Shown here: positions 1-64,000 of the stretch, one piece after another
How positions within the stretch are numbered: the first letter of the stretch is position 1
Layout of the letters: each line of letters begins with the position of its first letter
NCBI GenBank assembly: GCA_019634625.1
Contig: JAHCBA010000008.1
Coordinates: 1-64,000 of the forward strand
Origin: Verrucomicrobiia bacterium
Lineage (GTDB): Bacteria > Verrucomicrobiota > Verrucomicrobiia > Limisphaerales > CAIMTB01
Length of the DNA: 64,000 bases
Direction of reading: 5' to 3'
Position numbers and translations under genes: made by a program
Notes under the pieces: model-generated
What the model was told of the DNA's origin: nothing
What the model saw: the letters and a program-made list of their open reading frames with translations, nothing else
Database searches by the model: none

Positions 1-505
1 GATTTTTCCGACCCATGCCCCCATTCCCCGCCCTTTCGCCCATGCTCCCTCAAAGGCCCGATCCATTCCGTCCTCAACCCCTAAATGACCCAAAACTTCG
101 TGCATAGGCACGATCGTTCCGTCCTTTCCAGCGTCGCCCCTTTGTCACCCCGGCTCCCCCGGCACCCGCCCCTCCAATCCCTCACTCCAAATCGCCCAAC
201 CTCCTGCACACATGCACGATTTTTCCGACCCGTGCCCCCATTCCCCGCCCCTTCGCCCATGCTCCCTCGAAAGTCCGATCCATTCCGTCCTCAACCCCGA
301 AATGACCCAAAACTTCGTGCATAGGCACGATCGTTCCGTCCTTTCCAGCGTCGCCTCGTCGTCCCCCCCGGCTCCCCCGGCACCCGCCCCTCCAATCCCT
401 CACTCCAAATCGCCCAACCTCCTGCACACATGCACGCTTTTTCCGACCCATACCCCCATTCCCTGCCCCTTTGCCCATGCTCCCTTGGAACCCCCATCCA
501 TTCGG
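1..505. repeat. 217-bp tandem repeat, about 2.3 copies
   Basis: Three successive units begin at about 1, 218 and 436, so the period is 217-218 bp. Units one and two are nearly identical; the third is partial and more diverged and runs to the stop codon of the transporter gene at 509. Each unit is pyrimidine-rich on the plus strand and contains GTGCATAGGCACGATCGT, which has a short inverted repeat next to the palindrome ACGATCGT. Open frames exist here but they simply follow the repeat and look like no protein. The array probably continues to the left of the window. I see no gene in this stretch. Confidence 0.85.
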
Positions 506-508
506 CCC

Positions 509-2029
509 TCAGTGGACCCCCGTCATCAAACGCCGGATCGGCTTGGTGAACAGCAGCAGCAGCAGCCCCGCCCCGCCCGCCGTCAGGACCACTTGGAAGA
601 ACCGCACCGGCATCGCCGCCGTGTTGTCCCCACTCACTTCGCCCGCGAACAGTCCGGCCAGCAGGTTCCCCAACGATGTCGCCAGAAACCACAGCCCCAT
701 CATCTGTCCGACCAGCCGTGGCGGGGCCAGTTTGGTAACGGAACTCAAGCCCACCGGGCTGAGAAGCAGTTCGCCCAACGTGTGCAGCAGATACGTCGTG
801 ACCAGCCACCCGGCCCACACAGGTCCGTGGGCAATCGCCGAACGCGAGGCGACGGCCAGCACCAGGAAACCGGCCGCCAGAAGCAGCAGGCCCCCCGCCA
901 TTTTCGCCGGCAGGCTCGGTTCCCGCCCCCTCAAGGCCAGCGTCACCCACAGTGCCGCCGCCACCGGCGCCAACAGGATGATGAAGATCGAATTCAACGA
1001 CTGAAACCATCCGGTCGGAATCTCGAACCCCGCCAGCAACCGCCGCGTGTGCCGGTCCGCAAACAGGTTCAGCGAAGATCCCGCCTGCTCGAACCCCGCC
1101 CAAAACATGGCCGACGCCACAAACAGAATGGCGATGACACCGAGCCGCTTCTTCTCCACTGCGCTCAGGCCCGCGAAGAAGAACGCCCAGAGAAAGAACG
1201 CCACCGCAATCCCAACGATCACCACCGTCGCCCGCCGGGCCAGCCCGACCGGATCCAGCGTGATCCGACCGCTCAGGGCCAGCGTGGTCACGGTGACCAA
1301 CGCCACTGCCCCCGCCAGGACCAGCCAGGCGTCGCGGTTCCGTTGCGCCTGCGGCATCTCGGGCGGCCCCCCTATCCCGCCCAACCGATGACGGGTCAGC
1401 CGGAACTGAATCAATCCCAGCACCATGCCCACCCCGGCGGCGGTGAACCCGTAATGCCAGTTCACCCGCTCACCCAGCGTGCTGCAGATCAATGGCCCGA
1501 TGGCCGCGCCAAGATTGATCCCCATGTAGAAGATCGTGAACCCGGCGTCCCGCCTGGCCCCACCCTCCGGATACAGCGAGCCGACCAGCGTGCTCACATT
1601 CGGCTTCAACAGCCCGGTTCCCACCGCCACCAGCAGCAACCCGACAAAAAACGTGTCCGTCCGCGGCACCCCCATCGAGAAATGCCCGGCCGCAATCAGG
1701 ATCCCTCCGTACCACACCGCCCGCTGCGCCCCCAGCAACCGGTCCGAAATCCAGCCCCCGGGCAGTGCCGCCAGGTACACGGCCGCCGTATAGAGCCCAT
1801 AAATCGCCGTCGCCGTCTGGTCCGTGAAGCCCAGCCCGCCCCGCTGCACCTGGTCCACCATGAATAGCACCAGCAACGCCCGCATCCCGTAGTAACTCAG
1901 CCGTTCCCACATCTCGGTGAAGAACAGCGTCGAGAGACCCGGCGGATGTCGCGGGACGGAATCGGCGGTGGAGGCGCTCATCAGGTCTAGGTGGCGCGCG
2001 ACCTTGAACGAGTCGGGATGGGTTGTCAT
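509..2029 (-). CDS. POT/PTR2-family proton-dependent oligopeptide transporter
   Basis: This 506-residue polytopic inner-membrane protein of the major facilitator superfamily probably imports di- and tripeptides with protons. The family signature is clear near the N-terminus: FFTEMWERLSYYGMRALLV carries the ExxER proton-coupling motif in helix 1, and GGWISDRLLGAQR follows helix 2. The length is close to the usual 480-520. Hydrophobic segments continue to the C-terminus, so it looks intact. The start is uncertain: ATG at 2029 gives about 16 extra polar residues, and a second ATG lies at 1981 just before the conserved part; neither has a Shine-Dalgarno site. It diverges from the cytochrome gene across about 40 bp, so the two promoters must overlap. 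The substrate is inferred from the family. Confidence 0.9.
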   Translation of the reverse strand: MTTHPDSFKVARHLDLMSASTADSVPRHPPGLSTLFFTEMWERLSYYGMRALLVLFMVDQVQRGGLGFTDQTATAIYGLYTAAVYLAALPGGWISDRLLGAQRAVWYGGILIAAGHFSMGVPRTDTFFVGLLLVAVGTGLLKPNVSTLVGSLYPEGGARRDAGFTIFYMGINLGAAIGPLICSTLGERVNWHYGFTAAGVGMVLGLIQFRLTRHRLGGIGGPPEMPQAQRNRDAWLVLAGAVALVTVTTLALSGRITLDPVGLARRATVVIVGIAVAFFLWAFFFAGLSAVEKKRLGVIAILFVASAMFWAGFEQAGSSLNLFADRHTRRLLAGFEIPTGWFQSLNSIFIILLAPVAAALWVTLALRGREPSLPAKMAGGLLLLAAGFLVLAVASRSAIAHGPVWAGWLVTTYLLHTLGELLLSPVGLSSVTKLAPPRLVGQMMGLWFLATSLGNLLAGLFAGEVSGDNTAAMPVRFFQVVLTAGGAGLLLLLFTKPIRRLMTGVH

Positions 2030-2072
2030 GCCCGTGCATCGACTTCATGATCCGCCCCGTCGTCCCCATCCC

Positions 2073-5000
2073 ATGTTCGCTCCCAGGCCCATCGCCTCAA
2101 TTCCTCCGCCCGCGCCCCGGCACATCGTCGCTGCCCTCCGCGTTGCCCTCGGCGCCGTCCTCATCGCCATGGTCAGCGCACCGGCCCGGACCGCCGCCAC
2201 AGACGCCGCCCCGATCGACTACAACCGCGACATCCGGCCGATCCTCTCCCAGAACTGCTTCATCTGCCACGGCCCCGACGACGCCGAACGCAAGGGCGGC
2301 AACAAGGGCGGGCTGCGCCTCGACACGCTGTCCGGCCAGCGCGAAGACCTCGGCGGCTACGCGGCCGTGCTCCCGGGCCAGCCCGACGAGAGCGAACTCT
2401 ACCTCCGCCTCGTCACGACGCGCCCCCATGACCTCATGCCGCCGCCGGAACTCGGCAAGACCCTCACCGGCGAAGAAATCGCCCGCGTGCGCCGCTGGAT
2501 CGAGGAGGGCGCCTCCTTCTCCCAGCATTGGTCCTACGTAAAGCCCGTCCGCCCGTCCCTGCCCGACGTCGCCAACCCGCTCTGGGTCCGCAACGAAATC
2601 GACCGCTTCATCCTCGCCCGCCTCGATCGCGAAGGTCTCGCCCCCCAACCCGAGGCCGACCGCCCCACCCTCGCCCGCCGCCTGGCCCTCGATCTCACCG
2701 GCCTCCCGCCCACCCCCGACGACGTGGACGAATTCGTCCGCGACACCTCCCCCGATGCCTACGAACGCCTCGTGGACACCTTTCTCGCCAGGTACACCTA
2801 CGGCGAACACTGGGCCCGCCTGTGGCTCGACCTCGCCCGCTACGCGGATTCCGCCGGCTACGCCGACGATCCTCCACGCACGATCTGGGCGTACCGCGAC
2901 TACGTGATCCGCGCCTTCAACCGGAACCTTCCCTTCGACCAGTTCACCCTCGAACAACTCGCCGGCGATCTCCTCCCCGACCCGACCGAGGACCAGATCG
3001 TCGCCACCGCCTTCCATCGCAACACCATGACCAACAGCGAGGGCGGCACCAGCGACGAGGAGTTCCGCAATGTCGCCGTCGTGGACCGCGTCAACACCAC
3101 CTTCGATGTCTGGATGGGCACCTCGATGGCCTGCGCCCAATGCCACACCCACAAGTACGACCCCATCACTCAGAAGGAGTACTTCGAGGCCTTCGCCTTC
3201 TTCAACAACACCGCCGACGCCGATCGCCCCGACGAGGCCCCCGTCCACGAGTTCTTCACCGAACCCCAGCAGCGCCAGCGCGAACGCATCGAACTCGAAT
3301 TCGCCGAACTTAATCGCAAGTTCCGCTCCCCCGACCCGGAATGGATCGACGCCGCCCGCACCTGGGCCCGCACCTTCCCCATCGACCTCCCCTGGCGCTC
3401 CGCCCGTCCCTCCGCCGCCAGCGCCACCTCGACCGCGCCCATGCAGGTTCTCGACGACGACAGCGTCCTGGTCACACCGCCGGACGAACCCGCCAGGGAA
3501 GATGCCTACACGGTCGAACTCCCCTTCGACTCGGCCACCCTCGTCACCGGCCTTCGCCTCGAAGCCCTTCCCCACGAGGCGCTCGACCAGCGCGGCCCCG
3601 GACTCGCCGGCGACTTCCGCCTCCGCACGGTCCGCGCCCGGCTGCTCCCCGTCCCCAACCAGCCCGGCCCCTCCGCCCGCTTCATCCGCATCGAACTCCC
3701 CGGCCGATCCATCCTCCAACTCGCCGAGGTCGAGGTCTTCAGCAAGGGCGACAACCTCGCCCCCCGCGGCACCGCCACCCAAAGCAGCACCTACGGCGAC
3801 GCCACCGCCGATCGCGCCATCGACGGCGACACGACACCGCAGTTCGACCACGGCTCGGTGGCCCATACCCGCGAGGAAAACCGCCCATGGTGGGAAGTCG
3901 ATCTCGGCGCCCCCTACCCCGTCGAACGCATCGTCGTCTGGAACCGGGCCGAGGCCGCCGACCGCCTCAAGGACTTCCGCGTGGTCGCCCTCGATGCCGA
4001 TCGCCGTCCCGTCTGGGCCCAGGGTGGCAACCCCGTGCCCTCCCCCAGCGCCGCCTTCGATCTCACCGGCCCCCGCACCATCGAATTCGCCACCGCCGCC
4101 GCCGACCACAACGCACCCCGGCTCGACGAAGCCCTGGTCGTCGCCGACCGGCCCCGACCGGCCCGCCCCAATCCGCGCCGCGCCTCCGCCGGCGAGAAGG
4201 GCTGGGGCATCGGTGACGCCACCGGCCAGGCCCACGCCCTCACCCTCGTCCCCGCCGCCCCGATCGAGATCCCGCCCGGCGCCACCCTCATCCTGACCCT
4301 CGAACACAAGGCCGATCCGCCGAACCACGCCCTCGGCCGTTTCCGCCTGGGCTTCACCACCGACGCCCGCGTGGCGGAGGTCGCCACCACCCCCGTCCCC
4401 ATCCTCGCCGCCCTTCGCATCCCGGAAGACCGCCGGAACGACGCCCAGCACGATACCCTCGTCGATTACTTCCTCCGCCATGTCTCCCCGGGCTGGCAGA
4501 CGGAACGCGACCGCTGGGCCGAACTCGAACGTCAGCGAGAAGGCATCAAACCGCACACGGTCCCCGTCATGCGCGAACTCGAGGGCGACAAACGCCGCCG
4601 CACCCACGTCCAGCTCCGGGGCGATTTCATGCTCCTCGACGAAGAGGTCTCCGAAGGCGTCCCCGCCGCCTGGCATCCCCTCCCCGAAGACGCCCCGCGC
4701 AACCGCCTCACCCTCGCCCGCTGGCTGGTCAGCGAGGACAACCCCCTCACCGCGCGCGTCCTCGCCAACCGCTACTGGGAACAGATCTTCGGCCACGGCA
4801 TCGTCCGCTCGAGCGAGGAGTTCGGTTCCCAGGGCGAGCCGCCCACCCATCCCGAACTCCTCGACTGGCTCGCCTGCCAGGTCATGGCCGACGGCTGGGA
4901 CCTGAAACAACTCCTTCGCCGTCTCGTCACCAGCGCCACCTACCGCCAGTCCTCACGGGTCACCCCCGAAAACCTCGAGAAGGATCCCGACAATGTCCTC

Positions 5001-5639
5001 CTCTCCCGCGGACCCCGCTTCCGCCTCGCCGCCGAAGCCATCCGCGACCATGCCCTCGCCTCCGCCGGCCTCCTGAGTTCCAAACGCTACGGACCCTCCG
5101 TCCGCCCCGTCCGGCCCAACCTCGACCTGCGCGCCGCCTTCGGTGGCAACCTCGACTGGCAACCCAGCCAGGGCGAGGACCGCTACCGCCGCGGCCTCTA
5201 CACCGAATGGCGCCGCACCAGTCCCTACCCCTCGATGGCCACCTTCGACGCCCCCAGCCGCGAGGTCTGCACCCTGCGACGCGACCGCTCCAACACCCCC
5301 CTCCAGGCCCTCGTCACCCTCAACGATCCCGTCTTCATCGAGGCCGCCCAGGGACTCGCCCGCCGTATGGTCCGCGCCGCCGCCTCCCCCTCCGACCGCA
5401 TCCGCCACGGCTTCCGTCTCGTCCTCGCCCGCCCCCCCTCCGACCGCGAAATCGAGGAACTCTCGGCCCTCCACGCCGACGTCCGGCAAGGCTTCGCCCA
5501 CGAATTCGACCGCGCCCGCGCCCTCGCCACCGACCCGCTCGGACCCCCCGATTTCGACATCGACCTCCGCGACCTCGCGGCCTGGACCGCCGTCGCCAAT
5601 GTCCTCCTCAATCTCGACGAAACCCTGATGAAGCGCTGA
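2073..5639 (+). CDS. Planctomycete-type cytochrome c protein, DUF1549/DUF1553, with internal discoidin-like domain
   Basis: A secreted protein of 1188 residues. ATG at 2073 is chosen because it directly precedes a hydrophobic signal segment (AALRVALGAVLIAMVSA); the frame is open further upstream, over the transporter start. Domains in order: a PSCyt1 haem domain with CFICH at residues 62-66, DUF1549 at roughly 170-370, an F5/8 type C (discoidin-like) region at roughly 555-660 (TATQSSTYGDATADRAIDG, WWEVDLG), and DUF1553 at roughly 870-1170. In Planctomycetes and Verrucomicrobia this type is almost always paired with DUF1501, as here with a 4-bp gap. Its role is unproven; extracellular polysaccharide catabolism is often suggested. 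The internal discoidin-like domain supports carbohydrate binding. Confidence 0.9.
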   Translation: MFAPRPIASIPPPAPRHIVAALRVALGAVLIAMVSAPARTAATDAAPIDYNRDIRPILSQNCFICHGPDDAERKGGNKGGLRLDTLSGQREDLGGYAAVLPGQPDESELYLRLVTTRPHDLMPPPELGKTLTGEEIARVRRWIEEGASFSQHWSYVKPVRPSLPDVANPLWVRNEIDRFILARLDREGLAPQPEADRPTLARRLALDLTGLPPTPDDVDEFVRDTSPDAYERLVDTFLARYTYGEHWARLWLDLARYADSAGYADDPPRTIWAYRDYVIRAFNRNLPFDQFTLEQLAGDLLPDPTEDQIVATAFHRNTMTNSEGGTSDEEFRNVAVVDRVNTTFDVWMGTSMACAQCHTHKYDPITQKEYFEAFAFFNNTADADRPDEAPVHEFFTEPQQRQRERIELEFAELNRKFRSPDPEWIDAARTWARTFPIDLPWRSARPSAASATSTAPMQVLDDDSVLVTPPDEPAREDAYTVELPFDSATLVTGLRLEALPHEALDQRGPGLAGDFRLRTVRARLLPVPNQPGPSARFIRIELPGRSILQLAEVEVFSKGDNLAPRGTATQSSTYGDATADRAIDGDTTPQFDHGSVAHTREENRPWWEVDLGAPYPVERIVVWNRAEAADRLKDFRVVALDADRRPVWAQGGNPVPSPSAAFDLTGPRTIEFATAAADHNAPRLDEALVVADRPRPARPNPRRASAGEKGWGIGDATGQAHALTLVPAAPIEIPPGATLILTLEHKADPPNHALGRFRLGFTTDARVAEVATTPVPILAALRIPEDRRNDAQHDTLVDYFLRHVSPGWQTERDRWAELERQREGIKPHTVPVMRELEGDKRRRTHVQLRGDFMLLDEEVSEGVPAAWHPLPEDAPRNRLTLARWLVSEDNPLTARVLANRYWEQIFGHGIVRSSEEFGSQGEPPTHPELLDWLACQVMADGWDLKQLLRRLVTSATYRQSSRVTPENLEKDPDNVLLSRGPRFRLAAEAIRDHALASAGLLSSKRYGPSVRPVRPNLDLRAAFGGNLDWQPSQGEDRYRRGLYTEWRRTSPYPSMATFDAPSREVCTLRRDRSNTPLQALVTLNDPVFIEAAQGLARRMVRAAASPSDRIRHGFRLVLARPPSDREIEELSALHADVRQGFAHEFDRARALATDPLGPPDFDIDLRDLAAWTAVANVLLNLDETLMKR

Positions 5640-5643
5640 CCCC

Positions 5644-7113
5644 ATGCACCCGCACCTCGAACGTCTTCAGAACCAGACCCGCCGCCAGTTCCTCCGCTGC
5701 GCCGGCCAGTTCAGCCTCGGCGCCATCGCCCTCCAGGAACTCCTTCGCGGCCCCGCCGCCCGCGCCGACCTCGGCGCCTCCGCGCCCTCGCTCGAACGTC
5801 CCCTCGATCCCCGTCCCCCCCACTTCGCCCCGCGCGCCAAACGGGTCATCTACCTCCACATGTCCGGTGGACCGCCCCACCTCGACCTCTTCGACTACAA
5901 ACCCGAACTGGTGAAACGCGACGGACAGCCCTGCCCCGACGCCTTCACCGAAGGCAAACGCTTCGCCTTCACCGGCGGCACGCCCAACCTCATGGGCACC
6001 CCCCGCTCCTTCGCCCAATACGGCGACGGCGGCATCTGGATGTCCGACGCCATCCCCAATTTCCACCGCGTCGCCAACGAACTCTGCGTGATCCGGTCGA
6101 TGAACACCGACCAGTTCAATCACACCCCCGCCGAACTCCTCCTCTACACCGGCTCCCCCCGCCAGGGCCGCCCCAGCATGGGCTCCTGGGTCACCTACGG
6201 CCTCGGCTCCGAAAACAGCGACCTCCCCGGCTTCGTCGTCCTCATCTCCAGCGGCGTCCAGCCCAGTGGCGGCGCCAACTGCTGGGGCAGCGGCTTCCTC
6301 CCCTCCGTCTTCCAGGGCGTCCAGTGCCGCTCCAAAGGCGATCCCGTCCTCTACGTCTCCGATCCCCCCGGCATGGACCGCGCCCTGCGCCGCCGCACCC
6401 TCGATTCCCTCAACCGCCTCAACGCCCTCCAGCTCGCCGAAATGGGCGACCCCGAAACCACCACCCGCATCGCCCAGTACGAACTCGCCTTCCGCATGCA
6501 GGCCAGCGTCCCCGAGGTCATGGACATCGGCCGCGAATCCGAGGCCACCCTCGAGGCCTACGGCGCCCAACCCGGCGCCGCCAGCTTCGCCAACAATTGT
6601 CTCCTCGCCCGACGCCTCGTCGAACAGGGCGTCCGCTTCGTCCAGCTCTTCGACTGGGGCTGGGACTTCCACGGCACCGGCCCCCAGGAGGACATCCGCA
6701 ACGGGCTCACCGAGAAAATGCGCCTCACCGACCGCCCCGTCGCCGCCCTCATCGAAGACCTCCGCCAGCGCGGACTCCTCGACGACACCCTCGTCGTCTG
6801 GGGCGGCGAATTCGGTCGCACCCCCTTCCGCGAAGGCCGCACCGCCGCCAGCCCCAACCTCGGTCGCGACCATTACCCCGACTGCTTCTCCCTCTTCCTC
6901 GCCGGTGGCGGCGTGAAGCCCGGCTTCATGTACGGCGAAACCGACGAACTCGGCTTCTCCGTCGTCACCAACAAGGTCCACATCCACGACCTCCAGGCCA
7001 CCCTCCTCCACCTCCTCGGCTTCGATCACCGCCGCCTCACCTTCCGCTTCCAGGGACGCGACTACCGCCTCACCGACGTCCATGGCGACGTCGTCCACGA
7101 CATCCTCGCCTGA
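5644..7113 (+). CDS. DUF1501 (sulfatase-like) exported protein
   Basis: A 489-residue DUF1501 protein of the alkaline phosphatase/sulfatase fold. The N-terminus has a twin-arginine-like signal, RRQFLR at residues 13-18 followed by a hydrophobic run, so it is probably exported folded through Tat. The length is typical. Metal-site-like segments are visible, including HMSGGPPHLDLFDYKP near the start and VVWGGEFGRTPF toward the C-terminus. It lies 4 bp behind the cytochrome gene and is surely co-transcribed. The pair is a hallmark of Planctomycetes and Verrucomicrobia and likely acts in the periplasm on the same substrate. The biochemical activity of DUF1501 is not established. Confidence 0.9.
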   Translation: MHPHLERLQNQTRRQFLRCAGQFSLGAIALQELLRGPAARADLGASAPSLERPLDPRPPHFAPRAKRVIYLHMSGGPPHLDLFDYKPELVKRDGQPCPDAFTEGKRFAFTGGTPNLMGTPRSFAQYGDGGIWMSDAIPNFHRVANELCVIRSMNTDQFNHTPAELLLYTGSPRQGRPSMGSWVTYGLGSENSDLPGFVVLISSGVQPSGGANCWGSGFLPSVFQGVQCRSKGDPVLYVSDPPGMDRALRRRTLDSLNRLNALQLAEMGDPETTTRIAQYELAFRMQASVPEVMDIGRESEATLEAYGAQPGAASFANNCLLARRLVEQGVRFVQLFDWGWDFHGTGPQEDIRNGLTEKMRLTDRPVAALIEDLRQRGLLDDTLVVWGGEFGRTPFREGRTAASPNLGRDHYPDCFSLFLAGGGVKPGFMYGETDELGFSVVTNKVHIHDLQATLLHLLGFDHRRLTFRFQGRDYRLTDVHGDVVHDILA

Positions 7114-7142
7114 CCGGCCATCCATGAACTGTTGGTCCCGAC

Positions 7143-7925
7143 ATGACCCAACCCACCGCCCTGATCACCGGCGCGTCCCGAGGCATCGGCCGCGGCATTG
7201 CCCTCAGCCTCGCGGCCCAAGGCTGGAACCTCGTGCTGAACTATGCGCGTGACGAATCCGCCGCCCGCCGAACCGCCGAGGACTGCACTGCAGCGGCCCG
7301 CGATGCCGGCCACACCCTCCGGGTCACCACCCAGCAGGCGGACATCGGTGACGCATCCGACCGCGACCGCCTCGTGCGCGCCGCCCGGGACTTCACCCAC
7401 TCCTGCGACCTGCTTGTCAACAACGCCGGCGTCGCTCCATCGGTGCGCGCGGATCTTCTGGAAGCCGGTGAGGAAAGCTTCGACCGCCTCGTGCGCATCA
7501 ATCTCAAAGGCCCCTTCTTCCTCACCCAGCAGATCGCCCGTTGGATGATCGAAGCGCCGCCCGCCCGCCCTGCCAGGATCGTCTTCGTGTCCTCCATCAG
7601 CGCCTACACCGCCTCGGTCAATCGCGGCGACTACTGCGTCTCGAAGGCCGGCATCGCCATGCTCAACAAACTCTATGCCGTCCGCCTGGCCCCACACGGC
7701 ATCGGGGTCTTTGAGGTTCGCCCGGGGATCATTGCCACCGACATGACCGGCCCGGTCCGGGAGAAATACGACCGCCTCATCGCTGACGGCCTCACCCCCA
7801 TCCGCCGCTGGGGCACCCCGGAAGACGTCGGCAAGGCCGTTGCCTCCATCGCATCCAGCCACTTCCCCTTCAGCACCGGTGAGGTCTTCAATGTGGACGG
7901 CGGCTTTCACCTGCGCAGCCTCTGA
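7143..7925 (+). CDS. Short-chain dehydrogenase/reductase, 3-oxoacyl-ACP reductase type
   Basis: A 260-residue cytoplasmic SDR enzyme. The Rossmann cofactor motif TGASRGIG is at residues 9-16, NNAG follows in the middle, and the catalytic YCVSK places Tyr164 and Lys168, with the catalytic Ser in VSSIS about 14 residues earlier. The C-terminal [12 protein letters not shown] matches the classical FabG-type end. The gene starts 30 bp after DUF1501 on the same strand, so it may be read through from that operon. The exact substrate cannot be told: FabG-like enzymes also act on sugars and other alcohols, and the DUF1501 context would fit a sugar or polyol dehydrogenase equally well. Confidence 0.88.
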
Positions 7926-7960
7926 CCCACACCCCAACGGGACTCGCCGCCCGGTTCACG

Positions 7961-8119
7961 GCGCATCCCGGAGTTGTGGGCAAAGCGGCAGCGAATCGGA
8001 GGGACGAGCTCCGCGAGTCCTCAACCCAATGCTCCACACCATTGCAGCCTCGTGGAACTCGGCCCTCCGGGGCCACGCTTCGTGAAGTTCGCACCTGTTC
8101 CCACGACACCGGATTGCAC
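7961..8119. repeat. REP-like inverted-repeat element, copy R1
   Basis: A 159-bp element bounded by imperfect terminal inverted repeats: GCATCCCGGAGTTGTGGG on the left and CCCACGACACCGGATTGC on the right. The interior is the reverse complement of the interiors of the copies at 16491 and 61011, with the shared blocks GGACGAGCTCCGCGAGTC and CGTGGAACTCGGCCC. It lies between the SDR gene and signal peptidase gene and has no coding potential of its own. The GAACTTC/GAAGTTC and GGAGCTC blocks can form hairpins. It fills most of the 280-bp gap. Confidence 0.85.
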
Positions 8120-8205
8120 GGTCCCGGTTCAACCGCCCCTTCAACGCACTTGCCCAGGCGCCGATTTCCGTCAATTTCGCACCTCTCGCAGTTGCTGTTC
8201 TCCGC

Positions 8206-8736
8206 ATGGCCGACGCCGTCGCACAGTCGTGGTCCTGGTTGGGCGGGCTCCGGACATTCGCTTTGGGCCGGCGGCCCGTCTGGACCTTCGTCCGGATCGC
8301 CCTCCTTCTCCTCGTCACCTTCGTCCTGCTCAAGTACGTCATCCTCATCCGCCGGATCGAAAGCACCAGCATGGCCCCCACCCTCCGCGAGGGCACCATC
8401 CACATCATCAACCGGCTCGCCTACTCCCCCTCCCGCACCCCCGACCGGGGCGACATCGTCGGTGTCCGAACCAGTGGCGTCACCATCATGTACGTGAAGC
8501 GCATCGTCGGCCTCCCCGGCGAGACGGTTGCCATCCACCGGGGCGTTGTCCTCATCGATGGCCAACCCCTCGACGAACCCTACGTCGTTCGCCGCCGCCG
8601 CGACTGGATGCGCCCGCCTCGTCCCCTCGGCCCCGACGAATACTACGTCATCGGCGACAACCGCTTCATGGACATCTGGCAGCACGACTTCGGAGCCATC
8701 GAGGCCCGGCGCATCGTCGGAAAGGTCGTCTGGTGA
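8206..8736 (+). CDS. lepB: Signal peptidase I
   Basis: A type I signal peptidase of 176 residues, which cleaves signal peptides from exported proteins at the outer face of the cytoplasmic membrane. One N-terminal membrane segment lies at about residues 25-48. Box B, STSMAPTL, contains the catalytic Ser55; box D, YVKRIVGLPGE, contains the general base Lys98; box E is GDNR. It is shorter than E. coli LepB (324) and closer to the compact Gram-positive type, which is common in this phylum. The stop codon overlaps the GTG start of the next gene (GTGA), which indicates translational coupling. Confidence 0.95.
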   Translation: MADAVAQSWSWLGGLRTFALGRRPVWTFVRIALLLLVTFVLLKYVILIRRIESTSMAPTLREGTIHIINRLAYSPSRTPDRGDIVGVRTSGVTIMYVKRIVGLPGETVAIHRGVVLIDGQPLDEPYVVRRRRDWMRPPRPLGPDEYYVIGDNRFMDIWQHDFGAIEARRIVGKVVW

Positions 8737-9245
8737 ACCGCCGTCTCCTCACCTTTCTCGTCGCCGCCCTCGTTGGCGTTGGAACCGCCCTGTACCTCCG
8801 CGCCCAAAACGATCCTCGTACCCGCGAAATCCGCCGCATCCAGAAGCACCTCCTCCAACTCGCCACGGACGTTTCCTTCACCGAACGCGACACCCCCTTC
8901 CAACGCCTCGGATACCCCGGTCGCCTGCCCGACTACTTCACCGATCCCGCCCATTTCCAAATCGCCATTGGCCGCTACCTCGCGGATCAACCCCTTTCCC
9001 ATGCCGAACTGCGCGACGCCACCACCGCCATCCGGGCCCAGTTCCGCGGTCTCTCCGTCCAGTTTCTCGATATCGTCGTGGAACTGGCCGACCCACCGGA
9101 CCAAGCCACCGCGCACCTCACCTCCAAGATCTACTTCACAGGGGATGCCGATTACTGGATCCAGGAATTCCGCCTGACCCTCGCCCGCGCCGAGGCCTCC
9201 TGGCGCATCCAACACCTCGCCACGCTCCGCACCATGGATCGATGA
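8733..9245 (+). CDS. Membrane-anchored hypothetical protein, possibly NTF2-like
   Basis: I do not recognise a named family. The reading starts at GTG 8733, overlapping the lepB stop by 4 bases, and gives 170 residues. A single N-terminal hydrophobic segment (LLTFLVAALVGVGTALYL) would anchor it with the rest outside. The soluble part ends with alternating beta-like strands (HLTSKIYFTGDADYW, FRLTLARAEASWRI) that resemble an NTF2/SnoaL-like fold; that is an impression, not a match. Coupling to lepB suggests an envelope role. The frame is open upstream into the R1 repeat, but that part has no protein character. Confidence 0.7.
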   Translation: MNRRLLTFLVAALVGVGTALYLRAQNDPRTREIRRIQKHLLQLATDVSFTERDTPFQRLGYPGRLPDYFTDPAHFQIAIGRYLADQPLSHAELRDATTAIRAQFRGLSVQFLDIVVELADPPDQATAHLTSKIYFTGDADYWIQEFRLTLARAEASWRIQHLATLRTMDR

Positions 9246-9359
9246 GAGCCATTCATCCTGCGCCCTTTGCTTAGCAGAATCTCACTACGGCCTTTGCCCC
9301 ACCGATCCATCGATCCATCCGTTTGTTATCCAATTGCTATTCAATAACTTAAGATGAGT

Positions 9360-9377
9360 GTTGACATTCGTGTCAAC
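9360..9377. repeat. Perfect GTTGACA hairpin with TTCG loop
   Basis: GTTGACATTCGTGTCAAC is a perfect 7-bp inverted repeat around TTCG, a loop known to be very stable in RNA. It sits in an AT-rich island. Similar TGTCAAC or GTCAA cores recur at 16256, 16349 and 46940-46980. It could be an operator, a small hairpin or the end of a mobile remnant. Confidence 0.6.
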
Positions 9378-9608
9378 TCGCGTAGAACTCTCTTGTCCGG
9401 GCGGCGGAACGTTCTTCAGCGGGGTTCCCCACCCCCACCTCCTTGGCGTCTGTCGCTCGGACAAACCCCTTCTCCCACGCTCCCGACCGTTCATCCGGCT
9501 TTTAAGCGCCCCTGACCCCAGCCCTCCGAACTCGTGTCCCGCGTTTCCTTCAGGCCCGATTTCTTGGCGCCCATCTGCGCGTTGCGCGTTGTCCGGAAGG
9601 GGCAACGG

Positions 9609-9658
9609 ATCGGGGTCGGGGTCGGGGTCGGGGTCGCTGTCGGAATCGGTATCGAATG
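9609..9658. repeat. Hexanucleotide (CGGGGT) array with G-quadruplex potential
   Basis: Four GGGG runs at 9612-9615, 9618-9621, 9624-9627 and 9630-9633 are separated by 2-nt TC loops, which meets the canonical G-quadruplex pattern on the plus strand. The array then decays into GGAATC/GGTATC units. A related array lies at 45625-45655. It is about 200 bp upstream of the chosen ruvC start, on the coding-strand side. Confidence 0.8.
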
Positions 9659-9859
9659 GAGCCATCGAGCTTACCGCATCCCGGGACATCGTTCCGGTTC
9701 AACTCCGACTCCGACGATCCCCTCGACGTTTCCCTCCACCGATCGCCCCACCCACAACTTGGAGATGCGCCCGTTTCCATTCTCCAGCCCGCTCTCGACT
9801 TGGCCCTGCCCGTCGGCGACGCTTGGCCGATGGGCATTCGCCCGCAGGATTTTGACCGC

Positions 9860-10453
9860 ATGCAGGCGAGGGCCCGTAGCATCCGCTCCGGCCCGCGTCC
9901 AAATCCTGTCATCGCCTCCCCGCCCCCGCCTGCCCCCTGCCCCGGCAAACCCACCGTCATCCTTGGCATCGATCCGTCCCTTCGTGGAACGGGCTGGGGA
10001 GTGATCCGTATCGACGGTCGCACTCCAGTGGCCCTGGCCTCCGGCACGCTCCGCTGCCCAGCCTCCCTCGCCAGGTCCCGCTGCCTCGTCCGCATCGCCG
10101 ATGGGCTGCGGGAAGCGATACGCCTCCATGCCCCGACCACCTGTGCCATCGAGGCCCTTTTCTTCGCCCAGAACCTGCAGACAGCCCTCCTCATGGGGGA
10201 AGCCAGGGGCGCTTGCCTGCTGGCGGCCGCCGAGGCCGGCCTGGACATCCACGAACTCGCTCCCCGCAAGGTCAAACTAGCCATCGTCGGATTCGGCGGC
10301 GCTCAGAAAACCGCCGTCGCCCGGATGGTCCAGCGCCTCCTCCATCTCCCGGACATCCCCGACCCCGACGCGGCCGATGCCCTTGCCGTCGCCCTCGCGC
10401 ATTCCCGCGAACTCTCCCGCTTCACCCGGTCCCTCAGCCGGTCCCGCCTCTGA
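9860..10453 (+). CDS. ruvC: Crossover junction endodeoxyribonuclease RuvC
   Basis: Holliday-junction resolvase, which nicks the four-way recombination intermediate moved by RuvAB. The N-terminal strand ILGIDPSLRGTGWG carries the first catalytic Asp, AIEALFFAQN the catalytic Glu, and DPDAADALAVALAH the C-terminal acidic pair. From ATG 9860 the protein has 197 residues, slightly longer than usual because about 30 residues precede the first strand. ATG at 9830 is an alternative; the frame is open to 9656 but only over repeat-derived sequence. The stop overlaps the next start (TGATG). It forms an operon with a small membrane ORF, ruvA and an acyltransferase gene. No ruvB lies in the window. Confidence 0.9.
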   Translation: MQARARSIRSGPRPNPVIASPPPPAPCPGKPTVILGIDPSLRGTGWGVIRIDGRTPVALASGTLRCPASLARSRCLVRIADGLREAIRLHAPTTCAIEALFFAQNLQTALLMGEARGACLLAAAEAGLDIHELAPRKVKLAIVGFGGAQKTAVARMVQRLLHLPDIPDPDAADALAVALAHSRELSRFTRSLSRSRL

Positions 10454-10686
10454 TGCACATGGACCCGCGAACGGCCATCGCCTGGTTTCTCCTTCTCGTC
10501 CTGGTCCTCCTCCTGGTCCTGCTGCTGGTCGTCACCGCCTTCGGCGTGGTGCGGCATCTGCGCCGGCTTCGCCAGGACCGGCCGTCGCGGCATCGGCGCC
10601 GGACGGATCCCGACGACGAGGACGAAGCGGACTCGCCCGACGGAAGGCGTCCCCTTCCGCGGTCGCGGTCCGGCGACGACGATTGA
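10453..10686 (+). CDS. Small single-span membrane protein between ruvC and ruvA
   Basis: A 77-residue ORF starting at ATG 10453, which overlaps the ruvC stop as TGATG. One strong transmembrane segment (AWFLLLVLVLLLVLLLVV) lies at about residues 9-28. It is followed by a basic Arg-rich stretch and then an acidic Asp/Glu/Ser/Arg tail ending SGDDD. The layout resembles small anchored proteins with a charged cytoplasmic tail. I recognise no family. The tight overlap with ruvC and the 16-bp gap to ruvA argue that it is a real translated gene. Confidence 0.65.
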   Translation: MHMDPRTAIAWFLLLVLVLLLVLLLVVTAFGVVRHLRRLRQDRPSRHRRRTDPDDEDEADSPDGRRPLPRSRSGDDD

Positions 10687-10702
10687 TCCCATTCTTCCCG
10701 GC

Positions 10703-11311
10703 ATGATCGATTTCCTTCGCGGCACGCTTCACCATGCCCTGCCCACTCAGGTCTCCGTCGAGGTCGGAGGGGTCGGTTATGAAGTCCTCATACCGGTCTC
10801 CTCGTTCGATGCTCTCCCGCCACCAGGTCATGAGGTCCGCCTTCTAACCCACCTCATGGTGCGGGAGGATGCCCATACCCTCTATGGCTTCGCCACCGCA
10901 CCCGAGCGCGAACTCTTCCGCCTGCTGATCGGAACCGTCTCCGGCATCGGCCCGCGGCTCGCGCTCAACATCCTCAGCGGCATGGCCCCAACCCACTTCC
11001 GTGCCGCCGTGGCCCAGCGCGATGTCCGGGCCTTGTCCCAGATCTCCGGCGTCGGAAAGAAGACTGCGGAACGAATCGTCCTCGAACTCAAGGACAAGGT
11101 CGGCCAGGTCGCCATCCCTGGCGCCGAGGCTGTCATCCATCCCGAAACCGCGCCCGACCGTCTCGCCCACGACGCGGTCCTGGCCTTGGTGGCCCTCGGA
11201 TTCAAGCAGGCGGAAGCGATCGAAACCGTCCGGGCAACCCAGGCGCTCCTTGGCCCCCAGGCAAACCTCGAGGAGGTCGTCCGCCGGAGCCTCAAGAAAG
11301 GAGCGGCCTGA
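10703..11311 (+). CDS. ruvA: Holliday junction branch migration protein RuvA
   Basis: A 202-residue RuvA of normal length. It binds the Holliday junction as a tetramer and loads the RuvB motor. MIDFLRGTL opens the OB-fold domain. Two helix-hairpin-helix motifs follow: VSGIGPRLALNIL (about residues 77-89) and ISGVGKKTAERIVLELKDK (about 113-131). The C-terminal RuvB-contacting domain (DAVLALVALGFKQAEAIETV) is complete. It lies in a ruvC-ruvA operon and is followed 3 bp later by a GTG-started acyltransferase gene. Confidence 0.95.
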   Translation: MIDFLRGTLHHALPTQVSVEVGGVGYEVLIPVSSFDALPPPGHEVRLLTHLMVREDAHTLYGFATAPERELFRLLIGTVSGIGPRLALNILSGMAPTHFRAAVAQRDVRALSQISGVGKKTAERIVLELKDKVGQVAIPGAEAVIHPETAPDRLAHDAVLALVALGFKQAEAIETVRATQALLGPQANLEEVVRRSLKKGAA

Positions 11312-11313
11312 AG

Positions 11314-11997
11314 GTGCCTTCCTCCATCGTCTCCAAGCCGTTTGTCCCCTACGCCCCCAGTCCCGCCCAGCGTCTGCTCGCCCGGGCCGTGCGGCGCCTG
11401 CTCCTGGTCAATGGCGCCACCCTGCGCTTCCGCCACCACGATCCGCACAACACCCTGCCGCTCCTTCGGACACGCCCGGTGATCTTCGCCACCTGGCACA
11501 ATCGGGTCACCCTCTCCCTCCTCCTCTATCGACAACTGGTCGATGTCCGGATTCCGGGACGTCGCCTCGCCGCCCTGGTCTCCGCGTCACGCGATGGGGC
11601 CCTGCTTTCCGCACTGCTCGACGCGTTCGGCGTGCAACCTGTCCGTGGTTCCACAAGCCGCCGCGGCCCCCAGGCTCTCATCGAACTGGCCTCCTCCGCC
11701 CGGCAGGGATTCGATCTCGCCATCACCCCGGATGGTCCGCGGGGCCCTCTGTACCAGGTCCAGCCTGGGGCTGTGGCCATCGCCCGCGTCACCGGCCTTC
11801 CCCTGGTTCCCACGGTCGCCAATACCCGATGGAAATGGTCCCTTCGAAGCTGGGATCGGTTCCAACTGCCCCTGCCCTTCGGAATCCACGACCTCCACAT
11901 CGGAGCACCCCTCTTCGTTCCTCCCGATGATGATCTGCCCCTCGATCACTGGCAGAAGGAACTCCGCCGCCGCCTGATCGAGATCACCCGCGATTGA
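11314..11997 (+). CDS. DUF374 lysophospholipid acyltransferase-like protein
   Basis: A 227-residue protein starting at GTG 11314, two bases after the ruvA stop. The DUF374 pattern is clear: FATWHNR replaces the HX4D block of PlsC-type acyltransferases, followed by ALVSASRDGALLSALLDAFG, RGSTSRRGPQAL and ITPDGPRGPLYQVQPG. Relatives include proteins that acylate lipid A or phospholipid precursors at the inner membrane. There is no signal peptide and only weak membrane character. It converges on the DUF309 gene with 23 bp between stops. Confidence 0.85.
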   Translation: MPSSIVSKPFVPYAPSPAQRLLARAVRRLLLVNGATLRFRHHDPHNTLPLLRTRPVIFATWHNRVTLSLLLYRQLVDVRIPGRRLAALVSASRDGALLSALLDAFGVQPVRGSTSRRGPQALIELASSARQGFDLAITPDGPRGPLYQVQPGAVAIARVTGLPLVPTVANTRWKWSLRSWDRFQLPLPFGIHDLHIGAPLFVPPDDDLPLDHWQKELRRRLIEITRD

Positions 11998-12020
11998 GCC
12001 CCTTCCCCTTCGGGCAATCG

Positions 12021-12470
12021 TCAGCCCGTTGTCCCCCCGGATGCGGATTCTTCCGTCGCGGCCAAGGGCTGCACGGAAGGTGCCGCCAGCGTCCCCAGCG
12101 GATTGCGCTCGAATCCCTCCGCGGCCAGGGCCTCCCGCCATAAGGCGATCCATCCCCGCACGGCATGGATGTCCAGCCGCCGATGCCGTGCCCCATACCG
12201 CGCCAGGTTCCCGTCGGCGAGCCGGAACAACGCCTCGGCCGGCCGCAACCGGCCCTTCTGCAAGTGCACAAACGCCCCGGCGAGCTGGATCAACCCCTTG
12301 TAAAACCCATCGTCCGCCCCGCCCCGTTCCCGCAGCCACAACGCCTCCAGCACGTCGTGCGCCTCGTAGTACTCGCCCCGGTTGAAGCAGGCGAACCACC
12401 CCGCGTAATGCGGGTCCAACCCGTCCGCCCCCTCCACCCTTAAATGCCCGATCCGGTCCGCCTTCGACAC
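12021..12470 (-). CDS. DUF309 family protein
   Basis: A 149-residue helical protein. GTG at 12470 is chosen because it lies 8 bp after the stop of the upstream kinase gene; the frame is open further back, but only inside that gene. The family core is GWFACFNRGEYYEAHDVLEAL (about residues 23-43), followed by KGLIQLAGAFVHLQKGR, typical of DUF309. The function is unknown. It is the last gene of a minus-strand group with fabI and the sugar kinase-like gene. The C-terminal 25 residues are low complexity. Confidence 0.8.
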   Translation of the reverse strand: MSKADRIGHLRVEGADGLDPHYAGWFACFNRGEYYEAHDVLEALWLRERGGADDGFYKGLIQLAGAFVHLQKGRLRPAEALFRLADGNLARYGARHRRLDIHAVRGWIALWREALAAEGFERNPLGTLAAPSVQPLAATEESASGGTTG

Positions 12471-12478
12471 GACACCCC

Positions 12479-13588
12479 CTACATCCGTTCCACCAGTCGC
12501 TCCATGACGTCCTCCCGCTCGATCATCGAGCGGATCAGCCGGAACTGCTTCCGGCAACGGTCGAGGTTGTGCTGCTCCCGGTGAATCCGGAAATACGCAT
12601 CCCCCTCGAGATAATCCGTCAGGAACCGGATCCCGATGGTGAAGGTGATCAGCCTGCCGGAAAGCACCAGCAACCGTCGCTCCCCGGCTGTCAGGAATTC
12701 CCCCGCCGCCTCCAGATAGCCGCGCAGCAGCGCTTCAAACATCGGCATCTCGAGCTCGACCCGGTCCAGGTACATCTCGTCCTCCGCCGTCCGGCTTGTG
12801 GTCGTGCGCACCATGTCCCCGAAATCGTACAGCACCAACCCCGGCATCACCGTGTCCAGATCCACCACGCACATCGCCTCCCCGGTTGCCTCGTCCAGCA
12901 GCACGTTGTTGAACTTGGTGTCGTTGTGCGTCACCCGCACCGGCACCCTGCCCTGCGCCTCGGCCTCCACCAAGGCCGGCACCATGGCCTCCAGCGACCG
13001 CGCAAACTCGATCTCCGCCCTCGCCGTGTGCGCCCGGTTGAACTCGTCCCGCTCCACCGCCGCCAGCAGCCGCTCATACCGCTTCGGCGTGTGGTGGAAA
13101 TCCGGGATCGTCGTGACCAACTGGTCCGCCGGCAGATCCGCCAGCAGACTCTGGAACCGCCCGAACGCCAGCCCCGCCTGGTACGCCTGCCTCGGCTCCT
13201 CCACGGCGTCGTGGCTCCGCACCCCCTCCACCAGGATGAACGTCCTCCAGAACACCCCGTCGCCGTCGATGTGGTGAAATCCCCCGTCCCGCGCCGGCAC
13301 CGCCTGCAGCACCCGACGCGGAATCTGGTCCAGACCCCGGTCCGCCAGCCGCCGCCGCACATGCTCCGTCACCCGCACCACGTTCCGCATCAGCCCCGAC
13401 GGGTCCCGGAACACATGCGTGTTCACCGTCTGGTGAACCACCCGGAACGGCGTCCCGAAGTGCCTGTACGTGGCCGCGAAGGTCTCATTGATGTGCCCGA
13501 TCTTGATCCGGTATCCCTCGTGGTAATCCCCGGGGATCTGGAACTGCCTTCCCACCGCGCTCAGCCGCGCGTGCTCTTCCGGCGTCAT
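12479..13588 (-). CDS. Phosphotransferase of the NahK (N-acetylhexosamine 1-kinase)-like group
   Basis: A 369-residue cytoplasmic enzyme of the aminoglycoside phosphotransferase/choline kinase fold. The catalytic block VTHNDTKFNNVLLD and the metal-binding block VVDLDTVMPGLVLYDFGD closely resemble N-acetylhexosamine 1-kinases, which phosphorylate GlcNAc or GalNAc at C1. The N-terminal INETFAATY is the usual glycine-loop substitute. It starts 33 bp downstream of fabI and is probably in the same operon. The fold and catalytic residues are visible; the sugar substrate is inferred. Confidence 0.8.
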   Translation of the reverse strand: MTPEEHARLSAVGRQFQIPGDYHEGYRIKIGHINETFAATYRHFGTPFRVVHQTVNTHVFRDPSGLMRNVVRVTEHVRRRLADRGLDQIPRRVLQAVPARDGGFHHIDGDGVFWRTFILVEGVRSHDAVEEPRQAYQAGLAFGRFQSLLADLPADQLVTTIPDFHHTPKRYERLLAAVERDEFNRAHTARAEIEFARSLEAMVPALVEAEAQGRVPVRVTHNDTKFNNVLLDEATGEAMCVVDLDTVMPGLVLYDFGDMVRTTTSRTAEDEMYLDRVELEMPMFEALLRGYLEAAGEFLTAGERRLLVLSGRLITFTIGIRFLTDYLEGDAYFRIHREQHNLDRCRKQFRLIRSMIEREDVMERLVERM

Positions 13589-13621
13589 GTCTCGTTCAAT
13601 GGGTTGAACCCCGCGGCGCCC

Positions 13622-14392
13622 TTACATCCCCATGATCTGGTACCCGCAGTCCACGTAGATCACCTGCCCGGTGATCGCCGCCGCGCCGTCGCTGGCCAGG
13701 AACACCCCGGTCGCCCCCAGCTCGTCCGGCAGCACGTTCCGCCGCAGCGGCGCATGCGCCTCGTAGTGCTTCACCATGTCGGTGAATCCCGCGATGCCCC
13801 GCGCCGCCAGGGTGTTCACCGGGCCCGCGCTGATGCAGTTCACCCGCACCCTCGCCGGACCAAGATCGTACGCGAGATACCGGGTGCTGGCTTCCAGCGC
13901 CGCCTTGGCCACCCCCATCACGTTGTAATGCGGCACGACCTTCTCCGCCCCGTAATAGCTCATCGCCACAATGCTTCCCCCCTGCCCCATCAGCGGCGCC
14001 GCCGCCCGCGCCAGCGCCACCAGCGAATAGGCGCTGATGTCGTGCGCCATCCGGAATGCCTCCCGGCGGGTGTCCACAAACCGCCCCTCCAGCGCCTCCC
14101 TCGGCGCGAAGGCCACGCTGTGCAACAGCAGATCCAGCCGCCCCCAACGTTCCTTCACCGCGCCGAACACCGCCTCTATCTGCTCATCCTGCGTCACATC
14201 GCACGGCAGGATCATCGTGTCCGCCCCGAACGTCCCGGCCAGCTCCTCCACGTTCTCGCGCAACCGCTCCCCCTGGTAGGTGAAGGCCAGCGTCGCCCCC
14301 TCCCGGTGCCATGCCTGCGCGATCGCCCACGCGATCGACCGCTTGTTCGCCACGCCGAATACCAGCCCGATCTTGCCTCTCAACTGTGCCAT
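13622..14392 (-). CDS. fabI: Enoyl-[acyl-carrier-protein] reductase (NADH)
   Basis: FabI catalyses the last reduction in each cycle of type II fatty-acid elongation. ATG 14392 gives 256 residues starting MAQLRGK; an upstream ATG adds nine atypical residues. The FabI-type cofactor motif is GVANKRSIAWAIA, and SVAFAP follows. The active-site triad is in SYYGAEKVVPHYNVMGVAK, with the FabI spacing Tyr-x6-Lys. The C-terminus ends IYVDCGYQIMGM. It lies between cardiolipin synthase and the NahK-like kinase on the same strand. It would be the expected target of triclosan-type inhibitors. Confidence 0.95.
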   Translation of the reverse strand: MAQLRGKIGLVFGVANKRSIAWAIAQAWHREGATLAFTYQGERLRENVEELAGTFGADTMILPCDVTQDEQIEAVFGAVKERWGRLDLLLHSVAFAPREALEGRFVDTRREAFRMAHDISAYSLVALARAAAPLMGQGGSIVAMSYYGAEKVVPHYNVMGVAKAALEASTRYLAYDLGPARVRVNCISAGPVNTLAARGIAGFTDMVKHYEAHAPLRRNVLPDELGATGVFLASDGAAAITGQVIYVDCGYQIMGM

Positions 14393-14473
14393 GTTCGTGT
14401 CGGTACGTTGTCCGGCCACCTTCGCCGACCCCCACCCGGCCCCGCAAGCGCCACGATCGCCCTCCCCGAGCCG

Positions 14474-15931
14474 TCACAAAAACGGCGTGAACAGCCGCGC
14501 GACCCCGTCCCACAACCGCACCCCCATCGATCGACCGTCCACCTCCGCCAGGGTCACCTCCCGCGCCCGCGCCCGCTTCTCCTCCACCACCGCCTCCAAT
14601 CGCCCCGCCAGTGCCGTGTCGTAACTCTCAACATTGAACTCGAAATTCAACCGCAGGCTCCGCGGATCCCAGTTCGCCGACCCGAACATCGCCCATGCCC
14701 CGTCCACCACCATCAGCTTGGTGTGATCGAAGGGCGGCGGACTCAGCCAGATCCGGCACCCATGCTCCAGAACCTGCCACCAGTGCGCCCGCGACGCCCC
14801 ATGCACCACCGGCAGGTTGCTCCGCGACGGCAGCACAATGTCCACCCGAACCCCTCTCATCGCCGCCACATTCAAGGCCGCAATGAGCGCCGCCTCGGGC
14901 AGGAAATAGGGCGTCACGATACGCACCGACTCCTTCGCCGCACTCAACGCCGCCAGCAGAACCCAACGCATCTGGTCCAGATCCTCGTCCGGGCCGTCCG
15001 CAATCCCCCGCGCCGCCACCGGCCCCCTTTCCGGCAACGCGGGAAACCAGGTCTCGCCGCGCAACGCCTCCCCGGTGGTGAACTGCCAGTCCTCCGCAAA
15101 CGCCTCCTGCAGGTGCGCCACCACGGGCCCTTCCAGCCGAAAATGAACGTCCCGCACCGGCCGGCGCGGTCGCCGCCCGAGCCAGTGACCCATCCGCAGG
15201 TTCATCCCCCCGGTAAACCCCACTCTCCCATCCACCACCACGATCTTCCGGTGATTCCGCAGGTTCATCGACAACACCCGCCGGATCGGAAACAGCCTCA
15301 GAAACCTCGCATGGCGCACCCCCTCCCGCCGCAAGGTGCCCAGGATGGGCGGCCACGAGTACCGCACTCCCGTCGCGTCGATCAACACCCGTACCTCCAC
15401 TCCCCGGCGAACCGCCTCCCCCAATTCCCGTGCCAACTCGAGTCCCACCGCGTCCGCATCGAAGATATAAGTGCAGACGGCAATCGATCGCTGCGCACCC
15501 CGGATGGCCTCAAGCAGGAACGGAAAGGCCTCGTCACCGTCAATCAGCGGTTCCACCCGGTTGCCCCGCACCAGCGGTCGGCTGGCCACCCGGTCCACCG
15601 TTCGGGCCAGATCCTCGAGGTGTTCCCGCCCGTCCCCCAGAAGTTCCGTCAACTGCTCCGCCCGGCATCGCGCCGTCGGTTCCTCCGCCGCCACCCGTTG
15701 CATGTCCGCCCGCAGCGACACCGCCCACCGCCGGATCCGATTGACCCCCAGGATGGAATACAGGAGCGCCCCCACCACCGGTAGCAGCCATACCAAACCG
15801 ATCCACAGCGTCGCCGCCCTCGGATCCCGCTTGTAGGCCAGTGCATGACCCGACGCCCAAATGGCCAGGATCAACCCGACAGCCAGCACCCCGTACTCCC
15901 ACGCCAGTGCCGCTTCCGCCCACCACGCCAT
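14474..15931 (-). CDS. cls: Cardiolipin synthase (phospholipase D family)
   Basis: A 485-residue membrane protein that joins two phosphatidylglycerol molecules into cardiolipin, or a closely related reaction. Two N-terminal transmembrane segments lie at about residues 12-31 and 41-61. The two HKD motifs are HRKIVVVDGRVGFTGG starting at His227 and HTKLMVVDGAWAMFGSANWD starting at His403. The length and order match bacterial ClsA. It heads the minus-strand group that continues with fabI after about 80 bp. The gene is intact. Confidence 0.93.
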   Translation of the reverse strand: MAWWAEAALAWEYGVLAVGLILAIWASGHALAYKRDPRAATLWIGLVWLLPVVGALLYSILGVNRIRRWAVSLRADMQRVAAEEPTARCRAEQLTELLGDGREHLEDLARTVDRVASRPLVRGNRVEPLIDGDEAFPFLLEAIRGAQRSIAVCTYIFDADAVGLELARELGEAVRRGVEVRVLIDATGVRYSWPPILGTLRREGVRHARFLRLFPIRRVLSMNLRNHRKIVVVDGRVGFTGGMNLRMGHWLGRRPRRPVRDVHFRLEGPVVAHLQEAFAEDWQFTTGEALRGETWFPALPERGPVAARGIADGPDEDLDQMRWVLLAALSAAKESVRIVTPYFLPEAALIAALNVAAMRGVRVDIVLPSRSNLPVVHGASRAHWWQVLEHGCRIWLSPPPFDHTKLMVVDGAWAMFGSANWDPRSLRLNFEFNVESYDTALAGRLEAVVEEKRARAREVTLAEVDGRSMGVRLWDGVARLFTPFL

Positions 15932-16255
15932 GACCCGGACCCTAACCGGATTCCTCCGCTGCGCGCACCGAAATGCGTCCGGCGCCTCCCAAATCCGTTC
16001 CCCACAACCTCACCACCACTGTCGGGATGAGATCCAAGCGCCCCGGGATGCCCTTCCATTGCTGCTGACATTAACCCCGACCCCGTTCGGGTCGGCCTGG
16101 TCAACGATTTCACCTTTCGCCTCTTGCCTCCGCGGCCACCCGCCCCCCTTGACCGCCGACAAGCTCTTCGGCCGCAGCCAGTTGGGCTCGCTCTGAGGCA
16201 TTGGGGCAACCCAGGGGCAACCGCCAAAATTAAAACGCCTGACTTATTAAACGGC

Positions 16256-16371
16256 TGTCAACTTCAATGCGCCTGACCGACTATCTATTTGTGTCAACTG
16301 CAACCAGACTGCTGACTATTTTGCTGACCTTCTCGACGCTACGGTCACGGTCAACTTCAGTGCGCCTGTCC
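16256..16371. repeat. Pair of 23-bp direct repeats in an AT-rich island
   Basis: TGTCAACTTCAATGCGCC (16256) recurs as GGTCAACTTCAGTGCGCC (16349); the match continues to 23 bp in total, with starts 93 bp apart. Another TGTCAAC lies between them near 16302. The local base composition is unlike the GC-rich surroundings. The same GTCAA core is found in the islands at 9360 and 46940. This looks like the relic of a mobile or regulatory repeat. Confidence 0.6.
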
Positions 16372-16490
16372 ATTTGTTTGATCTCGCCGGGCAGGCGAAC
16401 TCGCGGGTCAACTCAAGTCGGCTACTCCCTCCGTCTCCGACGCCTTCTGCCAGAGATCAGCCGACTCAACCAACCGTACGCTGGAACGTC

Positions 16491-16648
16491 GTGGATCCCA
16501 GGGTTGTGGAGAGGGGCGAACTTCGCCAAGCGTGGCATCGGCGGGCCGGGTTCCCCGAGGCCGCAAAGGCGGGGCGCTTTGGGTTGTTGACTCGCGGAGC
16601 TCGTCCCTTCCATCCGCTCCCCCTTCACCCACAACCCTGGGAAACACC
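16491..16648. repeat. REP-like inverted-repeat element, copy R2
   Basis: A 158-bp element with ends GGATCCCAGGGTTGTGG and CCACAACCCTGGGAAACACC, which are inverted repeats. The interior matches copy R3 in the same orientation: GGCGAACTTCGC, GGTTCCCCGAGGCCGCAA and GACTCGCGGAGCTCGTCCC. It is more diverged than R1 and R3 but full length. It lies about 140 bp upstream of the DUF772-like gene. Confidence 0.82.
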
Positions 16649-16787
16649 CGGCTGGAACGCCCGGCGGGAGCCGAGGCTTGCCTACCCTCGGGCTTCCTGT
16701 CCTTATTCCTCCATCCAGCGCACGTTTGACCCGTTTGTAACCGTTTCGACACCCACGCGGACGGTTCTCCGACGACACTGGAGGTGC

Positions 16788-17354
16788 ATGATTGCCCAAC
16801 GCACAGATGCCGCCGCGCCCCGCGGTGTGGACCCTGCGGCGGGACCTCTTCCCGGCACCTTCCCCTCCAACCTCACAGAGTGGGCCGGAACCCGCGGTCT
16901 CCTTCGCGCTGTCGAGGATGCGACGGCACACGCGGGCGGCGACTCATGGCTGAACCTCGTCCGGGATCACCCGTCGCCCACTACCCGCCAGGACCTGATG
17001 GTCGTCGTCGCCTACTGCTATCTCCAAGGCATCTACCACTCGATGGACGTGGTTCGGTGCCTCGAGTCGGATGAACTCCTCCACCCATGGCGCGGACGCC
17101 TGAACGTCCGCCCCGAACAAATCCGGCGCTTCCGTCGGGACCATCGCCGGGCCCTTGCCGACTGCCTGACACGTTCTCTGCTCAACCTCTGGCGACACTG
17201 CCAGCCCACTTCCTGGGGTGCCGCTTCGGCCGCCCTGTCCAACCACCTCCTGGAAAACCGGATGCGATTCACCCTCCTCGAACCCTTCTATCTCGAGGCC
17301 CAGGATCGCCTCGACCGGGCGGTCATACTCGATTCGATGGCTCTGGACTACTGA
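16788..17354 (+). CDS. Stand-alone DUF772/transposase-N-terminus-like protein
   Basis: ATG 16788 is supported by a real GGAGG ribosome-binding site four bases upstream, unusual in this window. The 188-residue product has a central segment, VVVAYCYLQGIYHSMDVVRC ... RPEQIRRFRRDHRRALADCL, that resembles the N-terminal DUF772 region of IS5/IS1182-type transposases (helical, ending in an FRRxH block). No DDE catalytic domain follows, so this is either a truncated transposase or a domesticated derivative. It converges on another small gene with 32 bp between stops. The resemblance is seen by eye; the function is unknown. Confidence 0.55.
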   Translation: MIAQRTDAAAPRGVDPAAGPLPGTFPSNLTEWAGTRGLLRAVEDATAHAGGDSWLNLVRDHPSPTTRQDLMVVVAYCYLQGIYHSMDVVRCLESDELLHPWRGRLNVRPEQIRRFRRDHRRALADCLTRSLLNLWRHCQPTSWGAASAALSNHLLENRMRFTLLEPFYLEAQDRLDRAVILDSMALDY

Positions 17355-17386
17355 CGTCCCTTCAGCCTCCGCCCGCGAAGGCCCAT

Positions 17387-17791
17387 CTACCCCCCGACCT
17401 CGATCGGCCTCGACCCTTCCAGTCTCGGCCGGACCTTCCGGACCAGTTCCACAAACCGCCGCCGGGACAACCGCAGACCCAGCGTCTCCGTCCGGAAACT
17501 CTTGTCCCGGGCATTTTCGTAGGCGTACCCCTCGAGTTCCTGGCGAAGCTGCGACTCGCTGGTCACCTCCCCCAACCGCTCGATCAACGCCAGTTCCCGC
17601 CGAAACCACTTCGGGTTCATGGCCAGCGCGATGCTCCCCTGCAATCGCACCCAAACAGGGAAACTGCGACGCAAAACGGACACCGCGTACCGTTCCGGCG
17701 AACAACCAAATCGCCGGCAGTAGGCCTCTCGGAAACGCGTGTTGGAAGTGTCCAGTGGCTCGCTCACAGGGTGGCGTGGTGAGTGGGGCAC
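17387..17791 (-). CDS. Conserved-looking hypothetical protein, 134 residues
   Basis: A soluble, mainly helical, basic protein without signal peptide or membrane segment. Its body runs from FREAYCRRFGCSPERY through FPVWVRLQGSIALAMNPKWF and QLRQELEGYAYENARDKSF to TLGLRLSRRRFVELVRKVRP. It looks like a lineage-specific family with a RxSRRRxxxLxRxV end, but I cannot name one. A later start is possible because the first ten residues are low complexity. It converges on the DUF772-like gene, and the pair sits among repeats, which suggests an accessory origin. Confidence 0.6.
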   Translation of the reverse strand: MPHSPRHPVSEPLDTSNTRFREAYCRRFGCSPERYAVSVLRRSFPVWVRLQGSIALAMNPKWFRRELALIERLGEVTSESQLRQELEGYAYENARDKSFRTETLGLRLSRRRFVELVRKVRPRLEGSRPIEVGG

Positions 17792-17946
17792 GACGCAGGG
17801 ACCGCTGTTCCCTTACCCGGCCTCGGGCGCCGTCTGCAAGACCTCAGTGGCGCCCGGGAAGGTCAACCCCTGTCGGGCTGCTCCCCGGACGCCACTTTGC
17901 ATGCACCTTGGCCCGGCCTTCCCAACGCCGCCGGCCATCCGTCCGA

Positions 17947-19590
17947 CTATTGCGCGGACTCGACCCGGAAGTACCCCTCGGCCCCCTCGACAGGCACCTG
18001 GAAGGTCGGTTCCGACGTGGTGCCCACTTCAACCCACCCCCCGCCCGCAACGGCTGCCCGTCGCAGCACCTTGAAAGGCGCCACGCCTCCGGTCCAGGTC
18101 AGCCTCAATCCGCTGGCTTCACGTACTGCCGTCAGGATCGGTGCCTCGCCCCCTCCCGAAGACGGCGGACGCGGCACGGGATTGTACCCTCCCGACGCGG
18201 TGAGAATTCCGTACTGGCTCAGTGCGGTCCAATCCGCCGCCCAGTTGCCGGCGCCGAAGGCCCCGACGTAGTTCACCGGCGTGTAGAACCCGTCGTCAGG
18301 CACGGCCTTCACATTCGCCGGATCCAGAGCCGGGCTTCCCGTTGCCGGCCGCGGATCCAGGCCCCCGTCCGCCTCACGGCTGATCCCTCGCAACCGCGGA
18401 TCCTCGATCCTGTTCATCCGCCCGCTCTCCGTGAACAGCACCCGCGCCCGCTCATCCACCGCCAGGTTCTCCACCGTGTTCCCTCCCGGAAATCCCCACC
18501 ACAGGTTGTGCGTCAACTGCAACGTCCCGTCCGTCAGGAACTGGCCCGACTTCTCGTCAATCCGAACCCCGCGCCGCGAGAAGTCCGTGAAGATCCCGTT
18601 GTAGATCCCGGGCGTCGAAAACTCCCGGATCCGGAACACATCGTTGTCCTCTCCCACCGCCGGGTTCTCCGCCCCCGCCCCGATCCCCGTCACGTTGTAC
18701 GCCTGGAATGTCGAGTACGGCCGCCGCGGCGTGTCCCCCGTCGTCCCGCTCACCTCCCCGTTCAACTCGAACCCGTAGTTCTGCGCGTCCGGCGACTGGA
18801 TGAAGAACCAGAACTGGTTCTTCCCACTGTACCCCTGGTCCGCATCGAACGAGTCGTCGTCGTTGAATGCGCTCACCAGGTACCGCGTGTTCACCGTGCC
18901 TCCGAACCACTCGAACCCGTCGTCCGCGATCGCATACGCCTCCACGAACTCGATGGTCGTCCCACGCCCCACCGCCCCCATCGTCAGCCCGTTGATCTCC
19001 TTGTTCTGCTCGATCCGCGCTCCCCCGTGCCGGATCGACACGTACCGGATCACCCCCGAGTTGTCCTCGTCGTCCGTGCCCCCGAAACGGTGGACGAACT
19101 CCCCTTCGATCTGCACATCCGGCAATCCCTCGTACACATCGTACACCGGCACCGCCACGTTCCCCGTCGTGTCCGCCGCCCCGTTCAACACCGTCCGCCC
19201 CAGCACCACCAGCCCGCCCCACAGTCCCCGGTCGTAGATGTCCAGGTTCCCGTTCAACTCATCCGCCTCCGCCGTCATGATGATCGGCTGCGTCGGCGTC
19301 CCTTCCGCGAAGATCTTCGCCCCACGCGTGATCACCAGACCGCCCCGCTGCATCGCGTCGGTCCCCAGATCCCGCCCCTTGATCACCGTTCCCGCCTCGA
19401 TGTGCAGCTCGGTCCCGCTCAGCGCATGCACCAGCCCGTTGAGCACATACACGTTGTCCCGCGTCCACCGCACTTCGCCCCGCGGCAGCGGCGTCGTCAC
19501 TTCGATGGTTGCCGCCGGCGCAGACAACCCCAGGGTCAGGCCGCCCGCCATCAACGTCAGGCCAAGGCGAAAAGAGAGTCGTTTTCTCAT
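17947..19590 (-). CDS. Secreted beta-helix repeat protein
   Basis: A 547-residue exported protein starting at ATG 19590, immediately before a signal peptide (MRKRLSFRLGLTLMAGG ... APAATIEV). The body is rich in Gly, Asn, Asp and beta-turns, with segments such as GTVIKGRDLG, AKIFAEGTPTQPIIMTAEA and RGLWGGLVVLGRTVLNG typical of parallel beta-helix cell-surface proteins of Verrucomicrobia and Bacteroidetes. It ends in a short C-terminal domain, FKVLRRA ... EGYFRVESAQ, a type common in verrucomicrobial secreted proteins. No catalytic site is visible; an adhesive or structural role is a guess. The frame is open 97 codons further upstream over a degenerate stretch. Confidence 0.75.
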   Translation of the reverse strand: MRKRLSFRLGLTLMAGGLTLGLSAPAATIEVTTPLPRGEVRWTRDNVYVLNGLVHALSGTELHIEAGTVIKGRDLGTDAMQRGGLVITRGAKIFAEGTPTQPIIMTAEADELNGNLDIYDRGLWGGLVVLGRTVLNGAADTTGNVAVPVYDVYEGLPDVQIEGEFVHRFGGTDDEDNSGVIRYVSIRHGGARIEQNKEINGLTMGAVGRGTTIEFVEAYAIADDGFEWFGGTVNTRYLVSAFNDDDSFDADQGYSGKNQFWFFIQSPDAQNYGFELNGEVSGTTGDTPRRPYSTFQAYNVTGIGAGAENPAVGEDNDVFRIREFSTPGIYNGIFTDFSRRGVRIDEKSGQFLTDGTLQLTHNLWWGFPGGNTVENLAVDERARVLFTESGRMNRIEDPRLRGISREADGGLDPRPATGSPALDPANVKAVPDDGFYTPVNYVGAFGAGNWAADWTALSQYGILTASGGYNPVPRPPSSGGGEAPILTAVREASGLRLTWTGGVAPFKVLRRAAVAGGGWVEVGTTSEPTFQVPVEGAEGYFRVESAQ

Positions 19591-19955
19591 GGTGTTTCTT
19601 GGGAACGAGTACCCCGCCAGTTCGGCGAAGCGGCCCAACTCTCCCGGAACCATGTCAACCCGCCATGTCGCCAAGGTGACGATTGGGTCAACTGAACGGC
19701 GCGAGCACCTTGATGGCTGGAAGCGAAATCGATCGTTCGGTGACACCCACTGGCGCCCGTTGCGCCTCACGAAACGAACCTTCGCGGCGCGGTCTTGCAC
19801 CGGTTCGAGCCTGGTGAGGGTGATGCGGCCCTGGGCATCCTTTTCGTAAGCGAACTTGCTCCGCGGCTCGACGTCCGGCAACCGGACACGTCGGTCATCG
19901 TCAACGGGAGTTGCGTAAAGGGGTCAGTTCCATACGACTCGCGATTCGCCACCCT
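19591..19955 (-). pseudogene. Possible remnant of an AbrB/MazE-like antitoxin gene
   Basis: The 365-bp gap between the two secreted-protein genes holds no intact gene. On the minus strand around 19881-19720 one frame reads SKFAYEKDAQGRITLTRLEP, reminiscent of the GRITL strand of AbrB/MazE swapped-hairpin antitoxins. No proper start precedes it, and the frame runs on into the signal peptide of the downstream gene. The assignment is weak. Two TCAAC-containing stretches also occur here (19650-19700). Confidence 0.25.
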
Positions 19956-21248
19956 TCACCGACGGCCCGCACCCTCCACGCGCCCCCGATGAACCAGCAG
20001 GAGCACCAGCGCCGCCCCGGTCCAGGCCCATGCGCCGTGTTCCGGCACCACCGCGATGACGCCGTTCCGGATGTCCGCCTCGAACGGCAGCCCGGTCCGA
20101 TCCAGCAGCTTGGTCTCCACCGCCCACATCCCGGCCAGGGACAACGTCCAGCTCCCCTCCAGATACCCGGTCGTGTCCAGCACCACGGTGGCCAGCAGTT
20201 GTCCCGTCCCCGAAGGCAGTTCCGCGGTGGTCCCAACCACACTGTGAAACTGCCTCTGCGGCTGGTTGTCGAGGTCGGCGAACTGACCCCCCAGGTTGTG
20301 AACCTCGAACGGCGTGCCCCCGAGCAGATTCACCGATTGAATGACCGGACCCGACACCACTCCCCCGACCGCCGGACCTCCGTCCGCGAGTTGGATCGCG
20401 AAGTCCAGGCCGCCGATCTCCAGCGTCGGTCCCGTGTTGTCGATCCAGACACGCACTTCCTGTCCCGGAAGATTGGGCAGCAGGATGGCATCCTCGACCG
20501 CGATCAGAAGCGCGCCCGGGGACGTCGTCGTGCCGAGCACCACCGCGCCCGCCGCCATGCCGGCCTTGAAGTGCCGGCGAAACCGCCATCCTGCCAGTCC
20601 GAGGAGAAGCCCGCCGATCCAGGCGCAGGCCGCCGGTTCCGGCACCACCGCAAGCGTCCCGTTCTGGATCGTCACGTCGATCGGATTGCCACCCCGGTCC
20701 AGGAGCCGCGTCTGCGCAAACGGCATCCCGGCCAGCGAGAGGGTCCAGGTGCCTTCCGCGAACCCCGTGGTATCGAACGTCACCCGGGCCAGCCTTTGCC
20801 CGCTGCCGGAAGGCAGTTCCGCCGTCAGGCTCAGCACATTCCAGAACTGCTGCTGCCCGGTGTTGTCGATGGACGGGAACTGCCCGCCGAACGATTTCCC
20901 CTCGAACATCGTCCCCGTCAGCAGATCCACCGCTTGAACGACCGGACCCGACACCACTCCCCCGGCTGCCGGACCCCCATCCGCCACCTGGATGGCGAAC
21001 TCCAGTCCGCCCACCTCGATCGGTGGACCGTCATGGTCGATGCGGATCTCCACCTGCTGTCCCGACAATCCGGGCAGCAGCGAGATGTCCCCGACCGTGA
21101 TGAGCACGGCGGCCGGGCAACTCACCGCCGCGAGGAGCGTCACCGCCGGGATCAGCCCGCCCAGCTTTCGCCGGACAGGAAGCGCTCGAAGGAGCCGGAC
21201 CACGAACGAAGGACCGGATGTTGCAGGGATTGGAAGGAACGGTTTCAT
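19956..21248 (-). CDS. Fused double PEP-CTERM protein (two tandem homologous copies in one frame)
   Basis: A 430-residue exported protein starting at ATG 21248 before a signal peptide (LGGLIPAVTLLAAVSCPAA). It consists of two homologous halves of about 190 residues. Half one runs from VLITVGDISLLPGLSGQQVE to a classic PEP-CTERM tail (VVPEPAACAWIGGLLLGLAG then RFRRHF). Half two starts with what looks like its own signal segment (AGMAAGAVVLGTTTSPGA), repeats the same order (LLIAVEDAILLPNLPGQEV, GGLDFAIQLADGGPAVGGVV) and ends in a weakened tail (VVPEHGAWAWTGAALVLLLV). PEP-CTERM proteins are normally sorted by exosortase. A duplication with loss of the internal stop is the simplest explanation. 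Confidence 0.8.
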   Translation of the reverse strand: MKPFLPIPATSGPSFVVRLLRALPVRRKLGGLIPAVTLLAAVSCPAAVLITVGDISLLPGLSGQQVEIRIDHDGPPIEVGGLEFAIQVADGGPAAGGVVSGPVVQAVDLLTGTMFEGKSFGGQFPSIDNTGQQQFWNVLSLTAELPSGSGQRLARVTFDTTGFAEGTWTLSLAGMPFAQTRLLDRGGNPIDVTIQNGTLAVVPEPAACAWIGGLLLGLAGWRFRRHFKAGMAAGAVVLGTTTSPGALLIAVEDAILLPNLPGQEVRVWIDNTGPTLEIGGLDFAIQLADGGPAVGGVVSGPVIQSVNLLGGTPFEVHNLGGQFADLDNQPQRQFHSVVGTTAELPSGTGQLLATVVLDTTGYLEGSWTLSLAGMWAVETKLLDRTGLPFEADIRNGVIAVVPEHGAWAWTGAALVLLLVHRGRVEGAGRR

Positions 21249-21327
21249 GGCATGGAACTGCGGAGGTTGGATCTTGAATCGTGGGAACTCTCGGGAGCGG
21301 ATGGGAGCTGCGCATCCTTTACTGCCT

Positions 21328-24300
21328 TCACTGGCCGCCCCGCGGTGCGGACGACGGCACGTCGTCCTCGAACGCATCCAGGGGCGCGCGCGGAACCAGT
21401 TCGATCCGGAAGAATCCGGCAGGCTGGTCGGGCGGGACGTCGAGCAGAACGGCCCCGGCCCCGGTCTGTCCGTCGAGAAGGTCACCCGGCACCTCCGTCC
21501 ACGGGCCGGTCGAGGCGTTGGCCGTCAGGAGCCGCCCCTGTCGCCCGACCGGAAGTCGATACGCGAGACGGAACCGATGCAGCCCCGCCGGGTCGAGTCC
21601 GGCAATCTCAACGCCACCGGCCTCGATGGCCTCGAGGGCGTCGAGCACCAGGCGTCGCGCCTCGGCCAGCAGCACGCGCTCGGAGGCGCCGGACCACGCG
21701 ATGGACGGCTGCGCCCAGCTCCCGTGCCGGAGATCGGGCAGGCGGAATCCGGTCCAGATGTGGTTGAGAACCAGCAGCGCGTCCTGGGCCGAGACGAGGC
21801 CGTCGCGGTTGAAATCGAGCGGATTCCCGATCCCGGCATTGACGGTCAGATGGTTCAACGCCCGCAACGCGTCCTGGGCCGAGACGAGGGTGTCCGAATC
21901 GTCCGACTCACCCACCGCATTCCCATAGTGGAAGGTGTCGTCGCGCAGCAGGCCGGTGCGGGCATTGGCCTTGACCGTGACCTTCAGCCAGCCCTGAGCC
22001 ACCGCCTGGTTCGGCGCGCCCGCCCCCTTTTGATAGTCCGCCCAGATCAGCGTGACCCGGGTCGAACCGCACACACCCGCGCCAGGACGCACCGAGACGC
22101 TCAGCGGCGGTTCGGTGGGCAGCCAGTGTTCAGGCGTGCTGTCATTGCCCCGGGCGAATTCGAAGTCCTCCGCAGTCAGGGCCCCGGCGTTCCGCGGCCG
22201 GGCGATGTCGATCATGATGCCGTTGAGCCCGCGGCTGTATGACGTGCGGTGGGCATCGGTGGCCTTCTCGCCGGGAAGCAGCGCCTGCTTGTCGGGGGCG
22301 ATGGCCAGGTCGTCCGCCGCATTGGCCTCCGGATCGTTCCCGTCGAAGACGGACCGGTTGTAGAAGACGTGGCGCCCGACGATCGTCGTCCCGAACTCCC
22401 ACAGCACCGGGCTGGCCACGCGCGAGATCGAGGAGTTGTAGCGGTCCGGTGCCTTCGCCGGGTCCAGTCGGATCGCCGCACCCGGCTGCGCGGTGCCACT
22501 CATGCCGCGATTGAGCACGACGTCGCCATCCGGTTCATCGAAGCGGTAGTAGGTGAGCAGGCCGGGTTCATACCCGGTGAGCGTCCGGGCGAGGTTGTCG
22601 CGGATCTCCCCCGCCGACCGGGCATGGTTCCAAACCCGCACCTCGTCCATGAATCCGCGGAAGTTCCGGCCGGGCCGCTCGCTGTTGGCCCCGATCCACA
22701 CGGGTTCCAGGTTCACCGCCGGGGTGCCACTGACCTCGGCCCAGGCGTCCAGTTCGCCATCGATGTAGAGGAACTTGTACCGGCCATCGTACACGGCGGC
22801 CACGTGGTGCCAGCCACCGTTCACATCCCGCTCGCTGCGCAGCACCAGCGGCTCGAGTCCGGTGACATCGAAGGAGAGCTTGCTGGTCGATCCGCCCCGC
22901 GCGATCCGCCACGCACTGTCGCCCTTGGTGACCAACGCCTCGTGCTCGTGCGCCCAACCACCCGACCGCGTCATCGCCATCCAGAATTCGATCGTGAACG
23001 GACCCGTGAAGTTGTGGTCGCCGGTCGCCTCGTCCGGCAGCTCGACGCGGGTGGCCGCATCCGCTGTGGTCGGTTCGCTGCTGATCACGATCAGCCGGTC
23101 CGCATCCCAGGACGGACAACGTTCCGCATCCTCGGGGGTTACGACCTGAAGGCTGATGACCCCCAGGTTCGACTCGAGGCCGCCGTCGGTGACGCGGAAC
23201 CGGTAGATCTCCTTGTACCCGACGAAGGCCGGATCGGGCGTGAAGGTGTGTTGCGCGAATCCCGGCGGTTGCCCCGCAAACCCGATGACCAGCCAATCGC
23301 CGTCGCCCTCGATCCGCTCGATGTGGGAGTAACCCGTCAGTTCATCGCCGTCCGGATCCGACTGCTGCTGCAGCATCGTGGCCCCGTTGAAGACCACGGT
23401 GCCGCCACTGCCCTGGACGAGGCGGTAGTTCCGGTTGAACGCGACCGGGGCCTGGTTCGGCGGTCCACCCCAGGCGCCAATGTCCCGCAGGCTTCCCGCC
23501 GCCCAGGTGTAGCCGTTCTGAGACTGACCTGCGGCACCGCCCTGGGCCGCCACCCCGCGCGCCGGGCTGCCGGGCAACAGCTTCAAAGTGGGCACGCCGC
23601 CGCCGTGGTCCGCCACCGATCCGGCAATCTTCGCGTCCAGTTCCGCACCGGGAATGCCATGGAAATCCGAGGGCTGCGGCAGGAACACCGGACCCAGGTC
23701 CGGCCAGTGGTTCACACTGCCGAGAAAGTTCGCTCCCTGGCTGGTGTACGCCCCGGCCACTTCGAGCACCCATCCCACCGCCGCCTCAACCTCGGTGTAC
23801 TCGATCACCCGCCGCTGGATCGTGCCGCCCTGACCGTCCCCCACCTCGACGGTCGCCTCGGTGGTGGGCCGGGTGCGGCGGATGCCGGCGTTGTTGGCCA
23901 CCAGCGTGCCGCCCAAGGTGCCGCCGCCCCAGATCCCCGTGCCCTCGGGCGCCCGGTACATCCCCGGCAGACCGAACTGCCCCATCTGCGGTTCGACCGT
24001 CCCGCCGCCTTCATCGTCGTCCTGGAAGGTGGTGCCTCGCAGCAGGAGCGGGTTGACGCCCTGGTAACGTTCCGGCGCGGCGCCCATCACAAACGCCGCC
24101 GACGCCTCGAAGTCGCCGCCCGTCTCGATCATGGCCACCGTGAAGAGTGCAATGGGCGCCACCCAAAGCACCGCCACCGTCCCGATCACGAACCCTCCGG
24201 CGGCCGCCATCGCTCCGCCAGCCGCCACCGTGGCCACGGTGGTTGTGGCAATGGCGGCGCCACCGCCGATGACCACCGAGCCGGTGAAGAACCCGGTGTA

Positions 24301-27300
24301 GATCGCGCCCACCGCCGCACCGACGACCGTCGTGGCGACGATCCCCGTCACGGCAGCCGCACTCACCGCGTAGTGGGTGATCTCCGCCGTGTCCGCGGGC
24401 ACCTCGGGAATCCTGAACGGTGCGGCATCCGCTCCGGGTGTCGCAAAATCCATGGGGGCCACCAGCGGCAGGCCGTCCGGTCCGGGCGGAGCCGTGCCGA
24501 GTTGGAAACCCTGGTACTCCTGAAGAAAGGCCGCCGAGCCTTCCCGGATGGGTGGCCCGGGCTGGAGGATGTGGTCGATGACCACCATCGGCGGCGTGCC
24601 CGCCCGGTACGCGGTGGGCACGGTGGCCGGGTCGAAGGCGTCGAGGTGTGCGCCACGCAGCCCGCGGAGTCCGCCGTCGCCGGCGTCCAGGCGGTTGCCG
24701 GCGATCGTCGAGTCGGTGACCACCAGTTTCCCGGCCCCCGCCAGGTTGTAGATGCCGCCGCCACGGCTCAGCCCGTTGGCGCCGCCATGGGCCCCATTGC
24801 CACCGTGTTCCCCGCCGACACCCCCGAAGCCGCCGTGCCCGCCGAACCCTGAATGCACCTGGTTGTAACTCACCGTGCTGCGGACCAGCAGCACGCCGGA
24901 GGAGGAACTGGCGGAAATGGCCAGACCGCCTCCTCCACCCTCACCCCCTTCGCCGCCGGGTCGGCCGAACCCGCCCACCCGATTGCCCGCGTTGCCGAGC
25001 CCGCCCGCGCCACCCCAACCGCTGGAGACCCGGTTGCGGTCCAGCGTCGAGCGATCGAGGTAGAGACTCGCCACATCCAAAGCGCCGCCCGCCGCTCCAC
25101 CTCCTCGTCCCCCATCCCCACCGTGGCCGCCCACATCACCCCAACCTTCCCCGCCGATGGCTCCCAGACCGCCGTCGCCGCCCGCCACCTTGTTCTGTGC
25201 GGCGTAGGTTCTCACGACGGATGCGTTGAGCGCGGCATCCACCACGGACACATCGCTCCACAATCCGCCGCCCCGGGCTTCACCGCCCTCCCCGCCGTTC
25301 CCTCCCAGCCCGCCCAGCGGGTTGCCGGTCCGGGCGGTGGTGTTGCGACCCCGACCGCCGTTGCCGCCGCGGCCGGCGATGGCGAGGTTGGCAAATAGCG
25401 ACGACGACTCGATCCGGTACGTCATCGGCCCGGAGAGATGCACGCCGCCGCCGCGGGCGCCTCCGCCGGCGCCGCCGTCCCCGCCGCGTTGCTCGCCGGA
25501 TTCCAGAGAGCCCTCCAGCGCCCTGCCGGGACCGCCATTGCCACCGCGGGCCTCATTGAAGGTCAGACCGGTCCCGAGAATCTCCAGCCGCCCGGTTCCC
25601 ACCGCATGAATCGCCCCGCCATCACCCCGGCCTCCATCGCCACCATGCGCGCCCTGCCAGTCGAAGCGAAACCCGCCGACGCCGGCGACGAACGGCGGCA
25701 CGGGATCCAGGCGCTGCAAATGCCACACCCCGCCGTTCTCCGGCGCGACGCGATGGTAGAGGCGGCCGGCCAGGCGCCCCCCCACAGCCTGGTTCCGAAC
25801 CAGTGCCGAATCCTGGACCGTGGCGACGGTCGAGCGGGTCGCGAGGAATCCCCCGGTGCCGCTTCCATTGCTGCCGCCCCGCCCGCTCACCAGAATCCCC
25901 GGCACCACCTGGGGTTCGTCCGTGATCCGAATGGGCTGGCCTCCGCCATCCAGGATGAAGTTGCCGTCCGCATCCGCCAGGTACGCGTTCTTGTAGCGCT
26001 CGCTGTCGCCGTCCCCGCCGTGGCCGCCCTGCGCCGTGTTGTTTCGACCCAGCACCCTGGCGATCTGAACTCCCGGCGCCCAAACCGCGATCGCACCGCC
26101 TTCAGCCAACCCGCCACGCCCGTCGTCCGGCCCGTTTCCGTATCCGACCTGGCCGTTGCCACCCACCGCGTGGTTTCCCTCGAACAGCGCGGTGGCGACC
26201 AGGGTCTCGCCCTCGTTGGAGGAGGCAGGCAACTGGAGGGGAATGCCGGTGACGTTGACCGCCTGCGCCTCGTGCGAAGCATGCACGGCGCCCCCGCTCG
26301 CCAGGCCGCCCCGGCCACCCTTCGCGTGGGGCGCGGCGTCGGCGGAAACCCGGCCCCCATTTCCACCCACGGCAAGGTTGCCCAGGAACTGGCTGTCCCG
26401 CAGATCCAGCGTGCCGCGACGGGTGTAGAGCGCACCGCCCTCCGCCGGACCGCCGGTCCCGGCTTGAACCCCGCTGTTCCCGCCCGGCCCCGCAAAGGCG
26501 ATGTTGTCCTCGAAACGGCATCGCTGGAACAGCGCCGTGAACGAAGCCCCGCCCGTCGAGATGGCCACCGCCCCGCCCCGTGCCGGACCGCCCGCCCGCC
26601 CGGTATCGCTCCCCGTGCCGGCCCCGCCCCGGTTGCCCTTGGCGGTGTTCCGAAGAAAGACGGAGTCGAAGACGCTGAACGCCGTCGTGCCCGCCCGCAC
26701 CAGCACCGCGCCGCCTTCAGACAGGTGCCCGTCCGACAACAGCGATCCGCCGGTATCCACGCCGCGGGCGGCGCGCACACTATTCTCCTCGAAGCGCGTG
26801 TGCAGCACGTTCACCGAGCCCCCGCCCACGCACAGCGCGCCGCCGCCCGCTCCGGCGGTGGCAAACGAGACGGTGTTGTCCTGGAGGGTCCAGCAGCGGA
26901 GAAACACGTTGCTGCTCAACAGCAGGCTCCCGCTGTCGTGATAGATGGCACCCCCCGCCACCGGCTGGAAGAAGTGGCCGGACCGGACACGACAATCCTC
27001 GAAGTGGCCGTTCCACACGCGCAGGCGGCCCCCGGCGTTGTCGGTCACCAGGATGGCCCCGCCGCGGCGTTCGCCGCTGCCGGAGGGGTCGTCACCGATC
27101 TCGCTTTCCTCGAACCGCACATCATGCAGGTCCACTTCCGCCCCCCCCGTGATCCGCAGCGTGCCACCGCCGTTCAACGCACCCGCGCCGCCCAGGGCCG
27201 AGTGCCCGCCCCGCCGGAACGTGACGTCCCGAATCGTGACCTGGATCGGACCCGTGATCTTGAACACCCGCGCGATCGATTGCGCGTCAATCGTCGCCCC

Positions 27301-27678
27301 GCCGCCTTCCAGGGTCAGACTCCGGGTGATCTCCATATCGCCGTGCGATGGATCCAGCGCCGGGTCGTTCTCGGTATTGATCCCCTCCCACACCGTCGGG
27401 CGCTCGATCGGATGCACCGCGTTCGGCAGCAACCGGATGATCACCTCCGGGCCCGGCGCCGTCTGGTTGGCCTGCCGCACCATCCAGCGCAAGGACCCGG
27501 ACACCGGATGGTACACCCCCGGCTCGCCCGGAACCTGCGTCCCCGGGATCAGCCCGTCCTGCGTGGTGCTGACCTCCAGAATCACCGGGGCGGCCATGGC
27601 CGGTGCCGCCGCCAGCAACACCGCGGGAATCACGGACCGTGCAACCGCTCGAAGTAGGGATGGGAACAGGGCTTTCAT
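21328..27678 (-). CDS. Giant secreted beta-helix protein with LamG and dockerin domains
   Basis: A 2116-residue protein starting at ATG 27678 with a clear signal peptide (VIPAVLLAAAPAMAAP). Near the N-terminus, GSLRWMVRQANQ resembles the CSLREA motif of Chlamydia-Pmp-like proteins with Ser in place of Cys. Residues up to about 1080 are glycine-rich beta-helix repeats (GGGALC, GGNGGxG, EGGAI patterns). An Ala/Gly hydrophobic block occupies about 1100-1190, a cadherin/Ig-like domain about 1410-1510, and a LamG/concanavalin-like domain about 1540-1740 (FTIEFWMAM, GWHHVAAVYDG, GFMDEVRVWNHA). A two-repeat dockerin lies at about 1920-1980 (DTLVSAQDALRALNHL, NRDGLVSAQDALLVLNHI). It is probably a surface adhesin or scaffold-bound protein. 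It lies about 80 bp before the PEP-CTERM gene on the same strand. Confidence 0.8.
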   Translation of the reverse strand: MKALFPSLLRAVARSVIPAVLLAAAPAMAAPVILEVSTTQDGLIPGTQVPGEPGVYHPVSGSLRWMVRQANQTAPGPEVIIRLLPNAVHPIERPTVWEGINTENDPALDPSHGDMEITRSLTLEGGGATIDAQSIARVFKITGPIQVTIRDVTFRRGGHSALGGAGALNGGGTLRITGGAEVDLHDVRFEESEIGDDPSGSGERRGGAILVTDNAGGRLRVWNGHFEDCRVRSGHFFQPVAGGAIYHDSGSLLLSSNVFLRCWTLQDNTVSFATAGAGGGALCVGGGSVNVLHTRFEENSVRAARGVDTGGSLLSDGHLSEGGAVLVRAGTTAFSVFDSVFLRNTAKGNRGGAGTGSDTGRAGGPARGGAVAISTGGASFTALFQRCRFEDNIAFAGPGGNSGVQAGTGGPAEGGALYTRRGTLDLRDSQFLGNLAVGGNGGRVSADAAPHAKGGRGGLASGGAVHASHEAQAVNVTGIPLQLPASSNEGETLVATALFEGNHAVGGNGQVGYGNGPDDGRGGLAEGGAIAVWAPGVQIARVLGRNNTAQGGHGGDGDSERYKNAYLADADGNFILDGGGQPIRITDEPQVVPGILVSGRGGSNGSGTGGFLATRSTVATVQDSALVRNQAVGGRLAGRLYHRVAPENGGVWHLQRLDPVPPFVAGVGGFRFDWQGAHGGDGGRGDGGAIHAVGTGRLEILGTGLTFNEARGGNGGPGRALEGSLESGEQRGGDGGAGGGARGGGVHLSGPMTYRIESSSLFANLAIAGRGGNGGRGRNTTARTGNPLGGLGGNGGEGGEARGGGLWSDVSVVDAALNASVVRTYAAQNKVAGGDGGLGAIGGEGWGDVGGHGGDGGRGGGAAGGALDVASLYLDRSTLDRNRVSSGWGGAGGLGNAGNRVGGFGRPGGEGGEGGGGGLAISASSSSGVLLVRSTVSYNQVHSGFGGHGGFGGVGGEHGGNGAHGGANGLSRGGGIYNLAGAGKLVVTDSTIAGNRLDAGDGGLRGLRGAHLDAFDPATVPTAYRAGTPPMVVIDHILQPGPPIREGSAAFLQEYQGFQLGTAPPGPDGLPLVAPMDFATPGADAAPFRIPEVPADTAEITHYAVSAAAVTGIVATTVVGAAVGAIYTGFFTGSVVIGGGAAIATTTVATVAAGGAMAAAGGFVIGTVAVLWVAPIALFTVAMIETGGDFEASAAFVMGAAPERYQGVNPLLLRGTTFQDDDEGGGTVEPQMGQFGLPGMYRAPEGTGIWGGGTLGGTLVANNAGIRRTRPTTEATVEVGDGQGGTIQRRVIEYTEVEAAVGWVLEVAGAYTSQGANFLGSVNHWPDLGPVFLPQPSDFHGIPGAELDAKIAGSVADHGGGVPTLKLLPGSPARGVAAQGGAAGQSQNGYTWAAGSLRDIGAWGGPPNQAPVAFNRNYRLVQGSGGTVVFNGATMLQQQSDPDGDELTGYSHIERIEGDGDWLVIGFAGQPPGFAQHTFTPDPAFVGYKEIYRFRVTDGGLESNLGVISLQVVTPEDAERCPSWDADRLIVISSEPTTADAATRVELPDEATGDHNFTGPFTIEFWMAMTRSGGWAHEHEALVTKGDSAWRIARGGSTSKLSFDVTGLEPLVLRSERDVNGGWHHVAAVYDGRYKFLYIDGELDAWAEVSGTPAVNLEPVWIGANSERPGRNFRGFMDEVRVWNHARSAGEIRDNLARTLTGYEPGLLTYYRFDEPDGDVVLNRGMSGTAQPGAAIRLDPAKAPDRYNSSISRVASPVLWEFGTTIVGRHVFYNRSVFDGNDPEANAADDLAIAPDKQALLPGEKATDAHRTSYSRGLNGIMIDIARPRNAGALTAEDFEFARGNDSTPEHWLPTEPPLSVSVRPGAGVCGSTRVTLIWADYQKGAGAPNQAVAQGWLKVTVKANARTGLLRDDTFHYGNAVGESDDSDTLVSAQDALRALNHLTVNAGIGNPLDFNRDGLVSAQDALLVLNHIWTGFRLPDLRHGSWAQPSIAWSGASERVLLAEARRLVLDALEAIEAGGVEIAGLDPAGLHRFRLAYRLPVGRQGRLLTANASTGPWTEVPGDLLDGQTGAGAVLLDVPPDQPAGFFRIELVPRAPLDAFEDDVPSSAPRGGQ

Positions 27679-27833
27679 GGACGCTTCGGGTCTTCTCACC
27701 CCTTCCAAAAGCAATCCCGCCCCGTCCTTTCAGGAATTTTCTTACGCCATCCCGCCGTACCGCAATTCACGCTGGATCGACCCGGAACCCCGAATCAACC
27801 TGCCCTCCGGACCTCCACGCCCCCTCCTCGACC

Positions 27834-28715
27834 ATGAACCCCCTCTTCCGACTGACGGCCCTCACTGTCCTCGCCGCCACCCACCTCCCCCTTCAGGCCG
27901 CCACCGCCCCACCACCCCGTTCCCGGGCCGAAATCCATCGCGTCCTCGCCCTCGCTCCGCCCGCCCCCCATACCCTCCGTCCCCTTCATATCCTGCTCGT
28001 CGCCGGCCCCAAGGACCACGGCCCCGGCGAACATGACTACCCCAAATGGCAGCGCGAATGGGCCCCGCTCCTCGCCCAGGCCGAACACGTCCGCGTCTCC
28101 ACCGCCTTCCCATGGCCCACGCCGGAACAGTGGGAGGGCGTGGACCTGGCGGTCTTCTACCTCAAGACCCGTTGGGATGCCGCCCAACTCGCCGACATCA
28201 AACGCCTCCAGGACCGCGGAGGTGGCGCCGTGACCATCCACTGGGCCATCGGTTGCGACCAGCATTGCGAACGCCACGCCGACCGCTTCGGACTCTCCTA
28301 CCCCGCCGCCTCCTACCGCCACGGCCCCGTCGATCTCAAACTCGCCCTCCCGGATCATCCCATCCTCCTCGGCCTCCCACGCTCCATCCCGTTCGTGGAC
28401 GAACCCTACTGGCCCTTCGTCGGCGATCCGAACCGGATCCAGGTCCTCGCCACCTCCGAAGAGATGATCCATCGCGGCGATGACCGGCGCCGAAATCCAG
28501 GCGATGACACCGTCGCCACCGTCCCCGTCTTCTGGACCTTCGAGCCCCCTGACAGCCGCGGACGCGCCTTCGTCTCGATCTTTGGCCATTACATGTGGAC
28601 CTTCGACGATCCCTATTTCCGCCTGCTCCTCCTCCGCGGCATGGCCTGGGCCGCCCGCGATCACCCCTACCGCTTCGATCCCCTCGCCATCGAAGGGGTC
28701 CCCCTCGCCGATTGA
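27834..28715 (+). CDS. ThuA-like exported protein (glutamine amidotransferase-like fold)
   Basis: A 293-residue protein starting at ATG 27834 with a signal peptide (FRLTALTVLAATHLPLQAA). The mature part begins with LHILLVAGPKDHGPGEHDYP, continues with a ThuA-like core (VDLAVFYLKTRWDAAQ, GGGAVTIHWAIGCD), and ends with the characteristic PVFWTFEP ... RAFVSIFGHYMWTFDDPYFRLLLLRG. ThuA-type proteins in Planctomycetes and Verrucomicrobia are common, often near sugar-degradation genes; the known E. coli/Sinorhizobium members act on trehalose derivatives. The activity of exported members is not established. It diverges from the giant beta-helix gene. Confidence 0.8.
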   Translation: MNPLFRLTALTVLAATHLPLQAATAPPPRSRAEIHRVLALAPPAPHTLRPLHILLVAGPKDHGPGEHDYPKWQREWAPLLAQAEHVRVSTAFPWPTPEQWEGVDLAVFYLKTRWDAAQLADIKRLQDRGGGAVTIHWAIGCDQHCERHADRFGLSYPAASYRHGPVDLKLALPDHPILLGLPRSIPFVDEPYWPFVGDPNRIQVLATSEEMIHRGDDRRRNPGDDTVATVPVFWTFEPPDSRGRAFVSIFGHYMWTFDDPYFRLLLLRGMAWAARDHPYRFDPLAIEGVPLAD

Positions 28716-28874
28716 ACCCACCAACCGCCCAACCGCCAGCCTCCGGGCCCGGCCTGACATCCCCAATCTCCCTGCAACCCGCAAGGACCCATCGTTGTTG
28801 TTGAAAGGGCGCCCAGACAAAACCCGGGCCCGGGCCGCGTCTCCATTCCCCGTAGCCGGATCCACACTCCTGTC

Positions 28875-29996
28875 ATGCCCGCCCTCCTCATCCACCTTGG
28901 CGACACCCCGCACCGCGTCCCCCTCGCTCCCGGGATCCACATCCTGGGCAGCGACCCCGCCGCCGCCTCGGTCGTCCTCGATCATCCCTCCGTCGCCGAT
29001 CGCCATTGCGCCGTGATCGTTCAGCCCGACGGACGGGTCCTCGCCCGGGACTTCGGATCGCCCGTCGGCTGCACCCTCGATGGCGAACCCTTCACCGCCG
29101 GCCCCTGGGCGCCGGCCCAGGTCCTCACCCTCGGCGACGTGCCCCTCACCCTCGAAGACGCTCCGGCTCCCGCCGCACCCGCCGCACCCGCCGCACCCGC
29201 CTTCACCCCGGCCACCCCCGTGACCCTCCGTAAGTCCGCACCTTCCCGTCCCATTCCTGTGCCGGCACCGGAAAGCCCCGACGACGCCCCTCCCGATCCC
29301 GATCTGCCCCCCTTCCCCACCGTTCTCCCGGGCGCCTTCGGCTACCCGTTCCGCGGCGATGCCTGGATCGTCATCGTCATTCTCGTGGGACTTGAACTGG
29401 TGGCCCGCATCCTGCCCGGGATCCTCCAGATCATCGGCATGCTGATCGGCCTGGTGATGGTCCTGTACGTCTTCGAACTCATCCGTGATGTGATCCAGTC
29501 CACGGTGCGCGGCGACGACGCCATGCCTGCACTGTCGAGCGTCGCCTTCGACTTCGCCGCCATGCGCGAAATGCTCGCCAGGTATGTCCTCCTGGTCATC
29601 GTGTGCTTCGGACCCGCCCTCTTTGTTCCAGCCTTTCCCAACCGCCCCGTCTGGCTGACCCCCGCCCTGCTGGCCTTGGGCGTCGCCTATTTCCCCATGG
29701 CCCTGCTCGGGTTCGCCCTCTCCGACAGCTTTGGCGCCATCAACCCGTTGTTCATCCTCCGTTCCATCGGCCGCGCCCCGCTCGCCTACGGCATCGTCGT
29801 CCTCTTCCTCGCAGCCCTGATGGGTTCCGCCTACGGAATGGGCTTGCTCACCGAAAACTGGAGAATGCCGTCGCCCGTCCAGCTCGCCATCGGCGCCCTC
29901 GTCTCCGCCACCGGCTTCTATCTCCTCCTCGTCTGGGTCCGGATCCTTGGCCTGTTCTACCGCCACCACGAGGACGACCTCGCCTGGAACCTCTAG
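28875..29996 (+). CDS. FHA-domain protein with C-terminal polytopic membrane domain
   Basis: A 373-residue protein. Residues about 1-95 form a forkhead-associated domain (HILGSDPAAASVVLDHPSVADRHC, then DFGSPVGCTLDGEPF), which in known FHA proteins binds phosphothreonine peptides. A Pro/Ala-rich linker with alternating PAAPAAPAAP follows (about 96-150). From about residue 165 there are four to six hydrophobic helices. The usual FHA residues (G in the first turn, S and H in the SxxH block) are present as SVADRH. It converges on the WD40 kinase gene at 30008 with 11 bp between stops, so a kinase-reader relationship is attractive but inferred. The membrane domain family is not recognised with certainty. 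Confidence 0.78.
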   Translation: MPALLIHLGDTPHRVPLAPGIHILGSDPAAASVVLDHPSVADRHCAVIVQPDGRVLARDFGSPVGCTLDGEPFTAGPWAPAQVLTLGDVPLTLEDAPAPAAPAAPAAPAFTPATPVTLRKSAPSRPIPVPAPESPDDAPPDPDLPPFPTVLPGAFGYPFRGDAWIVIVILVGLELVARILPGILQIIGMLIGLVMVLYVFELIRDVIQSTVRGDDAMPALSSVAFDFAAMREMLARYVLLVIVCFGPALFVPAFPNRPVWLTPALLALGVAYFPMALLGFALSDSFGAINPLFILRSIGRAPLAYGIVVLFLAALMGSAYGMGLLTENWRMPSPVQLAIGALVSATGFYLLLVWVRILGLFYRHHEDDLAWNL

Positions 29997-30007
29997 CCGC
30001 GCCCGGT

Positions 30008-33000
30008 TCACGGATCGAACGGCGGCACCGGTCGCCCAAGCCGCCGCTCGAGAAACCACCGTGCCCAACGCCCAAAGAAATCGTCTTCCGGCGTCGCCAA
30101 ACCCTGTCGTCGTGCGGACTCCAGGGCGATGACGTTCACGTTCTCGAGTTCCCCATTCGCACCGAACCGCTTCCCGCCAACCGCCTCCGCCAGCCCCAGA
30201 AACCAGTCGGGGACCCGCGACGGCACCGCCGGCGTGTCCCAGAACCGCAGCACCCCGTCGTTCGCCGTCGTCACCACCCCGCGCCCATCCGGACGAAACA
30301 CCGCCCGGATCACCGGGCCGCCGTGGGGAAGGAATTCGCCGATGGGAAACCCCGTCGCCGCATCCCAGATCCGCGCCGTGCCATCGAACGCGCCGCTCAA
30401 CAACCGCCGACCGTCCCCGTCGAAGGTCACGTTCCACACAATGCCGTCATGCCGCATCGGCCGGGAAACCGGCTGCCCCAGCACCGTGTCCCAGACCCGC
30501 ACCTGCCCGTCCTCGGTGGCCGTGGCCAGCCAGCGGCCGTCCGGACTGAATCGAAGCGCCAGCACACTCCCGGAGTGCGGCAGCGGTGACAGCAACGGCC
30601 GCCCGGTCGCCGCCTCCCACAACCGGACGGTCCGGTCCGCCGAAGCACTCGCCATCCGCCGCCCCGCCGGATCGTGGGACACCGTCCAGACCCGGCTCCC
30701 GTGGGACTCCGTCTCGAAAAGAAGTTCCCCGCGCGGAATGGACCAGCCCCGGACCCGCCCATCGAAGGCCCCTGTGACGAAACGCTTCCCGTCGGGATGG
30801 ACGTCCACGCTGATCGGGATGTCCGGATGGGCGAGGACGCCACTGAGCCGTTCCCCCGTGGCCGCATCCCAGACCCGTGCCGCCCGGTCGGTGGCCACGG
30901 TGACCAGAATCCGGTTGTCCGGTGTGAAGGCGACCATGGCCACCTGTTCCTCATGCATCAGCGGGGGCGTCCGTTCCGTGCCGGTCGCGGCGTCCCACAG
31001 GCGGGTGGCAAAATCGTAGGCCACCACGGCCAGGGTCGTTCCGTCGGGCGAAAGCCGCGCCAGAAAGACGGGCTTGGTGTGGACCATCGGCGGGCCATCC
31101 GGCACCCCGGTCGATGCCACCCGCCGCTGCATGGCATTCCCTGAACTGGTGTAGAGCCAGCCGCCGTCCGGACTGAAAATCGCCTCCCGGAGATCGGTGA
31201 GGGGCTCGACCCGGCGCGCCTCCGGAAGCCCCATCCGGACATCCCAAAGCTGGGCCGTGCCATCATCGGACGCCGTGGCAACCAGACGTCCCCCCGGATG
31301 AAACCGCGCCCGATGGATCGCCCCGTCGTGCTGCATCGGCTGGAGCAGCACCTCCCCGGTGGCCGCATCGGCGATGTGGGCCAATCCGTCCACGGACGCC
31401 GTCACAATCCACTTCCCGTCCGGAGAAAACGTCCCGTCCGTGAACTCCCGGGCAAACCGGAGCGGAACTCCGAGAGGACGGCCCTCGCGCAGGTCCCACA
31501 CCTGCATCGGCTCCTGGTAAGGCCGCGTCAGCAGGCGATCCCCGCCCGGACTCAACGCCATCCGGATCACTTCGGACCGGCCCGTCGCCAGCTCGGACAC
31601 CAGCCCTCCCGTGGCACGATCCCAGACCACGGCTTTGCCGCCTTCCCCTGACACCAGAAGGCTCCCGTCCGGCGTGATGAGGCCGCTGGCGGCCGGCTGC
31701 GAACGCTTCCACTGAGGTCCGAGGGGCAGGCCATCCTCGGCGTGCACCGTGGCGATGACCCCATCGAAGGCCGTGGTCAGGATCCCACGCCCGTCCGGGG
31801 TGAAGCGAAGCGTGCGCAACCCATCCTCCCCCTCCAGCGGACCCAGCGTTCGTTCCCCCGTGTCGGGATCGAACACAGTGAATCCATTGATGCTCGTCCG
31901 CAGTGCCAGCCGCCGCCCGTCCGGACTGAAATCCGCGATGGGCTCGTTCAAGGCCACGGCGGCAAACGCGACGGGATCCACAGCCCTCTCAGGATCGACC
32001 GCCCACAATCGGCCCTCGCCATCCTGGCCGATCCCCAGGACGCGCCGGCCATCCGGGTGGAACCGCACCAACCGGACGACATCCCGATGCTCGAAGGCGG
32101 CCAGCAGCGTTCGATCCTCCACCTTCCAGACCCGGACCCGCGCGTCCGAGGAACCGGTCACGAGAAGCCGCCCGTCCGGCGAGAAGTCGAGGTCATTGAC
32201 GCTGCGTCCATGGGACAACGGGGCACCCTGGGGAAGCGGGAAGCTCCGGAAGCTGAGCATGGACAGGATGCGGGCCGCCGGCACGGACGGGTCGTGGGCC
32301 CGTCGGCCCAACCGGGCGAAGTAGGCGAGCGATTCCCCGATCCTGCCCGAGGCCGCCAGTTCCTCCGCCTTCTGCCATTCCAGGTCGTGGACATGCCGTT
32401 CGAGACGGGTGTTGGCCTGCTCGGCGGCGTTGCGCGCCCTCTGGAGGCGATAGGCGGCGGTTGTCGAAACCACGGCAATGGCGATCAGCGCCAGTGCGGC
32501 CGAGGCGACGGTGAGCGCGGCGGCGGGATGGCGCCGGACCCACTTGCGAAACCGTTCGGGCGTGGAGGCGGGCCGGGCCTGGATGGTCTCGTGCCGAAGC
32601 CAGCGTTCGAGATCCTCGGCGAGCGCCTCGGCCGAGGGGTAACGGAGCGCGGGCTCCTTTTCGAGGCACTTGAGGCACAGGGTTTCGAGGTCGGGTTCAA
32701 CCTGGGGATGGAATCGCCGCGGGGGCGTCGGATCCTGTTCAAGCACCCGCCGAAGGGTCTCGATCGAGGTGGCGCCCCCAAACGGCGGACGGCCGGTCAG
32801 GAGTTCGTAGAGAATCGCGCCCAGCCCGTACACATCCGCGGCTACCGTCAGCCGGCGGGAATCGCCCCGGGCCTGCTCGGGCGCCATGTACCCCGGCGTG
32901 CCCAGCACGGCCAGCGTCCGGGTCACCCCGCTGTCCTGCTCCAGCGTCTTGGCAAGGCCGAAGTCCGTAAGGAACGCCGTGCCCTCCCCATCCAGCAGGA

Positions 33001-33586
33001 CATTGGTCGGCTTGAGATCGCGATGGAGGATGCCCCGCTGGTGCGCGTAGTGAACGGCGCGTGCCAGGGTCGCCACCAGCCGCGCCGAGGCCCGCCGGGC
33101 GGTGCCGTCGGGAGGCGTCCCGGGCCGGGCCCATTCCCGGGCAATCCGGGCCGCCAGGGTCTCGCCCTCGACCAACCGCATGCTGAAGTATTGCTCGCCG
33201 TCCTCCGTGCCCACCTCGTGAATGGGCACGATGTTCGGGTGATCCAGCCCCGCCGCCGCCTCGGCCTCGATGCGAAACCGCTCGACGAAATCCTCGGAGG
33301 CATGCTCCCCGGCCAGAATCACCTTGAGCGCCACCGTCCGCTTCAGTTCCCGGTGGCGGGCCCGATACACGACGCCCATGCCGCCCCGCGCAATCTCAGA
33401 CAGCAGATCGTAGGCACCGAACGGCCGCGGGAAGACCGCGCGGCCTTCCGCCCTTCCCGGGCCGGGCGACGTCCGGCCCACCGGCTCCAGGGCCCGCGCA
33501 AAGGCGCACGGCGCACACAATCCGGCCGGCGCACCGGACGCCACGGGCTGACGGCACACCGGACATTTCAAGCTCACGTCGGACAT
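30008..33586 (-). CDS. Membrane Ser/Thr protein kinase with WD40-repeat domain (STPK-1)
   Basis: A 1192-residue protein starting at ATG 33586 (MSDVSLK). The N-terminus is a zinc ribbon with Cys8, Cys11, Cys24 and Cys27. The Hanks-type kinase domain spans about 55-335: glycine loop [17 protein letters not shown], catalytic [12 protein letters not shown] and DFGLAK, then [14 protein letters not shown]. One transmembrane segment follows (about 350-375, [18 protein letters not shown]), then a helical linker ([25 protein letters not shown]). A large region of WD40 repeats (about 440-1160, e.g. [19 protein letters not shown]) should lie outside and may sense a ligand or build a scaffold. An ECF sigma gene lies 72 bp upstream on the same strand, a known pairing in Planctomycetes and Verrucomicrobia. 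Confidence 0.92.
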
Positions 33587-33658
33587 GGGTCCTCTGGCAT
33601 CGCGTCGTTCCACCTGTTCCAAAAGGAATCCCGGCCGGCCCTTTCCCAAAAAGTGCGC

Positions 33659-34390
33659 TCAGCCCGCCAGCGCCCGCGCCAGATGCCGGATCTCCTCGTC
33701 CACCTCGTCCGGGTCCGCCACCGTCTGGGCGATTTCATCCCGGAACACCTCACGATACCGGACCCGCAGGCGATGGATGGCCGAGGTCACCGCCGCCACG
33801 CTCATCCCGAGACGCCGGCCCGCATCCGCATAGCTGGCCCCTTCCGGGTCCCCGAGCAGGAATTCCCTGAGACCTTCGAAGCGCGCCCCGAAGCCGGAGG
33901 CCGTGTAGTCCTCGCGCAGCCGGTCCACCACCCGGGCCAGCACCGTCCGCGCCCACTGCCGCTCGAAGTCCCGCTCCGGCGTGGCCTCATCCGCCAGTTC
34001 CCCCAACCCTTCCCCCTCGATCTCCTCCGCATCGATGGACACAAACTCGCAACCTCCCCCCCGCTTCAACCGCTGGCTGCGATCCCATTCATTGGCCAGG
34101 AAATGGTTGACCGAGGCGAGCAGGAAGGATCGAAACCGTCCCTTCGCGGGGTCCACCTGGCGGAGCCCCTCCCGGCGCAGCAGTCCCTCGAAGAACCCCT
34201 GGACCATGTCCTCGGCCTCATGCGGACCATACCCCCGGCGCCGCACGTAGCCGTAGATCGGCCGCCAGTACGCCCGGCACAACCGTTCCAGCGCGTCGGC
34301 AGCCCGCGGTGCATCCCCCACGCCCGCCTGCAGCACGACCGACCAATGCGTGGTTCGAAATTCGGCCGGGCCGATGCCGGAGGCATTCAT
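33659..34390 (-). CDS. ECF-type RNA polymerase sigma factor (kinase-linked group)
   Basis: A 243-residue sigma-70-family protein starting at ATG 34390. TTHWSVVLQAG at the N-terminus is typical of the ECF sigma factors linked to Ser/Thr kinases. Region 2 (LCRAYWRPIYGYVRRRGYGPHEAEDMVQGFFEGLL, then KGRFRSFLLASVNHFLANEWDR) and region 4 (SYADAGRRLGMSVAAVTSAIHRLRVRYREVF) are both present. There is no anti-sigma gene nearby; the downstream kinase STPK-1 probably regulates it by phosphorylation, as shown for some other STK-linked ECFs. It ends 72 bp before the kinase start. Confidence 0.92.
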   Translation of the reverse strand: MNASGIGPAEFRTTHWSVVLQAGVGDAPRAADALERLCRAYWRPIYGYVRRRGYGPHEAEDMVQGFFEGLLRREGLRQVDPAKGRFRSFLLASVNHFLANEWDRSQRLKRGGGCEFVSIDAEEIEGEGLGELADEATPERDFERQWARTVLARVVDRLREDYTASGFGARFEGLREFLLGDPEGASYADAGRRLGMSVAAVTSAIHRLRVRYREVFRDEIAQTVADPDEVDEEIRHLARALAG

Positions 34391-34448
34391 GGATGACAAA
34401 CTTGTCCAACCTCACCCGTCAGGCCGCAACCTCGAAACGGCTCCCCAG

Positions 34449-34490
34449 ATTCGCCATTCGCCATTCGCCATTCGCCATTCGCCATTCGCC
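34449..34490. repeat. Heptanucleotide microsatellite, ATTCGCC x 6
   Basis: Six perfect consecutive copies of ATTCGCC lie in the 108-bp gap between the M20 peptidase stop and the ECF sigma start. A 7-bp unit can change copy number by slippage. It is intergenic, so any effect would be on spacing or on transcript ends rather than on reading frame. Confidence 0.9.
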
Positions 34491-34498
34491 ACAGGCCC

Positions 34499-35731
34499 CT
34501 ATCCCCGGATCAACCGGCGCAACGCGAGCACGTTCAGCAGCGCCTTGGGCGCCACCGAAGGCAGATGCAGATACTCGGGAACCTTCGAGCCGTCCGCGCT
34601 TCGCTCGGAACAGTGGTCATGCTCCCCGTACGGGCCCAGACCGTCCAGGGTCGGCACCCGTCCGCAGAGCCAGTTTCCGTCGCTCAATCCCCCGCGTTCC
34701 TGACGGTCCAACCCCGCCCCCAATCCCATCGCCACCGAGTTCCAGATCGTGAACAGCCCTTCCGTCCCGTCGTTCCTCGGCCAGGGCGGGTTCTCCGTCA
34801 GCACCTCCATCCGCACCCGGCAGCGGTGTCCGTCCGAGACGCTCGCCACGTCGCCTTCGCCCGCCATCCTCCGCAACGCCTCGATCCCCGCCCTCAACAC
34901 GTCCGGACGGAACGCCCGCAACTCGACCTCCGCCTCCGCCCAATGCGGCACCCGGTTCACCGCCCCTCCGCCCTCCACCCTTCCGACATTGACCGTCAGT
35001 TCCCTCCCGTAATCCGTGAGGCCCGCGATCCGGTCCACCAGCCGGCCCAACTGCGTGATCGCGTTCGCCCCGTCTGCATGCCGGACCCCCGCGTGCGCCC
35101 CCCGCCCCTCGACCGTCATCCGCACCGTCGCACGTCCCTTCCGGGCCACCACCAGCGACGGGCGCCCGTTCGGCCGACCCTCCGCCTCGAACACCAGCGC
35201 CGCGCAGGTCCGGTCCGGGTCCAGTCGCGCCTGGCTGACCTCGGCGAAATGTTCGGAAAGCGTCTCCTCCGAGGCATCCCACATCGCCACCCAGGTCACC
35301 GCCTCGAACGCCTCCGGGTCACCCTCCGCCAGCGCGCTCAGCACCAGGTGCATCATCGCCGACCCCCCCTTGATGTCGATCGTCCCCGGTCCATAGGCCC
35401 GGTCCCCTTCCACCTGCCACCGGAACCCGTTCCGCTCCTCCTCGTCCTCCTCGAAGACCGTGTCGAGATGCGACACCAGCGCCACCGTCCGGTCGCTCCG
35501 CCCGCGTCGCGTCAGCACCAGATGATCGCCCAACGCCGGATCCGCGTGCGGCACGAAATCCGCCTCGAACCCCAGCGGCCGGAACGCCTCCGCCGTCAAC
35601 CGCCCCAGCCGCGCCACCCCGGCCCGGTTCGATGTGTGGCTGTTCACCCCCACCCAGGATCGAAGCAATTCCAGCATCCCTGGCAGACGTCGCTCGATCC
35701 GTCCCCGCCACTCACGCAATTCGTTGTCCAT
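34499..35731 (-). CDS. M20-family metallopeptidase (carboxypeptidase G2/ArgE-like)
   Basis: A 410-residue enzyme starting at ATG 35731 (MDNELREW). The di-zinc site blocks of M20 peptidases are visible: SHLDTVFEE, GPGTIDIKGG, then DASEETLSEHF with the paired Glu, and a C-terminal His in PYGEHDH. The lid/dimerisation domain (VEGRGAHAGVRHADGANAI) is typical. No signal peptide is seen, so it should be cytoplasmic. It probably removes a C-terminal residue or deacylates an amino acid. The gene precedes the ECF/STPK-1 pair on the same strand, but no functional link is evident. Confidence 0.88.
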   Translation of the reverse strand: MDNELREWRGRIERRLPGMLELLRSWVGVNSHTSNRAGVARLGRLTAEAFRPLGFEADFVPHADPALGDHLVLTRRGRSDRTVALVSHLDTVFEEDEEERNGFRWQVEGDRAYGPGTIDIKGGSAMMHLVLSALAEGDPEAFEAVTWVAMWDASEETLSEHFAEVSQARLDPDRTCAALVFEAEGRPNGRPSLVVARKGRATVRMTVEGRGAHAGVRHADGANAITQLGRLVDRIAGLTDYGRELTVNVGRVEGGGAVNRVPHWAEAEVELRAFRPDVLRAGIEALRRMAGEGDVASVSDGHRCRVRMEVLTENPPWPRNDGTEGLFTIWNSVAMGLGAGLDRQERGGLSDGNWLCGRVPTLDGLGPYGEHDHCSERSADGSKVPEYLHLPSVAPKALLNVLALRRLIRG

Positions 35732-35798
35732 GCATCTCCTCCGTCCCGGCCTCCGTTTGGGCCCCGCCACGCATACCATTCACCCCGCCGCACCGCGA

Positions 35799-38700
35799 TC
35801 AATGATCTCGTGCACGGTTGGTGGCGGGAGCGGACACGGGGGCGGGTGGACCCATACGTTCGACCAGGAACCACCGAGCCCAGCGCGTATAGGCGTCGTT
35901 GCCCTTGTCTGTGACAAGGTGATGGCGCAGGCGGGCGATGATGTCGGTCGGGGCCAGGGCAATCTGGCCGTCTGGCATCCAGCGAAACCCAGCGACCGCT
36001 TCGATCAATTCGACGAACCACGGCGGCGGTGGACCGGGCGCCGGGAATACTTCCCAGATTCTGGCTCGTTCACCGCCGAAGGTCAGAAGCCGATTTCCGT
36101 CCGGACTAAAGGAGACGCGCAGAACGCCCGAGGGATGGCGAAGGGGCTCAGTCAAGGGAAAGCCGGACTCGGCACTCCACAGACGGGCGGTGCGATCCAG
36201 CGAACCGGTTGCGACGATGCGTCCGTCGGGGCTGAAGCGCCCGATCCAGGTGGGCTGCGCGTGTTCCATGAGGGGAGTGACAGGATCTCCGGTTGCCGCG
36301 TCCCACACTCGCGCGCTGCCATCCGAAGCGGTCGTCAGGACTCGGCTTCCGTCGGGGCTGAAACAGGAGGATAGAACTTCACCCTCGTGGCGTAGCGGCT
36401 TGGCGATGGGGATTCCGGTGGCGGGATTCCAAATCCGGGCCGTTCGATCGGCAGAGGCGGTGACGAGGTGCCTGCCGTCGGGGCTGAAGGATATACCCCA
36501 GACGATCCCGCGATGACGCAGTGGAGGTCCTAGTTGACGTCCATCTTCAAGGCTCCAGAAGAGGACGGTTCCGCCGGCGTGGGCGGAGGCAAATCGGGCG
36601 CCACGGGGGTCGAAGGCAAGGCTGGTGACTTCGCCGGTGCCTCGACATGGGGCTTCGACTAGTGAGCCCGTGGTGGAATCAGCGATTCGCGCAAAGCCTT
36701 CGCTATCGCCGGTCACGACCCGGCGACCGTCAGGGGAGAACCTGGCGACCATCACATCCGGTGGGACGATCCAATCGACGACGGGCCGGCCGGTCGCCGC
36801 ATCCCAGATTTGGATTCTGCCGTCGAGTCCGGCGGCGAGGATGCGGTCGCCGTTCGGAGAGAATGAGGCGCGCCAGATGTGCGGTTCTTTGAGATGTCGC
36901 GGTAACTCCAGATCGGGACCAATGGATTCGCCGGTGTGCGAGTCGCAGAGGCGGAGCGCGTCGGTACGGACGCTGACGAGGACACACGTTCCAGCGGAAT
37001 TGAACTCGGCTTCGACAGCTCTACCAACGGTGGGTGGTAACATGAGTTGGGATGGCGCTCGCATTCGCAAGTCCCACAGTCGCGCCATCCCATCCTGGGA
37101 TCCGGTCACCATTCGGAATCCGGTGGGGTCGAGGTCGAGGCAGGACACCGGGGCTTGATGGTCGATCGGCTCCAACAGCGGAACGAGGTCATGAGCCTCA
37201 TACACTCGCGCCATGCCGAATTGGCTATAGGAGGCGGCCACCGAGTCGTTGGCACTCACCCGGAATCCGCCCCTGCCTTTCTCGCCTTCGCGGGCGGTGG
37301 CTACGATTTCCAGCGTGTCGGCGTTCCACAGTCTTGGCCAATCAAAATAGGATTCGGAGGCGAATCGGCGGCCATCGGCTGTGAAAGTGATCTTCTCAAT
37401 CTGGGCCGGGCTCGGCACGGAATGGACGGTGGCCTTCGCAGCGGTGCGAAATGGCCAGGCCACCAGTCGCTGCGAATTGAAGACGACGATGAAGATCCGA
37501 TGCCCGTCGGGCGCGAAGGCAAGTCGGTCGGGCAGCTCTGTGAAGTCATTCAGCGTGGCCATGGTTCGGCCTTCGAGGGCATCCAGGATCCATACTTCAC
37601 GATTGAGGAGGATCACTCCTACGACCCCCGCGGCGCGGGACTGATCCGCGTCCCGCACGGCGGCAGGCAAGGTGCGAGGTGCCCCGATCGGTTGGCCGGA
37701 TTCGAGGTCCCAAAGAGTTAGGGTGGCGTCGTCCTCGAAGGCAAAGAGCGTTCGGTCGTCACCCGCGACAATACCTGCCGGGAACTCCCTTCGGCCGGGT
37801 CGTTCGAGGATCAGGTGGCCGGTTTCGGCGTCGAGGACGCGAAGGAAGTGTTCTTTCGATTCGAGGATCAGGCGACGTTCGCCGCAGGCGAACTCGGCCT
37901 TGGTGATTTCGACGGAGTGAGTCCAACGCCGGATTTCGTGACCGGAGGACGTATCCCACAGGCAGGCGATACCGTCGACGGAGGCGGTCAGGACGCGGCT
38001 GGCGTCCGCGTTGAAGCGGACGGACTGCACGGGTCCGTCATGGACGAGGCGGGGCGCCGCCGGGAGGGCGAAGTTGTTCAGGGTCAGCATTGAGAGGACT
38101 CGTGCCGCTGCTTCAGCGTCCTGCGGGTTTTCCCGGAGGACCCGTGCGAACCAGAGGAGGGCGCGATACCGCTGATTGTCGGCGACGAATTCCTCAGCTT
38201 TCTCCCACTCGAGGCGGCGGACGATTTGGGCGAGGCGTTGATTGGCCCGGTCGGTTTCGGTCTTGGCGTGGGCGACGCGGATCGATACCCAGGTTCCGAC
38301 GATGGCGGAGACGGTCAAGGCGAGGGCGAGCAGCAGTCCGAGGCTCGCGACAAGCGGGTTGCGCTGGATCCATTTCCCGGCGCGATAGCCTGCATTGGGG
38401 GGCCGGGCGAGGATGGGTTCACCGCGAAGGTAGCGGCGGATCTCCATGGCGAGCCCGTTGGCCGTTGCGTAGCGAAGGTTTCGATCCTTCTGGAGAGACT
38501 TGAGGACGATCCAGTCGAGGTCGGCTGGGAATGACGTGAAGGAAGGCCGACGGCGGGGAGTATCGGGGTCGCCGGCGAGGCCCCGCAGGCGAAGCGAGGG
38601 TTTGACGGGCTCGCGTTCGCGGATGATCCGGCACATGCCCTCCAGTCCGGCGCGAAGGAGTTCCTGCTGGTCGAACGGCGTGACTCCTGTGAGGAGTTCA

Positions 38701-39611
38701 TAGAGGAGGACGCCGAGGCTGTAGATGTCGCTTCGAGTGTCCACCCCCTTGGCACCGGTCAGGACATGCTCCGGACTGATGTAGGCTGGTGTCCCGATGA
38801 ATTGGTGCAGGGTGGTGGCAGGCTGGGATAGATCGGACAAGGACGGTTGAGTGGCCTTGGCGATGCCAAAATCGATGATTTTTAGGATCGGATGATCGTC
38901 CCCCGTGGACACGAGGATATTTGTCGGTTTAAGGTCTCGGTGGATGATCCCCTTTTGGTGGGCGTGTTGGACGCCGTCACATGCTTGAATGAAGAGATGG
39001 AGGCGTTCACGAATACCCAGGCGATGCCGCGTGGAAAACGTCGTGATCGGCTCGCCGGAGATCAATTCCATGACGAAGAACGGGCGGCCGGAGCGGGTTT
39101 GTCCGGCATCGAAGATCTTGGCGATATTCGGATGATCCATCAGGGCCAGCGTCTGGCGTTCGGTCTCAAAGCGGTTGATGACCCGTTCGGAATCCATCCC
39201 CGACTTGAGAATCTTTACCGCAACGCAGCGTTTGACGGGCCGGTCCTGGTTGGCGAGGTAAACGGTTCCGAAGCCCCCTTCGCCCAGCTTGGTTAGGAGT
39301 CGGTAATGTCCGAGGCAGGCGTGTTCGAGGTCGGGATCGTCGGCGAGTGGAAAGGGTTCCGGGGAGTCGGCCGGGGCGCCAAGGCTGGCGAGCCACGCGA
39401 ACAAGCGAGCCTTGAGGGCGTGTTTCCCAGAGCAGGTTTGATGAATGTATGCCGCCCGATCCCCAGGCGTTGTGATGGCGATGAGTTCGGCCTTCAGGTC
39501 CTCGTCGATTGGCCGCAATCCATAACCGAGCAGGCAGGCGGGGCAGGCGTGGGCGTCCGCAAACGGCGGAAGCGACGAACCGCAAACCGAGCAGAGGGAT
39601 GTGTCTGCCAT
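35799..39611 (-). CDS. Membrane Ser/Thr protein kinase with WD40-repeat domain (STPK-2)
   Basis: A paralogue of STPK-1, 1270 residues from ATG 39611 (MADTSLC). ATG at 39660-39662 in the same frame would add 17 residues, but it directly abuts a strong hairpin, so 39611 is preferred. An N-terminal zinc ribbon (CSVC ... CPAC) is followed by a kinase domain at about 105-400: [50 protein letters not shown] transmembrane segment lies at about 430-450 (ASLGLLLALALTVSAIV), then the same linker type as STPK-1 (LEWEKAEEF ... ALLWFARVL), then WD40 repeats from about 520 to 1230. There is no ECF gene directly upstream; the nearest lies about 5 kb away across the PatG region. Confidence 0.9.
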   Translation of the reverse strand: MADTSLCSVCGSSLPPFADAHACPACLLGYGLRPIDEDLKAELIAITTPGDRAAYIHQTCSGKHALKARLFAWLASLGAPADSPEPFPLADDPDLEHACLGHYRLLTKLGEGGFGTVYLANQDRPVKRCVAVKILKSGMDSERVINRFETERQTLALMDHPNIAKIFDAGQTRSGRPFFVMELISGEPITTFSTRHRLGIRERLHLFIQACDGVQHAHQKGIIHRDLKPTNILVSTGDDHPILKIIDFGIAKATQPSLSDLSQPATTLHQFIGTPAYISPEHVLTGAKGVDTRSDIYSLGVLLYELLTGVTPFDQQELLRAGLEGMCRIIREREPVKPSLRLRGLAGDPDTPRRRPSFTSFPADLDWIVLKSLQKDRNLRYATANGLAMEIRRYLRGEPILARPPNAGYRAGKWIQRNPLVASLGLLLALALTVSAIVGTWVSIRVAHAKTETDRANQRLAQIVRRLEWEKAEEFVADNQRYRALLWFARVLRENPQDAEAAARVLSMLTLNNFALPAAPRLVHDGPVQSVRFNADASRVLTASVDGIACLWDTSSGHEIRRWTHSVEITKAEFACGERRLILESKEHFLRVLDAETGHLILERPGRREFPAGIVAGDDRTLFAFEDDATLTLWDLESGQPIGAPRTLPAAVRDADQSRAAGVVGVILLNREVWILDALEGRTMATLNDFTELPDRLAFAPDGHRIFIVVFNSQRLVAWPFRTAAKATVHSVPSPAQIEKITFTADGRRFASESYFDWPRLWNADTLEIVATAREGEKGRGGFRVSANDSVAASYSQFGMARVYEAHDLVPLLEPIDHQAPVSCLDLDPTGFRMVTGSQDGMARLWDLRMRAPSQLMLPPTVGRAVEAEFNSAGTCVLVSVRTDALRLCDSHTGESIGPDLELPRHLKEPHIWRASFSPNGDRILAAGLDGRIQIWDAATGRPVVDWIVPPDVMVARFSPDGRRVVTGDSEGFARIADSTTGSLVEAPCRGTGEVTSLAFDPRGARFASAHAGGTVLFWSLEDGRQLGPPLRHRGIVWGISFSPDGRHLVTASADRTARIWNPATGIPIAKPLRHEGEVLSSCFSPDGSRVLTTASDGSARVWDAATGDPVTPLMEHAQPTWIGRFSPDGRIVATGSLDRTARLWSAESGFPLTEPLRHPSGVLRVSFSPDGNRLLTFGGERARIWEVFPAPGPPPPWFVELIEAVAGFRWMPDGQIALAPTDIIARLRHHLVTDKGNDAYTRWARWFLVERMGPPAPVSAPATNRARDH

Positions 39612-39662
39612 GGATTGGCAGAACCGTGGAACCACCTGTAGGCGCTTGACGAGAGGATTCAT

Positions 39663-39696
39663 GCCCCCGGCGCGCGCTGTGCGGCGCGCCGGGGGC
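39663..39696 (-). terminator. Strong 13-bp GC hairpin upstream of STPK-2
   Basis: GCCCCCGGCGCGC and GCGCGCCGGGGGC form a perfect 13-bp stem around an 8-nt loop. No T-run follows on either strand. It lies about 77 nt after the stop of the Cys-rich ORF on the minus strand and so may end the protease operon, or attenuate read-through into STPK-2. It could also act on translation because it touches the upstream candidate ATG of STPK-2. Confidence 0.6.
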
Positions 39697-39773
39697 GTGT
39701 CGCTCTACTTCACGAACACCCCGATTCAGGGGACCGCGATGGACAAAGGCGTGCCCAACCGGGGGCGCGGTTG

Positions 39774-40097
39774 TCAGGAACAAAGGGCCTGCAACTGAGG
39801 CGGGATGGGAATATGTGCCTTCCCAGCTTCCTGCACCGCAAAGCAGATGGCCTTTTTGGCCGCGTGGGCGAGGCAATCGTGACACTTGTCGAAGTACCCG
39901 ACGGCCGCCGCCACGCAGGCTGGAAGATCCTCGGGGAATCCCACTGGATCACAAGGGCCGGCGACCAAGGCGGCGCCGCTGACCCCGCATTTGATACTGT
40001 CGATGACACTGCAATGCAGTGGTTGGATGTGGCGCGTCCGGGTCACGGAGCCGGAGGCGTGTCGAAGGATGGGTCTGGCTTGTAGGGGTAGTCTCAT
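39774..40097 (-). CDS. Small Cys-rich protein downstream of the PatG-type protease; candidate substrate
   Basis: A 107-residue ORF with eight cysteines (29, 37, 49, 61, 72, 75, 85, 106), including DKCHDC, and a C-terminus IPIPPQLQALCS. I recognise no family. There is no convincing signal peptide; the N-terminal 25 residues are basic (RPILRHASGSVTRTRH) and the Cys residues fall in the later part, as in a leader-core layout. Its ATG overlaps the stop of a 23-codon ORF (ATGA), so translation is probably coupled. The gene lies between the protease and the hairpin and is likely in the protease operon. A peptide substrate is one reading; a small disulfide- or metal-binding partner is another. The opposite strand is also open but reads less naturally. 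Confidence 0.5.
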   Translation of the reverse strand: MRLPLQARPILRHASGSVTRTRHIQPLHCSVIDSIKCGVSGAALVAGPCDPVGFPEDLPACVAAAVGYFDKCHDCLAHAAKKAICFAVQEAGKAHIPIPPQLQALCS

Positions 40098-40165
40098 GGT
40101 TTTTCTTTGTTTCCGGCCTTCGCGGGACCTCCGGCCGGGGGTGAGGGCATGTCGGATTGGGGCAT
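40094..40165 (-). CDS. 23-codon micro-ORF coupled to the Cys-rich ORF
   Basis: Starting at ATG 40165, 35 bp after the protease stop, a short frame encodes MPQSDMPSPPAGGPAKAGNK plus three residues. A GGGAGG sequence lies about 11 bases upstream of the ATG, a plausible ribosome-binding site. The TGA stop overlaps the ATG of the Cys-rich ORF as ATGA. The peptide is Pro/Gly/Lys-rich without Cys. It may be a translational coupler, a peptide product, or chance. Confidence 0.35.
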   Translation of the reverse strand: MPQSDMPSPPAGGPAKAGNKEKP

Positions 40166-40199
40166 GCTCTTTAACGCCTCCCGCGGGCGATCGGTGGGA

Positions 40200-42155
40200 T
40201 CAGTAAACCTCCCAATGGCGCGGGCGTCCAACCGTGACCGGGACGATGTCGCTGACGTCGATGGTGAAGCGGTGCACGCGACGGGCCTGCTCGAGGCGGC
40301 GCGAGGGATGGAAGAAGGTGAGTTTGACGTCCCAGCAGTCGGACCCCGGGCGGCAGATGACACTTCGCTCCACCTCGATGCAGTCGAGCTTGAAGCCGCC
40401 CTCGATGGCCGAGCGGAAGACCGTTTGAACCTGGAAGGCATTCGTGGCGGCGTAATTCATCGCTCGATCCGCTGAGGTCACCCCCAGGTTCCGAACTTCG
40501 TAATACACGCGCTCGAGAAAACGGGAGATGCCGGAGGTCTGCTCGGCGTGGTGTTCGGCTTCGTCCTTCTTTTTGGGTGCGGGACCGAGGACTGAATCGA
40601 CCAGGGCGCCCGTAGACCAGTTGTACATGCCGCGAACCTCCGGGACGATCGCGGGGACGACCGGTCCGCTCAGAAGGCGCGCGCCGCCTGGCAGCACACC
40701 CGGGATGGACACGCGTTCGATGCCTTCGGCGAGTTGGGCCTTGAGGAATTCGCGCAGGCGCAGGTAGCCCTCGGTGGCGAAGGGACCGGCTGGTTTGACG
40801 GCATAAATCGGTGTGGCGTCCACGTTGAGTGTCCAGATGACACTGGACGCGAGGGCAGGTTCGGCCTCGACTGCCGCGAGCCACTGCCCCGGGTCCTGAA
40901 CGTTCTTGCCGGTCTGCTGGAGCAGTGAATCCCGACGCGCCTCGGAACCGAAGTCGTAACCGATCTGGCCAAGGACATAGACGAGCGCGGGAGCACCGCC
41001 GCACGCGCAACTGCACGCGCAGCCAGCAGGTTGAATTCCAGCAGCCGGTTCCGCCTCGCGCATCGCGTGGGCGGGTGCGGAGGGGGATCCCGGGAGAGTC
41101 CGTGGCCCGGGGGGCTCGGTGTTCACGATTGGGGTGGCGACGGTGTCGCCGTGGGTGGATTCGTTTGCTTCGGACATGACGGGCACCTTTCTGTTGGTTC
41201 GTGCTTGGTTCGATCTGCTTTCCAGAGGTTGAACGCCGTGAAAGCGCAAGTAACGGGTTGGAGGTTCGAATGCTGGCGCGCGGCGCGTTCCGGTGTCGGC
41301 GAGAATTCGGGCGAGGGCGGCGGCGGGATTGAGACGTCCGGCGAACCATCGCCGGCAATCCCGCGCGGTCCGGGGATCACAACGATCGGCGGTTTCGAGG
41401 AGGACGGTGCGGATCGTCGCGGAGTTTGGAGCGAGACCTCGTTGGAGCTGGATGCTCAGGAGCAGTGCGGCGACGCCGGCGACGCGCGGCGCGGCATAAC
41501 TCGAACCGCTGCGCTCGTCGGTTCCACCCCCGGGGAGGGCCCCGCGAACCCTCGTGCCGGGGGCTAGCACACCCTGGACCCGATAGGTGGCGCCCCAGTT
41601 GTTGGAATCGACAGGCTCGCCGTGTTCGTCGGCGGCGCCGACGGCGAGGACGCCGGGGAGGGCGGCCGGGACCTGGTCCTCCGGGTCGCCATCATTACCG
41701 GCGGCGGCGACCACCAGGACACCACGATCGATGGCGCGCCTGATGGCGTTGGCGAGCAGGGGGTCCGCGGTGCGTCTTGAGCCGGGCTCGCCGCCGCTGA
41801 TGTTGATGACGTGGGCGCCGTGTTCCGTGGCGAGATCGACGGCGCGCGCAAGGTCAAGTTGCGAACAGGTGGCTCCTCCCTCGGGTGTCGCGCGGTAGAT
41901 CGGAATGATCAGGCCGCGACAACGAGGCGCGACGCCAGGAACGGGACTTCCCGGCTGACCGAAGATCAAGCTGGCAATGTGGGTGCCGTGATCGGCGGCT
42001 CCGACGTCCGACCCGAGAGTGGTCAGGGCGTTGAGGACAGTGAGGTCGGCTCCCTCGAAACCGGGATGGCGCCGATCGATGGGTCCGTCGAGGACCGCGA
42101 CAACGATGCGGGCGTCTCCGATTGATATACGCCACAAGGGTTCGAGCGCATTCAT
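40200..42155 (-). CDS. PatA/PatG-type S8 (subtilisin) maturation protease with PatG C-terminal domain
   Basis: A 651-residue cytoplasmic protein without signal peptide. The N-terminal S8 protease domain (about 1-290) has the triad Asp23 (VAVLDGPID), His56 (DHGTHIASL) and Ser219 (GSSYAAPRVAG), with Asn154 in AAGNDG. A proline-rich linker carries a Cys cluster, GCACSCACGG (Cys379, 381, 383, 385). Residues about 390-651 match the PatG C-terminal domain: YDFGSEARRDS, NVDATPIYAVKPAGPFA, FLERVYYEVRNLGVTSADRA, RPGSDCWDVKLTFFHP and a VPVTVG ending. In cyanobactin pathways PatA cuts the precursor N-terminally and PatG cuts and macrocyclises. Here both parts sit in one chain without an oxidase domain. 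The gene diverges from the RoxA-like cytochrome. Confidence 0.9.
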   Translation of the reverse strand: MNALEPLWRISIGDARIVVAVLDGPIDRRHPGFEGADLTVLNALTTLGSDVGAADHGTHIASLIFGQPGSPVPGVAPRCRGLIIPIYRATPEGGATCSQLDLARAVDLATEHGAHVINISGGEPGSRRTADPLLANAIRRAIDRGVLVVAAAGNDGDPEDQVPAALPGVLAVGAADEHGEPVDSNNWGATYRVQGVLAPGTRVRGALPGGGTDERSGSSYAAPRVAGVAALLLSIQLQRGLAPNSATIRTVLLETADRCDPRTARDCRRWFAGRLNPAAALARILADTGTRRAPAFEPPTRYLRFHGVQPLESRSNQARTNRKVPVMSEANESTHGDTVATPIVNTEPPGPRTLPGSPSAPAHAMREAEPAAGIQPAGCACSCACGGAPALVYVLGQIGYDFGSEARRDSLLQQTGKNVQDPGQWLAAVEAEPALASSVIWTLNVDATPIYAVKPAGPFATEGYLRLREFLKAQLAEGIERVSIPGVLPGGARLLSGPVVPAIVPEVRGMYNWSTGALVDSVLGPAPKKKDEAEHHAEQTSGISRFLERVYYEVRNLGVTSADRAMNYAATNAFQVQTVFRSAIEGGFKLDCIEVERSVICRPGSDCWDVKLTFFHPSRRLEQARRVHRFTIDVSDIVPVTVGRPRHWEVY

Positions 42156-42183
42156 CGCTGCTTCGGAAAGGAATCGTCATCCT

Positions 42184-42264
42184 GATTAGTAGGAAGCGGT
42201 GCATTTGTTACACGCGCTCCAGATTCGGGGTGCGATGTAACAGATCGCGGAGGACGCACTAATC
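42184..42264. promoter_or_regulatory. Mirror-image divergent promoter-like elements
   Basis: The bipartite element GTAACA-N15-ACTAATC occurs twice, back to back: on the plus strand at 42237-42264 toward the cytochrome gene, and on the minus strand at 42211-42184 toward the protease. The two inner half-sites are separated by 25 bp. The spacers differ in sequence but are both exactly 15 bp, as expected of two promoters read by the same sigma factor. Read as -35/-10 the spacing is GTAACA-N17-TAATC(A/T). The leftward element lies about 29 bp from the protease ATG, the rightward about 84 bp from the cytochrome ATG. Confidence 0.65.
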
Positions 42265-42347
42265 TGTTGGAGAGGACCTGCCGGTCCTGTGAAGGGGTTG
42301 GCTGCCGGATCTCACCGTATGAACCACAACCCAATCGTTTCGAAACT

Positions 42348-44048
42348 ATGCGCACCCTGATCGAAGACGCACCAGTGTCACGTTGGATTGGTCCGGCCCT
42401 ATTGGTGGCGGCCGCTTTGCCGGGAGGCTGCGCGCATCGGCCGCCGGAGATTACGACAGGGACGCCAGTGCCCGGAGCGATTGGAACGGTGGTGAGCCTC
42501 GATCAGGGCTGGACCGCGGAGGAGCAGGAACTCTTTTGGTTTACCTCGCAAGGGTCGCGTATTGTGCCGTACGCGTGGTTTCTCGCACTGGAACAGGCTC
42601 GGAGTGAGGCGCCCTTTGCATCGGACCAGAACATCGATCGGTATCGTTGGCTGGCGTCGAGGCCGACGCGTCACAACCCGGATGGGCTACCGGTCGGCTT
42701 TGTGAAGGATGTGGATGAACGATCGGGTGAGTCGTGGGTTGGCGTCACCTGCGCGGCTTGTCACACGGGTCAATTGCGGTATCGCGGTGTGGGCATCCGG
42801 ATCGACGGCGGGCCGACACTGGCTGACGCCGAATCATTCTTCTTTGACCTCGCGGCTGCGCTGACAGCAACACAGCGTGAGGACGCAAAGTTCCAGCGTT
42901 TCGCCCGCGCGGTGCAGGGCGGTGGGGGCGATCCGAGTGGGGCAGCCGAACTGCGCGCGAAACTTGAAGCGGTGACGGGGGATATCGTCGCGAGGAATCG
43001 GCGGAATCGTCCGACGCCGGGGGCGGGAATGCCGGGGTACGCGAGGTTGGATGCCTTTGGCAACATCTTCAATGAAGTAGCGGGCCATGACCTCGGAGTG
43101 GCCGACAATGTAAAGCCGCCGGATGCGCCGGTGTCGTACCCGAGCCTGTGGGACACGCCGCAGATGGACCGCGTGCAATGGAACGGGATTGCCCATAACG
43201 GCGGGATCGGCCCGTTGGCTCGCAACATCGGGGAGGCGCTGGGGGCCTTTGCGCGGGTGAACATCCAACCGGAGCGCGGCTTGGAGGGTTACGAATCGTC
43301 CGTGCGCGTGGAGAACATGGGATTGCTCGAGAAATGGCTGGACACCTTGTGGTCGCCCCAGTGGCCGGAGAAGTTTCTGACGGCTATCAATGCTTCCAAG
43401 GCGGCGCGTGGTCGTGGGCACTATGACCGGCATTGCGTAAGCTGCCATGCGCTCCTTGATCGCACCAATCCCTCGCGCCGGATCCAGGTCGTCCTGGTTC
43501 CGATTTCAGAGACGAAGACGGATCCCGGGATGGCCACGGGCGCGCTGCGACAGGTTGCCACCGGGCGACTGAAGGACCGTCCGTCGCTCGTCGTATTGGG
43601 GACGCGGTTCGGGGACAGTGCCTTGGCGGCCGACATCCTCGGCAATGCCGTTGCGGGCACCATTATCGGGCAGCCCGTCCCGGCGTTTGAGGCGGCTCTG
43701 GAGGAGTACATGGCGATTCGGACGGTCTCGACGGTGCCGACACCTGTGTATCGTGCGCGCCCGCTCAATGGCGTCTGGGCGACGGCGCCCTATTTGCACA
43801 ACGGTTCCGTTCCGAATCTCTGGTCACTCCTCCAACGGCCGGAGGAACGCCCTGTTGAATTCCACGTAGGGAATCGGGAGTACGACCCGGTCCACGTGGG
43901 CTATCAGACGACACCGGACGCTGACGGTGTCTCGTCGGTGTTCGATACACGGCGCCCCGGCAATGCGAACACGGGACACGCCTGGGGAACCACGGAACTG
44001 AGTGACGAAGAGAAGTGGGAACTGGTCGAGTTTCTCAAGTCGCTTTGA
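42348..44048 (+). CDS. RoxA-like di-haem c-type cytochrome, predicted lipoprotein
   Basis: A 566-residue exported protein starting at ATG 42348. The N-terminal hydrophobic segment WIGPALLVAAALPGGC ends at Cys28 in a weak lipobox, so it is probably a lipoprotein. Two haem motifs are present: CAACH in VGVTCAACHTGQL and CVSCH in HYDRHCVSCHALL. The pattern ELFWFTSQGSRIVPYAWFLA, then LPVGFVKD and PLNGVWATAPYLHNGSVP, matches the RoxA/cytochrome c peroxidase-like family, whose best known member is the rubber oxygenase RoxA. Oxidase or peroxidase activity on an organic substrate is therefore possible. Codons end mostly in G or T, unlike plus-strand genes elsewhere in the window. Confidence 0.85.
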   Translation: MRTLIEDAPVSRWIGPALLVAAALPGGCAHRPPEITTGTPVPGAIGTVVSLDQGWTAEEQELFWFTSQGSRIVPYAWFLALEQARSEAPFASDQNIDRYRWLASRPTRHNPDGLPVGFVKDVDERSGESWVGVTCAACHTGQLRYRGVGIRIDGGPTLADAESFFFDLAAALTATQREDAKFQRFARAVQGGGGDPSGAAELRAKLEAVTGDIVARNRRNRPTPGAGMPGYARLDAFGNIFNEVAGHDLGVADNVKPPDAPVSYPSLWDTPQMDRVQWNGIAHNGGIGPLARNIGEALGAFARVNIQPERGLEGYESSVRVENMGLLEKWLDTLWSPQWPEKFLTAINASKAARGRGHYDRHCVSCHALLDRTNPSRRIQVVLVPISETKTDPGMATGALRQVATGRLKDRPSLVVLGTRFGDSALAADILGNAVAGTIIGQPVPAFEAALEEYMAIRTVSTVPTPVYRARPLNGVWATAPYLHNGSVPNLWSLLQRPEERPVEFHVGNREYDPVHVGYQTTPDADGVSSVFDTRRPGNANTGHAWGTTELSDEEKWELVEFLKSL

Positions 44049-44100
44049 GAGCCGTCGGTGAACCTTCGTCTCGAAACATGCACCTGGTTTCGTTGGGAGT

Positions 44101-44835
44101 TTATTGGCGCAGTACCTGGATGAGGAACTGGAGTTCGCCGTCGACTTCGGCGGGATCGGCCACAGTCTGAGCCACGGTTTCGAGGAGGATACTCCGATAG
44201 CGTTGACGGAGGCGATGGAGCATGACGCGAAGGTTGACCTGCGTGAGGCCGAACCGTTGGGCGAGGTCAGGGTAGGGAACGGCGGTGACGTCGCCCCACA
44301 GGTGCGGTTCGAGTTGCTCAAACAGCCCGAGACGATCGGAGGCGGCCCATTCCTCCCGGAGGCGGCGAAAGACGACGTTCAACAAGGACCGTGCCCACTG
44401 GCGGTTGTAAGCAACGTCGGGTGGCAGGGATTCGCTTGCCGGGCCGGCAGCTTGCTCGAGCAGCGCAACGTCCAAGGTCACCCAGCGTTGATCACCGCCG
44501 CGTTTCCTGGCTTGGCTCCGGCGCCATTCGTTGCGGAGATAGTTCTCGAAGCATGAGACGAGGAAAGAGCGAAAGCGGCCGCGTTCGGGATCCGCCCGCG
44601 ACAGGTAATCGCCCGCGAGAAAGGCGGCGAGGAAAGCCTGAGTCTGGTCCTCGGCCTCGGGGGGCGGCAGGCCGCGCCTGCGCGCGAAGACGTAGAGGGG
44701 CCCCCAATAAGTCTGGCAAAGCTCCCGCAGCGCGAATTCGGAGGCTGAAGTCGAAGTCGTAGCATCGAGGATCAGGCTCCAATGAGTCGTGGCAACCCCC
44801 CCCGCGCCTTGGTTTCCCTGGTCGCCTGCCTGCAT
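44101..44835 (-). CDS. ECF-type RNA polymerase sigma factor (kinase-linked group), second copy
   Basis: A 244-residue sigma factor starting at ATG 44835. It shares the kinase-linked ECF pattern with the first copy: ATTHWSLILDA, region 2 (LCQTYWGPLYVFARRRGLPPPEAEDQTQAFLAAFL, then RGRFRSFLVSCFENYLRNEWRR) and region 4 (VPYPDLAQRFGLTQVNLRVMLHRLRQRYRSIL). It converges on the cytochrome gene with about 50 bp between stops. No anti-sigma gene is adjacent. It could drive the divergent PatG/cytochrome promoters and be controlled by STPK-2; that is inference from position. Confidence 0.9.
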   Translation of the reverse strand: MQAGDQGNQGAGGVATTHWSLILDATTSTSASEFALRELCQTYWGPLYVFARRRGLPPPEAEDQTQAFLAAFLAGDYLSRADPERGRFRSFLVSCFENYLRNEWRRSQARKRGGDQRWVTLDVALLEQAAGPASESLPPDVAYNRQWARSLLNVVFRRLREEWAASDRLGLFEQLEPHLWGDVTAVPYPDLAQRFGLTQVNLRVMLHRLRQRYRSILLETVAQTVADPAEVDGELQFLIQVLRQ

Positions 44836-44880
44836 CCGAAGGAATCTCCAATGGCGGGCTGGCGATGGTCAAGGCGCGCT

Positions 44881-45863
44881 TTACCCCCACTCTTCTGTAT
44901 CAGCGCGTATGAAAAGAGCGATGATCCGGTGTTCCTCCGAAAAGGTGTCCTCATCCCACGCTTCGAGAGTGACGGTGACCGGATCGGCCCCGGGATCGAC
45001 CTTGGTGACGAAGCGACTTTCGTGGTGCGGTGCCACGGCGAGGATTCGAATTGAGCGGTGACCGTTGCGCGGGTTTCGCCATCGAGGTGCCCTTGAGGCC
45101 AGGGGATGTTCCGGCTTCGCGTCACTTCTTGCGCGGAGCCGATTTCCGCATCGATGGAGATCCCGGCAAATATCACCGGGGCATTGGTTCCGAGCCGACC
45201 ACGGAGGTCCTCCAGGCGGGTGAGCATCTCGATGCTTCGTTCCGACCACGCGGCCCAGAAGGCGAGCAGGACGGGACGACCGCGTTGATCGGAGAGGTCG
45301 AGACGTTTTCCGTCGAGGGTTGGCAGGGACAGTTCCACAGGGGAGGACCTCGTGGATTCCACGGACTCGGCCCAGGTCATCTCCAACAGGCCAAGGTCGA
45401 TCGGGCCACGGCCGTCTGGAATACCGACATCGCGAGTCAGCGAGCCGAGAAGGGGCTGACTCCGCATCCAGCGTTCCTGTTGGGTTCGGGGAGGCTGCGT
45501 CACGCGGATCTGAAGTTCATACTCGCCCGGAGCGATGTCATCCACGCGGAAGCTGCCGTCCGTTGGGCGCATCTCCATGGTGCCGGAGATTCGATCGGTC
45601 GAGGGATACGACGAGGGGACCGTTGGGGTCGGGGTCGGAATCGGAATCGGGATCGACGCCGCAGGCTCCCTTTCCATCCCATCCACCCTTGCCGCGCCGT
45701 GCCCCGAGCTATCGACACGACGTGCAATCCATCCCGGAAGGGCATGGCGGAAGGTGACAGCCCGATCACGATCACGATCACGAGTAAGAGGCCTGCTGCA
45801 AGAGGCTGAGAGGTGACCCTTCCCACCAACGCGCGTCGCTCCAATAGCCCGTTGCGGCTTCAT
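44881..45863 (-). pseudogene. Broken redoxin gene with carboxypeptidase-regulatory-like part
   Basis: From about 45590 the minus strand encodes TMEMRPTDGSFRVDDIAPGEYELQI, a carboxypeptidase regulatory-like segment, then a thioredoxin-like piece (LDGKRLDLSDQRGRPVLLAFWAAWSERSIEMLTRLEDL, GISIDAEIG). The CxxC of TlpA-type proteins is replaced by WSERS. Near 45050 the sensible reading moves to another frame that ends at 44881 (HESRFVTKVDPGADPVTVTLEAWDE); the original frame runs into the ECF sigma gene region as Arg/Ser-rich nonsense. The 5' part is low-complexity repeat (IPIPTPTPT). It is probably the tail of a larger secreted protein. Confidence 0.5.
45565..45655. repeat. Second copy of the (GGGGTC/GGAATC) repeat with shared flank
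   Basis: On the minus strand this block reads TCCCCTCGTCGTATCCCTCG and ACCGATCG, then ATGGAGATGCGCCC, matching the block at 9701-9772 (TCCCCTCGACGTTTCCCTCC, ACCGATCG, TTGGAGATGCGCCC). Both copies adjoin hexanucleotide arrays of the GGGGTC/GGAATC type. The similarity over about 70 bp plus the adjoining arrays suggests a dispersed repeat family, not chance. Confidence 0.5.
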
Positions 45864-45893
45864 CCTGAGCTGCCTTCCGCCGTGGATACCGGT

Positions 45894-46742
45894 TCATCGA
45901 ATCCCGGGCCGGGTGGCCGGCGGAACGTAGTCCACGTGCCAATGGAGCTCCCAAAGCCGGTCAAGTTTCACCGGTTCCACGTGTCCATCGAAGAAGCCGG
46001 CATGGATGGAACCCGGCAGCGAAGGTCCTGACCACCAGAGGTCAGGAAGCGGTCGCGGACGGCTCCCATGGCGTGGGATGGCCACCACCGGCATGGGAAA
46101 GCTCGATCCGCGATGCGGCGAGGTTCCCGAGGACAACGGGTCCACCTGAGCTGCGGCCGGTTCATGCGCATGCGGATTGGCAAGCCATCGGCGGCCATCG
46201 GCGAGAACGGGCGTCGATCCAGGCGCCTGAACCTGTCCCTCTCGGGTGAAGTTGTCGGCGATCTGAACCGGGGTCGGCGGATTGGGTCCATTCCGGTACC
46301 AACTGAGTTCGAGGAGGTGCCAATTCATGGCATACCCTCCGGTGCGATTGGAGACGGATACCTCCCATGTCTCCACCCCCCAAAAGGCACCGCCAATGCG
46401 CCAGGCGGAATCGATGGTATCGGTGGACCGAAGCCGTACCGGCGCCGAGGGACACGCCCAGGTGGAATTCGGCTGGCCGACCTCGGCGGTCCACCAGCGA
46501 AACATCTCCGGATGGTCGAGGCTCTGATCGCCAAGGTCATCGATGAGCAGCCGGTAGTTCAGAAGGTTTTGCCGGACGTTGCCCAGGCATACGACAGCTC
46601 GGGCATTATCCTTGGCGCGATTCAAGGCAGGCAACAGCAGCGAAGCCAGTATGGCGATGATGGCGATGACCACCAGGAGTTCGATCAAGGTGAAACCGGT
46701 CTGGCGGAAGGAGCCTGTCGGTTGGGGATGCCTCGCGTTCAT
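45894..46742 (-). CDS. Type II secretion/type IV pilus pseudopilin-like protein
   Basis: A 282-residue protein with a prepilin-type N-terminus: [28 protein letters not shown], cleaved after Gly by a prepilin peptidase and methylated, in the family's known behaviour. After the helix ([23 protein letters not shown]) the C-terminal domain resembles the large DUF1559-like pseudopilins that are abundant in Planctomycetes and Verrucomicrobia, ending with [15 protein letters not shown]. No other secretion genes lie nearby. It is intact and lies at the right edge of the compositionally distinct island. Confidence 0.85.
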
Positions 46743-46825
46743 GGTCCGGCCACTGGAATCGATGCCGATCTACATCGAGGATCTGCAGGATGACCACCCC
46801 TTTCTCTGCCTTGAGACGACATGCC

Positions 46826-46846
46826 GTGCATCCCGGAGTTGTGGGT
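46826..46846. repeat. Solo end of the REP-like element (R4)
   Basis: GTGCATCCCGGAGTTGTGGG is identical to the left end of copy R3 at 61011, but the interior and the other end are missing; the sequence goes on as GAGGAGGGAACTCC. It lies about 290 bp upstream of the RAYT start codon, the position where a REP is expected in a RAYT-associated locus. Confidence 0.8.
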
Positions 46847-46930
46847 GAGGAGGGAACTCCCCAACCACCCCAACCACCAGCCCGAGCCCTAGATTATTAA
46901 GCCCGACTCTTTTTAATTGACGGTTAGTTT

Positions 46931-46980
46931 ATTAAGGCAGTCAATTTGAATTGACATTAAGGCAGTCAATTTGAATTGAC
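46931..46980. repeat. Two perfect 25-bp tandem repeats, each with a 16-bp palindrome
   Basis: The unit ATTAAGGCA followed by GTCAATTTGAATTGAC is repeated without change at 46931 and 46956. GTCAATTTGAATTGAC (46940-46955 and 46965-46980) is a perfect inverted repeat with a TG centre. Preceding AATTGACGGTTAG is a related half-site. It could be a pair of operator sites or relics of mobile-element ends. Confidence 0.85.
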
Positions 46981-47137
46981 AGCTCTTTCGCAGTGCTTGA
47001 GAATCACACGCAGAAAACGCCTACCATCCCAACCCATCCTGTCGCCCCATCGCTCAGTTCCCTCCCTGCCCTCCGCACACCGCGCAGCCCAGCATTTCAC
47101 CAACGCAGCTTGGACCCGCTCGCCCTAATCCCACCCT

Positions 47138-48118
47138 ATGAGAACCCCACGCATCACCGCCGATCCCTCTACGCACGCGACGTACCACTGCATGTCCCGA
47201 GTCGCCGGCCGCCTCCCTCTCCTCGACGATTCCGCCAAGCACAAGCTGCTCAACATCCTCCATCACCTCGCCCGCTTCTGCGACATCGACATCATCACCT
47301 TCTGCATGATGTCCAACCACTTCCATCTCCTCATCCGCGTCCCACCCAAACCCCTCGAGGACTCCATCCCGGACGACGTCATCCTCGCCAAACTCGAGGA
47401 CTTCTACGGGCCCAAGGCCACCCTCCCCACCCTGGCCCGCGCCGCCCTCAACAAGGGTCAACCCATCCCAGACGACATCCGCCAGGCCGTCCTCTCCCGC
47501 ATCGCCGACCTCTCCGTCTTCCTCCAGGAGTTCAAGCAGCGTTTCTCCCGCTGGTACAACCGCCGTCACGACCGCACCGGCTACCTCTGGGGCGAACGCT
47601 TCCGCAGTGTTCTGGTGGAAGACTGCCCCAGCACCCTGCGCGCCATCGCCGCCTACATCGACCTCAACCCCGTCCGCGCCGGCCTGGTCAACGATCCCAA
47701 GGACTACCGCTTCTGCGGCTACGCCGCCGCCCTCACCGGCGACAAGGTCATCCGCCGCGGAATCATGGGCTTTCTGGGCGCAACCGACTGGAGCGCGGCG
47801 TCAGCAGAATATCGCCTGGCGCTTTATGTGATTGGCGGGACGTCGGGACGGAGCGACAAGCGGGTGCTGGAACCGGAGGCGATCCGGGCGGAACTGGCGA
47901 GGGGCGGTCAACTACCGCTGGGTCAGATCCTTCGGTTGCGGATCCGGCACATGACGGACGGGGTGTTCCTGGGCTCGAAGGAGTTCGTGAACCAGATGTG
48001 GGAGCGGCACCGGGACAAGTTCGGCAAGCGGCGCAAGAGCGGCGCACGTACCATTCGAGGGGCTCCGATCCCGGGGCTTACCGTGTTGCGCGATCTGCAA
48101 GTGGATGCAGTGGGGTAA
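47138..48118 (+). CDS. REP-associated tyrosine transposase (RAYT), IS200/IS605 Y1-transposase superfamily
   Basis: A 326-residue single-strand DNA transposase-like protein. The HUH motif is SNHFHLLIRVP with His61 and His63. The RAYT-type core follows: FSRWYNRRHDRTGYLWGERF, then RSVLVED and LRAIAAYIDLNPVRAGLV. The C-terminal third is an extra helical/DNA-binding region (EAIRAELARGGQLPLGQILRLR) seen in verrucomicrobial members. RAYTs in gamma-proteobacteria mobilise REP palindromes and usually exist as single genes without flanking IS ends, as here. The solo R4 end upstream and full copies elsewhere in the window suggest it acts on that repeat. It appears intact. Confidence 0.9.
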   Translation: MRTPRITADPSTHATYHCMSRVAGRLPLLDDSAKHKLLNILHHLARFCDIDIITFCMMSNHFHLLIRVPPKPLEDSIPDDVILAKLEDFYGPKATLPTLARAALNKGQPIPDDIRQAVLSRIADLSVFLQEFKQRFSRWYNRRHDRTGYLWGERFRSVLVEDCPSTLRAIAAYIDLNPVRAGLVNDPKDYRFCGYAAALTGDKVIRRGIMGFLGATDWSAASAEYRLALYVIGGTSGRSDKRVLEPEAIRAELARGGQLPLGQILRLRIRHMTDGVFLGSKEFVNQMWERHRDKFGKRRKSGARTIRGAPIPGLTVLRDLQVDAVG

Positions 48119-48332
48119 CTCGCTACATCTCGGACAATCCGAGGAGTGATCGAGGCGCGTATCGGAGCGGAGAGACGGAATTGGCGAATGACGATGCACT
48201 TGAGCGATTTGCTCCAGGCAGCGCACCCAAGGTTACTGCTTGCTCAGGGGAGGCGTTCGCGGCCTTCGGAACGCCAGTCTTGACGTTCCCCCCGCCGCAC
48301 CGCGGAGTTCCCTCACATTCGTCGCATCGTCC

Positions 48333-49244
48333 ATGCAGCCCACGGCGTCGCCCATCCCCCACCCTCGCACCCGCCTTCGGATTGCCCTCGTCCTGTGCCT
48401 TGTCCTCGCCGGCGCCTGGGTCGCCCTGGGACAACGATCCCGTCAGGCTCCGGTTGCCGAACCCGCTGAGGGCGAACTGCGTTCTGGCCTGATCCGCAAT
48501 CCCGGTCCCCGTTCCCGCGCCGGCGTGCCGGAATGGACCGTGGACCCCGCCTTCCGCGCCGATGTCTTCACCTTCGCCCGGCTCCAGTTCCGATCCCGCG
48601 GCCGGGGAGGCTGGCGGGTCGATTACCCGGGCGCAGACCTCAACCTCTCCTACCGCCTCGAACAACTCACCTCGATGCGCACCGATCCCCACGGTACGGT
48701 CGTGGCCATCGAGGACCCCCGCCTGTTCGACTATCCCTTCGTGTACATGTCGGATCCCCGCAGCATCACCCTGAGTCGCGAGGAGGCCGAAATCCTGCGC
48801 CGCTACCTCCTCAACGGCGGCTTCCTCATGGTTGACGATTTCTGGGGCGACGGCATGTGGAACCACATCGTTGGCGAATTCCGCAAGATCTTCCCGGACC
48901 GCGACCCCGTGTCGCTCCCTCTCGATCACCCGATCTTCAACATCCCCTATCCCATCCGTAATAAACCACAGATTCCCAGCGACGATTCCGCCCATCGCAC
49001 CCGCCACCTGCCCGATCCGTACCGGACCTGGGAGGACGAAATCTCCTGGGAATCGCCCCAGCCCGCCGATTACCGCGCCTTCCTCGATGACCGCGGTCGC
49101 ATCGTCATCCTCCTCTGCTGGAACACCGACCTCGCCGACGGATGGGAGGAAGAGGGATCGAGCGAATGGTTCTTCACCACTTATTCCGAAAAGTCCGCCT
49201 ACCCCATCGGCATCAACATCGTCTTTCACCTCCTCACCCACTGA
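48333..49244 (+). CDS. DUF4159 exported protein
   Basis: A 303-residue protein starting at ATG 48333 with an N-terminal hydrophobic segment (RIALVLCLVLAGAWVALG). The DUF4159 pattern is visible: FTFARLQFRSRGRGGW near the start, LSYRLEQLTSM, FVYMSDPRSITLSREEAEILRRYLLNGGFLMVDDFWG, and a C-terminal YPIGINIVFHLLTH. DUF4159 proteins resemble glutamine-amidotransferase-like folds and in Bacteroidetes and Planctomycetes often accompany MoxR/DUF58 aerotolerance-type operons, which are absent from this window. The function is unknown. The frame is open further upstream, but that part is repeat sequence. Confidence 0.85.
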   Translation: MQPTASPIPHPRTRLRIALVLCLVLAGAWVALGQRSRQAPVAEPAEGELRSGLIRNPGPRSRAGVPEWTVDPAFRADVFTFARLQFRSRGRGGWRVDYPGADLNLSYRLEQLTSMRTDPHGTVVAIEDPRLFDYPFVYMSDPRSITLSREEAEILRRYLLNGGFLMVDDFWGDGMWNHIVGEFRKIFPDRDPVSLPLDHPIFNIPYPIRNKPQIPSDDSAHRTRHLPDPYRTWEDEISWESPQPADYRAFLDDRGRIVILLCWNTDLADGWEEEGSSEWFFTTYSEKSAYPIGINIVFHLLTH

Positions 49245-49421
49245 CCCGCGATCGCCGTTGCACCGTTTGCCGTGGACCGGCTATCCTTTCCCAACGGTGG
49301 CGCGTGACCGGTTCTCCCCTTGTCCCACGATCCCGGCGATGGCTTCCCGGCTTTCGGGCAGCCCCGGTAAGACTGGAGGTGACCCCGCCCTGCGCCCGCG
49401 CCGCCAATCCCATTTTCAACC

Positions 49422-50795
49422 ATGACGCTGACCGAAAAACTGCTTGCCCGCGCCGCCGGCAAATCCTCCGTCCAGGCCGGTGACAATGTCTGGGTGAAGG
49501 CCGACATCCTGATGACCCACGATGTCTGCGGCCCCGGAACGATCGGGGTGTTCCATCGCGAATTCGGCAAGGCCGCCAAGGTCTGGGATCCCCGCCGCGT
49601 CGTCATCATCCCCGACCACTACATCTTCACCGCCGACTCCAAGTCGAACCGCAACGTCGATCTGCTCCGTGCCTTCGCCAGGGAACAGGGCCTCCCCTAC
49701 TTCTACGACGTCATCGACGATCCCGAAGGCTCGTGGAAGTTCGACACCACGAAGGGCCCGCTGCAGCGCCAGTACGGCAGCCGCTACGCCGGCGTCTGCC
49801 ACACCGCCCTCCCTCAAAAGGGCCACACCCGCCCCGGGGAAGTCCTCTTTGGCACCGATTCCCACACCTGCATGGCCGGCGCCTTCAACCAGTTCGCCAC
49901 CGGCATCGGCAACACCGACGCCGGCTTCGTCATGGGCACCGGCAAGCTCCTCCTCAAGGTCCCCGAGACCATGCGCTTCCGCCTGGAAGGCCATCTCCAG
50001 CCCGGTGTCATGGCCAAGGACATCATCCTCCATGTCATCGGCGAGATCGGCTTCGATGGCGCCACCTACCGCGCCATGCAGTTCGATGGACCCGGCGTCG
50101 CCAGCCTCAGCATGGACGACCGAATGACCATCGCCAACATGGCCATCGAGGCCGGCGGCAAGAACGGCATCTTCCCCTTCGATGCCCGCACCGCCGAGTT
50201 CGTCGAGTCCCGCACCCGCCTCAACGGCACCCTCCAGCGCTACGAACCCGTCGAACCCGACGCCGACCAGCGCTTCGTGTACGATCTCGTTGTCGATCTC
50301 GACCGCCTCGAACCCACGGTCGCCTGCCACCCCGATCCCGGCCAGCGCAAGCCCGCCAAGGAACTCGGCCACATTCAGCTCGACCGCGCCTACGTCGGCT
50401 CCTGCACCGGCGGCAAGACCAGCGACTTCGTCGAGTTCGCCCGCGTCCTCCAGGGTCGCCACGTGACCATCGACACCTTCGGCGTCCCCGCCACTCCCGA
50501 AATCGTCCACGACCTCCAGTCCACCCGCTGGGGCGACCAGACCATCTGGGAAATCCTCGTCTCCGCCGGCGTGCAAATGACCGAAAACGCCGGGTGCGCC
50601 GCCTGCCTCGGCGGTCCCGTCGATACCTTCGGCCGCATGAACACCCCGCTGAAATGCATCAGCGCCACCAACCGCAATTTCCCCGGCCGCATGGGCCACA
50701 AGGAATCCCAGGTCTTCCTCGCCAGCCCCGCCACCGTCGCCGCCAGCGCCGTGGCCGGAAAAATCGTCGATCCCCGCGAATACCTCACCAACTGA
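49422..50795 (+). CDS. leuC: 3-isopropylmalate dehydratase large subunit (aconitase superfamily)
   Basis: A 457-residue [4Fe-4S] enzyme, which isomerises 2- to 3-isopropylmalate in leucine synthesis, or homoaconitate in a related branch. Cluster ligands appear in VCHTALP, YVGSCTGGK and GCAACLGG; substrate-loop residues in GTDSHTCMAGAFN are also present. The length matches the bacterial HACN/LeuC group. The usual partner leuD is not beside it: the next gene is on the opposite strand. The stop overlaps the end of that gene by about 10 bp. Which of the two substrates it uses is not decided by sequence alone. Confidence 0.88.
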   Translation: MTLTEKLLARAAGKSSVQAGDNVWVKADILMTHDVCGPGTIGVFHREFGKAAKVWDPRRVVIIPDHYIFTADSKSNRNVDLLRAFAREQGLPYFYDVIDDPEGSWKFDTTKGPLQRQYGSRYAGVCHTALPQKGHTRPGEVLFGTDSHTCMAGAFNQFATGIGNTDAGFVMGTGKLLLKVPETMRFRLEGHLQPGVMAKDIILHVIGEIGFDGATYRAMQFDGPGVASLSMDDRMTIANMAIEAGGKNGIFPFDARTAEFVESRTRLNGTLQRYEPVEPDADQRFVYDLVVDLDRLEPTVACHPDPGQRKPAKELGHIQLDRAYVGSCTGGKTSDFVEFARVLQGRHVTIDTFGVPATPEIVHDLQSTRWGDQTIWEILVSAGVQMTENAGCAACLGGPVDTFGRMNTPLKCISATNRNFPGRMGHKESQVFLASPATVAASAVAGKIVDPREYLTN

Positions 50796-51774
50796 CCGCC
50801 CCATCCCGCACCGCCCGCACCCGCACAAAGCCGAACGGAGACTCCCCCACCCCCGCCAGCGGAAACCGCACCTGCACTGTCCCGGTGCCATCGTAGGTGT
50901 CCCGATACCCGGCCGCCTCCTCCGCCCAAACGTCCATCCCGGCCCAGTTCAGCCAGTCCTGCGACGTCTCCACCCGCAACGGCACCCGCCCCCCGAACCG
51001 CCGGAACGTCACCCACACGCGCGGCAACGCCCCCAACTCCCCCGTCCGTTCCGCCGTCAGCGAAACCTGCGGCCGCGACCCCCCATCCAGCGGGTTTGTG
51101 CCCATCGCCCATTCGGTCCGGTTGTCAAATCCGTCCCCGTCCGGGTCCTCGTCCGGTGCCAACCCCAGACCCCCGGACCAGTAAATCTCCCACACGTCGG
51201 GCAGACCATCGCCGTCCGAATCCACCGGCTCGGCCAACGCCAGCAGTCCGTCCCTTAGGATCTCCCGGCGCCGCGGTTCACCCAGATCCCTCTCCGTGAG
51301 ATTGTCGCGGCTGACCGGCCGGTTGAAGGCATCCAGCACCACCAGGTCCCGCCATTCCACCCCCCAACGAGCCCACGCCCCAACCGCCGCCGTATCCTGC
51401 AACCAGGGAATCGCTCCGTTCACCGCCTCGCCCAATGCCGGCCGGGTCCCGTCGCTGGCGTGGTTGACGGCCACCATCGACACCCGCAACCCCGGCCGCG
51501 CCGCGGTCACTTCCCGCAGCACCGCGTCCAGATGCCCGTATTGCGTCCGGCAGTAATCGCACCCCAGCGACGCAAAATAGAATACCGAAATCCCCAGCAC
51601 GTAGTCCCGCGGCGACACCCCGGTTCCCGCGCGGGGCGAACCCGGATTGATGTCCTCCAGCCGGAAATCCGGCATCGGCGTCGCCTGACCCGTCACCGCC
51701 AGCGCCACCCCCATTGGCGCCAGCGCCAGCGCAAGCGCGCGCCCCAACCGCAGGATCCGCCGCCAGAGACCCAT
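50785..51774 (-). CDS. Secreted thioredoxin-like protein with calcium-binding type 3 repeats
   Basis: A 329-residue exported protein. The N-terminal signal segment (ALALALAPMGVALAV) is followed by a thioredoxin-like domain with CDYC at residues 72-75 (SVFYFASLGCDYCRTQYGHLD) and LVVLDAFNRPV near its end. From about residue 185 come thrombospondin type 3-like calcium loops (DSDGDGLPDVWE, DEDPDGDGFDNRTEWAMGTNP), common in verrucomicrobial secreted proteins, and a C-terminal beta domain. It may maintain thiols in the periplasm. It ends in a 3' overlap with leuC and lies 9 bp upstream of glgC on the same strand. Confidence 0.8.
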   Translation of the reverse strand: MGLWRRILRLGRALALALAPMGVALAVTGQATPMPDFRLEDINPGSPRAGTGVSPRDYVLGISVFYFASLGCDYCRTQYGHLDAVLREVTAARPGLRVSMVAVNHASDGTRPALGEAVNGAIPWLQDTAAVGAWARWGVEWRDLVVLDAFNRPVSRDNLTERDLGEPRRREILRDGLLALAEPVDSDGDGLPDVWEIYWSGGLGLAPDEDPDGDGFDNRTEWAMGTNPLDGGSRPQVSLTAERTGELGALPRVWVTFRRFGGRVPLRVETSQDWLNWAGMDVWAEEAAGYRDTYDGTGTVQVRFPLAGVGESPFGFVRVRAVRDGAVSW

Positions 51775-51783
51775 GAGAAGCGG

Positions 51784-53091
51784 TCAGATCACCGTGTTGT
51801 CCGGGATCACCCCGTTCTTCGGGACCACCAACACCCCGTCCCGGATGTAGTACAACGGGTGATCCACGTCGTCGGCCTTCCCCTTCGGCGACAGCACGCA
51901 GTTCGCGCCAATCCGCGCATTCTTGTCGATGATCGCATTGTCGATCCGCGTCCGGGGCCCGATCCCCACCGGAGGCCGTCCCGCCTCGCGGTTCTGCTGA
52001 ATCGACTCCGCCGACTCGTAGTAGTCATTGCCCATCACGATCACCCGGTTCAGGTCGGTGTCCTCCCAGATCAGGCTTCGAATCCCGATCGCACTCTCGC
52101 GAATCCGCGCCCGGGTGATGATGCACCCATCCGAGATCACCGCATGATCGATGTGCCCGCCATTGATCTTCGTCGCCGGCAGGAACCGCGGCCTTGTGAA
52201 GATCGGGTGCTGCATGTCGAAGAAGTTGAACCGCGGCAGCTCGGAGGTGATGTCCAGATTGGCCTCGAAAAACGCCCGGATCGTCCCGATGTCCTCCCAA
52301 TACCCCTGAAACACATACGACTGCACCCGCTCTTTGCCGATCACCCCGGGAATGATGTGCTTCCCGAAGTCCGCCAGATCGTTGTCCAGCAATCGCAGCA
52401 GCACGTCCCGGTTGAACACATAGATCCCCATCGACGCCAGCAGCAGCTCCGGGGACCCCGCGATTCCCACCTGCGCCAGTGTCTCCTTCGGAATCAACAG
52501 CGAATCGTGCACCGCAGGGTCCTTCGGCTTCTCCACGAACCGCACAATCTCCCCGCCCGGCCCGATCTGCATGATCCCGAAGGACGGCGCTTCCGCCCGC
52601 GTCACCGGAATCGTCGCCACCGTGATGTCCGCCTTCGACGCCTCATGCTGCGCCAGAATCTCCTGGTAGTTCATCCGGTACAACTGGTCCCCGCTCAGGA
52701 TCAGCGCGTAGTCGAACGAATGGTTCAGGAAATGATTGATGTTCTTCCGCACCGCATCCGCCGTCCCCTGGTACCATGAGGTGCTCGCAAACGTCTGCTC
52801 CGCCGCCAGAATCCCCACAAATCCCCCCGAGAAATTATCGAAGGTGTACGACTGCGAAATGTGCCGGTGCAGCGAGGCCGAGTTGAACTGCGTCAGCACA
52901 TAGATCTGCCGCAACCCCGAGTTGATGCAGTTCGAGATCGGGATGTCCACCAGCCGGTACTTCCCCGCCAACGGCACCGCCGGCTTCGCCCGCTCCCGGG
53001 TCAGCGGAAACAGGCGCGTCCCCTGGCCGCCGCCCATGATGATCGACAAGGTCCGGTCCGACAGCATTCGGGTGGTGAGTGGAGCAGGCAT
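51784..53091 (-). CDS. glgC: Glucose-1-phosphate adenylyltransferase
   Basis: A 435-residue ADP-glucose pyrophosphorylase, the committing step of glycogen synthesis. ATG 53091 is taken; a second ATG at 53067 lies just before the conserved part. The nucleotidyltransferase core reads [20 protein letters not shown], then [31 protein letters not shown] and GYWEDIGTI. The C-terminal left-handed beta-helix ([16 protein letters not shown]) is complete. The frame is open far upstream, through the glmS gene on the other strand; that is shadow sequence. It diverges from glmS with 120 bp between, so both sugar-phosphate genes share a control region. Confidence 0.95.
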
Positions 53092-53211
53092 AGTTCCCCG
53101 CCTGCGCTTGCCGTGGCGGGGCCCGTTTCCTAACATCTCCCGTCGGTCCGGAGCAAGCCAAGGCTCCCCGACTGACCCAACCTTCACCGTCATCCCCCAG
53201 TCACCCTCCCC

Positions 53212-55080
53212 ATGTGCGGCATCGTCGGCTACGTCGGACGCCAGTCCTCGCCCCCCATCCTCCTCGAAGGCCTCCGCCGCCTCGAATATCGCGGCTACGA
53301 CTCCGCCGGCCTCTGCCTCCCCGCCGCCGGCCAGCTCCACATCCGCAAACGCGTCGGACGCATCGACACCGGCCTCGCCCGCCTCTGCCAGGAACAACCC
53401 CTCGACGGCTCCGTGGGCATCGGACACACCCGCTGGGCCACCCACGGTCCCCCCTCCGACGCCAATTCCCATCCCCACCTCGATGCCTCCGGCCGCATCG
53501 CCCTCGTCCATAACGGCGTCATCGAGAACCACGATTCCCTCCGTGACCGCCTCCGCGCCGCCGGACACCAGTTCCAGTCGGAAACCGATACCGAGGTCCT
53601 CGCCCACCTCGTCGGCGTCCACTACCAGCGCCTCCGCCAATCCCCCCCTTCCGCCGACGGCAAACTTCATCCCCTCGCCGCCGCCGTCATGGCCGCCCTC
53701 CGGGAAGTCATCGGCACCTACGGCATCGCCGTCGTCTCCGCCGACCACCCCGACCTCATCGTCGGCGCCCGCCGCGGTTCCCCCCTCCTCCTTGGCGTCG
53801 GCGACCGCGAACACTTCCTCGCCAGCGACGCCAGCGCCATCGTCGCCCATACCCAGCGGGCCGTGTACCTCGACGACTACGACGTCATCGCCGTCACCCC
53901 CGAGTCCTTCCAGCTCGCCAACCTCGGACGCGACACCGCCCAGGCCCAGATCCGGCAGATCGAGTTCAGCGCCGACGCCGCCGAGAAGGGCTCCTTCCCC
54001 CACTACATGCTCAAGGAGATCTTCGAGCAGCCGCGCACCATCGAGAACGCCCTCCGCGGACGCCTCGACCGCGAGGAACTCTCCGCCCGCTTCGGCGGAC
54101 TCAACATGTCCCTCGCCGAACTCCGCGCCGTGGACCGCGTCGTCATCGTCGCCTGCGGCACCAGTTGGCACGCCGCCCTCCTCGGCGAATATCTCCTCGA
54201 GGAATTCGCCCACCTCCCCACCGAGGTCGAATACGCCAGCGAGTTCCGTTACCGCAACGCTCCCCTCGACAAACACACCCTCGTCCTCGCCATCACCCAG
54301 TCCGGCGAAACCGCCGATACCCTCGCCGGCCTCCGCGAATCCCGCCGCCGCGGCCACAAGGCCCTCGCCCTCTGCAACGTCGTCGGCTCCACCATCGCCC
54401 GCGAGGCCGACGGCGGCATCTACCTCCATGCCGGCCCTGAAATCGGCGTCGCCTCCACCAAGGCCTTCACCGCCCAGACCACCGTCCTCGTCGCCCTCGC
54501 CCTCCTCATGGGCCGCATCCGCATGCTCTCCGCCCAGCACGGCGCCCGGATCCTCCGCGCCCTCGATGCCCTCCCCGCCCAGGTCGAATCCATCCTCGCC
54601 CGCAACGATGCCATCCGCGACGTCGCCCTGAACTACGCCTCTGCCGAGGATTTCTTCTTCCTCGGCCGCCAGTACAACTTCCCCGTCGCCCTCGAAGGCG
54701 CCCTCAAACTCAAGGAGATCTCCTACATCCACGCCGAAGGCTATCCCGCCGCCGAAATGAAACACGGCCCCATCGCCATGATCGACGAACGCACCCCCTC
54801 CGTCTTCGTGATCCCCCGCGACGGCCTCTACGAAAAGACCCTCGCCAACGTCGCCGAGATCCAGGCCCGCAAGGGACCCGTCATCGCCATCGCCACCGAA
54901 GGCGACTCCGAAATCCACCGCCGCGCCAACCACATCATCCAAATCCCACCCACCCTCGAACCCCTCGTCCCCCTCCTCGCCGTCGTCCCCCTCCAACTCC
55001 TCGCCTACCACATCGCTGTCGCCCGCGGCTGCGATGTGGACAAACCCCGCAACCTCGCCAAATCCGTCACCGTCGAGTGA
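53212..55080 (+). CDS. glmS: Glutamine-fructose-6-phosphate aminotransferase (isomerizing)
   Basis: A 622-residue enzyme, which makes glucosamine-6-phosphate from fructose-6-phosphate and glutamine, the first step to UDP-GlcNAc for peptidoglycan and lipid A. The N-terminal nucleophile Cys2 is in MCGIVGYVGR; LEYRGYDSAGL, GHTRWATHG and HNGVIENH complete the glutaminase domain. Two SIS isomerase domains follow (ACGTSWHAALLGEYL, ITQSGETADT, EGALKLKEISYIHAE), and the C-terminus ends DKPRNLAKSVTVE. The length is slightly above the usual 609. No glmS ribozyme was recognised upstream. Confidence 0.97.
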   Translation: MCGIVGYVGRQSSPPILLEGLRRLEYRGYDSAGLCLPAAGQLHIRKRVGRIDTGLARLCQEQPLDGSVGIGHTRWATHGPPSDANSHPHLDASGRIALVHNGVIENHDSLRDRLRAAGHQFQSETDTEVLAHLVGVHYQRLRQSPPSADGKLHPLAAAVMAALREVIGTYGIAVVSADHPDLIVGARRGSPLLLGVGDREHFLASDASAIVAHTQRAVYLDDYDVIAVTPESFQLANLGRDTAQAQIRQIEFSADAAEKGSFPHYMLKEIFEQPRTIENALRGRLDREELSARFGGLNMSLAELRAVDRVVIVACGTSWHAALLGEYLLEEFAHLPTEVEYASEFRYRNAPLDKHTLVLAITQSGETADTLAGLRESRRRGHKALALCNVVGSTIAREADGGIYLHAGPEIGVASTKAFTAQTTVLVALALLMGRIRMLSAQHGARILRALDALPAQVESILARNDAIRDVALNYASAEDFFFLGRQYNFPVALEGALKLKEISYIHAEGYPAAEMKHGPIAMIDERTPSVFVIPRDGLYEKTLANVAEIQARKGPVIAIATEGDSEIHRRANHIIQIPPTLEPLVPLLAVVPLQLLAYHIAVARGCDVDKPRNLAKSVTVE

Positions 55081-55137
55081 TGCCCCCACGCCGGCCCTGC
55101 GTCCACCCCTCCTCCACGGAACGGACGATGCTTCCCC

Positions 55138-56784
55138 CTACCCCGCGGCGCCCGGCTTCGCATCCTTCGATTCAGATCCCGACTCCGTCACGCCGCCTTC
55201 GGACGTCCCGGGCCCTGACACCCCTGTCGCCGTCTCCGCGCCGGCCTTTCCCCGGTAGCTGGCCACCACCCACTCGCTGAGCACCTGGTCGGGACGTCGC
55301 ACCGCGTCCTCGCCGAGTTCAAACGTCCGCTGGCCCGAGTTCTGCGCGATCAGCTTCAGGCCGAACTGGTAGTCCTTGAACCGCTCGGCGCACAGATCCC
55401 GCACCGGGCGCGACGCCGCATGCGCCTCCTCGACCAGGGCCAGCGCCGCCGCCTCGGTGAACCGCAGCGTCAGTCCGTGCGACTGCCCAAACCGCTCGGC
55501 AAACTCGTGCACGATCGCGCCCAGTGTCGCCCGTTCCTCCCGCGCCTGCTCCGCCAGAAGCGCCGCCAGCGCCGCCTTGGGGTCATCCACCAGGTCCCGG
55601 GAAACGGCGAACCGCTTCACCGCCGTCGACGGCAGTTCGAATTTCATCTCCCGGAACACCCGCTCGCACACCGTCATCAATCCCCGCGCCCCGGTCTTCT
55701 CCTCGCCCGCCCGCTCGGAGATCCGCCGCAACCCGTCCTCCTGGAACAGCACCTCGATGCCATACGCCCCGAACGCCTCCTCGATCTGCCGCACAATGCT
55801 CCCCTCCGACGACCGCAGAATCTCGTACAAATCCTCGACCCCCAGGGCATGGCACACCACCCGCACCGGCAACCGCCCGATAAACTCCGGCTCGAACCCG
55901 AAATCCACGAAGTCCCGGGTCTCCGCCTGCGCCAGAATCTCCTGGTCCGGAACCGTCGTCCGCGATGCCGCCGCAAACCCGATGGTCGCCTCGCGCAACC
56001 GCTTCTCGACGATCTTCTCCAATCCCCCGAACGCCCCGCTCACAATGAACAGGATGTGCCGCGTATTGATCGTCGAGGGCTGCTTCCGCCCTCCCCGCGA
56101 CATCTCCATCATCGCCTGAAACTGCCCCGCAATGTCGTTCGGCCCCCGCGCCGGAACCTCCGTCTCCTCCATCAGCTTCAGCAGATTGGTCTGAACCCCC
56201 CGGCCGCTGACGTCCCGGCCGCTCACGTTGCTCGCCGCCGCAATCTTGTCGATCTCGTCAATGTAGATGATCCCGAATTGCGCCCGCCCAATGTCGCCAT
56301 CCGCCCGCCGCACCAGGTCCCGCACCAGGTCCTCCACGTCGCCCCCCACATACCCGGTCTCCGAAAACTTGGTCGCATCCGCCTTCACAAACGGCACCCC
56401 GATCAAGTCCGCAATGCTCCGGATCAGGTAGGTCTTCCCCACCCCGGTCGGCCCCAGCAGAATCACGTTCTGCTTGGTGTAGTTCGGCTGTTCCTTCCCG
56501 CCCAGCGCCTGCCGGACCGCGTTGTAGTGGTCGCACAACGCCACGCTCAACACCTTCTTCGCCTCGTCCTGCCGGATCACGAACCGGTCCAGGTGCGCCT
56601 TCACCTCCCGCGGCTTCAACCGGAACCGCTCCAAATCCAACGCCGGTTCCGCCGGCGCCTCGCTCCCGCCATCGCCTCCGGACGCAGCAGGTTCCTCAGG
56701 CTTGCTGAACCCGAACAGAGGCGAGCCCGGAAAGCTCTGCCGCATGAATTCCTGCAACCGCTTCTGAACCTCTTCGGGGGTCAT
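55138..56784 (-). CDS. ClpX-like AAA+ ATPase lacking the zinc-binding domain
   Basis: A 548-residue AAA+ protein starting at ATG 56784 (MTPEEVQKRL). It lacks the N-terminal four-cysteine zinc domain of canonical ClpX and instead has a Pro/Ala/Glu-rich stretch. Walker A is LLGPTGVGKT, Walker B IIYIDEIDKI, and ClpX-type blocks are ATKFSETGYVGGDVEDLVRDL and FEPEFIGRLPV. The C-terminal region is extended and ends in a low-complexity tail. No clpP lies nearby. It is likely a second ClpX-type unfoldase; the partner peptidase, if any, is not shown by the sequence. A downstream poorly defined role makes the symbol clpX unsafe. Confidence 0.85.
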   Translation of the reverse strand: MTPEEVQKRLQEFMRQSFPGSPLFGFSKPEEPAASGGDGGSEAPAEPALDLERFRLKPREVKAHLDRFVIRQDEAKKVLSVALCDHYNAVRQALGGKEQPNYTKQNVILLGPTGVGKTYLIRSIADLIGVPFVKADATKFSETGYVGGDVEDLVRDLVRRADGDIGRAQFGIIYIDEIDKIAAASNVSGRDVSGRGVQTNLLKLMEETEVPARGPNDIAGQFQAMMEMSRGGRKQPSTINTRHILFIVSGAFGGLEKIVEKRLREATIGFAAASRTTVPDQEILAQAETRDFVDFGFEPEFIGRLPVRVVCHALGVEDLYEILRSSEGSIVRQIEEAFGAYGIEVLFQEDGLRRISERAGEEKTGARGLMTVCERVFREMKFELPSTAVKRFAVSRDLVDDPKAALAALLAEQAREERATLGAIVHEFAERFGQSHGLTLRFTEAAALALVEEAHAASRPVRDLCAERFKDYQFGLKLIAQNSGQRTFELGEDAVRRPDQVLSEWVVASYRGKAGAETATGVSGPGTSEGGVTESGSESKDAKPGAAG

Positions 56785-56873
56785 CGGACCGGAACCGCGC
56801 TCATGACACATCGCGCCGCCAATCTACGCAGCACCCCGCGCCGCGCCATCCCGCATTTGCCCCCTGGTTCCCT

Positions 56874-58754
56874 TCAGATCTCCACCTGCATCCCCAACTC
56901 GACCACCCGGTTGGGCGGAATCTGAAAGTACGTGGTCGCCTGCTGCGCATTCCTCGACATCAGGGCGAAAATCCGCTTCCGCCACGGCGCCATCCCCGAC
57001 TTCCGCGTCGCCAGGATCGTCTCCCGCCCCAGAAAGAACGTCGTCTTCATCGGGTCCAGTTCCAACCCCTCCTCGTCGCATGCCGCCAGTACCTGCGGCA
57101 GATCCGGCGATTCCATGAACCCGAAAAACGCCGTCACCCGGTAGAACCCCAGCGACAGCTCCTCGATCTGCACCCGGTCCTCCGGATCGACCAGCGGGGC
57201 ATCCCCCACCGCAAACCGCAGCAGAATCACCCGCTCGTGCAGCACCTTGTTGTGCTTGAGATTGTGCAGCAACGCCCCGGGCGTCCCTTCCGGATTGCTG
57301 GTCATGAACACCGCCGTTCCAGGCACCCGCAACGGCGTCTTCCGCCCCATCTCCGCCAGAAACATCCCCAGCGGCAGCGCCCCGCTGAACAACTCCTTCT
57401 GAACCGCCTTCCTTCCCCGGAACCACGTCGCCATCACCAGGTACATCATCGTCGCCGCCAGAATCGGAAACCACCCTCCCGTCTCGAACTTCAGCGAATT
57501 GGCCCCCAGAAACACCAGTTCCAACCCCAGAAACGCCCCGGCCATCAGCCACGCACACCAGGCCGGCCAGCCCCACACATGCCGCGCCGCCAAGGCCAGC
57601 ATCAAGGTCGTCAGCAAGATCGCCAGCGAGACCCCGATCCCGTACGCCGCCGTCAGCCGGTTCGACGATCCAAAACCCACCACCAGACCCACACACACCA
57701 CCATCAGCAGCCAGTTCACCGCCCCCACATACACCTGACCGCGTTCCGTCGAGGACGTGTGCCGCACCATCAATCGCGGCAGAAACCCCAGCTGCATCGC
57801 CTGCCGCGTGATCGAAAAGGCCCCCGATATCATCGCCTGCGACGCCACAATGCTTGCCACCGTCGCCATCCCCACCAGCGGGTACAACCCCCACGACGGC
57901 ACCAGACTGTAAAACGGATTCACCGCCGCCTCCGGGTGCGCCAGCAGCCACGCCCCCTGTCCCAGGTAATTCAGGAGCAGCGCCGGAAACACCAGCCCGA
58001 ACCACGCCAGCCGGATCGGCCCGATCCCGAAATGCCCCATGTCCGCGTACAACGCCTCCACCCCGGTCACCGTCAGGAAGACAGCCCCCAGCACGAAGAA
58101 CGCCTCCCACCCCTGGTGGACCAGGAATCGCACCCCGTGCGTCGGATCGAATGCCTGCAGCACTCCGGGCGACTCCAGGATCCCCCGCACTCCCAGCGCC
58201 GCAATGGTCAGAAACCACACCAGCGTGATCGGTCCGTACCATCCCCCCACCCGCCCCGTCCCCACCCGTTGCATCGTGAAAATCCCCAGCAGAATGGCCA
58301 CCGTGAGCGGCACCACGTACGGCCCCAGTTCCGGCGTCGCCACCTCCAACCCCTCCAGCGCGCTCAACACCGAGATCGGCGGCGTGATCATGCCCTCCCC
58401 GATCAGCAGCGCCGCCCCGCACGCCCCCAGGACCAGCAGCGGCGTCTTCGATTTCCCCGTCGGCCACCGGCTCAACGTCAACGCCAGCAGCGCCATGATC
58501 CCCCCCTCCCCCCGGTTGTTCGCCCGCGTCACCACCCCCAGATACTTCACGCAGACAATCAGGATCAGCGTCCAGATCACCGCCGACAGCACCCCCAGCA
58601 CCGTGTCCTCCCGCACCGGTTGCGCGTGCGCCCCGTGAAAACACTCCCGGATCGCGTAAAGCGGGCTCGTCCCGATGTCGCCGTACACCACACCCAGGGC
58701 CCCCAGCGCCAGTCCCGCCTGGCGCCCCGGAGTTCGATCGGTCTTCATCATCAT
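56874..58754 (-). CDS. kup: KUP-family potassium uptake transporter
   Basis: A 626-residue polytopic membrane protein starting at ATG 58754 (three Met in a row precede KTDRTPG). The family hallmark is ALGVVYGDIGTSPLYAIREC in the first helix; NNRGEGGIMALLALTL and GVEALYADMGHFG follow. About twelve hydrophobic helices span the first 450 residues, and a cytoplasmic C-terminal domain ends RVVELGMQVEI. KUP carriers import potassium with protons. The frame is open further upstream but encodes Gly/Arg-rich low complexity. It follows the ClpX-like gene on the same strand with an 89-bp gap between them. Confidence 0.95.
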   Translation of the reverse strand: MMMKTDRTPGRQAGLALGALGVVYGDIGTSPLYAIRECFHGAHAQPVREDTVLGVLSAVIWTLILIVCVKYLGVVTRANNRGEGGIMALLALTLSRWPTGKSKTPLLVLGACGAALLIGEGMITPPISVLSALEGLEVATPELGPYVVPLTVAILLGIFTMQRVGTGRVGGWYGPITLVWFLTIAALGVRGILESPGVLQAFDPTHGVRFLVHQGWEAFFVLGAVFLTVTGVEALYADMGHFGIGPIRLAWFGLVFPALLLNYLGQGAWLLAHPEAAVNPFYSLVPSWGLYPLVGMATVASIVASQAMISGAFSITRQAMQLGFLPRLMVRHTSSTERGQVYVGAVNWLLMVVCVGLVVGFGSSNRLTAAYGIGVSLAILLTTLMLALAARHVWGWPAWCAWLMAGAFLGLELVFLGANSLKFETGGWFPILAATMMYLVMATWFRGRKAVQKELFSGALPLGMFLAEMGRKTPLRVPGTAVFMTSNPEGTPGALLHNLKHNKVLHERVILLRFAVGDAPLVDPEDRVQIEELSLGFYRVTAFFGFMESPDLPQVLAACDEEGLELDPMKTTFFLGRETILATRKSGMAPWRKRIFALMSRNAQQATTYFQIPPNRVVELGMQVEI

Positions 58755-58986
58755 GTCCAAGCCCGACGGTCCCCCCCCGGGAGAACCCCACGGCCGGCCC
58801 GGTTCCCCATGGCGGAACCGCACCCGTCCCCGGCGGCCCCCTCGACCCTCACCCCCCGCCTTCGGCATCGGAACTCGCCGCGCGTACTGCCGGAAACCCA
58901 CCCCCCTTGTCAATCCGCACACCGCTCGTCGTTGACCAACCCCACCCCGTCCTCCCTAACATCCCCGCCTGTCCTCGACGTCGCTT

Positions 58987-60999
58987 ATGCCCAAGAAAAC
59001 TCCCGCCCCTTCCGTCGGCATCACCTCCGTCCTCCAGGAGGCCCGCGTCTTCCCCCCCAACCCCGCTTTCTCCTCCAGCGCCCACATCAAGTCCCTCACC
59101 GCCTACCGCAAGCTCTACCGCGAATCCATCCAGTCCCCCGACAAGTTCTGGGGCCGCACCGCCCGCGAGGAACTGGTCTGGTTCACCCCCTTCAAGAAGG
59201 TCCTCCAATGGAGGGAACCGGTCGCCAAATGGTTCACCGGCGGACGCCTCAACCTCGCCGCCAACTGCCTCGACCGCTGGCTCGACACCCCCGTCGCCAA
59301 TAAGGCCGCCATCATCTGGGAAGGTGAACCCGCCTCCGACGGTCGCCCCGGCGAGGAACGCACCCTCACCTACCGCCAGCTCCATCGCGAGGTCTGCCGC
59401 TTCGCCAATGTCCTCAAACGCCACGGCGTCACCAAGGGCGACCGCGTCCTCATCTACCTCCCCATGGTCCCCGAGGCCGCCATCGCCATGCTCGCCTGCG
59501 CCCGCATCGGCGCCGTCCACTCCGTCGTCTTCGGCGGCTTCTCCGCCCATTCCGTCGCCGATCGCATCTCCGATTCCGGCGCCAAACTCGTCATCACCGC
59601 CGATGGCGGCTACCGCCGCGGCGCCATCGTCCAGCTCAAGAAAAACGTCGATGACGCCCTCGCCCTCGAGGACGCCGATGGCCAGCGCCCCGCCGCAGGC
59701 GCCCAGACCGTCATCGTCCTCCGCCGCTGCTACAACGACATCCACATGCAGGAAGGGCGCGACTTCTGGTGGCATCGCGAACTCGAATACGTCACCCCCG
59801 ATTGTCCCCCCGCCAAACTCGACAGCGAAGCCCCCCTCTTCATCCTCTACACCAGCGGGTCCACCGGCAAACCCAAGGGCATCTTCCACACCACTGCCGG
59901 CTACCTCCTCGGCGCCAAACTCACCACCCGCCTCGTCTTCGATCTCCGCCCCGAGGACGTCTACTGGTGCACCGCCGACGTCGGCTGGGTCACCGGCCAC
60001 AGCTACGTCGTCTTCGGCCCCCTCGCCAATGGCGCCACCACCCTCATGTACGAGGGCGCCCCCAACTGGCCCGAACCCGACCGCTTCTGGCGCATCGTCG
60101 AGAAATACGGCGTCACCATCCTCTACACCGCCCCCACCGCCATTCGCGCCTTCATGAAATGGGGCGACCAGTGGCCCGCCAAACACAACCTCTCCTCCCT
60201 CCGCCTCCTGGGCACCGTCGGCGAACCCATCAATCCCGAGGCCTGGATCTGGTACCACACCGTCATCGGCGGCAAACGCTGCCCCATCGTGGATACCTGG
60301 TGGCAGACCGAGACCGGCGCCATCATGATCTCCCCCCTCCCCGGCGCCACCCCCACCAAACCCGGCTCCGCCACCCTCCCCTTCTTCGGCATCCAACCCG
60401 AGGTCGTGGACGACCAGGGCCGCGCCGTGCCCCGCAACGCCGGCGGCAAACTCGTCATCCGCAAACCCTGGCCATCCATGCTCCGCGGCGTCTGGGGCGA
60501 TCCCGAACGCTTCCGCCAAACCTACTGGTCCGAAGTCCCCCACAGCTACTTCACCGGCGACGGCTGCCGCCAGGACGAGGACGGCTACTTCTGGATCGTC
60601 GGCCGCATCGACGACGTCCTCAACGTCGCCGGCCATCGCATCGGCACCGCCGAGGTGGAAAGCGCCCTCGTCTCCCATCCCTCCGTCGCCGAAGCCGCTG
60701 TCGTCGGGCGCCCCGACGAACTCAAAGGCCAGGCCCTCGTCGCCTTCGTCACCCTCAAGACCGGCATTCCCGCCAAACACGAACTGCGCGAGGAACTTCG
60801 CCAGCACGTCGCCCAGGAAATCGGACCCGTCGCCAAACCCGACGACATCCGCTTCGCCGAGGCCCTCCCAAAAACCCGCTCCGGAAAGATCATGCGCCGC
60901 TTCCTCAAGCAGGTCGCCTCCGGCGTCGAGATCAAGGGAGATACCACGACCCTCGAGGATCTCTCGGTTGTCGCCCGCCTCGCCCAGGAACCGGAGTAG
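58987..60999 (+). CDS. acs: Acetyl-CoA synthetase (or a close short-chain acyl-CoA synthetase)
   Basis: A 670-residue AMP-forming enzyme of the ANL superfamily, converting acetate, ATP and CoA to acetyl-CoA. Motifs in order: [19 protein letters not shown] (P-loop), [31 protein letters not shown], and the C-terminal [11 protein letters not shown] with the catalytic and acetylation-prone Lys. The substrate-pocket Trp of the WWQTE block is the acetate type. Length is in the normal range (640-660). Repeat copy R3 begins 11 bp after the stop, and the next gene is a PTS-type protein. Confidence 0.92.
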
Positions 61000-61010
61000 C
61001 GCTTCGCCCC

Positions 61011-61170
61011 GTGCATCCCGGAGTTGTGGGTAGAGGCGCGAACTTCGCGAAGTATCGCTTCGAAGGGCCGAGTTCCACGAGGCCGCAACGACGTGGTGCG
61101 TTGGGATGAGGACTCGCGGAGCTCGTCCCTCCGATTGGCTGCCTCCTCACCGACAACTTGGGGATGCACC
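61011..61170. repeat. REP-like inverted-repeat element, copy R3
   Basis: A 160-bp element with ends GTGCATCCCGGAGTTGTGGG and CCGACAACTTGGGGATGCAC, near-perfect inverted repeats of each other. The interior contains hairpin-capable CGAACTTCGCGAAG and CGCTTCGAAG, then GACTCGCGGAGCTCGTCCC. It is the best-preserved copy. It starts 11 bp after the acs stop and so may sit in the transcript and act as a 3' hairpin. Confidence 0.87.
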
Positions 61171-61248
61171 GCGCTTCGCCGCCGAGGCCAGTTCCGGCTT
61201 GAATCGAGGATGGCCCTCCTCCCAAATCGCTGGGCGAGTTCCGGCTCT

Positions 61249-61716
61249 ATGCACCTGGCGGACATCCTATCCCCTTCCCAGATCATCCCCGAAATGCGGG
61301 CCAGCGATCGCTGGGAGGCGATCGACGAATTGGTGGACCAACTCGTCACCGCCGGCCGCATCGCCCCCGAACACCGCCAGGACATCGCCGCGGTCGTCAA
61401 GAAGCGCGAGCAGTCCATGAGCACCGGCATCGGGTTCGGCGTCGGTATTCCCCATGCCGTCTCCGACCTCATCTCCGAAGTCGTGGGCGTCCTCGGCCGC
61501 TCCTCCCAGGGCATGCAGTTCGAGGCCCTCGACAATCAACCGGTCAAACTGGTCATCCTCTTCCTCGTCCCCCAGGGCCAGTTCCAGAAACATCTCCATA
61601 CCCTCTCGAACATCGCCAAGAACCTTCATAACGCCGACTTCCGTTCCGCCCTCGCCAAGGCTCCCGATGCCGAAACGGTGTACCGCGTGATCGCCTCGAT
61701 CCGCCCGGCAAAGTGA
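61249..61716 (+). CDS. PTS IIA-type phosphotransferase protein (PtsN/fructose-mannitol class)
   Basis: A 155-residue cytoplasmic protein starting at ATG 61249 (MHLADILSP). The phosphoacceptor His is His69 in GVGIPHAVSD, the PTS EIIA type 2 pattern. The length matches single-domain EIIA-Ntr proteins, which are regulators rather than sugar transporters. No other PTS gene lies in the window. The open frame extends upstream over repeat R3 but without protein character. The following argS start lies about 80 bp downstream, across a run of C. Confidence 0.85.
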   Translation: MHLADILSPSQIIPEMRASDRWEAIDELVDQLVTAGRIAPEHRQDIAAVVKKREQSMSTGIGFGVGIPHAVSDLISEVVGVLGRSSQGMQFEALDNQPVKLVILFLVPQGQFQKHLHTLSNIAKNLHNADFRSALAKAPDAETVYRVIASIRPAK

Positions 61717-61793
61717 CGTCCCCCGGACGTCCCCCCCCCCCGCCCCGGGACGCCCCCGTCCGGGTCCTTCCCAGTCCCGCTTCCCCTGATTCC

Positions 61794-63557
61794 ATGCTGA
61801 TTGTCACCCTCCAGGATCGTCTCCGCGCCGCCGTCGCCTCCGTCCTTCCCGATGCCGACCTCGAACGAGTCCTCCTCCGACCCTGCGCCAATCCCCAGCA
61901 CGGCGACTACGAAACCACCTCCCTGATGGCCCTCGCCAAGGCCCGCCAGCGCCATCCCCGTGAACTCGCCGCCGAGGTCCAGTCCCGCCTCGATGTCACC
62001 GACCTCTGCGAAACCGTCCAGATCTCCGGCGCCGGCTTCCTCAATTTCCGCCTCCAACCCGCCGCCCTAGGCGCCGCCATGGCCGCCGCCGTCCGGGGGG
62101 AACACCTCTTCTCACGCCCCGCCAGCCCGCCGCGGACGGTCGTCATCGACTTCAGCTCGCCCAACGTCGCCAAACCCCTCCACGTCGGCCACATCCGATC
62201 CACGTTCCTCGGCGACTGCCTCGCCCGCGTTTTCCGCCACCTCGGTCACCACGTCATCACCGACAATCACATCGGCGACTGGGGCACCCAGTTCGGCATG
62301 CTCCTCGTCGGCTGGAAACACCACCTCGACCGCCCAGCCCTCGAACGGGATCCCGTCGCCGAAATGGAGCGTCTCTACAAGGAGGTCCACCAGCGCAGCC
62401 AGGCCGACTCCGCCGTCCTCGAACAGGCCCGCGCCGAACTGGTCCGGCTCCAGTCCGGCGATCCCGAAAACCTCGCCCTCTGGCGCGAAATGCAGCGCCT
62501 CTCCCAGTCCCAGTTCGATGTCCTCTACACCCGCCTCGGCGTCCGCTTCGATGTCACCCTCGGCGAGAGCTTCTACAACCCCCGGCTCCCCGCCGTCGTC
62601 GAACGCCTCCTCGCCCTCGGCCTCGCCCGCGAAAGCGATGGCGCCGTCGCCGTGTTCTCCGACGACTCCCTGCCCCCGAAGGAGGATCCCTGGCTGATCC
62701 ACAAGGACGGCGCCTGGCAGCCCAACCCCTTCCTCATCCGCAAGTCCGACGGCGGCTTCAACTACGCCACCACCGACCTCGCCACCCTCGAATACCGGCT
62801 CCACACCTGGAACCCCAGCGACATCCTCTACGTCACCGACGGCCGCCAGCAGCTCCACTTCCGTCAACTTTTCGCCACCTTCCGCCGCTGGCACCCCGAC
62901 GCCACCGTCCGCCTCGATCACATCTGGTTCGGCACCATCCTCGGCGAAAACGGCAAGCCCTTCAAAACCCGCTCCGGCGATACGGTCAAACTCGCCGACC
63001 TCCTCGATGAAGCCGAGGAACGTGCCCTCCAGATCGTCGTCGCCAAGAATCCCGACCTGCCCCCCGACGAACAGCGCGCCATCGCCCGCGTCGTTGGCCT
63101 CGGTGCCGTCCGCTACGCCGACCTCCTCCCCAATCGCCAGAGCGATTACGTCTTCAGTTGGGACAAACTTCTCGCCCTCAACGGCAACACCGCCCCCTAT
63201 CTCCAGTACGCCTACACCCGCACCCGCAGCCTCCAGCGCAAAGGCGCCGCCCCCTCCCCCGCCGACATCCCGCCTGCCCTCCTCCTGGAAGCCCCCGAGG
63301 AACTCGCCCTCGCCCGCCACCTGGTCAACTTCGGTTATACCCTCGAGGCCGTTGCCGCCGATGCCCGGCCCAATTTCCTCTGCAATTATCTCTACGACCT
63401 CGCCGGCCGCTTTTCCCAGTTCTGGGAAAACTGCCCCGTCCTCAAGGCCGAAGACCCCGCCGTCCGCGCCTCCCGCGCCGCCCTCTGCGACGTCAGCGGT
63501 CGCGTCCTCCGCGAAGGTCTCCACCTCCTCGGGATCGAAACCCTCGAACGTATGTAG
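61794..63557 (+). CDS. argS: Arginyl-tRNA synthetase
   Basis: A 587-residue class I aminoacyl-tRNA synthetase. ATG 61794 is chosen (MLIVTLQDRLRAAV), which starts at the usual N-terminal additional domain; the frame is open to 61713 through Pro-rich codons. The HIGH box is in NVAKPLHVGHIRSTFLGD. ArgS-typical blocks follow: NHIGDWGTQFGMLL, GGFNYATTDLATLEYRL, and the C-terminal anticodon domain ending REGLHLLGIETLERM. No canonical KMSKS is seen, which is normal for many ArgS. An 11-base C run (61731-61741) lies just upstream of the start. Confidence 0.96.
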   Translation: MLIVTLQDRLRAAVASVLPDADLERVLLRPCANPQHGDYETTSLMALAKARQRHPRELAAEVQSRLDVTDLCETVQISGAGFLNFRLQPAALGAAMAAAVRGEHLFSRPASPPRTVVIDFSSPNVAKPLHVGHIRSTFLGDCLARVFRHLGHHVITDNHIGDWGTQFGMLLVGWKHHLDRPALERDPVAEMERLYKEVHQRSQADSAVLEQARAELVRLQSGDPENLALWREMQRLSQSQFDVLYTRLGVRFDVTLGESFYNPRLPAVVERLLALGLARESDGAVAVFSDDSLPPKEDPWLIHKDGAWQPNPFLIRKSDGGFNYATTDLATLEYRLHTWNPSDILYVTDGRQQLHFRQLFATFRRWHPDATVRLDHIWFGTILGENGKPFKTRSGDTVKLADLLDEAEERALQIVVAKNPDLPPDEQRAIARVVGLGAVRYADLLPNRQSDYVFSWDKLLALNGNTAPYLQYAYTRTRSLQRKGAAPSPADIPPALLLEAPEELALARHLVNFGYTLEAVAADARPNFLCNYLYDLAGRFSQFWENCPVLKAEDPAVRASRAALCDVSGRVLREGLHLLGIETLERM

Positions 63558-63572
63558 CCCGGCCCGCGCTCC

Positions 63573-64000
63573 ATGCCGCGCCCCACCATACTCGTCACCC
63601 CCCATACCGAGGCCGCCGGCTCCGAGTTCCCCGATCCGGGCGTCAGCCTGTCCCATCGCTACACCCGCGCCCTCTTCGACGCCGGCGCCCTCCCTTGGAT
63701 CCTTCCCTGCCTCCCCGACCCCGCCGCCGTCCGCGACGCCGTCGCCCAGGCCGATGCCGTGATGCTCTCGGGTGGCGATGACATCCATCCCCACCTCCAT
63801 TCCAACCCGCTGCCGCCCCACCTCCAGGCCACCGTCGTCCCCGCCGAGGGCGGACGCGACCTCTTCGAAACGCTGGTCCTCCATGAGGTCTTCCGGCAGC
63901 GCAAACCGCTCCTCGCCATCTGCCGCGGCCTCCAGATGCTCAACGTCTTCCTGGGCGGCGATCTGATCGTCGATCTCCCCCTCCAACACCCCGGCGCACC
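63573..64000 (+). CDS. Peptidase C26/class I glutamine amidotransferase-like protein (partial, runs off the window)
   Basis: From ATG 63573, 15 bp after the argS stop, 142 codons are visible and the frame continues past the end. TILVTPHTEAAGS opens the domain, VMLSGGDDIHPHL follows, and the nucleophile Cys is in LLAICRGLQMLNVFLGGDL. This resembles gamma-glutamyl-GABA hydrolase-like (PuuD-type, C26) enzymes, which cleave gamma-glutamyl amides. The rest of the protein, including the catalytic His and Glu, lies outside the window. Confidence 0.8.
   Translation, partial: MPRPTILVTPHTEAAGSEFPDPGVSLSHRYTRALFDAGALPWILPCLPDPAAVRDAVAQADAVMLSGGDDIHPHLHSNPLPPHLQATVVPAEGGRDLFETLVLHEVFRQRKPLLAICRGLQMLNVFLGGDLIVDLPLQHPGA

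What the first reader, a model, noticed from the sequence alone, without database searches (positions are those of the whole stretch)
39774..42155. PatA/PatG-type maturation protease with a coupled micro-ORF and a Cys-rich candidate substrate
The 651-residue protease joins a PatA-like S8 domain (Asp23, His56, Ser219) to a PatG C-terminal domain in one chain without an oxidase module, in an apparent verrucomicrobial genome. Directly downstream on the same strand lie a 23-codon ORF with a GGGAGG site and, overlapping it as ATGA, a 107-residue ORF with eight cysteines and a basic N-terminal stretch. In cyanobactin loci the protease acts on a ribosomal precursor peptide. No PatD-type cyclodehydratase or known PatE leader is visible here, so this may be a different PatG-based peptide pathway. 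The family assignment is strong; the substrate role of either small ORF is inference.
Basis: partly seen in the sequence, partly recalled or inferred. Interest (0 to 1): 0.85.

Follow-up and report, generated by a model that had tools for sequence, protein, structure and literature searches.

The report
PatA-type protease with tagged peptide substrate
A bacterial gene pair encodes a protease of the kind that matures cyanobactins and, next to it, a small cysteine-rich protein carrying the front-end tag of cyanobactin precursors; the same pairing recurs in at least six phyla without the usual peptide-modifying enzymes, which points to a widespread, mostly undescribed peptide-maturation system.

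Summary
The 651-aa protein (40200-42155) is a PatA-type cyanobactin protease (TIGR03895, 620 bits, cut-off 421). Protease plus DUF is the normal PatA architecture, not an unusual PatA/PatG fusion.

The 107-aa ORF (39774-40097) is very probably its substrate. Its N-terminus, LPLQARPILR, matches the motif that opens the PatE leader (LPQQGQPVIR) and the leaders of small ORFs beside PatA-only proteases. It scores 22.4 bits on a PSSM built without it; the best of 7,258 control ORFs scores 16.8. A 42%-identical homologue with all 8 Cys conserved sits beside a PatA-type protease in a Bacteroidota genome. The 23-codon ORF lacks the motif; it is at most a translational-coupling device.

Homologous loci in five named phyla mostly lack PatB/C/D/G and carry leader-tagged peptides: Cys-rich, amphipathic-helical, one phospholipase-A2-like. 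The proteases also carry a copy of their own cleavage consensus in the linker (window GIQPA, 373-377).

Best model: the protease removes the leader after about residue 27 (HIQPL|HC), releasing an unmodified, probably disulfide-bonded helical peptide. Recognition, cleavage, export and activity are inferred. New variant of a known kind.

The parts
40200..42155 (-). PatA-type S8 maturation protease, 651 aa
   Evidence: TIGR03895 4e-186, 620 bits (cut-off 421); PF00082, PF18047, PF18065 above cut-off; AF2 model matches PagA/PatA and PatG-DUF structures
41307..42119 (-). S8 protease domain, residues 13-283; Asp23, His56, Asn154, Ser219
   Evidence: PDB phmmer 277 bits to PatA; residues invariant in 18 homologues
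40995..41291 (-). disordered Cys-containing linker, residues 289-387
   Evidence: AF2 pLDDT about 28-46
41025..41039 (-). linker copy of the PatA-type cleavage consensus, GIQPA (residues 373-377), followed by GCACSCACGG
   Evidence: [VI]x[PAQ]S occurs in 27 of 36 homologous linkers vs 7.2 +/- 2.3 in shuffles (the window's GIQPA itself has Ala for Ser); AF2 puts a two-residue beta bridge at 375-376 at low confidence
40212..40982 (-). C-terminal DUF: PatG_D (residues 392-487) and PatG_C (536-648)
   Evidence: Pfam 1.9e-12 and 1.4e-37; Foldseek match to 4uvq, TMt 0.90
40094..40165 (-). 23-codon ORF with GGGAGG site; stop overlaps the next start (ATGA); possible translational-coupling ORF or spurious
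   Evidence: no leader motif, no counterpart after the L034 protease
39774..40097 (-). 107-aa leader-tagged Cys-rich precursor, the likely substrate
   Evidence: homologue in L034, 42% identity, E 2e-27, 8 of 8 Cys conserved; leader PSSM 22.4 bits vs control maximum 16.8
40062..40091 (-). leader motif LPLQARPILR (residues 3-12)
   Evidence: PatE counterpart LPQQGQPVIR in PMC5108345
40017..40031 (-). proposed cleavage site HIQPL (residues 23-27), cut before His28/Cys29
   Evidence: position matches G[VIL]x[PA]S sites of the other precursors; shares IQP with the protease's own linker site; AF2 order begins after residue 26
39777..40016 (-). predicted mature core (residues 28-107), helical, 8 Cys
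   Evidence: AF2 helices 31-46, 55-93, 100-106, pLDDT about 70-76; no PDB fold match

Best explanation
This is a two-gene, PatA-only peptide-maturation operon. The cytoplasmic PatA-type protease recognises the 107-aa precursor through a PatE-type N-terminal leader (LPxQxxPVxR) and cuts at a G/H-[VIL]-x-P-[SAL] site, here HIQPL27|H28. This releases an ~80-aa, 8-Cys helical peptide that is not heterocyclised or head-to-tail cyclised and is probably disulfide-bonded after export. The released peptide is most likely a bacteriocin-like antagonistic factor. The protease also carries a copy of its own site in the linker between protease and DUF (GIQPA377|G) and may process itself there or use it as a pseudosubstrate. 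Shown by sequence: family, leader motif, conserved pairing, absence of PatB/C/D and SagB-type oxidase in the 64-kb window, and the linker consensus. Inferred: recognition, cleavage, self-processing, export, disulfides and biological activity.
For: Family and triad. Leader motif: the strict pattern is in 26 of 4603 small ORFs in 34 PatA loci (25 on the protease strand) vs 0 of 5910 in 52 control S8-protease loci; with leave-one-locus-out PSSMs 18 of 27 non-cyanobactin loci, the window included, beat every control locus; the window ORF scores 22.4, the next best of 564 window ORFs 9.6. The PatE leader, not in training, scores 23.4. NCBIfam cyanobactin precursor models weakly match the homologous leaders. 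Homologue of the 107-aa ORF with all 8 Cys. PatA enzymes cut after G(L/V)E(A/P)S (PMC10885120), and such sites precede the cores in many of these precursors. Linker sites; linker and own substrate sites are more alike than chance, p = 0.001 by identity, hand-picked sites. AF2: leader disordered, core helical. PDB title of 3zxx: 'self-cleaved protease domain of PatA'.
Against: No biochemical data. The window site HIQPL departs from the consensus at P5 and P1. Only one close full-length homologue of the 107-aa ORF was found; none in the plasmid or phage collections. No transporter or immunity gene was recognised among the flanking genes that were scanned. The PatG DUF alone did not bind PatE' in NMR (PMC4259220), so the recognition module is unknown. 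Nine of 27 non-cyanobactin loci fall short of the controls by PSSM, and eight of these have only divergent hand-picked candidates. Linker shuffles do not control for alignment or shared ancestry among related proteases.
Confidence: 0.78

Rival explanations
1. A remnant or minimal cyanobactin pathway: the 107-aa ORF is a divergent PatE whose product is heterocyclised or macrocyclised by enzymes encoded elsewhere in the genome.
For: Same protease family and same leader opening motif; genuine cyanobactin PatA proteases form a clade among these proteins.
Against: No PatB, PatC, PatD/YcaO or SagB-type oxidase homologue in the 64-kb window; only one PatA/PatG-type protease in the genome; no LAELSEE element and no AYDG-type C-terminal site in the ORF; core of about 80 aa vs 7-20 aa for cyanobactins lacking heterocycles (PMC4663559); protease domain unlike the PatG macrocyclase.
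Confidence: 0.07
2. The leader is a general docking tag for delivery or regulated release of diverse proteins (peptides, phospholipase), and PatA-only loci are effector-release devices rather than peptide natural-product pathways.
For: A Planctomycetia locus has a leader-like start on a phospholipase-A2-like protein (PF00068 6.7e-5, below its cut-off); core types are structurally unrelated; PatB of cyanobactin clusters also carries a version of the motif.
Against: Most cores are short peptides in hypervariable, sometimes tandem sets, as in peptide antibiotics; no delivery machinery was recognised nearby.
Confidence: 0.25
3. Phage-defence module: a subtilase that becomes active on infection and cuts the neighbouring small protein to release a toxic peptide; the adjacent kinase would belong to it.
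For: PADLOC generic subtilase hit (1.8e-23) and kinase hits to PD-T4-6 models for the next gene; amphipathic helical cores in homologues.
Against: PADLOC hits reflect generic domains; a GC-rich hairpin and 111 bp separate the kinase; annotated flanks of the plasmid homologues hold no recurring defence genes.
Confidence: 0.07
4. The 107-aa ORF is unrelated to the protease and merely neighbours it.
For: Intergenic gap of 102 bp; weak ribosome-binding site of its own.
Against: Leader motif specific to PatA loci and a homologue in the same position in another phylum.
Confidence: 0.03

Closest known systems
PatA / PagA (cyanobactin N-terminal protease, TIGR03895)
   Same: S8 triad, PatG_D + PatG_C DUF, overall fold (TMt 0.91-0.95), family score far above cut-off; linker carries a PatA-type consensus as in most relatives.
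   Different: Only PatA/PatG-type protease in its genome, no B/C/D/oxidase partners in the window, long Cys-rich substrate.
PatE-type cyanobactin precursors (TIGR03678, TIGR04446)
   Same: N-terminal LPxQxxPVxR motif at the same place; a short site before the core.
   Different: No heterocyclase-recognition LAELSEE element, no C-terminal AYDG site, ~80-aa 8-Cys core rather than a short cassette.
Streptomyces scabies PatG-DUF locus (SCAB_66631; PMC7369419)
   Same: A PatG-DUF homologue noted beside four short peptides, as in the Streptomyces plasmid loci L011/L012.
   Different: Reported as DUF only, without protease assignment, shared leader or generalisation.
Unmodified or disulfide bacteriocins with a leader-removing protease (class II type)
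   Same: Leader removal from a small Cys-rich or amphipathic helical peptide (general knowledge).
   Different: Protease is PatA-type S8, not a C39 transporter-peptidase; leader motif unrelated; no ABC transporter or immunity gene recognised nearby.

Membership tests
PatA-type maturation protease (TIGR03895) | Score above curated family cut-off | tested here: met
   620 vs 421 bits
PatA-type maturation protease (TIGR03895) | Asp/His/Ser triad | tested here: met
   D23, H56, S219 invariant in 18 homologues
PatA-type maturation protease (TIGR03895) | C-terminal DUF (PatG_D/PatG_C) | tested here: met
   Foldseek to 4uvq
PatA-type maturation protease (TIGR03895) | PatA rather than PatG class (no macrocyclisation insert) | tested here: met
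   277 vs 160 bits to PatA vs PatG protease domains; TMt 0.91-0.95 vs 0.78; the insert itself was not traced residue by residue
PatA-type maturation protease (TIGR03895) | Cleaves after G(L/V)E(A/P)S | not testable with these tools
   needs biochemistry; candidate sites GIQPA and HIQPL only
Cyanobactin gene cluster | Two proteases, A and G | tested here: not met
   one PatA/PatG-type protease in the genome; other hits are ordinary subtilases
Cyanobactin gene cluster | Conserved B and C genes | tested here: not met
   none in the 64-kb window; rest of the genome not searched for them
Cyanobactin gene cluster | PatE precursor with leader, RSII and RSIII around short cassettes | tested here: not met
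   leader opening motif present, RSII-like site divergent, no RSIII, core ~80 aa
Cyanobactin gene cluster | Cyanobacterial host | tested here: inconclusive
Ribosomal peptide with leader removal (RiPP-like) | Precursor with conserved leader next to a dedicated protease | tested here: met
Ribosomal peptide with leader removal (RiPP-like) | Post-translational modification of the core | not testable with these tools
   no modifying enzyme recognised; disulfides possible
Bacteriocin | Dedicated exporter and immunity gene | tested here: inconclusive
   scanned neighbours are a kinase-WD40, M20 peptidase, RoxA-like cytochrome, sigma factors; not every window ORF was scanned

The most novel reading that the evidence does not exclude
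PatA-only operons are a widespread, older leader-dependent maturation system from which cyanobactin pathways later arose by recruiting PatD, PatG and others. The LPxQxxPVxR motif is the shared docking tag for PatA-type proteases, cargo ranges from amphipathic helices and Cys-rich peptides to phospholipase A2, and the protease cuts itself at a built-in copy of the substrate site.
Probability: 0.35. Interest if true: 0.85.

Novelty: new variant of a known kind. Interest (0 to 1): 0.72.

Why it matters
Cyanobactin clusters are described as found only in cyanobacteria and as always holding A, G, E, B and C genes (PMC4663559). Here the A protease with PatE-leader-tagged peptides stands alone in Actinomycetota, Pseudomonadota, Planctomycetota, Bacteroidota and the window's phylum. 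That gives (i) a search rule for a large unannotated set of peptides with natural-product potential, none of whose sampled peptide members matches a Pfam or NCBIfam family above cut-off; (ii) a likely role for the PatE N-terminal segment whose binding partner is unknown (PMC5108345) and a narrower question about the PatA/PatG DUF (PMC4259220); (iii) a directly testable self-processing site in the PatA linker.

Tried and rejected
23-codon ORF as substrate: rejected, no leader motif and no counterpart after the L034 protease. (One search printed its codon GC and translation one base out of frame; the correct frame is, and no argument rests on the values.) PatA/PatG chimera: rejected, PatA normally has the DUF. 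Macrocyclase: rejected on fold similarity. Spread within the phylum: only 1 of 388 sampled genomes has the TIGR03895 protein and 0 of 4 other same-genus genomes, so no within-genus dN/dS and no empty-site test; the neighbouring RoxA-like gene is also absent from those relatives. Viral contigs: no relatives. P0002 in plasmids and phages: none. Other leader-bearing ORFs in the own genome: the DNA pattern gave one further hit, deep inside a 276-aa ORF, judged spurious. Fold of the 107-aa core: no significant PDB match. Flavilitoribacter's order: 1 of 150 genomes. Promoter/terminator scan gave nothing usable.

Full report
WHAT IS THERE. On the minus strand lie a 651-aa protease (42155..40200), a 23-codon ORF (40165..40094) and a 107-aa ORF with eight Cys (40097..39774); the last two overlap as ATGA. 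The protease scores 620 bits on TIGR03895 (cut-off 421) and passes PF00082, PF18047 and PF18065. By sequence its protease domain is closest to the solved PatA and PagA structures (277 bits for PatA) rather than PatG (160 bits), and its C-terminal part to the PatG DUF 4uvq (211 bits). An AlphaFold2 model (18 sequences, mean pLDDT 78.5) shows two ordered parts joined by a disordered linker, residues 289-387, and matches PagA/PatA at TMt 0.91-0.95, the PatG macrocyclase at 0.78 and 4uvq at 0.90.

DISTRIBUTION. One of 388 sampled genomes of the phylum and none of four other same-genus genomes carries the protease. The genome has a single PatA/PatG-type copy; its other hits are generic subtilases. 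Relatives at 34-56% identity come from plasmids (Acaryochloris, Gloeocapsa, Gloeothece, Nostoc, Streptomyces) and genomes of Cyanobacteriota, Alpha-, Beta- and Gammaproteobacteria, Planctomycetota, Actinomycetota and Bacteroidota. This patchy spread fits horizontal transfer (inference).

THE LEADER. Small ORFs beside these proteases share an N-terminal motif, LPxQxxPVxR. A strict pattern occurs in 26 of 4603 ORFs of 30-200 aa in 34 PatA loci, 25 of them on the protease strand, and in 0 of 5910 such ORFs in 52 loci with other S8 proteases. With position weights built without the window, the 107-aa ORF scores 22.4 bits; the best of 7258 control ORFs scores 16.8, and the next best of 564 window ORFs 9.6. 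The PatE segment NILPQQGQPVIR, printed in PMC5108345 and not used for training, scores 23.4. With leave-one-locus-out weights, 18 of 27 loci outside the cyanobactin group beat every control locus; eight more have divergent candidates that I picked by eye. Two NCBIfam cyanobactin precursor models touch several of these leaders below cut-off. The pattern was first noticed in the same loci used for counting, so the control comparison and the left-out scores carry the argument, not the raw count.

THE 107-AA PROTEIN. Its best relative is an ORF 0.3 kb after the PatA-type protease of Flavilitoribacter nigricans (L034): 42% identity over the whole length, all eight Cys aligned, identity at codon positions 0.56/0.63/0.35, the mark of protein-level conservation. 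Aurantimonas (L033) and an alphaproteobacterial MAG (L014) have shorter proteins with a related Cys layout. AlphaFold2 leaves residues 1-26 disordered and predicts helices 31-46, 55-93 and 100-106 at moderate confidence; no solved fold matches.

THE CLEAVAGE SITE. PatA enzymes cut after G(L/V)E(A/P)S (PMC10885120). Many of the other precursors have such a site just before the core, for example SGVEANGFLDEW, SGIEASGWWDT, AGVNPAFWDS, AGIQPSGPIEC and EGVRQSGCNVL. In the window the equivalent place reads RHIQPLHCS, aligned with RHLKTSCS in L034, so I propose a cut after Leu27. This is inference.

A SITE INSIDE THE PROTEASE. The linkers of these proteases carry the same consensus: [VI]x[PAQ]S in 27 of 36 linkers against 7.2 +/- 2.3 (maximum 16 in 2000 rounds) in shuffled linkers. 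The window has the close variant GIQPA|GCACSCACGG at residues 373-377, and the AF2 model puts its only linker beta bridge at 375-376, at low confidence. Linker sites resemble the substrate sites of their own locus more than those of other loci (p = 0.001 by identity, 0.008 by BLOSUM), for example VRQS in both for Aurantimonas and IQP in both for the window. The sites in that test were chosen by hand, so it is exploratory. A PDB entry titled 'self-cleaved protease domain of PatA' (3zxx) shows that self-cleavage has been seen, but I could not check where.

WHAT IS ABSENT. PatB, PatC, PatD and the SagB-type oxidase occur near the protease only in cyanobacterial loci (L009, L017, L022, L023, L025, L027, L029), apart from a weak PatB-like hit in L035; none lies in the 64-kb window. 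Cyanobactin clusters always hold A, G, E, B and C (PMC4663559). The window therefore fails the membership test for a cyanobactin cluster, although its protease is a member of the PatA family. In a tree the cyanobactin proteases L009, L017, L018, L023 and L025 form one supported clade (99/99) among the PatA-only ones; the root is at the midpoint, so no direction is claimed.

CORE TYPES. Three kinds recur: Cys-rich (window, L008, L010, L014, L016, L019, L024, L031, L033, L034), Cys-free and strongly amphipathic (L011, L013, L021, L026, L030, L037, L039, L040; hydrophobic moment above shuffles for each of 13 hand-picked cores, p 0.001-0.015), and a phospholipase-A2-like protein in a Planctomycetia MAG (PF00068 E 6.7e-5, below its cut-off). 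These look like antagonistic peptides, which is why I favour a bacteriocin-like role; no activity is shown.

MICRO-ORF. The 23-codon ORF has a good Shine-Dalgarno (GGGAGG) and overlaps the next start, while the 107-aa ORF has no clear site of its own. Translational coupling is a reasonable guess. There is no sign that its peptide is a substrate.

PRIOR ART. Ten literature searches found no description of PatA-only systems with leader-tagged peptides. Hints exist: a PatG-DUF homologue beside four short peptides in S. scabies (PMC7369419), a cyanobactin peptidase gene in Roseomonas (PMC8776678) and cyanobactin-like genes in Saccharopolyspora (PMC10145562). Only open-licence papers were searchable, so an account in a subscription journal may have been missed.

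CONFIDENCE. Family 0.98. The 107-aa ORF is a PatA substrate 0.87. Cleavage near residue 27, 0.7. Linker site cut by the protease itself 0.45. Bacteriocin-like function 0.5.

Noticed in passing
L130:1264-1527:- (G325:C255, same phylum): RebB-like R-body 'killing trait' protein (PF11747, 75 bits) beside three tandem PatG_C DUF proteins, one of which begins MNLPKL; a different PatG-DUF system.
   Followed up: partly
L009:12550-12765, L025:11776-11976, L023:12408-12632: PatB of cyanobactin clusters, of unknown function, itself begins with a version of the leader motif (LPKLAPPVKR; PSSM about 17).
   Followed up: partly
L015:9913-10470: Leader-like start (IPKSSRGVER, GVTPQ site) on a phospholipase-A2-like protein next to a PatA-type protease.
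   Followed up: partly
L010:7935-9311: Nostoc SO-36 plasmid PatA has an internal deletion that removes the region of the catalytic Ser (458 aa), yet its Cys-rich leader-tagged peptide follows directly.
   Followed up: no
window 39664-39695: Long GC-rich inverted repeat without a T run, right before the start of the kinase-WD40 gene (39662) downstream of the 107-aa ORF.
   Followed up: no
window 35799-39662 (-): Ser/Thr kinase fused to WD40 repeats; its kinase domain matches PD-T4-6 defence models, probably generically.
   Followed up: partly
window 42267-44048 (+): RoxA-like cytochrome-c protein, absent from the four same-genus genomes, so the whole stretch may be genome-specific.
   Followed up: partly

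Follow-up and report, generated by a model that had tools for sequence, protein, structure and literature searches.

The window analysed here, by which we mean the whole 64,000-nt stretch of DNA, contains an intergenic region between two divergently oriented genes, one encoding a PatG-like protease and the other a di-haem cytochrome, and within this region the same bipartite element occurs once on each strand. The features of the locus, in order of position, are as follows.

35799–39662, minus strand: Ser/Thr kinase with WD40 repeats, the next gene past the precursor; it falls outside the clade of kinases that follow the nearest relatives of the ECF sigma factor.
39663–39696, no strand assigned: strong G+C hairpin, with no T run, separating the precursor and kinase genes (z −2.90 for 39640–39775).
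39774–40097, minus strand: 107-aa cysteine-rich precursor-like protein with the N-terminus MRLPLQARPILR; the ORF after the protease.
40200–42155, minus strand: PatA/PatG-family subtilase of 651 aa (S8 + PatG_D + PatG_C by Pfam; TIGR03895 620 bits, cut-off 421).
42184–42190, minus strand: ACTAATC, −10-like box of the candidate protease-facing promoter, 28 nt from the protease ATG at 42155; class GTAAC-N17-[GC]TA.
42206–42212, minus strand: TGTAACA, −35-like box of the candidate protease-facing promoter; the same box occurs in the ECF-to-kinase gaps of loci L166 and L167.
42236–42242, plus strand: TGTAACA, −35-like box of the candidate cytochrome-facing promoter; exact motif match.
42258–42264, plus strand: ACTAATC, −10-like box of the candidate cytochrome-facing promoter, 83 nt from the cytochrome ATG at 42348.
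42348–44048, plus strand: di-haem cytochrome c peroxidase-like lipoprotein of 566 aa (NF040606 598 bits, cut-off 150; CAACH and CVSCH).
44101–44835, minus strand: ECF sigma factor, candidate reader of both promoters, with VNLRV as its sigma-4 helix and an acidic EAED in region 2.2.

The element reads TGTAACA-N15-ACTAATC, with one exact copy per strand at 42212–42184 (minus) and 42236–42264 (plus). An earlier note on this DNA had described a bipartite GTAACA-N15-ACTAATC, once on each strand, with spacers equal in length and unlike in sequence. We recover that form at 42211–42184 (minus) and 42237–42264 (plus) with zero mismatches, the boxes shared by both copies (TGTAACA and ACTAATC) being one base longer in total than those first described. 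Between the two 15-bp spacers 3 of 15 positions are identical, and because this is the background level and the flanks are without continuous similarity, the two copies do not represent a recent inverted duplication. The elements also face the two divergent genes, as had been claimed, each lying upstream of an ATG at the distance listed above, and 23 bp separate their −35 boxes. In the register of the family consensus described below both window sites read GTAAC-N17-CTA, whereas in the TGTAAC-N-ACTA register their spacer is 16. The pentamer GTAAC occurs 19 times in the window, and only these two sites have [GC]TA after a spacer of 17 or 20.

The product of the ECF gene at 44101–44835 has both sigma-2 and sigma-4 regions, with scores slightly below the curated cut-off for Pfam Sigma70_r2 (21.4 bits, E 2e-4) and for TIGR02937 (40.6 bits, E 2e-10). 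At least 28 related ECF genes, this one included, were matched in its own genome. The closest orthologue, 59% identical in the search and 56% over the alignment of the two, is encoded on contig C142 of a genome of the same genus (G002, 8.8 Mb; locus L166), and the next-closest relative, a paralogue, is on own-genome contig C2 (L167, 53% identity). Of 55 ECFs examined, only these three carry the VNLRV sigma-4 helix. In the nearest relatives a Ser/Thr kinase with WD40 repeats is encoded directly downstream of the ECF gene. The gene at 44101 has no adjacent Ser/Thr kinase; the convergent cytochrome gene comes next, and the nearest kinase is 4.4 kb away and belongs to a different clade. The earlier note's designation of this ECF, 2 kb from the elements, as an orphan is apt in this sense. 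We considered the kinase at 35799 as a displaced partner and rejected it, as it is 55–59% identical to its best relatives and about 30–40% identical to the kinases encoded behind the nearest relatives of this ECF. Inspection by eye recognised no anti-sigma gene beside the nearest relatives of this ECF. A redoxin-like ORF (AhpC/TSA) at 44772–45863 (minus) overlaps the start of the ECF gene.

We searched five genomes of the genus with the window motif, allowing up to two mismatches, and obtained 13 rows. Four matches are in G002, and two of these fall on C142, the 14.9-kb contig that carries the closest ECF orthologue and that had been named as the orthologue contig before any motif match there was known. 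By our own arithmetic, random placement would put two of four matches on this contig with a probability of ~2e-5. The reversed pattern gave eight matches in G002, so that it is the location of the forward matches, and not their number, that stands out. The first match on C142 (TGTAAC-N16-ACTACTC) lies between the ECF stop codon and the kinase, 64 nt before the kinase start, and the second (TGTAAC-N16-ACTATTC) comes after the kinase gene, 93 nt upstream of the ATG with which the following gene starts. The third G002 match (contig C68, locus L196) is 156 nt before the ATG of a gene whose product, as we read the sequence, is probably secreted; on the other side of the match is an ORF that we read as STAND-WD40-like. 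The fourth is inside an ORF. Eight of the 13 rows, neither window sites nor consensus sites, were discarded as chance, and the seven of these that were checked all lie inside long ORFs; the matches at L169 and L177 are likewise within long ORFs, but in antisense to the genes of the locus concerned.

At the C2 paralogue locus (L167), TGTAAC-N19-ACTACTC stands between the ECF gene and the kinase ORF, which starts 26 nt further on; its spacer exceeds that of the window sites by 3 bp. A second TGTAAC is found directly past the L167 kinase (position 3909, minus strand), without a clear matching −10 box. Over the 509 kb of ECF loci assembled for counting, TGTAAC-N12-22-ACTA is present six times (twice in the window, twice at L166, once at L167 and once at L196) against three for the reversed control, and the longer form with ACTANTC six times against none. 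Motif and helix go together, in that among the 55 ECFs only the VNLRV trio have TGTAAC-N-ACTA in their loci. The proposal in the earlier note that one sigma factor, probably the nearby ECF, uses both promoters gains support from this shared motif and from the placement of half of the G002 matches on the orthologue contig. We consider it likely that both elements are core promoters of a single ECF, most likely the one at 44101–44835, and that they would drive the peroxidase gene and the protease-peptide unit.

Because the genome holds at least 28 related ECF genes, it is only by inference that the elements are assigned to the one at 44101, and promoters of the same class could be read by a different sigma factor, be it the C2 VNLRV paralogue, another related ECF, or several of them. 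The paralogue (53% identical) shares the VNLRV helix and has these boxes ahead of its kinase gene, and GTAAC is common to the family as a whole. However, the site of the paralogue has a spacer of 19 in the register in which the window sites have 16, and it is the sites near the closest orthologue of the window ECF that match the window spacing; moreover, of the candidates the window ECF is the one close by, and it is without the usual kinase target. We regard this alternative as unlikely, and continue to favour the ECF at 44101 as the reader of both elements.

A related signal is seen across the family. We scanned the first 120 nt past the stop codon of 55 ECF genes, a set that covers 24 of the 28 related genes in the own genome and roughly half of the 40 in G002. 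In the sense orientation GTAAC is present in 21 of the 55 stretches, compared with 3.7 in shuffles; it is found in two in antisense and upstream of the ECF gene in one of 52. The full element, GTAAC-N17/N20-[GC]TA, follows the stop codon in 13 of 55 cases against 0.15 in shuffles, with 0 of 55 in antisense and 0 of 52 upstream of the ECF genes, and the two parts occur at none of the spacings 16, 18 and 19 and once at 21. The spacer classes were derived from these 55 genes and then applied unchanged to a later set of 21 ECF genes (20 regions), where the element was found in 3 of 21, compared with 0.046 in shuffles, and in no antisense or upstream position. We take the element to be a frequent and not a universal feature of the family, because most gaps are without it (34 of the 55 have no GTAAC in the stretch scanned, and the full element is absent from 42 of the 55 and from 18 of the later 21), because the shuffle controls retain single-base composition only, and because the ECF genes are mutually related. 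Two exact spacer classes, 17 and 20, thus differing by a 3-bp step, exist within one ECF family (for example at L167, L179, L204, L210, L218 and L220). The literature that we searched gave no account of GTAAC-N17/N20-[GC]TA for kinase-linked ECFs, which does not in itself show that there is none. The ECF gene at 44101 is itself neither preceded nor followed by such an element. Autoregulation of the ECF genes was considered and rejected: among 21 upstream regions the best match reached at most 10 of 14 positions, and dyad counts were not above those of Markov controls.

The family-wide pattern bears on a second alternative, in which the boxes are not −35 and −10 elements and the two copies are half-operators of a dimeric or tetrameric regulator that would bridge, or compete at, a divergent promoter. 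The window element does form an interrupted palindrome, and TGTNACA is by itself nearly palindromic. Yet where the gaps between ECF and kinase genes contain the element, it is a lone copy, oriented as the following gene is (0 of 55 in antisense) and fixed in its spacing at 17 or 20, and among the neighbouring proteins that were scanned we recognised no regulator belonging to the usual DNA-binding classes. We therefore hold this arrangement to be quite improbable, and retain the view that the elements are promoters of the ECF class.

The motif was then considered at the scale of genomes. The earlier note had called for a genome scan for GTAACA-N15-ACTAATC. Such a scan returns the window pair and no copies upstream of other genes, the two window copies being the only exact matches to TGTAACA-N15-ACTAATC in the 6.74-Mb own genome. 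None of the 96 other genomes searched contains the exact motif pair. With up to two mismatches there are two further matches in the own genome, against five for the reversed control pattern, and TGTAAC-N15-18-CTAAT finds the window pair only (control, two). A broad regulon in the own genome was accordingly set aside, since both additional matches are within long ORFs. None of the relatives searched retains the protease or the divergent arrangement of protease and cytochrome genes, so that there is no orthologous intergenic region with which to compare the boxes. The idea of a conserved protease-cytochrome pair was dropped, as neither the cytochrome nor this ECF is encoded nearby at any of 62 loci with a protease relative, and so was that of the motif upstream of protease relatives, where the best scores in 61 upstream stretches were about those of control stretches. 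Matches to the cytochrome are present in 6 of 96 relatives besides the own genome, and the best motif score at the loci scanned there was 10 of 14 positions. Between 39600 and 44900 we found no sigma-70-type promoter.

For a pattern of 14 bases fixed in advance, two occurrences in 81 bp would be extremely unlikely. The pattern was recognised after the fact, and we therefore assessed chance over any boxes, with spacers of 10–20, by means of shuffles. For inverted pairs with 6/7 boxes the 64-kb window has four, compared with a shuffle mean of 2.2, and at least four were seen in 11 of 60 shuffles. For 7/7 boxes it has two against 0.22, the second pair being within a C-rich stretch. When only the intergenic region of the two elements was shuffled, a pair arose in 30 of 30,000 trials with 6/7 boxes and in 6 of 30,000 with 7/7 boxes. 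The inverted pair is unusual at its location and moderately beyond chance post hoc, and without the ECF evidence the sequence of the pair is not decisive. The view that a palindrome arose by chance in a short intergenic stretch richer in A+T has in its favour that such pairs are ordinary for DNA of this size and that the genome has no further copies of the motif, but given the 6 of 30,000 intergenic shuffles and the occurrence of this motif beside both the ECF orthologue and the paralogue we judge it the least probable of the alternatives, and very improbable.

The gene to the right of the elements encodes a member of the NF040606 family, as indicated by its score above the cut-off and its two CXXCH motifs, and its lipobox was read by eye. 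Plasmid pRL9b3 of Rhizobium leguminosarum (L065) presents an independent instance of this cytochrome family next to proteases: there, an S8/S53 peptidase and a serine protease come after a di-haem cytochrome relative. Further to the right in the window, an ORF at 47138–48118 (plus) resembles a REP-associated (Y1) transposase, as recognised by eye.

To the left, the protease covers positions 1–605 of the 606 of TIGR03895, and so belongs to the family over the whole model; it is 48–50% identical to two cyanobacterial relatives. PatG_C is found in 1 of 320 genomes of the order (the own genome only) and in 2 of 387 of the phylum (the own genome and G464). In G464, one contig (C255; L058–L060) has three PatG_C matches within 3.4 kb. 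A homologue of the 107-aa peptide, 42% identical, adjoins the protease of Flavilitoribacter (L123), and the window peptide has LPxQxxPxxR at its start. Small ORFs with LPxQxxP[VIL]x[RK] near their start follow protease relatives at 37 of 62 loci, from many phyla, and 54 of the 55 leader-bearing ORFs lie no more than 2.5 kb downstream on the same strand as the protease relative. Two scrambled patterns and a reversed one gave 1, 0 and 0 ORFs, and a looser leader pattern brings extra candidates at several of the remaining loci. The leader model TIGR03678 matches the peptides of three of nine relatives weakly, under the cut-off (E 0.05–0.16), and gives no match to the window peptide, which therefore falls outside the cyanobactin precursor family as that model defines it. 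No cyclodehydratase was recognised among the proteins scanned beside the protease. We infer that the small ORFs are precursor peptides matured by the PatG-like protease, and the cysteine-rich ORFs with an LPxQxxP leader and their PatG-like proteases are probably peptide-maturation systems outside the cyanobactins. The literature searched contained no account of a PatG-like protease paired with such peptides. The hairpin at 39663–39696 may mark the end of the protease-precursor unit, separating it from the kinase gene at 35799.

Taken together, these analyses suggest how the locus might work. The −35 box TGTAAC(A) and the −10 box (A)CTAATC would constitute the core promoter class of a family of kinase-linked ECFs. 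The relatives' ECFs would use this element to transcribe the kinase gene behind them and, in one case, the gene past the kinase. For the window ECF, which has no adjacent kinase gene, the element would instead head the cytochrome gene and the protease-precursor unit. One active sigma factor could then direct transcription rightward into the gene for the di-haem peroxidase lipoprotein and leftward into those for the protease and the cysteine-rich peptide. The peroxidase and protease genes would thus probably be switched on together by the neighbouring ECF. With 23 bp between the −35 boxes, two polymerases might hinder each other. The signal could be a redox one, because both the peroxidase gene and the redoxin-like ORF lie beside the ECF gene. 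A wider reading, which we offer tentatively and place just short of probable, is that kinase-linked ECFs, which number in the tens in each genome of this genus, share a GTAAC-17/20-GTA/CTA code with sub-specificity following the sigma-4 helix, and that the window ECF lost its kinase and was rewired by two facing promoters to a newly acquired PatG-like unit and the peroxidase.

Kinase-linked ECFs are among the least understood, and a signature shared by the gaps behind them offers a way of predicting the genes they control. If the common promoter code holds true, the targets of many uncharacterised ECF-kinase systems would be predictable from sequence. The window would then serve as a small, two-promoter case of control by a kinase-linked ECF. 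Its left-hand target represents an association, so far little noticed, between PatG-like proteases and cysteine-rich peptides with a common leader.

A review (PMC8999054) lists ECF43, 59, 61, 62, 217 and 283 as kinase-linked groups, and states that those other than ECF43 still await characterisation. The nearest relatives of the ECF at 44101 are likewise followed by a kinase gene, whereas the window ECF has none adjacent. According to the same source, ECF43 has its acidic region 2.2 residues replaced and depends on phospho-Thr, while other groups keep acidic residues; the ECF at 44101 keeps an acidic EAED in region 2.2 and in this differs from ECF43. With regard to promoters, PMC8103513 describes AAC in the −35 box as a well-established hallmark of ECF promoters, and CGT as typical of the −10 box, this −10 form being a hallmark that derives from a small set of studied ECFs. 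The window elements resemble ECF (group 4) promoters in being bipartite, in having AAC in the −35 box (TGTAAC in both copies), in boxes 17/20 bp apart and in a short regulon, and the fixed box distance (17 or 20) and sense orientation to the gene are those of an ECF-type promoter. They depart from the typical −10 CGT given there, with ACTAATC in the window and CTANTC or GTA in the family, and they differ from group 4 promoters in having two exact spacer classes (17 and 20) in one family and in that the full element stands upstream of 0 of 52 ECF genes. Cyanobactin clusters have, according to a review (PMC4663559), been identified only in cyanobacteria. Unlike those systems, the window unit has no precursor family above cut-off and a cysteine-rich, variable core, and it lies outside cyanobacteria; like them, it combines a full-length TIGR03895 protease with a neighbouring LPxQxxPxxR ORF whose relatives are weakly TIGR03678-like.
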